From contig NZ_VRZC01000015.1 of the NCBI RefSeq assembly GCF_016743215.1, positions 1 through 40,874 of the forward strand: a stretch of 40,874 nt of DNA, given 5' to 3'. A model generated the notes under the pieces. It worked only from the letters and a program-made list of their open reading frames with translations. It was not told where the DNA came from and made no database searches. The position numbers and the translations under genes are program-made. Position 1 is the stretch's first letter. Each line of letters begins with the position of its first letter. Below are positions 1 to 40,874 of the stretch, one piece after another. Origin of the DNA: Geminocystis sp. GBBB08 (GTDB lineage Bacteria > Cyanobacteriota > Cyanobacteriia > Cyanobacteriales > Cyanobacteriaceae).

Positions 1-1
1 A

Positions 2-943
2 GAAAAAGCGGGGTAAAAATTTCTTAATTTTTCTGATTTTATCGGGAAAATTAACTTAACAACTTTCAATCGTCGAGCCTTAGAAACTTTAACCTATGCT
101 GGGGCATTTGATTCAATTCATGAGAATCGTAAACAGTTAATTGAAAGTTTAGATTTGATGATTACTTGGTCACAAAAACGAACTAAAGAAAAAGAAACAG
201 GACAGTTAAATGTTTTTGATTTAATCTTAAATAATGAGTCTGAATCTAGCTCAAAAACCCGTTATGAAAATGCACCGCAATTACCACAAATTTCCGATTT
301 TTCAGTACAAGAAAAACTTAAATCAGAAAAAGAACATTTAGGGTTTTATGTCTCTGAACACCCTTTAAAACCATTGAAAAATAAAGCTAAAATCTTATCT
401 CCTATTGATATTGGTGAATTATCAGAATATAAATCACGAAAAAAAATGTGTGCGATCGTGATGTTAACAATGATCAAAAATCATATTGATAAAAATAGTA
501 ATAATATGGCTTTTTTGACTGTAGAAGATATTACGGGACAGGCAGATGCTATTGTTTTTGCTAGTAATTATGATCAAGTAAAAGAGAATTTATTAGAAGA
601 TACACCTTTAATTATTTGGGGAAAAGCCGATCATAAAGATGATAAATCACAAATTATTATTAATAATATTAAAAGAATGGAAAATGTTACCATAGTCTGT
701 ATTCGTTTGACTCCAGAACAAGCCTGTCAACCTCAAATACAAGGAAAATTAAAAAGTATGTTACAAGAACAATCAGGAGACAAAAATGATGCAGTAATTC
801 CTGTATTTGCCATTATAGATGGTGTACAAGAAAGAATCTTTGTGCGTTTAGGTGATAACTATTGGGTACAAAATGCGGAAAATACCGTTGAATCTCTTAT
901 AAATGGTGGTTTTTCAGCTTATACTCAACCTTTATTAAACTAA
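2..943 (+). CDS. dnaE: DNA polymerase III alpha subunit, C-terminal part (DnaE-C, partial at window edge)
   Basis: C-terminal end of the replicative polymerase catalytic subunit. Homology is readable well upstream of the first ATG at 155: the frame from base 17 gives KFLNFSDFIGKINL, then NRRALETL and AGAFD, all typical of the DnaE helix-hairpin-helix region. An OB-fold follows (MAFLTVEDITGQADAIVF, then IIWGKADHKDD), then the cyanobacterial C-terminal tail with WVQNAE near the end. The stop at 941-943 looks natural. In cyanobacteria dnaE is often split by an intein into two genes; only the end is visible here, so that cannot be judged. Oddity: an in-frame TAA at 14-16 separates EKAG from KFLNF, where homologues read through. 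So close to the edge this may be sequence error, or the copy may be broken. ATG 155 is not the true start. Confidence 0.8.
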
Positions 944-1080
944 AAGGAAAAGAATATATTTCCTGCCTAAGCAATGAGTGAATATATATTGATTGAATGG
1001 CATCATGACATGACACCTTAACCAAGAATTAACTATTAACGGACATGGTACTTTTCAAGGATTGAAAAAATATTAAAATG

Positions 1081-1135
1081 TGAGGTAAGGATAAAGCGAA
1101 CTATCCATCACCTTTAAATAACTTAATTAATTATT
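1081..1135 (+). repeat. Upstream arm of the inverted gene duplication
   Basis: About 55 bases before the first coiled-coil gene match, in inverted orientation, the bases before the second copy (2003-2058). Shared pieces include AACTATCCATCA/ACTATCCATCA and TAACTTAATTAATTATTATG. The duplicated unit therefore includes leader DNA and not just the reading frame. Confidence 0.75.
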
Positions 1136-1429
1136 ATGTCAGAAGAAAGACTCAGACGAATTGAAATATTATTAGAAACCTGTGCTAAAACTACTGTTGC
1201 TAATCAAGCTGAAATAAAAGAAGTTCGACAACAAATTAGTGAACTTACAACACAAACAAATCAACTTACAATACAAATGGCATCTCTTAGTGAAATGTTT
1301 ATAGAAAGTGTAGGAATTATGAAAACTATGCAATTAGACATAAAAATAATGCAATCAGAAATTAAAGGATTGCAAACGGAGAATAAAAGAATACTAGATC
1401 ATTTGTTTGGGGATAATCAACAAAATTAG
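1136..1429 (+). CDS. Small coiled-coil protein, copy 1 (hypothetical)
   Basis: 97-residue protein of unknown function. It opens MSEERLRRIEILLE and continues as an almost unbroken amphipathic helix rich in E, Q, I and L. It ends in an ENKRILDHLFG motif seen in small paralogous coiled-coil proteins of cyanobacteria. There is no signal peptide, membrane helix or catalytic motif; oligomerisation through the helix is a reasonable inference. A second copy lies at 1697-2002 on the opposite strand, about 75% identical by eye. They differ mainly in the middle, where one copy gains and loses heptad-like QTNQL/TTQ stretches. The start is fixed by identity of the two copies from the ATG onward. There is no clear Shine-Dalgarno sequence. 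Confidence 0.7.
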   Translation: MSEERLRRIEILLETCAKTTVANQAEIKEVRQQISELTTQTNQLTIQMASLSEMFIESVGIMKTMQLDIKIMQSEIKGLQTENKRILDHLFGDNQQN

Positions 1430-1440
1430 TAAGACTATTT

Positions 1441-1602
1441 AACTGAGATCTTGCACCAATACATTAATACCTAATAGTCAAAAGGGAAAAAATCAATTCT
1501 CTTATGGTTAGTATAATAAAGAATCAATTCTTATCCTCATTACTGGTTACTCATTACTCTCCCTAATCAGTGATTTTTAAACAAGGTGCAAAATCTGAGT
1601 TG
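1441..1602. mobile_element. MITE-like element, 162 bp, with empty-site evidence
   Basis: Terminal inverted repeats CTGAGATCTTGCACC (1443-1457) and GGTGCAAAATCTGAG (1585-1599), extendable by AA/TT, bound about 160 bases with no reading frame. Deleting 1441-1602 joins GACTATTT to AACCTCAC. That join is exactly the sequence at 3056-3071 in the second copy of the surrounding repeat, so the second copy is an empty site. The same termini recur perfectly at 16078-16092 and 17804-17818. No transposase is encoded, so a related full-length element elsewhere must have moved it. The family was not identified. Confidence 0.7.
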
Positions 1603-1697
1603 AACCTCACGTCAGAGATAGGAAAGCTGAAATGCTGATAAAATAAGAATGCTAGGGGGCGGAATTGAACAGCCGACACGAGGATTTTCAGTCTTCT
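1603..1697 (-). repeat. tRNA-Phe 3' fragment plus flank (direct repeat, left copy)
   Basis: Matches 3064-3158 over 95 bases with about eight differences. It contains the 3' 47 or so bases of tRNA-Phe (1651-1697, minus strand: anticodon GAA, variable loop, T arm, acceptor 3' strand) plus about 48 bases downstream of the tRNA. The 5' half of the tRNA is absent, and the sequence breaks directly into the 3' end of the second coiled-coil gene. This is the arrangement left by site-specific integration into a tRNA 3' end, with the intact tRNA at the other end. No integrase gene is visible. Confidence 0.75.
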
Positions 1698-2002
1698 TAA
1701 TTTTGTTGATTCTCCCCAAACAAATGATCTAATATTCTTTTATTCTCTGTTTGTAATCCTTTTATGTCTGATTGCATATTACGCATAATGCCTACACTTT
1801 CTACAAACATTTGACTAAGAGATGCTATTTGTGCTGTAAGTTCACTAATTTGACGATTTGTTTGTGCGGCAAGTTCTTTGATTTCTCTTTTGTTTTCAGT
1901 AGTTTGTTCAATCAGTGATCGAATGTCCGCTTGATTGTTAACTGCTACTTTTGTACAAGTTTCTAATAGTATTTCAATTCGTCTAAGTCTTTCTTCTGAC
2001 AT
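1697..2002 (-). CDS. Small coiled-coil protein, copy 2 (hypothetical)
   Basis: 101-residue paralogue of the gene at 1136-1429, in inverted orientation with the two 3' ends facing each other. Same MSEERLRRIEILLETC opening and same GLQTENKRILDHLFG ending; the centre carries extra helical residues (TTENKREIKELAAQ). The stop codon lies exactly where the sequence switches into the tRNA-Phe fragment, so the end of the gene and the tRNA repeat share a recombination junction. Homology between the two copies stops within a few bases after the stop codon. Function unknown; a helical oligomer is inferred from composition only. Confidence 0.65.
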   Translation of the reverse strand: MSEERLRRIEILLETCTKVAVNNQADIRSLIEQTTENKREIKELAAQTNRQISELTAQIASLSQMFVESVGIMRNMQSDIKGLQTENKRILDHLFGENQQN

Positions 2003-2064
2003 AATAATTAATTAAGTTATTTTAAAGATGATGGATAGTGTACTCCTATCTTTACCTTGTAATT

Positions 2065-2742
2065 TTATCTTAAAAATAATTGCATTTCTTTTTCTCTTCT
2101 TCTAGTCAATCCTGTTAAAATTTTACCGTTTGCTTTATTCCAACGTAAAAATTGTATAGCTACATCTTCTTTACTTTTTCTATTATTTAGCATACTCAAC
2201 AAAGTTGATCGAGCAAATGCACCAATTCCGATATTGTAAGTCAAGCTAACTAATGCAGAAAATTGATTACTTGTTACTGGTACTTTAATTAATTTTGCTA
2301 CCTGATCAGCAAAACTTTCAACAGTTATTCTAAGTAATTTATCTGCTTCTTTTTCTGTAATTTTATTTCCTTTAACAACTTTCTTACCATCATTATAAAA
2401 GGTGCTACCATAGCCGATCGTCCACACATTGGCAGGGCATAAATAGGCATTGCTACGAAAACTCTCAAATTCTTTAATTAAGCTAATTCCTGCTTCGTTT
2501 ATTTGTCTTTTGAAAGGATTTTTTAATAAAAATTGTAGGGTAGTTTGTCCAAATAAATAAGGTTCAGTTAAATTATTTTGTTTTTTAAAATCAGTAAAAG
2601 CCTTCTCTGTATTTGTCCCATAAATACCGTCAACCGCTAAACTATGCCCCCATTTATTAAGCAAAGACTGCAATTCTTTTAACTCAATTGATGAGAAATC
2701 TTTAATATGTTTTGATGTAAGTTTTTTTAGATTATCATACAT
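2065..2742 (-). CDS. Phage-type lysozyme (GH24 endolysin) with N-terminal peptidoglycan-binding domain
   Basis: Muramidase that cuts the glycan backbone of peptidoglycan. Residues 15-72 form a PG_binding_1 domain (ELQSLLNKWG, then VDGIYGTNTEKAF). Residues 82-225 form a GH24 (T4-lysozyme type) domain. The catalytic triad is readable as E93 in EFESF, C102 in AYLCPA (the Asp-to-Cys form common in endolysins) and T108 in VWTIGYGST. SALVSLTYNIG and LTRRREKE are further GH24 signatures. At 225 residues it has normal length and looks intact. There is no signal peptide and no neighbouring holin. It lies between the two tRNA-Phe repeats with degraded phage-like frames upstream, so it is most likely a leftover or co-opted prophage gene. 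About 320 bases of upstream DNA hold the decayed frames described separately. Confidence 0.88.
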   Translation of the reverse strand: MYDNLKKLTSKHIKDFSSIELKELQSLLNKWGHSLAVDGIYGTNTEKAFTDFKKQNNLTEPYLFGQTTLQFLLKNPFKRQINEAGISLIKEFESFRSNAYLCPANVWTIGYGSTFYNDGKKVVKGNKITEKEADKLLRITVESFADQVAKLIKVPVTSNQFSALVSLTYNIGIGAFARSTLLSMLNNRKSKEDVAIQFLRWNKANGKILTGLTRRREKEMQLFLR

Positions 2743-2774
2743 AATTTAATCTTCTAATTGTCTTACTAAATACC

Positions 2775-2870
2775 CTAAATATCCACTTTAATTAAATTAC
2801 CCGATAATGGTTGCGATAATCGCCATTCATGATTATCAGCGTCTAAAGTTCCTATATCAATCCATCTCAT
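2775..2870 (-). pseudogene. Short phage-like gene remnant (MRWIDIGTL...)
   Basis: A 31-codon frame starting ATG at 2870 reads MRWIDIGTLDADNHEWRLS and ends at a TAG at 2775-2777; the same frame stays open a few codons further upstream. The opening resembles short cyanobacterial proteins that begin M-x-W-I/V-D-L/I-G-T-L. It is too short to be sure it is a gene. It lies immediately upstream of, and in the same direction as, the lysozyme gene, and looks like the surviving start of a truncated coding sequence. Confidence 0.35.
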
Positions 2871-2898
2871 AATCCCATTCCTCAATAGATCCGATTGA

Positions 2899-3000
2899 TT
2901 ATTCAGTGGGAGGTGGTGAACCTTGTTTTACAAGTAGTAATTTTGAGGAAATAAAATATTTACCTTTTAAGTGACTAAAAGTTATCCTGTTATCAAAATG
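2899..3000 (-). pseudogene. C-terminal remnant of a second degraded gene
   Basis: On the minus strand a 33-codon open stretch reads HFDNRITFSHL, then GKYFISSKLLLVKQGSPPPTE and a TAA at 2899-2901. It is closed upstream by tandem TGA codons and has no start. The composition is protein-like, and the proline-rich acidic end looks like a natural C-terminus, but I do not recognise a family. It ends a few dozen bases before the next remnant in the same direction. Confidence 0.3.
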
Positions 3001-3038
3001 TCATCAAAGTATTTATAAATGGCAATTTAAGAGATTTT

Positions 3039-3063
3039 CCTGTCTCTGACACGAGGACTATTT

Positions 3064-3083
<20 letters not shown>
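3039..3083 (-). terminator. Long hairpin downstream of tRNA-Phe
   Basis: Arms 3039-3056 and 3066-3083 are inverted repeats matching at 15 of 18 positions around a 9-base loop. On the minus strand the hairpin begins about 28 bases after the tRNA 3' end and is followed by GAAAATCTCTT, a weak T-poor tail. It probably ends or processes the tRNA transcript. The proximal arm is duplicated at 1605-1622, but the distal arm is not. Confidence 0.5.
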
Positions 3084-3183
<100 letters not shown>

Positions 3184-3262
3184 TTATTTAATCCACTTAT
3201 ATAGTCTAACGAACTTTTTAAAGATTGTCAAGGGGTTATCTAAAATTTTTTAAAATCTAAAT

Positions 3263-3304
3263 GCCCCACTTTATGATTATCATAATCAATGATAGAAATG
3301 GGGC
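3263..3304 (-). terminator. Probable gnd terminator
   Basis: Inverted repeat GCCCCA (3263-3268) / TGGGGC (3299-3304) encloses a second palindrome, GATTATCATAATC. On the minus strand it follows the gnd stop by about 50 bases and leads into an A/T-rich run (ATTTAGATTTTAAAAAATTTT). It separates gnd from the tRNA-Phe gene. Confidence 0.5.
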
Positions 3305-3352
3305 TAGAGAATAAAAAGTAATCTCAACAATTATTTATAAGATACATAGGAT

Positions 3353-4771
3353 TTAAGAAGTCCATTCAGTGTGGAAAAATTCGCCTCTGGGTTTATCCGT
3401 ACGCTCATAGGTGTGGGCTCCAAAATAATCCCGTTGTGCTTGGGTTAAATTCTGGGGAAGACGATAACTTCTGTAGCTATCAAAGTAGTTCAAAGAAGCA
3501 CTAAAAGCGGGGATCGGAATACCCATTTTAGTGGCTAAGACTATGACATCACGCCATGCTTGTTGACGATCAAGAATACTTTGTTTAAACTCAGGAGCAA
3601 GAAGTAAATTAGGTAAATTAGGATTATCAGTGAAAGCTTTGTTAATTTTGCCTAAGAAACCAGCTTTGATAATACAACCACCCTTCCAAATTCGAGCCAC
3701 TTCAGGAAGATTAATATTATATTTATATTCGGTGGAAGCCTTAGCAATTAAAGCCATTCCTTGAGCGTAAGAACACATTTTTGAGCAATATAAAGCATCC
3801 TTAATTTTAGAGATAAAACTATCTACATCATCATCAAATTTTGCTGTTATTCCCGTTAATTCTTTAGATGCTAAAACTCTTTCTTCTTTGTAACTAGAAA
3901 TGGCTCTAGCATATACTGCGGCATAAATAGTAGGAATAGGTACACCTAAATCTAAAGAACTTACTACAGTCCAACTACCGGTACCTTTTTGCCCTGCCCT
4001 ATCGACAATTAAATCAATTAAGTGTTTCCCAGTTTCAGGATCTTTTTTCGGGAAAATATTAGCAGTTATCTCGATTAAGAAAGAATTTAGCTCATCAGTG
4101 GTATTCCAATGGGAAAATACTTCGTGTAATTTGTCATTGCTTAATCCTAGTCCATTTTTCAACAAGTCATAAGCCTCTGCGATTAACTGCATATCACCGT
4201 ATTCAATGCCGTTATGAACCATTTTAACATAATGCCCGGCACCACGAGGTCCAATATAAGTGACACAAGCACCATCATCAACTTGAGCTGCAATTTTGGT
4301 TAAAATCGGCTCTAATTCATGATATGCGGTTTCTGTGCCCCCTGGCATCAAAGAAGGACCATTTAAAGCACCTTCTTCACCACCACTTACTCCCATACCC
4401 ATAAACCCTAAACCTGTGGCTTCAAGCTCATTAGTACGTCTTTCTGTGTCTTCATAGAGGGAGTTACCACCATCGATAATCATGTCTCCTTCTTCTAATA
4501 AAGGTTTAAGCTGTTGAATAACTCCATCTACAGGGGCACCAGCTTTTACCATTACCAATATTTTACGGGGACGTTCAAGAGTTTGCACAAATTCTTCTAA
4601 AGAGTAGGCGGCTTTTACGTCTTTACCTTGCGCCCTTGTAGCCATAAATTCTTCTGTTTTATTTGGACTACGGTTATAAACAGCGATAGGAAAACCTCTA
4701 CTTTCGACGTTTAAGGCTAGATTTTCACCCATTACAGCTAATCCAATTACTCCAAAGCTTCTTTTGGTCAT
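3353..4771 (-). CDS. gnd: 6-phosphogluconate dehydrogenase, decarboxylating
   Basis: Cytosolic enzyme of the oxidative pentose phosphate pathway. It converts 6-phosphogluconate to ribulose 5-phosphate and CO2 while reducing NADP+, which in cyanobacteria mainly supplies reductant in darkness. The 472 residues match the family length. Visible motifs are the N-terminal Rossmann NADP site (GLAVMGENLALN, then YNRSPNKTEE), the substrate loop MGMGVSGGEEGA, the catalytic-lysine stretch HYVKMVHNGIEYGDMQ, the family signature DRAGQKGTGSW, and the C-terminal FGAHTYER. The ATG start agrees with the conserved N-terminus. It is transcribed alone, divergently from rsmB with about 150 bases between. Nothing looks abnormal. 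Confidence 0.97.
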   Translation of the reverse strand: MTKRSFGVIGLAVMGENLALNVESRGFPIAVYNRSPNKTEEFMATRAQGKDVKAAYSLEEFVQTLERPRKILVMVKAGAPVDGVIQQLKPLLEEGDMIIDGGNSLYEDTERRTNELEATGLGFMGMGVSGGEEGALNGPSLMPGGTETAYHELEPILTKIAAQVDDGACVTYIGPRGAGHYVKMVHNGIEYGDMQLIAEAYDLLKNGLGLSNDKLHEVFSHWNTTDELNSFLIEITANIFPKKDPETGKHLIDLIVDRAGQKGTGSWTVVSSLDLGVPIPTIYAAVYARAISSYKEERVLASKELTGITAKFDDDVDSFISKIKDALYCSKMCSYAQGMALIAKASTEYKYNINLPEVARIWKGGCIIKAGFLGKINKAFTDNPNLPNLLLAPEFKQSILDRQQAWRDVIVLATKMGIPIPAFSASLNYFDSYRSYRLPQNLTQAQRDYFGAHTYERTDKPRGEFFHTEWTS

Positions 4772-4923
4772 AAATAATTCCTATTAATTAATCCTTTTAC
4801 CTTCAGGTTAGCTCGATCTTCTAGGAATGGTTCAAAAAGATTATCTTAAGTTTTATAAAGTCATCGAAAATGATAAATTACAGGCTAGATTCTTATTCCA
4901 AAACTATTCACCCCATCACTATA

Positions 4924-6264
4924 ATGAATAATCCTCGTCAATGCGCTTTTGAGGCTTTACAAGACATCTATAAACGTCATGCTTATATTGATATTGCCTT
5001 AGATAAGGTTTTTTCTTCTGCTTCTTTTTCTTCCTTCGATCATCATTTAGTGTCAGAGTTGGTGTATGGTACTGTTAGACGTAAACGAACTCTTGATAGT
5101 CTCATTAATCAATTAGCCACAAAAAAGGCTTCTCAACAACCATTAAATTTGCGTATAATTTTACAATTAGGGTTATATCAATTACGTTACCTTGATAAAA
5201 TTCCTGAGTCGGCGGTGGTGAATACTAGCGTTGATTTAGCTAAAAATAATGGTTTATCTAAACTTTCTGGTGTTGTTAACGGCATTTTACGATCCTATAT
5301 TAGGTTATCAATAGAAAATGATCCTTTGATTTTGCCATCAGATTTTATTCCTCGTCTGGGGGTTAAATATAGTTTTCCTGATTGGTTAGTTTCTCTTTTT
5401 GTCAAACAATTTAATCTCCTGCAGACAGAAAAATTATTAGATTGGTATAATCAAACTCCTACCACTGATTTAAGAGTTAATTCTTTACAAATTACAAGGG
5501 CAAATTTACACGAAATTCTGTTAACTCATGGTATAAAAACAACTTTTTTACCTCACCTTCCTCATGGTTTAAGGTTAACTAATTCTGTGGGAAAGATCAC
5601 CCAATTAGACTGTTTTCAACAGGGTTTGTTTACCATTCAAGATGCTAGTGCACAACTTGTTTCTCATTTTCTTAATCCTCAACCCCATGAAATTATTATT
5701 GATGCTTGTGCAGCACCTGGTGGAAAAACTACTCATATCGCCGAGTTAATGCAGGATACTGGTACTATTATCGCATGCGATCGCCATTTATCTCGGTTAA
5801 AAAAAATAACAGAAAACGCCAAAAGATTAAAATTACAATCAATTCAAGTGGTAGAAGGTGATAGTAGTCAGTTGATGGAATGGGAAAATAAAGCGGATAA
5901 AGTATTAGTTGATGTACCCTGTTCAGGATTAGGCACGTTACATAAAAATCCCGACATTCGTTGGCATAAAAAACAAGAAGAGATTAAACCATTGACACAA
6001 TTACAGCTAAAAATTCTGGAAAATTCAGCAAAATGGGTCAAAAATAGCGGTATTTTAGTTTATTCTACTTGTACCTTAAATAAAGAAGAAAATGAGGATA
6101 TTATCACTAAATTTTTAGAAAATAATCCTTCATGGCAGTTAGCCGACAAAAATAATGATTCAAATTCAGATTTTTCGATAACATCAAAGGGGATAGTTAA
6201 AATATTCCCCCCAGCAGATAATATGGATGGATTTTTTATGGCTAAATTAATCAAAGGAGAGTAA
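4924..6264 (+). CDS. rsmB: 16S rRNA (cytosine-967-C5)-methyltransferase RsmB/Sun
   Basis: SAM-dependent methyltransferase that modifies C967 of 16S rRNA. The first ~135 residues are a NusB-like RNA-binding domain (ALDKVF, LVSELVYGTVRRKRTLD, LRIILQLGLYQLRYL). The rest is a Fmu/Sun methyltransferase domain with SAM motif DACAAPGGKTTHIAE, motif IV DVPCSGLGTLHKNPDIRW holding one catalytic Cys, and motif VI YSTCTLNKEENE holding the other. The frame is open from an ATG at 4870, but MNNPRQCAFEALQDI from the ATG at 4924 aligns with the usual family start, so I chose 4924 (446 residues). Neither start has a strong ribosome-binding site. A TerB-like gene begins 3 bases after the stop, suggesting co-transcription. 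Confidence 0.93.
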   Translation: MNNPRQCAFEALQDIYKRHAYIDIALDKVFSSASFSSFDHHLVSELVYGTVRRKRTLDSLINQLATKKASQQPLNLRIILQLGLYQLRYLDKIPESAVVNTSVDLAKNNGLSKLSGVVNGILRSYIRLSIENDPLILPSDFIPRLGVKYSFPDWLVSLFVKQFNLLQTEKLLDWYNQTPTTDLRVNSLQITRANLHEILLTHGIKTTFLPHLPHGLRLTNSVGKITQLDCFQQGLFTIQDASAQLVSHFLNPQPHEIIIDACAAPGGKTTHIAELMQDTGTIIACDRHLSRLKKITENAKRLKLQSIQVVEGDSSQLMEWENKADKVLVDVPCSGLGTLHKNPDIRWHKKQEEIKPLTQLQLKILENSAKWVKNSGILVYSTCTLNKEENEDIITKFLENNPSWQLADKNNDSNSDFSITSKGIVKIFPPADNMDGFFMAKLIKGE

Positions 6265-6267
6265 CTC

Positions 6268-6687
6268 ATGACAAAGGAAAATAAAACTAAATTATTGGTT
6301 AAAATTTTGGTAGGCACGGCATGGATTGATGGTATTATTCAATCTCAAGAAAGAAAATACTTACAAAAAGTAGTAACAGAAAATAACCTTAATGATGATG
6401 TAGAAATTAAATCTTTATTATCAGAAATTAAGCCTGTTAATCCATCTGAATGTTATGAATGGTTAGAAGAATATTTAGGCAAAAATCCCACTGAAAAAGA
6501 TTATGAAGAATTATTAGGAGCGATTAGTGCCTTAGTTTATAGTGATGGAGATGTGGATATTCAAGAAGCAAAACTTTTAAATCGTTTACAAAATTTAGAT
6601 CCTCATTCTCAAGGTAAAAAATCTAGTTTTGAACAAATTATTAATTCTATTAGACAACTATATAATAAAGCTATTTCTCATAAATAA
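6268..6687 (+). CDS. TerB-family protein
   Basis: 139-residue, mostly helical protein of the TerB-like (tellurite-resistance/DUF533-type) fold. Two repeated helical segments carry the hallmark: LVGTAWIDGIIQSQERKYLQ near the N-terminus and ISALVYSDGDVDIQEAKLL near residue 100. The acidic pattern A-x-x-D-G-x-[I/V]-x-x-E/Q-E recurs in both halves and is thought to bind metal in this family. Cyanobacterial members are common, and their role is not settled. It has a good ribosome-binding site (AAAGGAGAG) overlapping the end of rsmB and starts 3 bases after that stop, so the two genes are almost certainly one operon. No signal peptide or membrane segment. Confidence 0.75.
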   Translation: MTKENKTKLLVKILVGTAWIDGIIQSQERKYLQKVVTENNLNDDVEIKSLLSEIKPVNPSECYEWLEEYLGKNPTEKDYEELLGAISALVYSDGDVDIQEAKLLNRLQNLDPHSQGKKSSFEQIINSIRQLYNKAISHK

Positions 6688-6761
6688 GAATCAATTAACA
6701 ATCTCATAATAAGTAATAAGTAATTAGTTTTAATCAGGATACCCAGCAATTAAATCATTCA

Positions 6762-6779
6762 ATAAGTATTTGTACTTAT
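6762..6779. repeat. Short inverted repeat in the 6688-6878 gap
   Basis: ATAAGTA (6762-6768) and TACTTAT (6773-6779) flank a TTTG loop. It lies about 100 bases before the next gene, with no U-run after it, so a protein-binding site is as likely as a transcript hairpin. The function is not deducible. Confidence 0.3.
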
Positions 6780-6878
6780 AATAACTAGAATGTTAAATTT
6801 AATTAACAAAATCATCTTCTCAAAAAAACATTTGATAATCTGAAAAAGTAAGTAAGAAATAAAAGCTCACAAAGGGTA

Positions 6879-7190
6879 ATGAAACATTTTTCTGATGATT
6901 GGATTAAAGAATGGTGTCAAGACAACGGTTGGACCGACTTATTTGTAGAACGTCTTGATTATTGGGCGTTTCCTCCTCATGGCGTGATGCCTCTCCCTAT
7001 TCCGAAAGAAACTTTAATTCAAATCAAGGCTGAAAAAGGCTTTTCTCAAGAAGAAAAAATTTGGTTATCAATCGCTATTGGTATTAGTGTAACAGGTATA
7101 ACTTTAAGTTATTTATTAAACTCTCCTATGCCTTTAGTTTTTGCCTTTGCTTTTACTTCCATTGTCATTGGCAATTTTGAGTTAGATTAA
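6879..7190 (+). CDS. Conserved cyanobacterial small membrane protein
   Basis: 103-residue protein. The soluble N-terminal half is aromatic-rich (DWIKEWCQDNGWTDLF, then DYWAFPPHGVMPLPIP). Two hydrophobic helices follow at about residues 63-82 and 85-99, and the end is short and acidic. The W-C-Q-D-N-G-W-T-D and Y-W-A-F-P-P stretches look strongly conserved and resemble proteins I know only as cyanobacterial hypotheticals. It probably sits in the thylakoid or plasma membrane by its two helices, with the N-terminal half exposed. It stands alone, with about 190 bases upstream and 125 downstream. No function can be assigned. Confidence 0.7.
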   Translation: MKHFSDDWIKEWCQDNGWTDLFVERLDYWAFPPHGVMPLPIPKETLIQIKAEKGFSQEEKIWLSIAIGISVTGITLSYLLNSPMPLVFAFAFTSIVIGNFELD

Positions 7191-7315
7191 ATATAGCCAC
7201 TCTCAGTTAATTGTGCAAATAGCTTTTGTTTTTACCACCTAACTCTGAGGAAAAAGATAAGCTGATAAAGTGCATTAATGATTTAGAATTGCTATATATA
7301 TAACTTATCCTAGGC

Positions 7316-8146
7316 ATGAATATAAAAACCCAAAATTTTATCAAACAAAATACCTCTTTTCAAAGAAGTCAAATTGTTAGTTTTTTATTGCTTTTAAGTG
7401 GATTAGTTATTATTTTATCACCATTAATAATTGTTCTTTATACTTCTTTTTTTTCCTATTCTAATAATCCTAGTTTTACCTTTAAATATTATCAAGAAGC
7501 ATGGGAAAAAGGTAATTTTTTACTGGGGTTTACTAATTCTAGCATAGTGGCGATCGCCGTAACAATTTTTCAAGTAATAACTTCAATTTTAGCAGGTTAT
7601 GCCTTAGCGAGATTAGAATTTAGAGGGAAAAATATAGTTTTATTATTAATTTTAGCAACTCTAGTAATTCCTTTTCAAATATTAGTAATTCCGATTTTTT
7701 TAATCCTTAAATCAGGAAATTTAATTAATACTTATTGGGCATTAATCTTACCAACAGCAGCCAGTGGATTTGGTATCTTTTTAATGCGTCAATATTTTAG
7801 CACCATTCCTATAGAGTTAGAACAAGCAGCCACCTTAGATGGTGCAAATACCTTACAAATAATTTGGTATATTCTCTTTCCTTTAGCCAAACCAGCTATT
7901 ATTACTCTGTCTCTATTTACCTTTATCGGTGAATGGAATGACTTATTTAAACCCCTCGTCTTCACCAACAACCCTAATTTAATCACCGTACAATTATCAT
8001 TAGCCTCTTTTCAAGAACAGTTTACCAGTAATTGGTCATTATTAATGGCGGCAGTAATTATTGCAACTATTCCTGTCATAATATTATTTATAATTGGGCA
8101 AAAACAGTTTATAGAGGGCATTGGCACTACCGGAATCAAAAATTAA
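7316..8146 (+). CDS. Carbohydrate ABC transporter permease (MalG type)
   Basis: Inner-membrane permease of a sugar-type ABC importer. It has six predicted hydrophobic helices, starting with FLLLLSGLVIILSPLIIVL near residues 22-40. The cytoplasmic EAA loop that docks the ATPase reads ELEQAATLDGANTLQIIWYI, then PLAKPAI. Its end (KQFIEGIGTTGIKN) is typical of the MalG/UgpE branch (Pfam BPD_transp_1). At 276 residues it has full length. The partner permease, binding protein and ATPase are not in the window, so this is an isolated permease gene; cyanobacterial transporters are often scattered like this. Substrate cannot be told from sequence. The gene converges on the porin gene. Confidence 0.9.
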   Translation: MNIKTQNFIKQNTSFQRSQIVSFLLLLSGLVIILSPLIIVLYTSFFSYSNNPSFTFKYYQEAWEKGNFLLGFTNSSIVAIAVTIFQVITSILAGYALARLEFRGKNIVLLLILATLVIPFQILVIPIFLILKSGNLINTYWALILPTAASGFGIFLMRQYFSTIPIELEQAATLDGANTLQIIWYILFPLAKPAIITLSLFTFIGEWNDLFKPLVFTNNPNLITVQLSLASFQEQFTSNWSLLMAAVIIATIPVIILFIIGQKQFIEGIGTTGIKN

Positions 8147-8251
8147 CTATTGCCGAAATTCTATCATAATTCTCACAAAAAAAAAGGCAACCAACACTTT
8201 TATGGTGCGATCGCCTATAATAAAAAAAAGGTGGAGAAATCCGTGGGGGAG

Positions 8252-9835
8252 TTAGAATTTAAAAGTAGTTCTTACAACCCCCACCCATACAGTATCGTTG
8301 CGACTGTCATGGTTAGGATTAAATACTACATAAGTACCGGGAGTAATGATAATATTGTCACTAACAGGATATTTATATTGTAACTCTAATAAATAAGAGG
8401 TATTACGATCATCAGAATCTTTAGGAGGCATACCACCGGCAAAAGATAAAATTGCTCCTTCTTTACCTATATCCAGAAAAGAGACATTACCTGCCCATGT
8501 CCACAATTCTGTATTATCACGAGAACCTCTTCCCGTAGCTTGTTGTTGTAAGTTATCTGCCGAAGCATAACCGCCCCAACCAGAGATATTGACTTTATTT
8601 GCAATACGCCAAGTGCCTTGTAAACCAACACGATGAGCATTAGCTGCACTACCTGCAAAAGGATTTGCACCGATAGGACTTCCTGTACTATCTGTTAAAT
8701 TCACTTCCGTTTGAGGTTGATAAGTATAAAGATATGCTAAAGATAACTTTAAAGGTTTAGAAGGAGAAAAACCAATTTGAGCACCTGTACTAAAAGCACC
8801 ATTAAAAAACCCTTTTCCGTCTTCAGGACTTGACGCATTTCGAGCGACATAAAGAGTATTAAAGTTCCATTGATCATTTAATTTAACTTTTATACCACCT
8901 CCAGTACCTTCAGGTCCACGAAATACAAGGGGATTACGGCGAAAAAAGCGAGTTAACGTGCCGGTAGAATCACTTTCTAAATAAGGGTTATCCACATCAA
9001 ATACTTTATCAATATTCATAGCATTTGTACCGACAAAAGCAGTAATTTTATTACCGATAGGGAAACGATAGAATAAATCATCTAATACCATGTCATTACT
9101 GGTATTGGTGTCATAGCTTAATCGTGTCATATCAGTATTACCGTTAAAAGGTATAATATTTCCTGCCTGAATACGCACCCTTAATCTATCTTTACCCATA
9201 AAACTGGTATCAAAATTAAAACGACTCCGATAACTCAACACCGTCTGATTTTCGTTAACTGGCTTTGCCCCTTTTGTTAAACCATCAAAGCTAGAAGTAT
9301 CATCATTAAATGCCGTTGCCAAACTCATGATGACTTCGCCTGTAAGTTTAGTTGTCGTAGAAAATTGATTATCTTCTAAAAAAGCAACCCTACCTTCTAA
9401 ATTATCAACCCTTGCACCTAATGCTGCCAATTCTGTTTCAAATTCTGTTATTAATCGCTTTAATTTCTCAATATCAGATCTTAAAACTGACTCACTAGAA
9501 GCAATTAAACGTTCCATTTGTTGCATACAAGCATTTAAACCGGCAGCAAACTCATAACGATTTAAAGCACGATTTCCCCTGAATGTACGATCAGGATAAC
9601 CTACTATACATCCATAACGTTCTACAAGGTTTCTTAAGGCTTCAAATGCCCAATCTGTAGGGGATACATCCCTTAGTTGCGACACAGAAGTAACTTGTTC
9701 AAAAGAATTGTTTTCTACATCAAAAGAAGCCGTATCAGTGCTTATTTCCATAGCGTTGACGGAAGATGCCAACACAAGCGAAGCTAAGGCCTTCAACGGT
9801 ATCGTTAGCGACAATTTGCTTATAGAGGGTAACAT
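8252..9835 (-). CDS. Outer-membrane porin with SLH domain (cyanobacterial iron-uptake/SomA type)
   Basis: 527-residue beta-barrel porin. The signal peptide includes LKALASLVLASSVNAM. An SLH domain at roughly residues 50-115 (VSQLRDVSPTDWAFEALRNL, GYPDRTFRGNRALNRYEFAA) anchors to peptidoglycan-linked polymer. A coiled coil (residues 125-155, RLITEFETELAALGARVDNL) leads into a barrel of the carbohydrate-selective OprB/cyanobacterial iron-uptake porin family, ending in a C-terminal phenylalanine (VVRTTFKF) as outer-membrane barrels do. In cyanobacteria these proteins form small channels, some needed for inorganic iron entry. Ribosome site AAGGA precedes the ATG. A TTGCAA-17-TATAGT promoter lies upstream. 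It diverges from tamB. Confidence 0.93.
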   Translation of the reverse strand: MLPSISKLSLTIPLKALASLVLASSVNAMEISTDTASFDVENNSFEQVTSVSQLRDVSPTDWAFEALRNLVERYGCIVGYPDRTFRGNRALNRYEFAAGLNACMQQMERLIASSESVLRSDIEKLKRLITEFETELAALGARVDNLEGRVAFLEDNQFSTTTKLTGEVIMSLATAFNDDTSSFDGLTKGAKPVNENQTVLSYRSRFNFDTSFMGKDRLRVRIQAGNIIPFNGNTDMTRLSYDTNTSNDMVLDDLFYRFPIGNKITAFVGTNAMNIDKVFDVDNPYLESDSTGTLTRFFRRNPLVFRGPEGTGGGIKVKLNDQWNFNTLYVARNASSPEDGKGFFNGAFSTGAQIGFSPSKPLKLSLAYLYTYQPQTEVNLTDSTGSPIGANPFAGSAANAHRVGLQGTWRIANKVNISGWGGYASADNLQQQATGRGSRDNTELWTWAGNVSFLDIGKEGAILSFAGGMPPKDSDDRNTSYLLELQYKYPVSDNIIITPGTYVVFNPNHDSRNDTVWVGVVRTTFKF

Positions 9836-9882
9836 TAATTCCTTACACCAAAATTAAAATTATTGACTTTTATATTCAATAA

Positions 9883-9911
9883 ACTATAACTTAAAATAAA
9901 ATTTATTGCAA
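9883..9911 (-). promoter_or_regulatory. Sigma-70-type promoter for the porin
   Basis: On the minus strand TTGCAA (9906-9911) and TATAGT (9883-9888) are separated by exactly 17 bases. The -10 box is about 48 bases before the porin ATG. On the plus strand a TTGACT (9863-9868) and TATAAC (9885-9890) with 16-base spacing overlap it and could serve the divergent tamB gene. Confidence 0.5.
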
Positions 9912-9981
9912 ATAAATATTAATAATTTGGAGAAACTTATCTTATTTGTTTTGACAAAATTACTCCTCAGAGATTTTTCTA

Positions 9982-10010
9982 TCTCTCGCAAAGGCGCAAA
10001 GGGTTTTTGG
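9982..10010 (+). repeat. Dispersed GCAAAGxxGCAAAG-type intergenic repeat
   Basis: TCTCGCAAAGGCGCAAAGGG followed by TTTTTGG. A related, longer version lies in inverted orientation at 34521-34558. Such GCAAAG-rich short repeats recur between genes in many cyanobacterial genomes; no function is known to me. Confidence 0.5.
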
Positions 10011-10099
10011 TTTCTCACTCAATTTTTGAAAGAAGGAAAAAAGATTCAGATTGCTAGGATAATTAAGTTAAGCTAAGAGTTAATGCTTCTAAGATTTCG

Positions 10100-13000
10100 G
10101 TGTTTGATATGATTGATACTTCTAATTATTCTTTTTCACACAATCCAGAGGAAAACCAGACTCAATCTTTGGAGTTGCAAAGAAAATATTATTTTTGGCG
10201 ATGGTTTCTTTCTCTTTGCTTGTTATTTTTGGGGGGAGGGTTAAGTTATGGTTGGTATTTTTTGACTCAAAAGTTAATTCCTCTCATCGAAACACCCGTT
10301 AGTCATTATATTTCTCGCCCCGTTAAATTAGGTAAGATAGAAGCTGTTTCTTTCACGAAAATTAGGTTAGGTGAAACTCGCATTGATTCCACTGAAAATG
10401 AAAATGATTCTGTTATCGCAGAAGCCATAGAAATTAGTTTTAACCCTTTACAGTTATTAGGCAAAAATGTTGATTTAGGGATTTCTGTTATTAATAGTAG
10501 TGTTTATTTGCAACAAAATAAAGATGATAGCTGGATTAATATAAAATTAAACCCTAGTAATGAGCAACAAATTTTAAAATGGAATTTTAATGTCGATAAG
10601 ATTCAGCTTAAAAATAGTCAACTAATTGTTAAAAATAATCATCATTTAAAAGATTTACCCTCCTTTGTTACTCAACTAATTATTCCTTCCGCTAATATCA
10701 GTTTTCAAAATAATCAATCCTTCTTTCAACTTAAGGGTAATTTTCTTCAAGGAGGAGATATTAATATTACTGGTTTACATAACTTTAATCAAAATCAATG
10801 GTTATTAAAAATTAATAGTCAAGACTTAGCTATTAATACTCTTAATAATTTAATGATTCTTCCTATCGATGCTAATTCGGGAAAAGTTGACGGAAATGTG
10901 TCTTTAAATTTTTCTCATAATATTTTAGATAACATTCAAGGAGACGTTACCTTTAATCATGTTAATTTTAAATTGCCTAATTTACCAAATCAATTAACTG
11001 AAAGTCAAGGAAAAGTTACCTTTGATAATGAATTAGTCAAGTTAGAAAATATTAATACTAATTTAGGGTTAATTAATACTCAAGTTAATGGTGTTATTCA
11101 CAAGAATCAGCAGTTAAATATTCAAGCTAATACTACCAAGCCTATTGAGATAAAAAATGTATTTTCTTCCTTAAATTTAGACACTGATAATTTAGAGACA
11201 ATAGGAAAAGTTACTGGCAAAGTTAATCTACTAGGGGATATTCATAACCCGAAAATTTCGGCAAATATTGTTAACAGTGGAATCACACAATTTGAGAAAA
11301 TTCCTTTTAATAAAGTCACCACTAATTTAGATATTCATAACAATCAATTAATAATCAACAATGTTAGTTTAATTCCGACAATTGGAGGAGAAGTTACCGC
11401 CACAGGAAAAATCAATTTATTGCAAAAAAAAGATGATAGTTTTAACATTTCTTTGACGGGAAAAAATATAGACGGGAAAAAGTTAGTCTCTATTTATCAA
11501 CAAGAGTTACCTATTAATGTCGGTTTAATCTCAGGCAACTATAACTTATCAGGAAATTGGCAACAATTTAATCAAGCCAAGTTAACGGGTATTTCTACAG
11601 TGGAGTTAGCAGGAGGTAAAGCTAATATTGACAATTTAGAAGTCAATCACGACACATGGCGAGGAGAAGTGACATTGGCAGGAGTTAAGTTAACACAGTT
11701 ACCGATTCTTGATTGTCAAAAAATTGGTTGTAATGACTCATTCTTAAATGGTGAATTTCAGGCATCAGGTAAAAACGAGAAAATTGACGCAACCAGTCTT
11801 AATCTATTGGGAAATTTTGATGTTAATTTTAGCGGCGGAAAACTTAACTTAATTAATACTAAAATTAGTCAAGGTAATTGGCAGACATTAATAACCGCAG
11901 AAAATCTTCTTCTTTCTCAATTGCCTCTGGTTAAGTTAACTTCACTAGGGATTGACGGAGGAAAAGTTAGCACTAATTTAGACGTGAAAGGAAATTTAAC
12001 TAATAATGACAAGATTCAAATTCAAGGAAAAGGAAAACTAGATTTACCTGAAGGAAGAATTAACATTAATAACTTTACTTTAGCTAAAGATAATTTTATC
12101 GCCGAAACCAATACTGTGAATTTTTCTCTCCATAAGATAACAGAAAATTTACGAGGAGATGTTAGTGGCAAAGTAACAGCAAGAGGAAATATTAATAATC
12201 TCACAGCCGAAAAAATTAACCTTGATGGCGACTTGGTTTTTAGTCAAGGAATTAGTCTTATTAATCAACCAATTTCGGCGAATTTTTCTTGGAATGGCGA
12301 AAACTTAAGGTTAAATAAAGGCATGAGTGATGGTATTCAAGCAAAAGGAATTATTAATGTTGATATAAATACCAAGACAGTAAAAGATATTGACTTAGAT
12401 ATTGTTGCTAAGGAAATCGATTTACAAAATTTATCCTTACCTTCTTCTCTCGACATCCTTAACTATCAAGGAAAAGTTGACTTTCTAGGTAATTTGCAAG
12501 GGAAAATTTCACAACCACAATTAAAAGGTAAAGTCACAGTTAATAATTTTCAACTGGTTAACCTTGCTTTTTCTTCCTTACAAGGTAACATAACAGCAAA
12601 CCTCAACGAAGGTTTAAACTTAAAACTTAATGCCGTTAACTCTCACGAAAAATTTTATTTACAACTGGATAAAGAAAACCAACCTCAATTAATCGACTTA
12701 CAAATTAAAGAGACTCAAGTTAAAGCAATTAAAAATGATGAAATTTTAGCGATAAATGCCATCAATATTCCTTTAGATACAGTAACAAAAACATGGTTAA
12801 GTTATTTACCTAGCAACGTCAAAAAAATTGGAGGGAATCTTATCGCCGATGTAAGCCTTAACTTGAATAATTATGAATTGGTAACGGGAAATATCGTTAT
12901 AGATAAACCAAGTATCAATCATTTACAAGGAGACAAACTAACAACTCAACTTTCAGAAGAAAAAGGAGTTATTAAAATTGAAGACGGAAAATTAAGTCAT

Positions 13001-14926
13001 CAACAAAATGAATATCTTTTCGCTGGAGAATTACAACCTTTCGCAGAGAATCCGCAACTGAAGGCAAAAGTAGAAATCAAAGAAGGTGAGATACAAAATC
13101 TTTTAAGTAGTTGGCAAATTTTCGAGTTGAAAGATATACCTCAAGGATTTCAACCTCGTGAATATAGCAAAGCTAATGATTTATATTCCGTAAACTTTAA
13201 TAGTAATAGTCAAGAAAAATCTGTCTCTTCTTCTTCTCCCTTATCTAATAGTCAAGAAAAATCTGTCTCTTCTTCTCCTTCCTTATCTAATAGTCAAGAA
13301 AAATCTGTCTCTTCTTCTCCTTCCTTATCTAATAGTCAAGAAAAATCTGTTTCTTCTCCTTCCTTATCTAATAGTCAAGAAAAATCTGTTTCTTCTCCTT
13401 CCTTATCTAATAGTCAAGAAAAATCTGTCTCTTCTCCTTCTCCCTTATCTAATAGTCAAGAAAAATCTGTCTCTTCTTCTTCTCCCTTATCTAATAGTCA
13501 AGAAAAAATCTTACCTTCTTCTCCTTCCTTATCTAATAGTCAAGAAAAAACCTTACCTTCTTCTCCTTCCTTATCTAATAGTCAAGAAAAATCTGTCTCT
13601 TCTCCTTCCTTATCTAATAGTCAGGCAAACCCTCTAGTTTCTATTCAGGGAAATGATGATTCTTTATTAGATACTTTGACTTTTTTCCGCAAAATTGAAG
13701 CACAATTAAAGCAAGTCGAGACTAATCGTCTTAATGCTAGTTTACCGAGTTTGGAAAGTTTACAAGGAAAATTAACAGGCGGTATAAATATTAATCTTTC
13801 TTTTCAACAAGGCATTAAGGCTGAATTTGATTTTCGTGGATATAATTGGCTATGGGGAAAATACCGAGGAGATTCGTTACAGGCAACTGGTAGTTATGAT
13901 AATGGTTTGCTGACTTTATTACCTGTAAAAATACAAAGTGATAATAGCATTTTATCTTTAACTGGAACTTTTAAATCAGAGAGAATTTCTGGAGAGGTAA
14001 TGCTGTCTAATTTTTCTATTTCTCAACTTAAAAAGGTAGCAAATTTTCCTGAAATTTTAAATATTGATGGAGTTATAAATGCCAGTATTGCTGTTAGTGG
14101 TAGTGAAGAAAAACCTTTAGCTAAAGGCAATATTGAATTAACTGACTCTAGTATAAATGGCACTAAAATTGATAAAACTACTGCTAGTTTTGGCTTTAGA
14201 AACTCTCGAATTGATTTTTTAGCTAATAGTAACTTAACTGAAAATACTCAACCTTTAACTTTAATTGGTAGTTTACCTTTTCAATTATTTTCTAACTCTC
14301 TTTTACCAGAAAACAACAACTTTTTACTAAAGCTAAATTTAACCCAAGATGGCTTTGCTTTATTAGATATTCTCAGTAATAATCAACTTAATTGGCTTAA
14401 GGGTGAGGGTGATATTAATTTAGATATTAATGGTAAATATTCCCAAATTAGAAACCAAATTACTGACATTTATACTCAAGGAATTGCTACTTTTAAAAAT
14501 GGGGTTATTGGCCGCAAAATTCTTCTTGATAATCCTATTACTAATATTAATGGTCAAGTGTTCTTTAATTTTGATCAATTAACTATTCCCCATTTAACGG
14601 GCAATTTTAGTGGAGGAAATATTGCGATTGCTGGTGGTTTACCTTTAATAAACAACAGTTTTTCTCATGATTCTTTGAATATTAATGTCGATGATTTAGC
14701 TTTAAATGTCAATAGTTTATATCAAGGTAGCGCTCACGGTTTAATTAATGTTTCTAATTCGGCGATCGCCCCTAAAATTGGTGGTAAAATTAAATTATAT
14801 AATGGGGAAATTAAAGTAGGAGAAAAATCAGATAATTATACTGAAAATATCAAAAAAAATAATTTTATTAACACAAATTTTAATAACTTGCAACTAATTT
14901 TAGATAAAAATTTTTCAATTAAATAA
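10100..14926 (+). CDS. tamB: TamB/DUF490 translocation-assembly protein, main part (ends at premature stop)
   Basis: Very long protein of the AsmA/TamB family that bridges inner and outer membrane and helps lipid transport or outer-membrane protein assembly. A single N-terminal membrane helix (FLSLCLLFLGGGLSYGWYFL, about residues 36-55) anchors it. The remaining ~1550 residues are monotonous beta-strand repeats (LNIQGKGKLDLPEG, SGKVTARGNINN) forming the groove-like beta-taco. A serine-rich tandem repeat interrupts it at residues ~1035-1175. The frame stops at TAA 14924-14926, yet the conserved DUF490 C-terminus continues in the same frame to 15700, so the gene is interrupted. The predicted start is GTG 10100; ATG 10109 is equally possible. 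Divergent from the porin gene. Confidence 0.85.
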   Translation: MFDMIDTSNYSFSHNPEENQTQSLELQRKYYFWRWFLSLCLLFLGGGLSYGWYFLTQKLIPLIETPVSHYISRPVKLGKIEAVSFTKIRLGETRIDSTENENDSVIAEAIEISFNPLQLLGKNVDLGISVINSSVYLQQNKDDSWINIKLNPSNEQQILKWNFNVDKIQLKNSQLIVKNNHHLKDLPSFVTQLIIPSANISFQNNQSFFQLKGNFLQGGDINITGLHNFNQNQWLLKINSQDLAINTLNNLMILPIDANSGKVDGNVSLNFSHNILDNIQGDVTFNHVNFKLPNLPNQLTESQGKVTFDNELVKLENINTNLGLINTQVNGVIHKNQQLNIQANTTKPIEIKNVFSSLNLDTDNLETIGKVTGKVNLLGDIHNPKISANIVNSGITQFEKIPFNKVTTNLDIHNNQLIINNVSLIPTIGGEVTATGKINLLQKKDDSFNISLTGKNIDGKKLVSIYQQELPINVGLISGNYNLSGNWQQFNQAKLTGISTVELAGGKANIDNLEVNHDTWRGEVTLAGVKLTQLPILDCQKIGCNDSFLNGEFQASGKNEKIDATSLNLLGNFDVNFSGGKLNLINTKISQGNWQTLITAENLLLSQLPLVKLTSLGIDGGKVSTNLDVKGNLTNNDKIQIQGKGKLDLPEGRININNFTLAKDNFIAETNTVNFSLHKITENLRGDVSGKVTARGNINNLTAEKINLDGDLVFSQGISLINQPISANFSWNGENLRLNKGMSDGIQAKGIINVDINTKTVKDIDLDIVAKEIDLQNLSLPSSLDILNYQGKVDFLGNLQGKISQPQLKGKVTVNNFQLVNLAFSSLQGNITANLNEGLNLKLNAVNSHEKFYLQLDKENQPQLIDLQIKETQVKAIKNDEILAINAINIPLDTVTKTWLSYLPSNVKKIGGNLIADVSLNLNNYELVTGNIVIDKPSINHLQGDKLTTQLSEEKGVIKIEDGKLSHQQNEYLFAGELQPFAENPQLKAKVEIKEGEIQNLLSSWQIFELKDIPQGFQPREYSKANDLYSVNFNSNSQEKSVSSSSPLSNSQEKSVSSSPSLSNSQEKSVSSSPSLSNSQEKSVSSPSLSNSQEKSVSSPSLSNSQEKSVSSPSPLSNSQEKSVSSSSPLSNSQEKILPSSPSLSNSQEKTLPSSPSLSNSQEKSVSSPSLSNSQANPLVSIQGNDDSLLDTLTFFRKIEAQLKQVETNRLNASLPSLESLQGKLTGGININLSFQQGIKAEFDFRGYNWLWGKYRGDSLQATGSYDNGLLTLLPVKIQSDNSILSLTGTFKSERISGEVMLSNFSISQLKKVANFPEILNIDGVINASIAVSGSEEKPLAKGNIELTDSSINGTKIDKTTASFGFRNSRIDFLANSNLTENTQPLTLIGSLPFQLFSNSLLPENNNFLLKLNLTQDGFALLDILSNNQLNWLKGEGDINLDINGKYSQIRNQITDIYTQGIATFKNGVIGRKILLDNPITNINGQVFFNFDQLTIPHLTGNFSGGNIAIAGGLPLINNSFSHDSLNINVDDLALNVNSLYQGSAHGLINVSNSAIAPKIGGKIKLYNGEIKVGEKSDNYTENIKKNNFINTNFNNLQLILDKNFSIK
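13202..13626 (+). repeat. 39/42-bp tandem repeat inside tamB
   Basis: Ten complete units and one partial unit of SNSQEKSVSSxPSL (13 or 14 codons; one-codon length differences arise in the serine run). Two units vary as ILPSSPSL and TLPSSPSL. The DNA copies are near-identical (AATAGTCAAGAAAAATCTGT recurs), which implies recent slippage or unequal crossover. The encoded segment is a low-complexity Ser-rich linker of about 140 residues. Confidence 0.9.
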
Positions 14927-15700
14927 CCAGCATTATTAAATTTAAAAGCTGAAGGTAGTACTTATATAAATGGAGAATTAGATAAATTAAAACCAGAGGG
15001 AATTATTACTTTAAGAGGTGGAAATTTAAACTTATTTACCAGTCAATTAAAGTTAACAAATAACTATAATAATATCGCTAAATTTACTGCTGATAATGGT
15101 TTTATTCCTTACTTAGATTTACAGTTAGAAGGCTCTGCAACAGAAACAATGAGGTATCAATTTGCTGATAATTATAACCCTAACGAGATTCGAGATATAA
15201 CGAATTCTTCTTTAAATAAAGCTCAAACTATTAGAATCAAAGCTAATGTAAAAGGTTGGAGTAATAACTTAGTAAATAATATCCAATTAAGTAGTAGTCC
15301 TCAAAGAAATCAAACAGAAATTATTGCTCTTTTAGGAGGAGGATTTTTTAATAATTTTGGTGATGGAGATGGTAATTTAGGATTAGCCAATTTAGCTAGT
15401 GCTGCTTTTTTAGGAAGTGTGCAAGGACAATTACAAAAACAATTTGGATTTGATCAATTAAGGTTATTTCCTACTCAAATACTTAACAGTGAAAATCGTA
15501 AATCTAGTTTTGCTTTAGGTGCAGAATTAGGTTTAGATATAACAGATAATTTGTCTGTTTCTATCACTAAAATTTTAACTGATGAACAAGCCCCAAGCTA
15601 TAGTCTTAGATATCGTTTTAATGACCAATTTATTTTAAGGGGTTTAAGTGACTTTGAGCAAGATAGCCGAGGGGTGATAGAATTTGAACATCGTTTTTAA
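14927..15700 (+). pseudogene. tamB: C-terminal end of TamB, downstream of the in-frame stop
   Basis: Directly continues the frame of the preceding gene after its TAA. It reads PALLNLKAEGSTYINGELDK, then LKPEGIITLRGGNLNLF, and ends with the typical DUF490 barrel-like tail (LGAELGLDITDNLSVSITK, RYRFNDQFILRG, FEHRF) at TAA 15698-15700. An internal ATG at 15149 exists, but no ribosome site or domain boundary supports an independent gene. The stop most simply comes from CAA to TAA (Gln). Together the two pieces make 1867 codons, a normal size for cyanobacterial TamB. Loss of this end should disable the protein unless the stop is read through or is a sequence error. Confidence 0.8.
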
Positions 15701-16285
15701 AAATCAGTAGGCGGAAATATAAGACACGAGTGCAAAATAAAAATTAAAATCTATTTTAGATGGGAAATTATCAATTTTAATAACTATTGTCCGAAGAATT
15801 TAGAATGAAGATTTTACAAGAGCATCGTGTAACTTGTGCAACAAGTCTATAGTTTCGTGTTATCAGGGGCAGTTTTCAAAAAATAAGTAAAAATCAATAA
15901 TAATTTGAATTAGTTATTTTCAAAAAATTAGTTTTTTCGCCTTTTTTTTACTTTTGAATTTTCGTTTTAATTTGACAAAGCGATTGCCTTTAAAATTTAG
16001 TGTTACTTAAGTTCTACATATGATTATTGATGGAGATAAGTAATATAGCAGATAACGAGTTGATTAGGATGTTTTGACTCAGATCTTGCACCAATACAAT
16101 AATACCAATAAAATAAAACGGGAAAAATCAATTTTAGGAGTTTTAAAATCAATTCTGATTACTTTTCCCTCTTTCCTCTTCCCTATCCTCCCTGCATTCA
16201 AAATCTTAACTTCCGTAATGATACCTTTAACATTTTAGCAATCAGGAATTAGGAATATTACTTATTACTCATTGAATATGATATA
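15701..16285. other. 585-bp intergenic region before the DICT gene
   Basis: No gene-like frame. It contains a 6-bp inverted repeat ACTTGT-GCA-ACAAGT (15832-15846). From 16078 onward there is a MITE-like arm starting CTCAGATCTTGCACC that continues with sequence close to the MITE at 1443 (CAATACAATAATACC, GGGAAAAATCAATT). The rest is AT-rich with CT-rich runs (TTTCCCTCTTTCCTCTTCCC). Confidence 0.6.
16078..16206 (+). mobile_element. MITE-like arm, left of the DICT gene
   Basis: Begins with terminal repeat CTCAGATCTTGCACC (16078-16092), a perfect inverted match to 17804-17818, and stays similar to the MITE at 1441-1602 for several dozen bases. The right terminus is absent here and appears only beyond the next gene. 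The outer limit on the gene side is approximate. Confidence 0.5.
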
Positions 16286-17704
16286 TTGAAAAAAAGTCTT
16301 GAGCTTGTCTATTTTCCTTGTGTAAGAATGCCACCAGAATCTACCCTTCATCAATTAAGAAAAAATCTTCCCGAAGGTGAATTGCCTTCTAGTTATGGTG
16401 TTTATTATAAGAACACTCTTGTAGCTCTTTGTCATGCTTTAGAGGATCACATTTTACAACATACCTATGAAGATGAAATATATAAGCCTTTGGTATTAGT
16501 TACTTTTCAACGGGGTAAGTGGTATATTCAGGAAGCTGATCGATATTGGGATTTAGCTCAACATTCTCGACAAGTAGCTATCGCAGCAGTGGCAGACAGT
16601 GGTTTTGCCTCTCATCGTACCAGTCAATTAGAGAATGTGGATTTAGTGCATTTAAGAGAAGATGATAGTTTTGTAGAAGAATGGAATTTAGTTATTTTAG
16701 CGCCAGATTATGCGGCGATGGTGCTTTGTCACGAACTCTCCCCAGAAGAATATAAAGGCGGAACTCAACCGCAAATCGATACAGAGAGGAAGTTTTACGG
16801 TTTATGGACATTTGATCGCAATTTAGTTGAAAAAGCTGTTGACATCTTAACTCAACGGATGAAACCCTATAATGTACCTTTAGGGGATAAATTAGAGAAA
16901 ATGCGGTGGCAAATTAAATATATTTCTCCGTTAGGAATTGTAGATTTAACAGGGGTAGTTAGTCGTATTATTTCTTATCTACAAACCAGTCAACAAGAAT
17001 TAGTCACTGTTAACCGTCAAACAAGAGAATTAAGAGATTTAGAAGGACAAGCATTAAAACTTAGTCGTAATCTTGCGGCTAGTAAACTTCAAGCCTTCCT
17101 CAGAATGGCACAAAAAGTAGATAACAATGATCCTTTTAATTCCTATGCTTCTTTACAAGTAGCAGCATTAGCAGAAACCTTAGGGCAAATTCTCGATTTA
17201 CCAACCCTACAATTAAGACGTTTAAGATTAGCTGGTTTATTATTTCGTATTGGTTTAGCAGAAGCACCCACAGAAATATTTACCAGTAGTTTTGAGCAAT
17301 TTAATTCTAATGCTAATAAATTTTGGCGAGATCGATCCGTTTTAGGGGCTCATTTATTAGCCTCCATGAGCGAATTAGAACCGATCACAAAAATCGTCTA
17401 TCATCAATTAGAATATTGGGATGGTAGTGGCAACCCGGATGGTTTAAAAGCGGAAGAAATCCCGTTAGAATCAAGAATTTTGGGCTTGGTGAGCTATTTT
17501 CAAGAATTAACTCAAACTAGAGGTGATAGACAAGCCTATAGTCTTGGGGAAGCCTTTGATCAATGTGAACAATATAGTAATATCAGATTCGATCCTAGTT
17601 TAGTCGATTCTCTAAAAACCGTGATTCGTTTAACAGAAATGGGATTAATGCAATTACCAGATCGTCCAAGTCAATTACCTCCTGTTTGGTTGAATTCTAT
17701 TTAA
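16286..17704 (+). CDS. DICT sensory domain protein with degenerate HD-GYP-like domain
   Basis: Probable signalling protein. Residues ~33-185 match the DICT domain (SYGVYYKNTLVALCHALEDH, WDLAQHSRQVAIAAVADSGF, KFYGLWTFD), a sensory module seen with diguanylate cyclases and two-component proteins. The C-terminal ~200 residues follow an HD-GYP phosphohydrolase pattern, but key residues are replaced. The metal-binding HD reads LLFRIGL instead of LLHDIGK, and the GYP loop reads YWDGSGNPDGL. Catalysis is therefore unlikely and a binding role more plausible. The open frame begins at TTG 16286; ATG 16328 (MPPESTLHQL) is a good alternative. Neither has a clear ribosome site. The gene lies between perfect 15-bp inverted copies of a MITE terminus. 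Confidence 0.85.
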   Translation: MKKSLELVYFPCVRMPPESTLHQLRKNLPEGELPSSYGVYYKNTLVALCHALEDHILQHTYEDEIYKPLVLVTFQRGKWYIQEADRYWDLAQHSRQVAIAAVADSGFASHRTSQLENVDLVHLREDDSFVEEWNLVILAPDYAAMVLCHELSPEEYKGGTQPQIDTERKFYGLWTFDRNLVEKAVDILTQRMKPYNVPLGDKLEKMRWQIKYISPLGIVDLTGVVSRIISYLQTSQQELVTVNRQTRELRDLEGQALKLSRNLAASKLQAFLRMAQKVDNNDPFNSYASLQVAALAETLGQILDLPTLQLRRLRLAGLLFRIGLAEAPTEIFTSSFEQFNSNANKFWRDRSVLGAHLLASMSELEPITKIVYHQLEYWDGSGNPDGLKAEEIPLESRILGLVSYFQELTQTRGDRQAYSLGEAFDQCEQYSNIRFDPSLVDSLKTVIRLTEMGLMQLPDRPSQLPPVWLNSI

Positions 17705-17822
17705 TAACTCATGATCTCATAATCGCTTTAAAATCAATTATTATCACCAATGAGCTCTTCCCTCTTCCCAAAACCGCTCCCTAACTCGCTCATTTATGAT
17801 GCCGGTGCAAGATCTGAGTTAA
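17705..17822 (-). mobile_element. MITE-like arm, right of the DICT gene
   Basis: Ends with GGTGCAAGATCTGAG (17804-17818), the exact reverse complement of the terminal repeat at 16078-16092, followed by TTAAAG. The interior shares TTTAAAATCAATT and CTCTTCCCTCTTCCC-like pieces with the left arm. Either this is a truncated element on its own, or the other half of one element that contains the DICT gene. Confidence 0.5.
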
Positions 17823-17890
17823 AGATTAATATTTTAAAAAAGCTAAAATATACTTAAATATAAATAGTTACTCAAAGATCTGAAATTGAT

Positions 17891-18781
17891 ATGAATACGG
17901 AAAAATTAAATCCGACAGAATTAATGAGGAATTATGGCTTTTGGATGTGGTTTGTTTTGTCTGCTTTAGTAGCTATAAATTTAACTATTTTTTACAAAAT
18001 GAATAATATTGCTCATGCTGGAATGAGTGGTTTATTTTGGTTAGCTATTTATTCAATGTTGTGGGATAAACGTCACGAATTAAAATTCAAAAGAGAACTT
18101 TTCCCAAGTATTTTAGGAGTGTTGTTGATTGGATGGACTTTATTTGTCAGTAAATCTATTCCTACAGAAAAAGAAAATAATCTTCTCAGTATTGCACCTT
18201 TTGTTTTCTCTTTAGGTGTTAGTTTAATCGCTTCAGGTTTTTATGGATTAAAACAATTTAAGGGAGAATTATTAATTATTTTTTTCTTAGGTGTTCCTAG
18301 AGTTATATTAAACTTATTTACCGATATTTCCCCTTTTACTGCGAAAGTATCTTCTTTTATTCTCCATTATTTAGGATTTAATGTTTTATTAGATGGAGTT
18401 TTTATTCGTTTACCACAAGGTAGTGTTAAAGTTTATGAGGGTTGTTCTGGAATTGAGTCCATGACTTATGTTTTAGGATTATCCGTAATCTGCTTAATTA
18501 TGTTTCCCATTTCTAAAAAATATAATTATATAGTCGCTTTTATGGCTATTTTGATCGGATTTTTAGTCAATACTATGCGAGTAGTCTTAATGTCTATTTT
18601 AGTGGGAATGGGTAAAAGAGAAGCCTTTTTATATTGGCACGAAGGAGACGGTTCATTGGTTTTTGGTATGATTGCAGTTATTACTTTTGCTGGATTTTAT
18701 TGGTTTTTGATGAATCGAAGTGAACAAAATATCAAATCTTCATCTGAGGAAGAAAATTTTTTTAATAATGATTTTTTTTAA
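17891..18781 (+). CDS. crtA: Cyanoexosortase (exosortase A-like transpeptidase)
   Basis: Multi-pass membrane transpeptidase predicted to cleave PEP-CTERM-type sorting tails and attach or release proteins at the cell surface. It is 296 residues with about eight hydrophobic helices. The exosortase triad is visible: C185 in YEGCSGIES, R230 in VNTMRVVLMS, and H250 in YWHEGDGSLVFG. Length and pattern fit the cyanobacterial exosortase subtype; the symbol follows that subtype name and is not a carotenoid gene. The next gene downstream (166 bases away, same strand) is an HpsJ-like protein. No PEP-CTERM substrate is seen in the window, so targets are elsewhere. It begins ATG 17891, upstream of which lies the MITE-like arm. 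Confidence 0.88.
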   Translation: MNTEKLNPTELMRNYGFWMWFVLSALVAINLTIFYKMNNIAHAGMSGLFWLAIYSMLWDKRHELKFKRELFPSILGVLLIGWTLFVSKSIPTEKENNLLSIAPFVFSLGVSLIASGFYGLKQFKGELLIIFFLGVPRVILNLFTDISPFTAKVSSFILHYLGFNVLLDGVFIRLPQGSVKVYEGCSGIESMTYVLGLSVICLIMFPISKKYNYIVAFMAILIGFLVNTMRVVLMSILVGMGKREAFLYWHEGDGSLVFGMIAVITFAGFYWFLMNRSEQNIKSSSEEENFFNNDFF

Positions 18782-18946
18782 TACTTAAATATAATATCAG
18801 AGAATTTATTTAAGTGTTTCTCTAATTTAAGAGTTGTACCCCAAAGGATTATTACTGATAGAATAATCAAGGTTAAATTATCTATTATGATTTATAAATT
18901 TAAAATAAACTTATTTAAACATTTTTAAAACTAACTACAAAATATT

Positions 18947-19759
18947 ATGATTCAGTCTAATCAAGAAGATTTAAATTCCAACACTGAAACTATCTCTAAT
19001 ACTGAAACCCTTGATATTCAAAGCAAACTTAATCAAAAAGTCGATAAAATAGGTGTTTTTAGTCTGAATATGTTGCGCTCCCTCGGTTTATGGCGATTAG
19101 TAGGTTATGCTTTCTTAATCTTATTCGCCTTAGATTTAGCAGAGATTTTTATTCCCCCTCAATTTCTCAATCCTAACTGGGAATTTGAAGTATTTGGGGC
19201 TCTTATTGAAAAAGTCGCAATTCCTCTCGTCGCCTTAGTTTTAATATTTTATGGTGGTAATTATTTACGAAAAGGTTGGGAATTTATTGTCCTTACCAGT
19301 TTATCATGGCTTTGTTTATTTGTTGGGATATTATTTCTGTTATCTGTACCATTGGGGATAATAAATACTATGCGCATCAATAGTCAAATTAGCACTAAAA
19401 TCACAGAAGCAGCTAATCAACGATTAGAGGTTTTACAAAAAGTCGAAACTGCACTCAAAGACGTTAAGAATAAACAAGATATGGAAATTTTAATTAGTCA
19501 ACTTAATAACAGTGGTAATGCACCTATTATCGTAATTGAGCAACAATTAACCCAAGTAAAAACTAACTTAACTGAGTTTATCAAAGGTTCTCGTAATCAA
19601 ATTAGTAGTCAATCCGTAATGGCTATTAAACAGCAGAGAAAATCTTTGTTAAAACGTTCAGTAAAATGGAATTTAGGAGCATTAATTTCCGGTGTTTTGT
19701 TTATTATGACATGGCAAATGACTAAATGGGCAAGAGTCAGAGAGACAATTAACAATTAA
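18947..19759 (+). CDS. hpsJ: HpsJ-like membrane protein next to exosortase
   Basis: 270-residue integral membrane protein. A polar Thr/Asn-rich N-terminus is followed by two hydrophobic segments (about residues 54-72 and 84-102) and a third (residues 116-140, LTSLSWLCLFVGILFLLSVP). A periplasmic or cytoplasmic helical coiled coil spans residues 145-225, and a final helix (GALISGVLFIMTWQ) precedes a basic end. This layout matches the HpsJ family, linked in filamentous cyanobacteria to hormogonium polysaccharide export and found beside cyanoexosortase genes. Here it follows the exosortase in the same direction, so a joint role in surface export or anchoring is likely but inferred. Confidence 0.75.
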   Translation: MIQSNQEDLNSNTETISNTETLDIQSKLNQKVDKIGVFSLNMLRSLGLWRLVGYAFLILFALDLAEIFIPPQFLNPNWEFEVFGALIEKVAIPLVALVLIFYGGNYLRKGWEFIVLTSLSWLCLFVGILFLLSVPLGIINTMRINSQISTKITEAANQRLEVLQKVETALKDVKNKQDMEILISQLNNSGNAPIIVIEQQLTQVKTNLTEFIKGSRNQISSQSVMAIKQQRKSLLKRSVKWNLGALISGVLFIMTWQMTKWARVRETINN

Positions 19760-19856
19760 ATAAGGGCTGCTGAAAAAGTATTTTGGTGAGGGTAGGCAAG
19801 AGGCAACAGATAACAGTTTTAAGATTTTTTATCATTAGGCTTTTAGTCTGTAAATA

Positions 19857-22343
19857 TTAACTATTTACTGTCTTAAAGCCAAATTTTACTTTTAAATTAG
19901 GATCAATGTCTGCTATTTTACTAATATCAATACCTTTATTATTAGCTTCTTTTAAGGCTTTTTTATCTGCTGTATAGGTAATTTTTGCCACCCGATATTC
20001 TTGAGGTAATTCTTCTGGTTTAACCTTGACATTTATCTTCGGATATTCTCTAAAAATAAGATTTCTTTCATTTCCTTCCTCTTTTTTATTTAAAATTTTT
20101 TGTTGATGTAAATATAATAATCTTTGCTGTAATAAATGTTGTCCTTTCTTTAATTCTTCTACTTGAGTTTGCAACATTTCGTTAATTTTTTTCTGTTTAG
20201 CCATTACACTTATAATAGCTAATTCATATTGATCATTTATCCACGCAAAACCATCTATATCTCTATCTAATTTTTCAAATAAATAGATAATTTCTTCCTC
20301 ATCATTAAGGTTAATTAATTGTTGCCAAATTTCTCCTGCTTTTTCATGATAGTTTTGGTGTAAAGAAGTGACAATATTATCAATTTTAGTCTCTTGGTTA
20401 TGATTAATTTTATAGCTAATTTTTTCTAAGGATTGATGATAGTCTCTGTTTAATAAATTTGGGTTTTGTTGTAAGTTATTATTAACCCAATTTTCTTGAA
20501 ATTTAGATAAATTTTCTTGATAAAGATTTAAAATATTTATCGATGATTCCATTTTTCTTTGTTGATAAATCCGTTTTAATTCTTCTAATAATAAAATCCG
20601 ATTATTAAATTCTGCTCCTAAATCTAAAAATTGTTTGAATTGCCTATAAAATCTGCTTAAACGTTCATCTAAGATGTTTTTTGATAAATTTGAGGTATTT
20701 TGTAAAATAACCTTAACTTGCTCTAATTTTGTGTTTCCTTGCAAATAATTAATGATTTCTTGGGCAAAAGTGACAGCTATTTTTTCTATAGATAACAAAG
20801 AATTTTGAGGAAGAAAAACAGGAAAAGCGATAGAATTAAAGCCGCTACTATCTGCTAAAGTTAAGCAACGATTAATGATAGTTTTTACTAAATTTACATC
20901 TGTTAATTCTGGTTGTTGATAGTCATAAATAATACCGTGAAAAATCCCTTCGACTTTTAATTTTCCTCCCCCAGTTGTTAAAATTTGCCCTAATTGTTTT
21001 ATTTTCCTTTTTTCTAATTCTTTACTGATAGTTTTACCACCTTTGATAAGTAAAATTCTAGCAATATCTTCACTCATGGACAAATCTATGTCAGTATAGT
21101 TAACTAAAACCTCAACATTGCAATTTATCAAAGAGTTATATTCAAGGGTAAGTTGAGTATTGGCGATCACAGTTTCAAAAACGAGATTAGTAAAATTTTC
21201 AGGAGTTTTCAGGAGTTTACTGGGGGAAAAATCAGGATTAATCTCTAAACCTTGTAAATTTTGCCAAGTTAAGGGTAAACTAGCGGGATTTTGACAGATA
21301 ATTGGCAACCAAGTCGCACAAGGAAATTGAGTTTCAAGAGGTTGTAACTTTTCTCTAGCTTTTCTGACAGCTAAATATAGAGGTTGATTGTCAGCGAAAC
21401 TTTGTAAAAATTCTTTGATAAAAACATGAGCGACAATATCAGGTATTATTTCTCCCATAACGATAATTTGGGATAGGTGTAACGCTACTAAATCTTGTGC
21501 CAATCCTAAACCATCACAGGAATTAAAAATAGCTAATTTTAAACCTTTTTGAATTGCTTGTTTTAAAGCATGATTAAATTCTTCAACAGTGATAATATCT
21601 TCTTCATTTAGATATAACTTACCTTGCCAAGTTTCTTCATTTTTTCCACTGTGCCCTGCAAAAAAAAGTAAATCCCATTCTTGCTCATAAAGATGAGAAA
21701 ATAATTCTTGACGACTAGGGTTAGTTAAAGTAATTATTTCTGCTTTTTTTAAATTAGTTAAAACTTCTTCATCGGGCTTTAGATTTATTCCTTGGCTATT
21801 ACCAAAAATTGCTAAAATTTTGATTTGAGAGCTTTCTTTGAGGCTTATATTTAAAGTACTATATTCAATAGGGGCAATAGCTAATTCAGCTTTATGATAT
21901 AAATTAAGAAAAGAATCAAAAAATAAATGCCAAGGTAAAAAACGCAATTCTTTAATATTAGTTTGAATCAAAAGTCTAATAGATTCTTGAGTATCTAATT
22001 CTGTTAATAATTTTTCCCTGATTTTACCGAAAGATTCGATTTCGCAATGATACCAATTTCGTAAAGTTTCCTTAAGTTGAGAGGCAGAAACTTGACAATT
22101 ATTAGTAACGTGAGTAACTTGTTGTTTAGATGATCCTAATCTGACTTTTTGATGCAAACTACGATAACTTTCCTGCCATTGTTGATAATGTTGAGTGATA
22201 GGTTGACAGGGTGGAAGTTTGCCAGTTATAGTAGTAAAAGGATGAGTGATACCATCGGGATTATCTTCACAAATTTGTAAACTGACATCAAAGCCATTCA
22301 CAAAACTACCGGATTCTAGTTTAAAAAGAATTAGTTTACCCAT
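19857..22343 (-). CDS. CHAT caspase-like protease with macro-like domain
   Basis: 828-residue multidomain protein. Residues 1-165 form the cyanobacterial CHAT-associated N-terminal region (GFDVSLQICED, ELRFLPWHLFFDSF). Residues ~170-355 are a CHAT (caspase-like) domain with the catalytic dyad visible as H231 in FFAGHSG and C276 in FNSCDGLG. Residues ~405-555 resemble a macro (ADP-ribose-binding) domain (VEVLVNYTDID, LLIKGGKTISKELE, LTTGGGKLKVEGIFHGI, SIAFPVFLP). The usual NAAN and glycine-rich loops are altered. Residues 556-770 are helical/coiled coil, ending in a short beta-rich tail. CHAT proteins often act as inducible proteases in immunity or conflict systems. No effector, NTPase or target gene is adjacent. 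It is transcribed alone, with tandem repeats just upstream. Confidence 0.85.
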   Translation of the reverse strand: MGKLILFKLESGSFVNGFDVSLQICEDNPDGITHPFTTITGKLPPCQPITQHYQQWQESYRSLHQKVRLGSSKQQVTHVTNNCQVSASQLKETLRNWYHCEIESFGKIREKLLTELDTQESIRLLIQTNIKELRFLPWHLFFDSFLNLYHKAELAIAPIEYSTLNISLKESSQIKILAIFGNSQGINLKPDEEVLTNLKKAEIITLTNPSRQELFSHLYEQEWDLLFFAGHSGKNEETWQGKLYLNEEDIITVEEFNHALKQAIQKGLKLAIFNSCDGLGLAQDLVALHLSQIIVMGEIIPDIVAHVFIKEFLQSFADNQPLYLAVRKAREKLQPLETQFPCATWLPIICQNPASLPLTWQNLQGLEINPDFSPSKLLKTPENFTNLVFETVIANTQLTLEYNSLINCNVEVLVNYTDIDLSMSEDIARILLIKGGKTISKELEKRKIKQLGQILTTGGGKLKVEGIFHGIIYDYQQPELTDVNLVKTIINRCLTLADSSGFNSIAFPVFLPQNSLLSIEKIAVTFAQEIINYLQGNTKLEQVKVILQNTSNLSKNILDERLSRFYRQFKQFLDLGAEFNNRILLLEELKRIYQQRKMESSINILNLYQENLSKFQENWVNNNLQQNPNLLNRDYHQSLEKISYKINHNQETKIDNIVTSLHQNYHEKAGEIWQQLINLNDEEEIIYLFEKLDRDIDGFAWINDQYELAIISVMAKQKKINEMLQTQVEELKKGQHLLQQRLLYLHQQKILNKKEEGNERNLIFREYPKINVKVKPEELPQEYRVAKITYTADKKALKEANNKGIDISKIADIDPNLKVKFGFKTVNS

Positions 22344-22360
22344 GTTTTATAATTAACTAT

Positions 22361-22465
22361 TAATCAAGTAGCTGAGATTAAATAATGTGCAACCCTAAGA
22401 ATTACATTTATTTTTAGTAATTAATCAAGTAGGTTAGATTCAAGCAAATGTAACCCTAACAATTA
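22361..22465. repeat. Imperfect tandem repeat upstream of the CHAT gene
   Basis: TAATCAAGTAGCTGAGATTA ... CAACCCTAAGAATTA (from 22361) recurs 61 bases later as TAATCAAGTAGGTTAGATTC ... TAACCCTAACAATTA (from 22422). The pair lies 18 to 120 bases before the CHAT gene start, where a regulator could bind in two copies. A further weak pair, AATTAAAGTGATAA and AATTAAGGTGATAA, follows at about 22514 and 22581. Confidence 0.55.
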
Positions 22466-22581
22466 AAATCTGAAAAAATTTGAGTTTTATTTCCTTAATT
22501 TAACCTACCTTTAATTAAAGTGATAACTCTTCTCTCTTCCCTTCACCAAAGGAGTTAGATATTTTCCTAGCTTACTATCAA

Positions 22582-23202
22582 TTAAGGTGATAATAAATCA
22601 GCACCTCCAGGAGTTGGTAACACCAAAATAGGAGAAGAAGAATTATTATTTTGTTGAGTTTGTTGGGGTTTTTCCTTCGGTTTATTTTCGGCGTTAGGGT
22701 TATAAATACTCACTAACACATTGACTAAATTATTTCTTTGTTTCACGGTTAAAGTCTCAATAATTTGGCGATCGCCTTCTAGGGGATTTCGTGTTAAAGT
22801 ATTATTACCAGGATAACGATCATCATTAATAATTTCATTTTTACCGAGATAATCTGCCAAAGTTAACTTCCAATCTAAACGAAAAATAGTCGGCCGACTT
22901 TTGCTATATTGATGATAGCGAACAAGACGACTAACAAAAGTATTTTCTATGGCTATTTGATTAGTTTCTCTACGGATATAATTATTTTGCAGTGGCAAGT
23001 CAGGTATTCGTTGATATACTTCTTCGGCTACCTTTTCAGGAGTCATAGTTTGGGCAAATACCATCGGAGAATAGGAAAAATTTTCGCCTAATAATTTCAA
23101 AACAAAACCAAAAGCACTAAAATAACTAACTAAGATAAAAGTAGTTAAAAATAAAGATAAATTTAACCACTTACTTCTCCATAATATTTTTATATTAGTC
23201 AT
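22582..23202 (-). CDS. Conserved cyanobacterial membrane-anchored protein downstream of rpoZ
   Basis: Hypothetical protein with one N-terminal membrane helix ([20 protein letters not shown]) that may be an uncleaved anchor or long signal. A soluble domain of about 120 residues follows ([48 protein letters not shown]). It ends in a Gln/Asn/Pro-rich tail. The frame is open from 23232, but ATG 23202 ([12 protein letters not shown]) overlaps the rpoZ stop by only 8 bases and is the more natural translationally coupled start. Most of the protein probably faces the periplasm or lumen. I do not recognise a function. Gene order and overlap say it is co-expressed with rpoZ. Confidence 0.75.
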
Positions 23203-23422
23203 CGCTAATAATTTCAGGTTGGGTAATTTCATCAGACATTTCTATAATAGCTCTGAGTACGGGTTTCATCACCTCTTCTATATTTTCAAAATCTTCTTTT
23301 CTTCTTTGTTTCGCTCTTTTAGCAACGGCTACAGTTATTTTATAACGATTTGATGCTGCACTCATTAATTCATCAGTGCGAAACATTATTTGACTGGAAT
23401 CAAAGCTATTTTTTTTTAGCAT
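23195..23422 (-). CDS. rpoZ: RNA polymerase omega subunit
   Basis: Small subunit that helps assemble and stabilise RNA polymerase by wrapping the beta-prime C-terminus. The 75 residues match the cyanobacterial form: [20 protein letters not shown] then [14 protein letters not shown], with the conserved N-R-Y and A-x-R-A-x-Q elements, followed by [13 protein letters not shown]. The ATG start fits the family; upstream DNA has no strong ribosome site. It is the first gene of a two-gene unit with the membrane protein that overlaps its 3' end. Confidence 0.92.
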
Positions 23423-23751
23423 TCTTATTTTATCATCAAGTTTTGATGTTTCATTATAGCCTACTCCTACTCCTTAAGTAAAATCTCTAAAAGTAAACTC
23501 CTATAGCAATCGGAAAATAGGTTGTGGTAAATTAAATATTAATAACTCTCAAACTGTTATATTCTTGACACTTTAGAAAAAAATGCTAGGATTAATGCTA
23601 GGATTAGGGTTTGAAAATTAAGAAATAGAAAGCCTTCCTAGAAGGACGAGGTTTTAAACCCAAAATTTTGATAAAAATTAACAGCCACCTTTTCTTGAGC
23701 CGTAGTGCTTGGGAGGAGTGGTTTGTGCGTTTTTTCTGTTAAAATAATTTA
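23423..23751. other. 329-bp gap upstream of rpoZ with possible IS200/IS605 end remnant
   Basis: No coding frame. At 23582-23605 the 12-mer ATGCTAGGATTA is repeated twice in tandem. At 23633-23645 CCTTC-CTA-GAAGG is a perfect small hairpin, followed by GAGGTTTTAAACCC, itself nearly palindromic. Compact hairpins of this kind and the GGTTTTAAACCC motif resemble the right end of IS200/IS605-type elements, but no tnpA or tnpB sequence is present. The promoter of rpoZ must also lie here. Confidence 0.35.
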
Positions 23752-24378
23752 TTAAATTTTTTTTTGATAAAAGGTAGCACCACCTATCAATAAACCGGTT
23801 AAGGCTAAAGAGAGAGTAATAGTTACCATATCACCTTTTTCTATAGTGGAAATTCCTGCACCCATCATGACAAAGGGCAAAATACCCGGAATTGTACCAA
23901 AAATAGTCCCAAGAAAATAATCTTTTTCACTGACAGAAGTTAAACCAGCACCAAAGTTAACAATACCGTAAGGAATCAAAGGCAATAAACGAATAGCAAA
24001 AATATATCCCATTCCTCCTCGTTTGATTTCTTTATCCAATTTTTGTAAATGAATACCAAATCTTTTTTTTACCCATTTTCTCCCTAAAAATCTGGCATAG
24101 ACAAAACTCACCATGGAAGCGATGATAGCACCAATAGCTGTCCAAAGAAGCCCCCACCAAAAACCAAAAATTAAACCACCGCTAATATTTAAAGGAGTAG
24201 AAGGTAAAAGTAAGATAGTCGCCAAAATGTAGAGAAAAATATAAAGAAAAGGGGCAAATATACCTAATTTAGCGACAATATTCTCTAATAATTGGGGATT
24301 AATTCCTCCAAGAAAAAAAATAGCAACTCCAGATATAAGAATACAGATTAATGTCAAAACAATTAACTTACTTTTCAT
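23752..24378 (-). CDS. TVP38/TMEM64 family (VTT domain) membrane protein
   Basis: 208-residue polytopic membrane protein of the DedA/VTT superfamily. Features are an N-terminal helix (LTLICILISGVAIFFLGG), the family core PFLYIFLYILATILLLPSTP then GGLIFGFWWGLLWTAIGA, the basic loop FLGRKWVKKRFG, the re-entrant motif FAIRLLPLIPYGIVNFGAG, and a final helix (ITLSLALTGLLIGGATFY). DedA/VTT proteins act in lipid scrambling or undecaprenyl-phosphate recycling; the exact role of cyanobacterial TVP38 proteins is not settled. It is transcribed alone and diverges from urtA. Confidence 0.9.
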   Translation of the reverse strand: MKSKLIVLTLICILISGVAIFFLGGINPQLLENIVAKLGIFAPFLYIFLYILATILLLPSTPLNISGGLIFGFWWGLLWTAIGAIIASMVSFVYARFLGRKWVKKRFGIHLQKLDKEIKRGGMGYIFAIRLLPLIPYGIVNFGAGLTSVSEKDYFLGTIFGTIPGILPFVMMGAGISTIEKGDMVTITLSLALTGLLIGGATFYQKKI

Positions 24379-24498
24379 TGACTAATATCTGTTTTTGGTT
24401 AAATGAAACATACAATTATATCTTAACAAAAAATTAGATCTCCATTGGCTAAGGTCTTCAATACTTTTGTTTACTTCTAATATATAACATAAAATTTT

Positions 24499-24540
24499 GT
24501 ATATTACGATACATAAAAATATTAATCTTATCTTTAGTAT
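24499..24540 (+). promoter_or_regulatory. Canonical NtcA-activated promoter of urtA
   Basis: GTA (24499-24501), 8 bases, TAC (24510-24512), then exactly 22 bases, then TAGTAT (24535-24540), matching the TAN3T -10 box. This is the full class-II NtcA promoter GTA-N8-TAC-N22-TAN3T, so urtA should be switched on under nitrogen limitation. The -10 box ends 37 bases before the urtA ATG. Confidence 0.85.
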
Positions 24541-24577
24541 TAGTAAGTTTAAAACAAAAATCAGTAAACAATAGATT

Positions 24578-25906
24578 ATGTCCAGACTAGGAAGAAGAAA
24601 ATTTCTCTTATACGGTTCAGCCACATTAGGTACAAGTTTACTATTAAAAGCCTGTGGAAACTCTCCTCCACCTGCTGATAATACGGCAACAAATACTCCC
24701 ACAGAAACTCCCACTCCCACAGAAACTCCGGCTCCTTCCGGTGATAAGATTAAAGTAGGTATTTTACACTCCCTGAGCGGTACAATGGCTATTAGTGAAA
24801 CCAGTGTTGTGGATGCTGAAAAATTAGCCATTAAAGAAATTAATGCAGCGGGAGGGGTGTTAGGGAAACAAATTGAGCCTGTAGTCGAAGATGGTGCCTC
24901 AGATTGGCCTACTTTTACCGAAAAAGCGACTAAACTAATAGATCAAGATAAAGTAGCTACGGTTTTTGGATGTTGGACTTCAGCTAGTCGTAAAGCGGTA
25001 TTACCAGTCTTTGAATCAAAAAATCATATGCTGTGGTATCCTGTACAATACGAAGGTCAAGAATGTTCTAAAAATATATTTTACACGGGTGCGGCACCAA
25101 ATCAACAAATTGAACCAGCAGTGGATTGGTTGTTACAGAATAAAGGGAAAGAATTTTTCTTAGTTGGTTCAGATTATGTATTTCCACGCACTGCTAATAC
25201 GATTATTAAAGCTCAATTAGCGGCAAAAGGTGGTAAAGTGGTTGGAGAAGATTATTTACCATTAGGTAGTACAGAAGTTACGCCCATTATTGCTAAAATT
25301 AAAGCGGCATTACCAAATGGGGGGGTAATATTTAACAGTCTTAATGGTGATAGTAACGTAGCTTTCTTCAAACAAATTCAAGCGGCTGGTTTAACTCCAG
25401 ATAAATTTCCTGTTATGTCAGTAAGTATCGCCGAAGAAGAAGTGCAACAAATTGGGGTAGAATATCTCAAAGGACATTATGCCGCTTGGAATTATTTTCA
25501 AACCGTAGAAAGTCCAGAAAATAAGAAGTTTGTGGATGCTTTTAAGGCAGAATATGGTCAAGATAGAGTAGTAAATGATCCGATGGAAGCGGCTTATACT
25601 ATGGTATATTTATGGAAACAGGCTGTGGAAAAAGCAGGTGGTGCGGATGACATTGAAAAGGTGAGAATGGCGGCGATAGGGCAAGAATTTGCAGCCCCCC
25701 ATGGGCCTGTTAAAATGTTACCTAATCATCATATTTCAAAAACTGTGCGTATTGGACAAATTAGAGATGATGGTTTATTCGATATAGTTTACGCTACTAA
25801 TGGGCCTGTGGATGCTATTCCTTGGAATCAATTTGTGGCAGAAACCAAAGGTTATTCTTGTGATTGGACAGATCCTGCTAAGGGTGGTAAATTTAAAATG
25901 AGTTAA
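24578..25906 (+). CDS. urtA: Urea ABC transporter substrate-binding protein UrtA
   Basis: Binds urea in the periplasm and delivers it to the UrtBC-DE importer, supplying nitrogen. The N-terminus carries RR (residues 6-7), a hydrophobic stretch and a lipobox LLKAC with C26, so it is a membrane-tethered lipoprotein, possibly Tat-exported. A Pro/Thr-rich linker (residues 28-55) follows, then a type-I periplasmic binding fold ([50 protein letters not shown]). At 442 residues it is full length. The NtcA promoter upstream shows nitrogen control. No urtB-E genes follow; as in some unicellular cyanobacteria, urtA is separate from the rest. Confidence 0.96.
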
Positions 25907-25914
25907 GCTCTAAT

Positions 25915-25985
25915 TTAATTAGCAATTAACAATTATCAATTAGCAATAAATAATGAATTTAGCAATTAGTAATTAATTATTAGGA
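25915..25985. repeat. AT-rich short tandem-like repeats after urtA
   Basis: Variants of AATTAGCAATTA and CAATTAACAATTATCAATTA recur several times between the urtA stop and the next gene. Such degenerate repeats are common filler in AT-rich cyanobacterial genomes. No hairpin with a U-run is evident, so a terminator was not called. Confidence 0.45.
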
Positions 25986-26001
25986 CTTATTAATTTTATA
26001 A

Positions 26002-26403
26002 ATGAGGGAGAAAATCATTAATAATAAATCTGTAAATGTTAATTTAGATTTACCGATAGAATGGCGTGAAAAGATAGAGAGTTTAGCTATAGAAAAACAA
26101 CAATCTTTATCAGACTTCATTACCGATGTGATTGGTCAATATTTAGGGTATAATTTAGATAATCTTAATATTAATAGATTGCAAGAGAACTATCAAGAAT
26201 TAAGTGAAAGATTAAAAATTTTAGAAACAAAAGATTATCAAATTGAAAAGCTACAAAATAGACTAGACATAATCGAAAAATTAGTAGCTAGTTTACAAAC
26301 TAATGTTGTTTCTCGCCCTTTTAATCGACTAAGTCATGCTTTAATGATCAATGAAGAAATAGAAGATGAACCTGATGAGATTTTAACAGATTTTTTAGAT
26401 TAA
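26002..26403 (+). CDS. Hypothetical protein with RHH-like N-terminus and coiled coil
   Basis: 133-residue protein. Residues 13-45 (VNLDLPIEWREKIESLAIEK, then SLSDFITDVIGQYLG) look like a ribbon-helix-helix DNA-binding unit: a short strand followed by two helices. Residues 55-100 form a coiled coil (RLQENYQELSERLKILE, KLQNRLDIIEKLVASLQ). The tail is acidic (EEIEDEPDEILTDFLD). RHH plus coiled coil suggests a small DNA-binding regulator, but no toxin partner is adjacent and the RHH call rests on pattern only. It is an isolated gene about 95 bases after urtA, with no shared operon evidence. Confidence 0.6.
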   Translation: MREKIINNKSVNVNLDLPIEWREKIESLAIEKQQSLSDFITDVIGQYLGYNLDNLNINRLQENYQELSERLKILETKDYQIEKLQNRLDIIEKLVASLQTNVVSRPFNRLSHALMINEEIEDEPDEILTDFLD

Positions 26404-26480
26404 GGATTTTCAGGAAGCTTCCCGATTTTACAATAAGTAATAATACTCAGACTATTTTTTAGCAATTGAGGACTCAAAAA

Positions 26481-26585
26481 TTAAGAAATAAAATTATACT
26501 CGGCAAGATCATAATCTGAGCTTTTACGACATCGCCATTTATAGATCAACAAACTCAAGTTATGCCCTTGGAAAGTATAGAAACT
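26481..26585 (-). pseudogene. Possible lost C-terminal end of VapC
   Basis: Directly after the vapC stop, in a different frame, the minus strand reads SLLIYKWRCRKSSDYDLAEY before a TAA at 26481-26483. The IYKWR-x-(K)-S-x-D-Y-D-L cadence resembles ends of some PIN-domain proteins (usually preceded by D-x-D-F). This would mean an internal deletion and frame change destroyed the toxin. Family support is weak. Confidence 0.3.
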
Positions 26586-26794
26586 TAATTGATGAATGTC
26601 ACAAACAATGCTATTTTTACCGATTCATTTCGAGATACAAATTTATAAACTTCAAATAATATCGGTAATGGCGTTAAAACTTCACCAAAAGCAACAGAAA
26701 TTTGACTAAAACCTCGTTTAGCTTCATCGTGATAATTATCTTTTTGGGATAATAAAGCTATTAATGGTCCTGCATCTAATACTAATCGTTTCAT
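26585..26794 (-). pseudogene. vapC: Truncated PIN-domain toxin (VapC-like)
   Basis: N-terminal half of a PIN ribonuclease. It opens MKRLVLDAGPLIALLSQKDN with the first acidic catalytic residue D7, and has a second acidic site E48 in ILFEVYKF. PIN toxins usually run 125-145 residues and need further C-terminal acidic residues; this frame stops after 69, so the product should be inactive. Its ATG overlaps the antitoxin stop by one base (TAATG), the classic coupled arrangement. The out-of-frame continuation below it suggests decay rather than a naturally short protein. Confidence 0.75.
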
Positions 26795-27000
26795 TAGCGA
26801 TTATTTTTGTTAGTAGAGGCATCAGCAGGAGCATTTTTGACTATTCCTGCTAATTCTAATAGCCTTGCACCGTTACGAGGACGCAACTTGTCTTTTAATG
26901 CCTCTTGCACTACGCTAGAAACATTTTCTTCGGGATGTTTTTGCAAGTAACTACTTAATTGCTCCCATAATTCATCAGGGATATAAAGTGTTTTTCTCAT
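26794..27000 (-). CDS. vapB: Antitoxin of the decayed VapBC pair
   Basis: 68-residue protein opening MRKTLYIPDELWEQLSSYLQ, then NVSSVVQEALKDKLR, a ribbon-helix-helix DNA-binding pattern. The tail (LLELAGIVKNAPADAS) is presumably the toxin-binding part. In an intact module it would neutralise the PIN toxin and repress its own operon. It remains intact while its toxin is truncated, a common end state of toxin-antitoxin decay. A fragment of a second copy of its C-terminal coding region lies just upstream at 27037-27085. Confidence 0.75.
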   Translation of the reverse strand: MRKTLYIPDELWEQLSSYLQKHPEENVSSVVQEALKDKLRPRNGARLLELAGIVKNAPADASTNKNNR

Positions 27001-27036
27001 TTCTATTTTTTAGATATAACTTACATTGTACATTAG

Positions 27037-27085
27037 CATATTTTTGACTATTCCAGCTAACTCTAATTGTTACCATTACGGGGAT
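27037..27085 (-). pseudogene. Fragment of a second antitoxin copy
   Basis: TTTTGACTATTCCAGCTAA (27036 onward) and TTACCATTACGGGGATATAAC resemble the antitoxin gene at 26836-26893 (TTTTTGACTATTCCTGCTAA, CACCGTTACGAGGACGCAAC). This part encodes RPRNG...LELAGIVKN, here broken by stops. It is a partial duplication of the antitoxin 3' half, about 200 bases upstream of the intact copy. Confidence 0.5.
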
Positions 27086-27148
27086 ATAACTTAACTTTCA
27101 AGAGAAAATAAAATTAAGGGATAAGTAATTATTGATGAGGAGAGAAAT

Positions 27149-28561
27149 TTACTCGAATAAAGGAAAAGTAAGGGTAAAAATACTCCCTTTGTCAGGTTGA
27201 GAAATTAAGTTGATTTTACCATTCATGGTAGTAACTAAACTTTTAACTATAGCTAATCCTAAACCAGTGCCTCCGGTATCTCGATTTCTCGCTTCATCCA
27301 CTCGATAAAAACGCTCAAAAATTCTATTTTGTAAGGCTAAAGGAATACCAATTCCTTGATCATGAATTTCAATTATAGCTGATTTATGTTGTTTTAAGAT
27401 AATATGAATATCCGTATTTTCAGGGGAATATTTGATAGCATTATCAATTAAATTGAGACAAATTTGTTTAAATCTGTTGCGATCAACTTTAATAGAGATG
27501 TTATTATATTCTTCCGTTAAGAGAATATTTCTGGTACGATATTGTTGAGCCATACTGATAATTTCTCGAATGAGATCATTGACTATAACTATTTCTAATT
27601 CCATCTGAATATTACCATTATCAGCCCTAGCTAAATCTAATAAATCTTCTAATAATTGTACGGTGCGATTGGCTTCTGATACAGCAACAGATAAGGCTTC
27701 TTTTTGTATTAAAGTAAGATTTTCTCCTCGTCTGAGAGTACTTTGTAAATAACCTGATACAATAGTTAAAGGTGTCCTTAATTCATGAGAAACATTATTT
27801 AATAATTGTTGTTGATTTTCCCAAGTTTCTCCTAATCTCATCAACATTTTTTCTAATGTTTGAGCTAATTTTTTGACTTCACTAGGGCTATTATTAAAGT
27901 TAATTGAGACTTCTTTTAATTTATCTGCGGAGATATTTTGGGCTACATTACAAATTTTTTCTAAGGGTTTTAAAGAATAAGAAATATAACAGGCGATCGC
28001 CGTAATCATAATAGTAATAGCGAGAATAGTAGTAATAGTTAAAGTGCGAATTAAATAGGTAAATAAAATTTGTTCATTAGTAATATTTTGGGCGATATAT
28101 AAATAACCAATTAAGTGCTGATTTCGTTGAAAAGGAATACCGCAAATAAGCCAATAATTTTCAGCAATAATGATAACTTGAGGATGGGAAGAAATATAAT
28201 TAAAAGTAGCTAATTGAGGGTAAAAGTAACTAGATTGAGCAATAATATGATTATGGTTATTTTTAAACCAAAAAATATTTTTATAATTGGATAAATTGTT
28301 GATAGTTTTTTGAATACCTACCTCTAAAGATACCATTTCACTATAAATTTCGACATCATGGGGAAAACGATTTGCAATAGAATTAACAGTTTGTTTATGA
28401 GTCATGATTAACAAATTTTGCATTTTCCAATTCATCCATAAAGCAACACTACCTAAAGCCAAAGTTGAAAGTAATGCGACACCTAAAGTTAAACGAAATT
28501 TTAAAGAATTAAAGTCAATAGTTTTTAGGGTAGAAAGATTAGAGGTAATTTTTCTTAGCAT
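27149..28561 (-). CDS. Membrane sensor histidine kinase
   Basis: 470-residue two-component sensor. TM1 lies at about residues 26-46 and TM2 at about 173-196, enclosing a 125-residue periplasmic sensory domain without a recognisable family. HAMP follows (YSLKPLEKICNVAQNIS). The HisKA domain has phospho-acceptor H259 in NNVSHELRTPLTIVSG, and the HATPase domain has N box NLIDNAIKYSPEN, G1 DQGIGIP and G2 GGTGLGLAIVKSL. All catalytic boxes are intact. No response regulator gene is next to it, so it is an orphan kinase, as is frequent in cyanobacteria. Stimulus unknown. The ATG fits a short basic N-terminus before TM1. Confidence 0.92.
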   Translation of the reverse strand: MLRKITSNLSTLKTIDFNSLKFRLTLGVALLSTLALGSVALWMNWKMQNLLIMTHKQTVNSIANRFPHDVEIYSEMVSLEVGIQKTINNLSNYKNIFWFKNNHNHIIAQSSYFYPQLATFNYISSHPQVIIIAENYWLICGIPFQRNQHLIGYLYIAQNITNEQILFTYLIRTLTITTILAITIMITAIACYISYSLKPLEKICNVAQNISADKLKEVSINFNNSPSEVKKLAQTLEKMLMRLGETWENQQQLLNNVSHELRTPLTIVSGYLQSTLRRGENLTLIQKEALSVAVSEANRTVQLLEDLLDLARADNGNIQMELEIVIVNDLIREIISMAQQYRTRNILLTEEYNNISIKVDRNRFKQICLNLIDNAIKYSPENTDIHIILKQHKSAIIEIHDQGIGIPLALQNRIFERFYRVDEARNRDTGGTGLGLAIVKSLVTTMNGKINLISQPDKGSIFTLTFPLFE

Positions 28562-28809
28562 TATTTAGGGAATAAAGAGGGATGATATTTAATAAATAAT
28601 TGTCGAACTATTTTCCATTAAATCTTAATAAGCTGATATTTTCCTGAATTTTTGATTAAATAATAAAAATAAGGAAGAAGAAATTATTAAAAAACTAAAA
28701 GACTAGAAGACTCTTAAGACTAGAATAGTAGGAGAAAAAAACAGATTACAAAACAAATATATAACAATCAATTTATTAGTTGTTAACTAAGTTACGAAAG
28801 AAGTGTAAG

Positions 28810-31800
28810 CTAAATTCGATTAGCTAACATTAAAGCGGCTTGTTTCCATTTACCCATTTTTCTAAGTAAATTAGCGGCTTTGAGTTTATTTCCGGCTAAC
28901 TGCCACGCTTCGACAGCATTATCCCATTTACTTTCACCTTGTTGTTCACAAGTATAGGCAATTTTGTCCCATTGAGATATTTTACGCCAACATTCTTCAG
29001 CTAATGACCAGTATAATCCTTGTTCATAACAAAGGGCAGCTTTAATAATGTTGTCTTTAACATCACTTAATAACCAAGTTTGTGCGGCTTTTTGCCATTG
29101 TTTTTGTTGTTGATAGGCAATGGCTACCATATCATATCGAGACAAATTATGCCAACAATCAGCATTTTTCTGCCATAATTGAGCATTTTGATAAGCTAAG
29201 GCGGCTTTTTCCCACTCACAAATCAATTCCCATGCTTGGGCGGCTTTTTCCCATTTAGATTGTTTTTCACAAATTAAAGCAACTCTTTGCCAATTTTGTA
29301 TTTGTCGCCAACAGTTTTCAGCTTCTGAGTAGAGTTTTATCTTTTCATAAATTTCTCCTGCTTGTTGATAATTATTAAGAAGAATGTAAGCGAAGGCGGC
29401 TTTATCTAATTGGTTTTGTTTTTCACAGGTAAAAGCAACTTTTTCCCAGTCTTCAAGTTGTCGCCAAAGGTTTTCTGCTAAATCCCAAAATTCTCCTTGT
29501 TGATAACAAACAGCAGCTTTATCTAACTCAGGAATTTGTAACCAAATTAGTGCAGCTTTTTGCCACTGTTGTTGGGTTTGCCAGATATGGGCGGCGGTTT
29601 CCCATTTGTATTGTTTTTCAGCCATGATAGCGGCTTTTTCCCAGTTACCCATAAGTAACCAACACTCTTCGGCTTTTTGCCAATTTTCAATTTTTTCGTA
29701 ACAGTTACCGGCTTTTTCGACTTTATCTATTTTTAACCAAGAAGAAGCGGCTTTTTCCCATGTCTCTTGTTTTTCGTAAACTTCAGCTAATTTTTGCCAA
29801 TTTTCTAATTTACGCCAACACTCTTCGGCTTTTTGCCAATTTTCAACTTTTTCATAACAGTTACCGGCTTTTTCGACTTTATCTATTTTTAACCAAGAAG
29901 AAGCGGCTTTTTCCCATGTCTGTTGTTTTTCCCACAACTGAGAAGCCAATTCCCACTTATTTTGTTTTTCGTAAACTTCAGCTAATTTTTGCCAGTTTTT
30001 TAATTTATGCCAACATTCTTCAGTTTTTTGCCAATTTTCTGCATTTTCGTAACAAATAGCCGCCGAATCTAATCGATTAATTTTTTCCCATAGGGTAGCT
30101 GCTTTTTGCCATTGATTTAATTCTTGCCAAAGTTTAGCAGAATCTGGCCATTTTTGCTGTTTTTCGCAGAGGATAGCAACTTTTTGCCAATTTTCTAATT
30201 TACGCCAACAGTTTTCAGCTTCTTGCCATGCTTCGACTTTTTCATAACACCAAGCAGCTTTCTCTTCTGGTTTAACTTTGTGCCAAGTTTGTGCGGCTTC
30301 TAACCATTTTTCTTGTCTTTCACACATAATGGCAACGTTAACCCATTGTTGTAATTGTCGCCAACAATCTTCTGCTTTTTGCCAATTTTGTGCTAATTCA
30401 TAGTCAAGGGAAGCATTAGATAATTTTCCTAACTGTAACCAAATATCAGCAGACTTTTGCCAGTGATGTTGTTTTTGACAAGCTATAGCGACTTTTTCCC
30501 AGTCTTGAAGTTTACGCCAACAAAATTCTGCTAATTGCCATTCTTCTACTTTTTCATAACACTCACCGGCTTGAGAATATGCTTCTAATTTTTGCCATGC
30601 TTTTCCAGCAGAGGAAAATTGCTGTAATTTTTGCCAAAGATTAGCGGCAGTTTCATAATCTTGCTGTTGATAACAACAAAAGGCGACTTCTTGCCAATTT
30701 TTTAATTCTCGCCATAATTTTTCGGCTAAACTCCATAATTTTCCTTGAGAGTAACATTTCGCTGCAGATTTTTTTTCGTCTATTTTTAACCATGCTTTCC
30801 CTGCTTTTTCCCATTCTCCTGTTTTTTGATAAATAAGGGCAAGTCTTTCCCAATTTTTTAAGTTTAGCCAACATTCTTCTGCTTTTGACCAAAGTTTTCC
30901 TTTTTCATAACAAAAAGCTGCTTTTTTTATCTCTCTCGTCATTTCCCATGCGTAACCTGCTTTTTGCCAATTTTCTAACTGTTGCCAAATTTGTGCGGCG
31001 GATTGCCATTTATGTTGAGATTCACAACAAGTAGCGATATTGGGTAGATGATTAAGTTGACGCCAACAAGTTTCTGCTTCTTGCCAATACATTCCTCGTT
31101 GGTAACTTTCAGCAGCTTGAGGAAGTTGGGGAATTTTTAAATAATTTTCAGCGGCTTTTTGCCATTGCTGTAATTTTTGCCAAATTTTTGCTGATTCTTG
31201 CCATTTTTCTTGTGCCTGACAACATAAGGCGATATTTTCCCAATTATTTAATTTTCGCCAACAATTTTCGGCTTTTTCCCATTGAGAATTTTTTTGATAA
31301 CAAATAGCGGCATTTTCCCATTTTTCAATTTTTTCCCATAGGGTAGCCGCTTTTTCCCATTGGTTTTCTTCCTCCCTAATTAGGGCAGTTTTTTCCCATG
31401 CTTTTTGTTTTTCCCACATCAAACGACAACGAGATAAATCACCAGTTTGACGATAAATTTTTTCTGCCATTAAGTAAGATTTTTCTGCCGCTTCATCTTT
31501 GCCTTGTTTTTTATATTCATCTCCGGCTTTTTCCCATTCTTGATTAAGTTTTAAACATTGTAAATAATTTTCTGTATCTTCAGCTTGTTGATAACAAATA
31601 CTAGCTAAATCATAATGATGATGTTGTTGAAAATATCTTGCTTTTTCCTGCCACTGTAAAGGAGTCAAATTTCGCCATTTTTTTAACCATAAATTATCGT
31701 CTATTTCCTGCCAACAGTTAACTGCTTTTTGCCATTTTTCTAAAATATTCCATAAATCTCCGGCTTTTCCCCAGTTACCTTCACTTTCAGCAATGTAAGG

Positions 31801-33792
31801 TTGAATAAGTTTTGCTTTTTGATAATTTTTTATCTGCCAATAAGATTCATAAGCCTGTTTCCATGCACCTTGATGATGATAAAATTGAGCGATAGTGTTA
31901 ATATTCTCATCAAGAGAAAGGGTAAAAAAGCCTTCTAAAATTTCAAGATTACCTTTAGTTAAGTAATCTTCTAAATTAGGATAGTTTTCTCCAATATTTA
32001 AACTTGTTTCATAGCAGTAAATTTTTTCTTTGACACATCCTAAACAAAGATATAAGTATTTTTTTAATAAATCCGTTGTCAGACTATGATATTTGATATT
32101 GTTAAAATAGCTAAAAAAATTCCAAAGGATAATTTCATTAAATTTTAAACCATCAATTTCGGTAATAGTTAGAATGCGACTATTAGAAACTTCTTGACGG
32201 GCTTTAAAAATATTGAGTAACTTTTCCTTTTCTTGACTATTAGTAACAATAATACATTTATCTAAACCAAAATTTATGCCTAAATTCAATAACTTTGATT
32301 CGGGAGAAATAATCGAAAAGCAGTTAGTATTTTGTGGAAGAATACGATTATTTTTGAGAATATCTTTACTTTTTGATTTTTTCTCTAACTCTAAATTTAA
32401 TAACCCGTGACTAAAATTGATTAAGTTTTGATTAGCAATTAAGTTAAAGGTTAATTTTCCTTCATGGATAGTTGAGTTATTATCAGAGGAGACAATTTTT
32501 TGAATTTTTTTGACAAAAGTTGCACAGTCATAAATAGATTTTTGACTATCGTAGGTAAAACAAAAATTATTGATTAAATTTTTCTCGTCAGATTTTTGGG
32601 TTAAAGTGAGAATTAATTGTAAAGCTATGTCATTAAATTTATGGGCGTTATCACAATAAACTTGAGCATAAATTCCGCTAAAATTATGAGGTATATTTTC
32701 TAAAATATAGTTACTTAAATCTATTTCATCCCAGTAGTTATATTGAGTTAACCATTGTTGATATTTAACCGCTAATTGATAAATTTGTTTAGGGTTAATT
32801 TCTGGAGATAAAAAAGTATATTGTTGAATTTGTTGTTGATAATTTTCTAAGGAAATTAAATTATAAGTATTCTTGGTATAACTACCATTTCCTTTGATAA
32901 GATAATAAATTTCGTGCCATAAATGAGATGATTCAATATCTTCTATTTCTTGATTAGCTAAAAACTTAAACTTAAAGTCAGTATAAGTAATTTCTTTACT
33001 TCTGAGAAATCTGTTATCTTGTAAAAGATGATTATCTTGAGCAAATTTACGAATAAAATAAATAAAGTCACGGATAATGAAGTTATCAATCTTTTCTCCT
33101 TTCAATAATGGTTGAGATGGATACTGAGTTTGATATTTATTATTTAGAGTATGAGTAAGATAAAGGATTTTTCCTTCTGGATTAGTTTTACTGGCTTGTA
33201 TAGCTTTGATTAAAGATACTGTGGTTTTTCCAGTGTTGTTAAATCCGTGCAAAAGTAAAGGTAAAGGTTTTTTGATGTTATCAATTTCTTCTGAGGAGAG
33301 TAAAAGTTTTTGAGGATTAGTAACGAAAATATTTAAACTTTGTAAACTCTGACAAAAAAAGTCGTTAAACTGGATGTCAAAATCTTCAGGTTGTATTTTT
33401 AAATTTTCTCTGCTTCTAAAGTTATGGATAATTTCGGTATTGATTAAATTATGTTCTCGATTAATATTAATATCAATATCAATTATCTTGACTGAAAGTC
33501 CTTCTTTAAAGACTATAATTCTTTTAAGTTTACTTTTATCAAAAATATTGAGAAATTTAACTATATTTTCTTGATGGTGAAGAATATGAGTAATAAATAT
33601 CTCTAACTTATAATTATAGTTAAGACGATAAATAACTTTTTCTTGTTTTCTTTTATCAATTTCTGAAGTTAATAAAGGATGATGAATAATGGTTTCTAAA
33701 ATTGTTAAAATTACCTGTTGATTAGAAGTCTTAAGCCCATGGATTGTTTTGCTTAAACTATTATTACTACTAAGAGAATATTGATGGTTCAT
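28810..33792 (-). CDS. Giant protein: degenerate UvrD-like helicase domain plus about 76 tryptophan-rich helical repeats
   Basis: 1660 residues in two parts. Residues ~1-600 follow a superfamily-1 (UvrD-like) layout: Walker A GFNNTGKT (183-190) is intact. Motif II reads VYCDNAHKF (378-386, DEAQ expected), motif III TYDSQKSIYD (413-422), motif V EIDGLKFNEIILW (545-557), and motif VI LCLGCVKEKIY (582-592, arginine expected). Nucleotide binding is plausible, unwinding doubtful. Residues 644-1660 are about 76 helical units of consensus WQKAEECWRKLEN-type. Units 10-69 (residues 786-1565) are all exactly 13 residues. Units cycle in sets of four or five. The cadence recalls TRANK1/IFT-like solenoids. 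No signal peptide. It is a stand-alone gene; function unknown, with scaffold or conflict-system roles possible. Confidence 0.8.
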   Translation of the reverse strand: MNHQYSLSSNNSLSKTIHGLKTSNQQVILTILETIIHHPLLTSEIDKRKQEKVIYRLNYNYKLEIFITHILHHQENIVKFLNIFDKSKLKRIIVFKEGLSVKIIDIDININREHNLINTEIIHNFRSRENLKIQPEDFDIQFNDFFCQSLQSLNIFVTNPQKLLLSSEEIDNIKKPLPLLLHGFNNTGKTTVSLIKAIQASKTNPEGKILYLTHTLNNKYQTQYPSQPLLKGEKIDNFIIRDFIYFIRKFAQDNHLLQDNRFLRSKEITYTDFKFKFLANQEIEDIESSHLWHEIYYLIKGNGSYTKNTYNLISLENYQQQIQQYTFLSPEINPKQIYQLAVKYQQWLTQYNYWDEIDLSNYILENIPHNFSGIYAQVYCDNAHKFNDIALQLILTLTQKSDEKNLINNFCFTYDSQKSIYDCATFVKKIQKIVSSDNNSTIHEGKLTFNLIANQNLINFSHGLLNLELEKKSKSKDILKNNRILPQNTNCFSIISPESKLLNLGINFGLDKCIIVTNSQEKEKLLNIFKARQEVSNSRILTITEIDGLKFNEIILWNFFSYFNNIKYHSLTTDLLKKYLYLCLGCVKEKIYCYETSLNIGENYPNLEDYLTKGNLEILEGFFTLSLDENINTIAQFYHHQGAWKQAYESYWQIKNYQKAKLIQPYIAESEGNWGKAGDLWNILEKWQKAVNCWQEIDDNLWLKKWRNLTPLQWQEKARYFQQHHHYDLASICYQQAEDTENYLQCLKLNQEWEKAGDEYKKQGKDEAAEKSYLMAEKIYRQTGDLSRCRLMWEKQKAWEKTALIREEENQWEKAATLWEKIEKWENAAICYQKNSQWEKAENCWRKLNNWENIALCCQAQEKWQESAKIWQKLQQWQKAAENYLKIPQLPQAAESYQRGMYWQEAETCWRQLNHLPNIATCCESQHKWQSAAQIWQQLENWQKAGYAWEMTREIKKAAFCYEKGKLWSKAEECWLNLKNWERLALIYQKTGEWEKAGKAWLKIDEKKSAAKCYSQGKLWSLAEKLWRELKNWQEVAFCCYQQQDYETAANLWQKLQQFSSAGKAWQKLEAYSQAGECYEKVEEWQLAEFCWRKLQDWEKVAIACQKQHHWQKSADIWLQLGKLSNASLDYELAQNWQKAEDCWRQLQQWVNVAIMCERQEKWLEAAQTWHKVKPEEKAAWCYEKVEAWQEAENCWRKLENWQKVAILCEKQQKWPDSAKLWQELNQWQKAATLWEKINRLDSAAICYENAENWQKTEECWHKLKNWQKLAEVYEKQNKWELASQLWEKQQTWEKAASSWLKIDKVEKAGNCYEKVENWQKAEECWRKLENWQKLAEVYEKQETWEKAASSWLKIDKVEKAGNCYEKIENWQKAEECWLLMGNWEKAAIMAEKQYKWETAAHIWQTQQQWQKAALIWLQIPELDKAAVCYQQGEFWDLAENLWRQLEDWEKVAFTCEKQNQLDKAAFAYILLNNYQQAGEIYEKIKLYSEAENCWRQIQNWQRVALICEKQSKWEKAAQAWELICEWEKAALAYQNAQLWQKNADCWHNLSRYDMVAIAYQQQKQWQKAAQTWLLSDVKDNIIKAALCYEQGLYWSLAEECWRKISQWDKIAYTCEQQGESKWDNAVEAWQLAGNKLKAANLLRKMGKWKQAALMLANRI
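29098..31437 (-). repeat. Array of sixty 39-bp coding repeats (13-residue units)
   Basis: Sixty consecutive units without any length change encode residues 786-1565. Position 1 is usually W (sometimes L, Y, V or I), 4 and 5 are A/A or A/E, 8 is W, C or Y, and 11-13 end in polar residues often with N, G, D or P. Unit types repeat in order: xWQKAExCWRKL, WQKVAxxCEKQ, WxxAAxxWxxL, optional WxKAAxxWxKI, xxxAAxCYEK. That gives higher-order periods of 52 or 65 residues (156 or 195 bp). Confidence 0.95.
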
Positions 33793-33961
33793 TAATTTAT
33801 TAATGTGGATTAAATAAGTTAATCTAGTTAGTAATTCTAAATTTATCGGTGTAAAAAGAAATGATTAGAAATAACATAACATAAGTAAAATTGGAAATAA
33901 GATACAAGAAAGATCTTCAGTTCATGAGATAATTAGGAAGTCAACTACTTTTAAACTATAT

Positions 33962-34513
33962 ATGTTAAAATCTTTTATCTCGATCATATTAATTATTTTT
34001 AGCATTACTTTGACTTCTTGTTCATCTGCACTTAGTGGTTTACAAGCTTATGTTGACGGTATAGACGGTTATCAATTTTTATATCCTAATGGTTGGATGT
34101 TGGTAGATGTAAAAAATGTTAGTGAGGGGGTAGATGTAGTTTTTAAAGATTTTCTGGAACCTAGTGAAAATTTAAGCGTAATTGTGAGTAAAATAGATTC
34201 AAAGAAAAATTTAGCAGATTTAGGCACTCCTACGGATGTCGGTTATCGGTTTATGAAAATGGTTAACCAAGATTCTAGCAATGGAAGGGAAGCCGAATTA
34301 ATTTCTGCGGAAAAAAGAGAACAAAATTTACAAGATTATTACTTACTAGAATATAAAGTCAAATTATCAAATAATGAATATCGTCATAACTTAGCCAGTG
34401 TGGCGACAAAAAACGGAAAACTATATACGTTTAACATTTCCACCACAGAATCTCGATGGCAAAATGTGGGAGATTTATTCAAAACAGTAACGAAATCTTT
34501 TAACCTTTCTTAA
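33962..34513 (+). CDS. CyanoP, PsbP-like photosystem II lipoprotein
   Basis: Lumenal lipoprotein of the PsbP family that associates with photosystem II and supports its assembly or stability. The signal peptide ends in lipobox LTSC with C20, so it is anchored by lipid. The mature domain shows the PsbP signatures: VDGIDGYQFLYPNGWMLVDV near the start, then VVFKDFLEPSENLSVIVS, DLGTPTDVGYRFMK, YYLLEYKVKL, and an end with TTESRWQNVGDLFKTVTKSF. At 183 residues it is the usual cyanobacterial length. It is a single gene; the next gene (maf) follows 87 bases later with a GCAAAG-type repeat between. Confidence 0.93.
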   Translation: MLKSFISIILIIFSITLTSCSSALSGLQAYVDGIDGYQFLYPNGWMLVDVKNVSEGVDVVFKDFLEPSENLSVIVSKIDSKKNLADLGTPTDVGYRFMKMVNQDSSNGREAELISAEKREQNLQDYYLLEYKVKLSNNEYRHNLASVATKNGKLYTFNISTTESRWQNVGDLFKTVTKSFNLS

Positions 34514-34520
34514 CAAGACA

Positions 34521-34558
34521 AAAAACCCTTTGCAACTTTTCTTTGTGTCTTTGCGAGA
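34521..34558 (-). repeat. Dispersed GCAAAG-type repeat, second copy
   Basis: Reverse-complement relative of 9982-10010: AAAAACCCTTTGCAAC, then CTTTGTGTCTTTGCGAGA. The version here is about 10 bases longer in the middle. It lies between cyanoP and maf and could form a weak structure in the transcript. Confidence 0.5.
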
Positions 34559-34600
34559 AAAATCCTTCTGACGAAAAACTTTTGCTAATTAACTGATTTT

Positions 34601-35185
34601 ATGACTAAATTTGTCTTGGCTTCGGCTTCTCCCGCTCGTTTAAAACTGTTAAAAATGATTGGTATTGAACCTATTGTTCATAGTAGTGATTATGATGAGT
34701 CTCAAATTACTGTAACAGATGTTGTTGATTTAGTCAATACTTTGGCATGGAAAAAAGCGGAAATTATTGCAAGTCTTTATTCTTCAGCTTTAATTTTAGG
34801 CTGCGATTCTGTGTTAGAAATGGAAGATGAAATTTATGGTAAACCTGAAAATCCTGAAATGGCGATCGCCCGTTGGCAAAAAATGAGAGGAAAAATGGGT
34901 AAATTATATACAGGTCATGCTTTAATTAACACTAATACCCAAGAAAAAATCATTAATTGTGGCATTACGGAGGTATATTTCGCTGATATTGATGACTTTA
35001 CTATTAAAGCCTATGTAGGGACACAAGAGCCTTTGAAATGTGCTGGTAGTTTTGCTTTAGAAGGTAAAGGGGGAGTTTTCATTGATAAAATTATCGGTTG
35101 TCATAGTAATGTAATTGGGTTAAGTTTACCTTTATTACGAAATATGTTAGCAGATTTAAACTTTCAGGTCACAGATTTTTGGTAA
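34601..35185 (+). CDS. maf: Maf-family nucleotide pyrophosphatase
   Basis: House-cleaning enzyme that hydrolyses non-canonical or excess nucleoside triphosphates to monophosphates plus pyrophosphate; some family members are linked to division arrest. 194 residues. The N-terminal phosphate loop is [16 protein letters not shown], and further conserved elements are [51 protein letters not shown], and [20 protein letters not shown]. Complete, with start ATG 34601. Substrate preference (dTTP/UTP or modified bases) cannot be read reliably. It contains a HIP1 site at 34862-34869. Stand-alone gene. Confidence 0.95.
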
Positions 35186-35245
35186 GTTGTTACAGACAAT
35201 TTGAGTTAAGCTAATTGAAAGAAAAAATTTAAGGTAATGTAAATC

Positions 35246-35560
35246 ATGAGCAAAATAGAAGAAGTAAAAGCCAAAATTAGACATGGAGAAATTGAAGAGG
35301 CGATGGCGATGGCGATGTCAGAGGTAATGAAAATAGAAATAGTTACCATTACTAATGATCAGTATAACTCTCCCTTAGCATCTTGTCGAACTTTTATTGA
35401 TTTATTACAAAATGAAATTGATAATGAATTAGGGGATAATAGTGTTGAACATTTACACTTTCAAGAAGTAGATAAAGCTCACGAAAAAATTTTACAAAAT
35501 GCCCAAAGTTTACAAAAAATGTTTAATTTATTGCAAGAAAATATAGATAAATTAAGTTAA
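35246..35560 (+). CDS. Small helical hypothetical protein
   Basis: 104-residue, highly helical, acidic protein. An N-terminal stretch with repeated AMAMA pattern (KAKIRHGEIEEAMAMAMSE) leads to a short strand-like EIVTI and then two long helices (RTFIDLLQNEIDNELGDN; KAHEKILQNAQSLQKMFNLL). No catalytic motif, signal or membrane helix. The ribosome site is weak (AAGGTAATGTAAATC before the ATG). It lies between maf and the acidic protein at 35736, in the same direction as the kinases further on. I recognise the opening as a recurring cyanobacterial hypothetical, but not a function. Confidence 0.65.
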   Translation: MSKIEEVKAKIRHGEIEEAMAMAMSEVMKIEIVTITNDQYNSPLASCRTFIDLLQNEIDNELGDNSVEHLHFQEVDKAHEKILQNAQSLQKMFNLLQENIDKLS

Positions 35561-35735
35561 TTACTTATATTGTAGCAATGAATGATCGATCAAAGTTATG
35601 AAGTATGATTTGATTCTCTAAATCTCTTTTTTAAAAAGGTACTTCAATTTTTTGTTTGTATCTGCTAATAATTGTTAGGGTATATTTAAAGTTAGTAAAA
35701 TTGTTAAAAAATAAATAAATTAAGGAATAAAAATA

Positions 35736-36602
35736 ATGAGTAATCATGAAGATATAAAGGAATTATTAGAAAAGAAAAAATTACAACAAATTCTTTTAGT
35801 GGGTTTAAGTAATAGCTTAAAACTGAAGTTAACTACTACTGCTAAAGGAAAAGATAAAATAGGAAATATTGAAACGAAAATTAATTTATTAAAAGGATTA
35901 ACTACTAAAATAAGTGATAAAAGTCTGGTTTCTGATGATAATAGTGTCCTAAAATTTCATCAAAAACAAGTCAAAAATGCTTATGAAACTTGGGATAAAA
36001 ATAGGGAAACTTTAGTTAAAATTTTACAAATTATTGCAGGAAATTCACTAGAAATAAAGTCTTTTATTCAAGAGTCCTCTGAAAAGTTATTGCCTTTATC
36101 GATAGAAGAAAATGGGATAAAAGAGGATAATTTTACAGATAATTTAAATATTCTTGAAAATAATTATGTTACTGAAAATTCTTTTAATTATGAAGAAAAT
36201 CAAGAAGATGAAGAAACCAGCGAAAATGATGGTGAAAATTGGATTGATGAGATAGAAAACGAAATACCAGAATCAGTAAATGATGGTGATGAATCAGAAA
36301 ATTTTGATGATATGCCATTAGATTTAGGTATTGTTGCTGAAGAAGAAATCTTTATGGATGAGGAGAAAGAAGAAACTGAAGTGGTAGAAGAAAATTGGGA
36401 CGATTTTATCGAAATGCCAGAAGAAGAAATTATCACGGATGAAGCGGGGATAAATCCAGATTTGGAAAGTGATTCTCCGAGTTTAGAAGTGAATGATGAT
36501 TGGGAAGAATGGTTAGAGGAGGAAAATGAGAACTCATCTACTAATCATAATGGAGAAAATGAGGCGGGAGAAATTGATTGGAGTGAAGAGGAAATTAAGT
36601 AG
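35736..36602 (+). CDS. Acidic hypothetical protein
   Basis: 288 residues in two parts. Residues 1-125 are helical and basic-to-neutral (KKKLQQILLVGLSNSLKLKL, then KVLKFHQKQVKNAYETWDKN-like helices). Residues 130-288 are dominated by Glu, Asp, Asn and Ser (EENQEDEETSENDGENWIDE; DDWEEWLEEENENSS), probably disordered and strongly negative. The tail repeats short tryptophan-containing acidic patches (NWIDEIE, NWDDFIEM, DWEEWLEE, IDWSEEEI), which look like peptide-docking motifs. Together with the 104-residue gene before it (175 bases away) and two kinases after it, it may be part of a signalling cluster; this is inference. It has no recognised family. Confidence 0.65.
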   Translation: MSNHEDIKELLEKKKLQQILLVGLSNSLKLKLTTTAKGKDKIGNIETKINLLKGLTTKISDKSLVSDDNSVLKFHQKQVKNAYETWDKNRETLVKILQIIAGNSLEIKSFIQESSEKLLPLSIEENGIKEDNFTDNLNILENNYVTENSFNYEENQEDEETSENDGENWIDEIENEIPESVNDGDESENFDDMPLDLGIVAEEEIFMDEEKEETEVVEENWDDFIEMPEEEIITDEAGINPDLESDSPSLEVNDDWEEWLEEENENSSTNHNGENEAGEIDWSEEEIK

Positions 36603-36840
36603 GAAGTAATGGTTGAGACGTAATACTTAGATCTTCTAACATATTTAAAAATCTCCGGTAAAATATATTATTCCTAACAAGAGGTTTAAATCCTTTGTTT
36701 ATTCTTAATTTCTAATTTCTTAGTTCAATATTTTTTGATAAACTTTAGGTAAAGTGGTTATTGGTGTTGAAAAATTAAGATACACTATAATTACCTCTTG
36801 ATGAATAATCAAAATTACCTCACGGTTGAAAGGAAAGTGA

Positions 36841-38364
36841 ATGAGTGTTATTTATTGCCTCAACCCCCATTGTGAAGATCCCAAAAATGATACGAGAACA
36901 AAAAAGTGTCGGAGTTGTCAGTCAAATCTGGTGCTTCATAGACGCTATGTGGCTATCAAAAAAATTGGTAGGGGGGGGTTTGGGACAACTTATTTAGCCG
37001 TGGACATGGTTCAAAAAAATCGTTATTGTGTGGTAAAACAATTAGAACTTGGTACGGCTAATCCTGAATCTCACCGCACAGCTTTAGATTTATTTGCGAG
37101 GGAAGCGAAAACTCTTGCTAAGTTAGATCATGCCCAAATACCAAAACTCTTAGATTATTTTGAAGAAAATGATCAATTTTATCTAATTCAAGATTTTATC
37201 TTAGGGAAAGATTTAGAAAAGGAAATTAAAAAAGGTAGTGTTTATCAGGAAAGTTCGGCGAAGCAGTTTCTTCGTAATATATTACCCGTTCTAAAATATA
37301 TTCACTCTCAGAAAGTTATCCATAGAGATATAAAACCAGGAAATATTTTACGGGAAAAGGAAACGAACAAATTATTTTTAATTGACTTTGGGGCTGTAAA
37401 AGAACAGGCTAACACTCAGTTAATGAATCAAAACCCTCAAAGTGCCTTTACTAAAATATCTGTAGGTACAATGGGATTTGCACCGCCAGAGCAGTTAGCC
37501 ATGCGTCCAGTATATTCTAGTGATATTTACGCTTTAGCGGCTACTTGCATTTTTTTATTGACGGGAAAAGCACCAAAAGATTTATGTGATAACACAACGG
37601 GGGAATTAGAATGGGAAAAATATACTAATGTCAGTGCTAATTTTGCGAAAGTTTTGAATAAAATGCTGGAGTTGGATGTTCGTAAACGTTATGTCTCAGC
37701 GGATGATGTGATCAAAGCTTTAGATTTAGTGCCTTATGAACAAGAATTAGCAGGAAGCATGGTTAATTTAAGTACCAGTAAAGAATCAAATGACGATGAT
37801 GAAGATATTACTATTGCGAGTTCAACTTCTCAAAATTTGGCAGACGCCATTAGAAAAAGAAAGGAAAAGTTAAGCGGTAATACTCCATCCTCAAGAAGTC
37901 AACTTAATGTTTCTTCCTCAAGTCAATCTAAATTACAATTAACTCCAGAAACAATAACTCAAGATTATCGCAAGGGAAACCGTAATTTTTCTCAACAGAT
38001 TTTAAGCGAATTAGATTTAGAAGGTTTAAAATTGTCAGGGGCAAGTTTTTCTCAAAGTAAACTAATTGGGGTAAATCTACAAAAAGCGAATCTTTATCGA
38101 ACTAATTATTATAATGCTAATCTAGCCCAAGCAAATCTTAAAGAAGCTAATTTACAAAGAGCGGAATTATATAAAGCTAATTTGAAAAATGCCGATTTAC
38201 AAGGTGCAGATTTAACGGGGGCGAATCTTAATAGTGCTATTTTAAAAGATGCTAATTTAGCCGGAGCAATTCTCAAGGATGCAAAAGTCGATGATGAACA
38301 ACTTAAAACGGCTAAAACTAATTGGCGCACAGTTTTTCCTGATGGTAAAAGAAGATGGTGGTAA
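36841..38364 (+). CDS. Ser/Thr protein kinase with zinc-ribbon N-terminus and pentapeptide repeats (copy A)
   Basis: 507-residue Hanks-type kinase. The N-terminus carries four cysteines (C6, C11, C23, C26; CLNPHC ... KCRSC), a likely zinc ribbon. The kinase domain has glycine loop GRGGFGTTY (43-51), lysine K66 in VVKQL, catalytic HRDIKPGNIL (161-170), DFG 182-184 in IDFGAVK, and APPEQ, so it should be active. After a Ser-rich linker, residues ~385-480 are pentapeptide repeats (ANLYR, ANLAQ, ANLKE, ANLQR, ADLQG, ADLTG, ANLNS). The end NWRTVFPDGKRRWW is shared with the sister gene. The architecture matches cyanobacterial SpkB-like kinases. Strong ribosome site GAAAGGAAAG before ATG 36841. No adjacent phosphatase. 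Confidence 0.93.
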   Translation: MSVIYCLNPHCEDPKNDTRTKKCRSCQSNLVLHRRYVAIKKIGRGGFGTTYLAVDMVQKNRYCVVKQLELGTANPESHRTALDLFAREAKTLAKLDHAQIPKLLDYFEENDQFYLIQDFILGKDLEKEIKKGSVYQESSAKQFLRNILPVLKYIHSQKVIHRDIKPGNILREKETNKLFLIDFGAVKEQANTQLMNQNPQSAFTKISVGTMGFAPPEQLAMRPVYSSDIYALAATCIFLLTGKAPKDLCDNTTGELEWEKYTNVSANFAKVLNKMLELDVRKRYVSADDVIKALDLVPYEQELAGSMVNLSTSKESNDDDEDITIASSTSQNLADAIRKRKEKLSGNTPSSRSQLNVSSSSQSKLQLTPETITQDYRKGNRNFSQQILSELDLEGLKLSGASFSQSKLIGVNLQKANLYRTNYYNANLAQANLKEANLQRAELYKANLKNADLQGADLTGANLNSAILKDANLAGAILKDAKVDDEQLKTAKTNWRTVFPDGKRRWW

Positions 38365-38372
38365 TTAATGAG

Positions 38373-38400
38373 GAATTTAGAATTTAGAATTTAGAAATTT
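38373..38400. repeat. Heptamer repeat between the kinase genes
   Basis: GAATTTAG followed by two further AATTTAG units and a degenerate fourth. It is followed by a CT-rich run (CTCTCCTCTTCTCCTAGCC) typical of non-coding decay in cyanobacterial spacers. No terminator hairpin was seen in the 155 bases between the two kinase genes. Confidence 0.5.
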
Positions 38401-38519
38401 TATCTCTTCTCCGGCTCTCCTCTTCTCCTAGCCTTCCTATCTCCCCTAGTATCCTCCTCTTATCCACCTTTTTCTTAAATCTCACAAAATCACTTTATCG
38501 AGAAATTGATGACAAAACG

Positions 38520-40049
38520 ATGATTATTAGTTACTGTGTTAACCCTAATTGTTCTGAACCGAAAAATCACCCTAAATTAAAGAAGTGTAATAATTGTGGC
38601 TCTAGTTTAATTTTAAATAATCGCTATCGAGTGATCAAAATGTTAGGTAAAGGTGGTTTTGGGGCAACTTTTGTGGGTGTTGATTTAACAGTCGTGGGTG
38701 ATCCTTTGTGTGTAGTGAAACAATTACGTCCTCTGACAGATGATCCTCAAGCATTTAAAACTGCGGTTAGTTTATTTGAGAGGGAAGCCAAAACTTTAGG
38801 TAAAATTAATCATCCTCAAATACCAAAGTTGATGGATTATTTTACAGATCAAGAACAATTTTATCTGATTCAAGAATTGATTAACGGTCAAAATTTACAG
38901 CGAGAAGTGAAAACTCAGGGAGTTTATGGAGAAATTGCTTTAAGAAGGTTTTTAGAGGAAATTTCCCCTATTCTTAAATATCTTCATTCAGAAAAAGTTA
39001 TTCATCGAGATATTAAACCGGCTAATATTTTACGCCAGAAAAAGGATGGTAAATTAGTATTAATAGATTTTGGAGCGGTAAAAGATCAAGTAAATACTCA
39101 ATTAGCTAAAACAATGGGAAACACAGCTTTAACAAAGTTTTCTGTGGGTACAATGGGTTATGCTCCCCCTGAGCAGTTAGCTATGCGTCCGGTATATTCT
39201 AGTGATATTTATGCTTTAGGAGCAACTTGTGTTTATCTAGTAACGGGTAAATCTCCGAAGAATTTTAATATTGATCCTGATACAGGGCAGTTACTTTGGC
39301 AACAAGATGTTAATATTAGTAGTGGTTTAGTAAAGGTTATTCAAAAAATGTTAGCCCAAGATACCCGTCAACGTTATAAAACTATGGATGAGTTAATTGA
39401 AGTTCTTAATATCCAACCTTTTCAACAAAGTTTAAGCCAAAATATTACCAGTATTCAAACTCCTAAAGAAATTAAACTTAGTGATATTCAAGGAGATTCT
39501 ACTGTTACTGACATAAACAATACTCAATTAACTAATACCTTTTCAGCTACAGAAAAAATCCAAAAAGCTATTCAACAAAGACGAGAAAATAAACCGAAAA
39601 ATATTTCGTTAAAATGGGATGAAGATAAATTTTTAACTGCTTTTAATAATGGGAAAAAAGATTTTAGTGATCAGGATTTACAAGGTTTAAATTTAGAAAG
39701 AAGTAAATTAAATAAATGTATTTTTCGTTATGCTCAATTACAAAGAATTATTTTTACAGAAGCTAATTTATCTCAGGCTAATTTTTATGGTGCAGATTTA
39801 AGTAATGCTAATTTTAATAATGCTAATCTTACTCAAACTTATTTTTCCAAAAGTAATTTAGAAAATGCCGATTTTAAAGGTGCAAATTTGAGTAGTGCTG
39901 ATTTTACCAATGCAAATTTAACTAATACTAATTTATGTGGTGCTAATCTCAAAAATGCTAAAATTAATCAACAACAATTAAAAGATGCAAAGGTAAATTG
40001 GACTACTACTTTTCCTGATGGTAGTCGTCGTTGGTGGAAGGTATTTTAA
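38520..40049 (+). CDS. Ser/Thr protein kinase with zinc-ribbon N-terminus and pentapeptide repeats (copy B)
   Basis: 509-residue paralogue of the preceding gene with the same plan: four N-terminal cysteines at identical positions (CVNPNC ... KCNNC), active kinase motifs (GKGGFGATF, VVKQL, HRDIKPANIL, IDFGAVK, APPEQLAMRPVYSSDIYALG), pentapeptide repeats near residues 390-485 (ANLSQ, ADLSN, ANLTQ, ADFKG, ANLSS, ANLTN), and the same NWTTTFPDGSRRWW tail. The kinase domains are close; linkers differ completely. The two genes are tandem, 155 bases apart, pointing to an old duplication. Different linkers suggest separate substrates or partners. Confidence 0.93.
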   Translation: MIISYCVNPNCSEPKNHPKLKKCNNCGSSLILNNRYRVIKMLGKGGFGATFVGVDLTVVGDPLCVVKQLRPLTDDPQAFKTAVSLFEREAKTLGKINHPQIPKLMDYFTDQEQFYLIQELINGQNLQREVKTQGVYGEIALRRFLEEISPILKYLHSEKVIHRDIKPANILRQKKDGKLVLIDFGAVKDQVNTQLAKTMGNTALTKFSVGTMGYAPPEQLAMRPVYSSDIYALGATCVYLVTGKSPKNFNIDPDTGQLLWQQDVNISSGLVKVIQKMLAQDTRQRYKTMDELIEVLNIQPFQQSLSQNITSIQTPKEIKLSDIQGDSTVTDINNTQLTNTFSATEKIQKAIQQRRENKPKNISLKWDEDKFLTAFNNGKKDFSDQDLQGLNLERSKLNKCIFRYAQLQRIIFTEANLSQANFYGADLSNANFNNANLTQTYFSKSNLENADFKGANLSSADFTNANLTNTNLCGANLKNAKINQQQLKDAKVNWTTTFPDGSRRWWKVF

Positions 40050-40248
40050 TTAAGGTTTGCTAAATTTAATTGTAAGGGTAAGGTATTTCAAGTCAGGATT
40101 AATTTGTTTACCCTTCAGCTAAGCCTACCTCTTCAGTTAACCTTATCTTATATAAAAGATATTTATATAAATAGTGAGTTGTTATATTTTTTATTTATAA
40201 GTAAACTAATTATAGTTAAGTAAAAATTATCAATAAAAAGATTCCACA

Positions 40249-40542
40249 ATGTTAAAAATTAATAATGTAATCAACAAAACCTTTTTGTCTCCTCTAAAAA
40301 TTATTAAAATAAAACTAGAAAAATTAGAAATTAAAGAAAAAGAAACAGCAAAAAAAATTGTTCGTTTAATTCCCAATCAATGTCCTTTTGCTAAAGAAAT
40401 TAGGCTGTTTAACTTATATCTAGGAAAAATTCCGCCTCTATGTAAACTGAATCCTTTTTATGAAGATTTAATGATTTTACGCTTTCGTGCGTTATCTTTT
40501 CTTTGTGAAATAGGGGAAGATATTACTCCTTATTGTCAATAA
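40249..40542 (+). CDS. Mo-dependent nitrogenase C-terminus-like small protein
   Basis: 97-residue protein. From residue ~40 it matches the small domain named Mo-dependent nitrogenase C-terminus in cyanobacteria: RLIPNQCPFAKEIRLFNLYL, then IPPLCKLNPFYEDL, LRFRALSFLCE, and the end GEDITPYCQ. It has conserved cysteines at the QCPFA and PLCKLNP sites and at the end. The N-terminal 35 residues are lysine-rich helix. Despite the name, such proteins occur in non-fixing cyanobacteria, and no nif genes are here. Function not known. Stand-alone, with about 200 bases upstream. Confidence 0.8.
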   Translation: MLKINNVINKTFLSPLKIIKIKLEKLEIKEKETAKKIVRLIPNQCPFAKEIRLFNLYLGKIPPLCKLNPFYEDLMILRFRALSFLCEIGEDITPYCQ

Positions 40543-40593
40543 TTTTTTATTCAATCTTGATCACCTTTCAGTGCTACTTAATAAGTAAACATT

Positions 40594-40764
40594 ATGAAAA
40601 TATCTTTTAACTGTCAGGAAAAAGAAATAATCTTAATTAAGAGTCGTAAATTCTATTACAAAGCCTCTATAGATTATTACTATCAAAAATGTTCTTCTAG
40701 TGAAGGAAAAGGATATATTTCCGCTAAAATTAACAACGGTATTTACGCAAGGAATTTGAGATGA
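40594..40764 (+). CDS. Small hypothetical protein overlapping purD start
   Basis: 56-codon frame from ATG 40594 ending TGA 40762-40764. It opens MKISFNCQEKEIILIKSRKF and contains Tyr-rich KFYYKASIDYYYQK, ending INNGIYARNLR. The stop overlaps the purD ATG (ATGA), a typical translational coupling, which supports it being real despite no clear ribosome site of its own. No family recognised. It may be a leader or partner of purD. Confidence 0.4.
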   Translation: MKISFNCQEKEIILIKSRKFYYKASIDYYYQKCSSSEGKGYISAKINNGIYARNLR

Positions 40765-40874
40765 CAGTGAAAGTTTTAGTTGTTGGTAGTGGCGGTAGAG
40801 AACAACCCTTTTCATTGTAGTTTTTTCAATTTGTTACCATGTGAAAAAGTTTTTTTTTTCCCGGTAATATCGGT
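40761..40874 (+). pseudogene. purD: purD 5' end (phosphoribosylamine-glycine ligase), disrupted and cut by window edge
   Basis: MTVKVLVVGSGGRE is the hallmark PurD opening (nucleotide-binding loop of the enzyme that makes glycinamide ribonucleotide in purine synthesis). A ribosome site AAGGA precedes the ATG. After GGRE the frame should read H-A-L-A-W-K; instead TAG (40818-40820) and TGA (40842-40844) occur. PGNIG at 40860-40874 then returns in the same frame and at exactly the expected distance (19 codons). It is either a decayed copy or poor-quality sequence at the end of the assembly; purD is normally essential and single-copy, which favours error. Confidence 0.7.

Follow-up and report, generated by a model that had tools for sequence, protein, structure and literature searches.

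An array of 60 exact 13-residue units behind a catalytically eroded UvrD/Rep-type helicase fold in a cyanobacterial protein

The window analysed here is the whole 40,874-nucleotide stretch of contig NZ_VRZC01000015.1 of Geminocystis sp. GBBB08 (assembly GCF_016743215.1). On its minus strand, an open reading frame at 28810..33792 begins with ATG and encodes a protein of 1660 residues, all of whose features given below lie on that strand. Residues 1-110 (33463..33792) form what is probably a degenerate RelE/ParE-like domain, and residues 151-640 (31873..33342) a predicted UvrD/Rep-type SF1A helicase fold that is catalytically eroded. Less regular helices at residues 632-785 (31438..31899), located by profile parse and AlphaFold2, run into an array of 60 exact 13-residue units, each modelled as one helix, at residues 786-1565 (29098..31437). 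The protein ends with further units, spaced at 16, 13, 13, 15 and 13 residues, and a C-terminal cap (residues 1566-1660; 28813..29097). It had no match in NCBIfam. The gene family to which it belongs nevertheless has a member in each of the 15 genomes sampled from the host's cyanobacterial family, and the window genome itself has a second one, of the paralogous group B, which is split by contig ends (C49); the N-terminus of this paralogue probably lies on contig C152.

The periodicity of the array is strict. As the initial annotation had described, residues 786-1565 are filled by 60 units of 13 residues without a single indel, and the consensus that it gave agrees with our counts: position 1 is Trp in 42 of 60 units, position 4 is Ala in 41, position 5 is Ala, Glu or Gly in 57 and position 8 is Trp, Tyr or Cys in 58. 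The autocorrelation that it had suggested bears this out, with identities of 0.22, 0.23, 0.20, 0.27 and 0.26 at lags of 13, 26, 39, 52 and 65 residues, compared with 0.08 expected and with a maximum of 0.12 over all lags up to 79 in 500 shuffled sequences. No lag-13 signal was found in the N-terminal 643 residues. Parsed with a profile over its whole length, the protein yields 69 units between residues 727 and 1648, with a longest exact run of 62, and a broader profile places 75 between 631 and 1648. The super-periods of four or five units that had been noted are also real: successive blocks start 5, 5, 9, 4, 4, 5, 5, 4, 5 and 4 units apart, and at the DNA level Tandem Repeats Finder (TRF) reports periods of 156 and 195 nucleotides, equivalent to 52 and 65 residues. 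The youngest duplication in the array, at 29674..29999, comprises about two copies of a 156-nucleotide block (52 residues, four units) with 82% matches.

AlphaFold2 was run on residues 641-1660 with an alignment of 20 close repeat proteins. The resulting model, with a mean pLDDT of 87.8, contains 77 helices, close to the total of about 76 units estimated previously, and the starts of 61 consecutive helices are spaced at exactly 13 residues, from model residue 146 (residue 786 of the protein) to model residue 926. Each unit is predicted to form a helix of about ten residues (positions 1-10) followed by a three-residue turn (positions 11-13), and a pair of units forms a hairpin of 26 residues that can be superposed on the 34-residue hairpin of a tetratricopeptide repeat (TPR). 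The pTM of the model is only 0.35, as expected of a long flexible rod, and the overall shape of the superhelix is not settled by it. When compared by VIA with the consensus TPR structure 8chy, 15 units lie on 7.4 repeats (251 TPR residues) with Z 12.8 and rmsd 8.4 over 195, although Z values up to about 13 are common for helical repeats; locally, 108 residues match 2fo7 with an rmsd of 3.4 Å. In terms of the model, the array is an α-solenoid of a TPR-like kind in which the helices are shortened, with hairpins of 26 residues in place of 34. The initial annotation had correctly set it apart from standard TPRs, given that 13 residues correspond to one helix and that ordinary 34-residue TPR pairs are not seen, but had overlooked how TPR-like the arrangement of its hairpins is.

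What the array, as modelled, appears to share with TPRs is the antiparallel packing of two helices into a superhelix. It lacks a TPR helix-A signature and any equivalent of Gly8 or Pro32. The consensus of TPR helix B has the spacing Y17-A20-Y24-A27, and the unit spacing W1-A4-W8-L11 matches this helix-B half; every helix here is B-like. The likeness to intraflagellar transport (IFT) solenoids proposed earlier is also supported. IFT144 gives the best profile match among PDB sequences (E 2.6e-15), and the top Foldseek ranks for the array are held by IFT-A chains, clathrin and Ski3. IFT144, one of the WD40-plus-TPR proteins of the IFT-A complex, has WD40 propellers and irregular helices, and like the window protein it has an α-solenoid in which some consecutive helices are spaced at 13 residues; in the stretch covered by the search, however, its longest exact run is four units (residues 861-912), compared with three at most in shuffled sequences and with 62 in a row in the window protein. 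Moreover, the N-terminal β-propeller typical of IFT and coatomer proteins is absent from the window protein, which has instead a probable RelE-like domain and a P-loop α/β fold. The clathrin heavy-chain repeat (PF00637) resembles the array in its short zigzag helices, and the whole protein scores 35.3 against a Pfam cut-off of 29.6; but this is a module of about 140 residues, no stretch of the array passes by itself, only 44 of the 143 profile positions are matched, and neither a propeller nor the clathrin leg architecture is present.

The components of the protein, a TPR-like α-solenoid and a UvrD/Rep fold, are thus of known kinds. What is unusual is the unit length, the regularity and size of the array, and its combination with an eroded helicase. 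TRANK1, a eukaryotic UvrD-like helicase, has a helicase-like P-loop domain beside TPR-like helical repeats and ankyrin repeats. The initial annotation had allowed that the unit might belong to a repeat family that already has a name, but a literature search for a named 13-residue α-solenoid or repeat family found none. A 2024 review of α-solenoids treats ANK, ARM, TAL, HEAT, PPR, PUF, Sel1 and TPR units, and the unit lengths found there are all at least 30 residues (PMC11514114). The searches that we ran yielded no named function for the gene family.

The N-terminal half of the protein, overlooked by the initial annotation, is an eroded UvrD/Rep helicase. Neither Pfam, run on the head alone, nor a phmmer search of the head against the PDB gives a match, and its identity as a helicase is established only through its relatives, an alignment profile and its fold. 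Relatives from other families of the order clearly match UvrD-helicase, the alignment profile of the head matches PcrA (E 2.8e-11), and the AlphaFold2 model of the head (pLDDT 86) superposes on Rep (1uaa) with a VIA Z of 20.9 over 398 residues and an rmsd of 4.9, the fold covering residues 150-617. According to VIA and the PcrA profile, both RecA-like domains of the SF1A topology are present. Walker A is kept, as the P-loop GFNNTGKTT (residues 183-191). Unlike UvrD, Rep and PcrA, however, the window protein has lost motifs II, III, IV and VI, and carries a long appended solenoid. In place of Walker B DExx it has DNAH (within DNAHKF), in place of motif III GDxxQ it has YDSQK, and in place of NFR (IV) and TRAR (VI) it has NLI and LGCV.

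This pattern extends across the family. In a motif table of 26 relatives (nine of group A, to which the window protein belongs, 12 of group B, two of group C and three of an outgroup), the P-loop Gly and Lys, GK[TS], are invariant in all 26. The Walker B Glu is missing from 20 of the 21 group A and B proteins, the exception being L043 of group B, and the Gln of motif III, the Arg of motif IV and the Arg of motif VI are missing from all 21. The five proteins of group C and the outgroup keep DE[VI]QD, GDxxQ, NFR and TR[AT]R. In UvrD and Rep, the Walker B Glu, the motif III Gln, the motif IV Arg and the motif VI Args are needed for hydrolysis and its coupling. Judged by its motifs, the retained P-loop together with the lost hydrolysis residues suggests that the head is a nucleotide-binding pseudo-enzyme. 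Ahead of it, the model of residues 1-110 has a β-α-α-β-β-β order of elements that fits the RelE/ParE fold, and distant relatives with the same architecture match YoeB_toxin weakly (E 0.001-0.0024, below the Pfam cut-off, as are all YoeB and HigB matches in such relatives); this segment is probably a degenerate RelE-like domain.

How did such a protein arise? Groups A and B are each well supported in the tree (100/100 and 98/97), but support for their union as one clade is only 73/76, so that one loss of the motifs or two are both possible. Relatives with an intact helicase have from none to about 40 units, whereas the eroded groups A and B have about 40 to 107. Motif loss and array growth coincide in one or two clades only, and the link between them may be coincidence. 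Counted with one common profile, exact runs reach 62 units in the window protein, 94 in L041, 41 in one group B protein and 16-24 in group C and L053. Confinement of 13-residue arrays to the host's family is ruled out by three deep-branching cyanobacterial relatives (L143, L145 and L139), which keep the P-loop, DEAQ, GDTQQ and NYR motifs and have unbroken runs of 17-18 exact units. The architecture of helicase plus 13-residue helices is therefore older than the host's family, and the window lineage is its extreme, with a dead head. Other intact relatives have 34-residue TPRs or few units instead. The units of L143, L145 and L139, which follow a UvrD-type helicase, are of a different, Ala/Gly-rich flavour, and in two of these proteins the signal at lag 26 or 52 equals or exceeds that at lag 13. 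Beyond these genomes, a single-protein back-translated scan of genome contigs gave one locus in a metagenome-assembled genome (L072), the only finds on the plasmids searched were two proteins with a UvrD domain, from Crinalium and Euhalothece, and no relative was found among the viral contigs and phages searched.

Between species, the arrays of group A differ only by blocks totalling 52 or 104 residues, down to 45% identity; for pairs that are further apart, the aligner splits the difference into 13+39 or 13+91. In group B the array shows a single 8-residue insertion, and in group C one 66-residue and one 39-residue difference, whereas in the heads of the same pairs indels of 1-11 residues are numerous. 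In the comparison with the nearest orthologue, the only pair for which dS is not near saturation, dN/dS by the Nei-Gojobori method comes to 0.16 over the array and 0.22 over the head. The absence of sub-unit indels in group A and the low dN/dS favour one half of an earlier proposal, that the strict unit length reflects strong structural selection. The other half, recent expansion, holds only locally and in whole blocks, as seen in the TRF duplication above and in L041, where a 234-nucleotide unit (78 residues) is present in 4.5 copies at 99% (L041:5773-6823) and a 156-nucleotide unit (52 residues) in 3.2 copies at 96% (L041:4449-4951). Such near-identical copies in L041 imply that repeat growth is still going on. 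All of these recent changes comprise an even number of helices, as would suit a hairpin of two helices as the mechanical unit, although with few independent events this is only suggestive. The older five-unit blocks are odd, implying that a given type of helix must lie on one side of the ribbon in some places and on the other side elsewhere. A group A remnant with two in-frame TAA codons (L065; G011:C1:1142568-1143488) is found in a genome in which the long paralogue has decayed and the group B gene is intact.

Could this simply be an ordinary TPR protein, its 13-residue cadence a statistical feature of degenerate 34-residue repeats? Pfam TPR_2 scores 33.1 bits, over its cut-off, the packing is like that of consensus TPRs, and true 34-residue TPRs do follow the helicase in some relatives (L055, L056, L133 and L136, with lag-34 identities of 0.26-0.34). 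No single TPR stretch of the window protein passes by itself, however, and we reject the idea, as very improbable, on the grounds that identity at lag 34 is 0.04 compared with 0.215 at lag 13 and that the model helices recur every 13 residues. It is also improbable that the protein is still active, as a helicase or ATPase whose motifs are unusual and for which the array would serve as a partner-docking arm. The fold is intact, the P-loop is invariant, and the motifs are complete in members of group C and the outgroup, but the residues that are missing from the window protein and its group are those of Walker B and motifs III, IV and VI described above.

The residues that vary between units bear on a further proposal. 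In 68 units aligned across six species, identity between orthologous units is 59-83% at the buried positions 1, 4, 5, 7, 8 and 11, and only 28-47% at the exposed positions 2, 3, 6, 10 and 12. What makes each helix individual is thus the set of packing residues that are buried, rather than a code on its exposed side. A long, regular array with one unit per position, tethered to a helicase-derived head, might be expected to bind nucleic acid with one helix or helix pair per base, and PPR and OPR proteins are also arrays of α-hairpins (PMC8635915). The divergence of the exposed residues is the opposite of what a conserved code would show, however, and the array has a net charge of 0 over 1020 residues and, apart from alternating Lys and Glu, no unit positions that would make up a basic face, making such a role quite improbable. 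Slightly less improbable is an immune or stress sensor, in which the P-loop head would be a switch and the solenoid a ligand-sensing arm, as in STAND proteins or Schlafens. In structure, the head is similar to the Schlafen and Gabija GajB helicases, relatives with an intact helicase score with profiles of GajB, and the N-terminus is probably RelE-like; on the other hand, the window protein has no PADLOC match, the family occurs at scattered loci in every one of the 15 genomes without conserved defence neighbours, and dN/dS is well below 1.

The conservation of buried positions, together with the strict register, favours a structural role, as a long scaffold, spacer or spring. The best overall explanation, which we consider probable but far from certain, is that the protein is a TPR-like solenoid of about 76 helices, one per 13 residues, with such a role, behind an eroded P-loop head of UvrD/Rep type. 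Its ancestor would have been an active protein with a UvrD helicase and short helices, of a type still found in other cyanobacteria; the head would then have lost its catalytic motifs while keeping the P-loop, and the array would have been amplified to its present length. The head may bind nucleotide, or a partner, without hydrolysis-driven unwinding. By analogy, the long flexible superhelix could act as a scaffold, spacer or spring on which proteins dock, and would be neither a motor nor a sequence-reading binder of nucleic acid. No conserved operon partner was found around the relatives, the conserved neighbours being limited to PsbP-Maf, which flank the gene in the window and in close relatives, and a kinase gene beside three group B genes.

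A bolder formulation, which we put forward tentatively and think less probable, is that these proteins represent an unnamed class of α-solenoid whose unit is a single 13-residue helix of TPR helix-B type. An SF1A helicase would have become the nucleotide-gated head of an elastic superhelix of record length, with helices that are quasi-equivalent rather than of A and B types, and super-blocks of five units would allow a given type of helix on either face. The array offers a test of whether α-solenoids need A/B helix identity. The series from intact helicases with none to about 40 helices to dead ones with about 40 to 107 apparently captures an enzyme becoming a scaffold as its array grows, and so regular an array of short hairpins is a natural, near-ideal repeat protein that could be used in studies of folding, elasticity and design.

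Finally, several other features of the window were observed. Within an open reading frame on the plus strand (10100-14926; 1608 residues, GTG start), ten tandem copies of a 42-nucleotide unit with 92% matches occupy 13204-13623; the 14-residue unit that they encode looks Ser-rich. Two adjacent plus-strand genes (36841-38364 and 38520-40049) encode proteins of about 508 residues that read like Ser/Thr protein kinases, each 46-48% identical to the orthologues of the other. Kinase-like genes of a similar type are found immediately upstream of L050, L051 and L069, all three of group B. The plus-strand gene at 24578-25906, which overlaps a minus-strand open reading frame at 24382-24831, has a strong match to Peripla_BP_5 (E 1e-168) and probably encodes the substrate-binding protein of a urea/amide-type ABC transporter.
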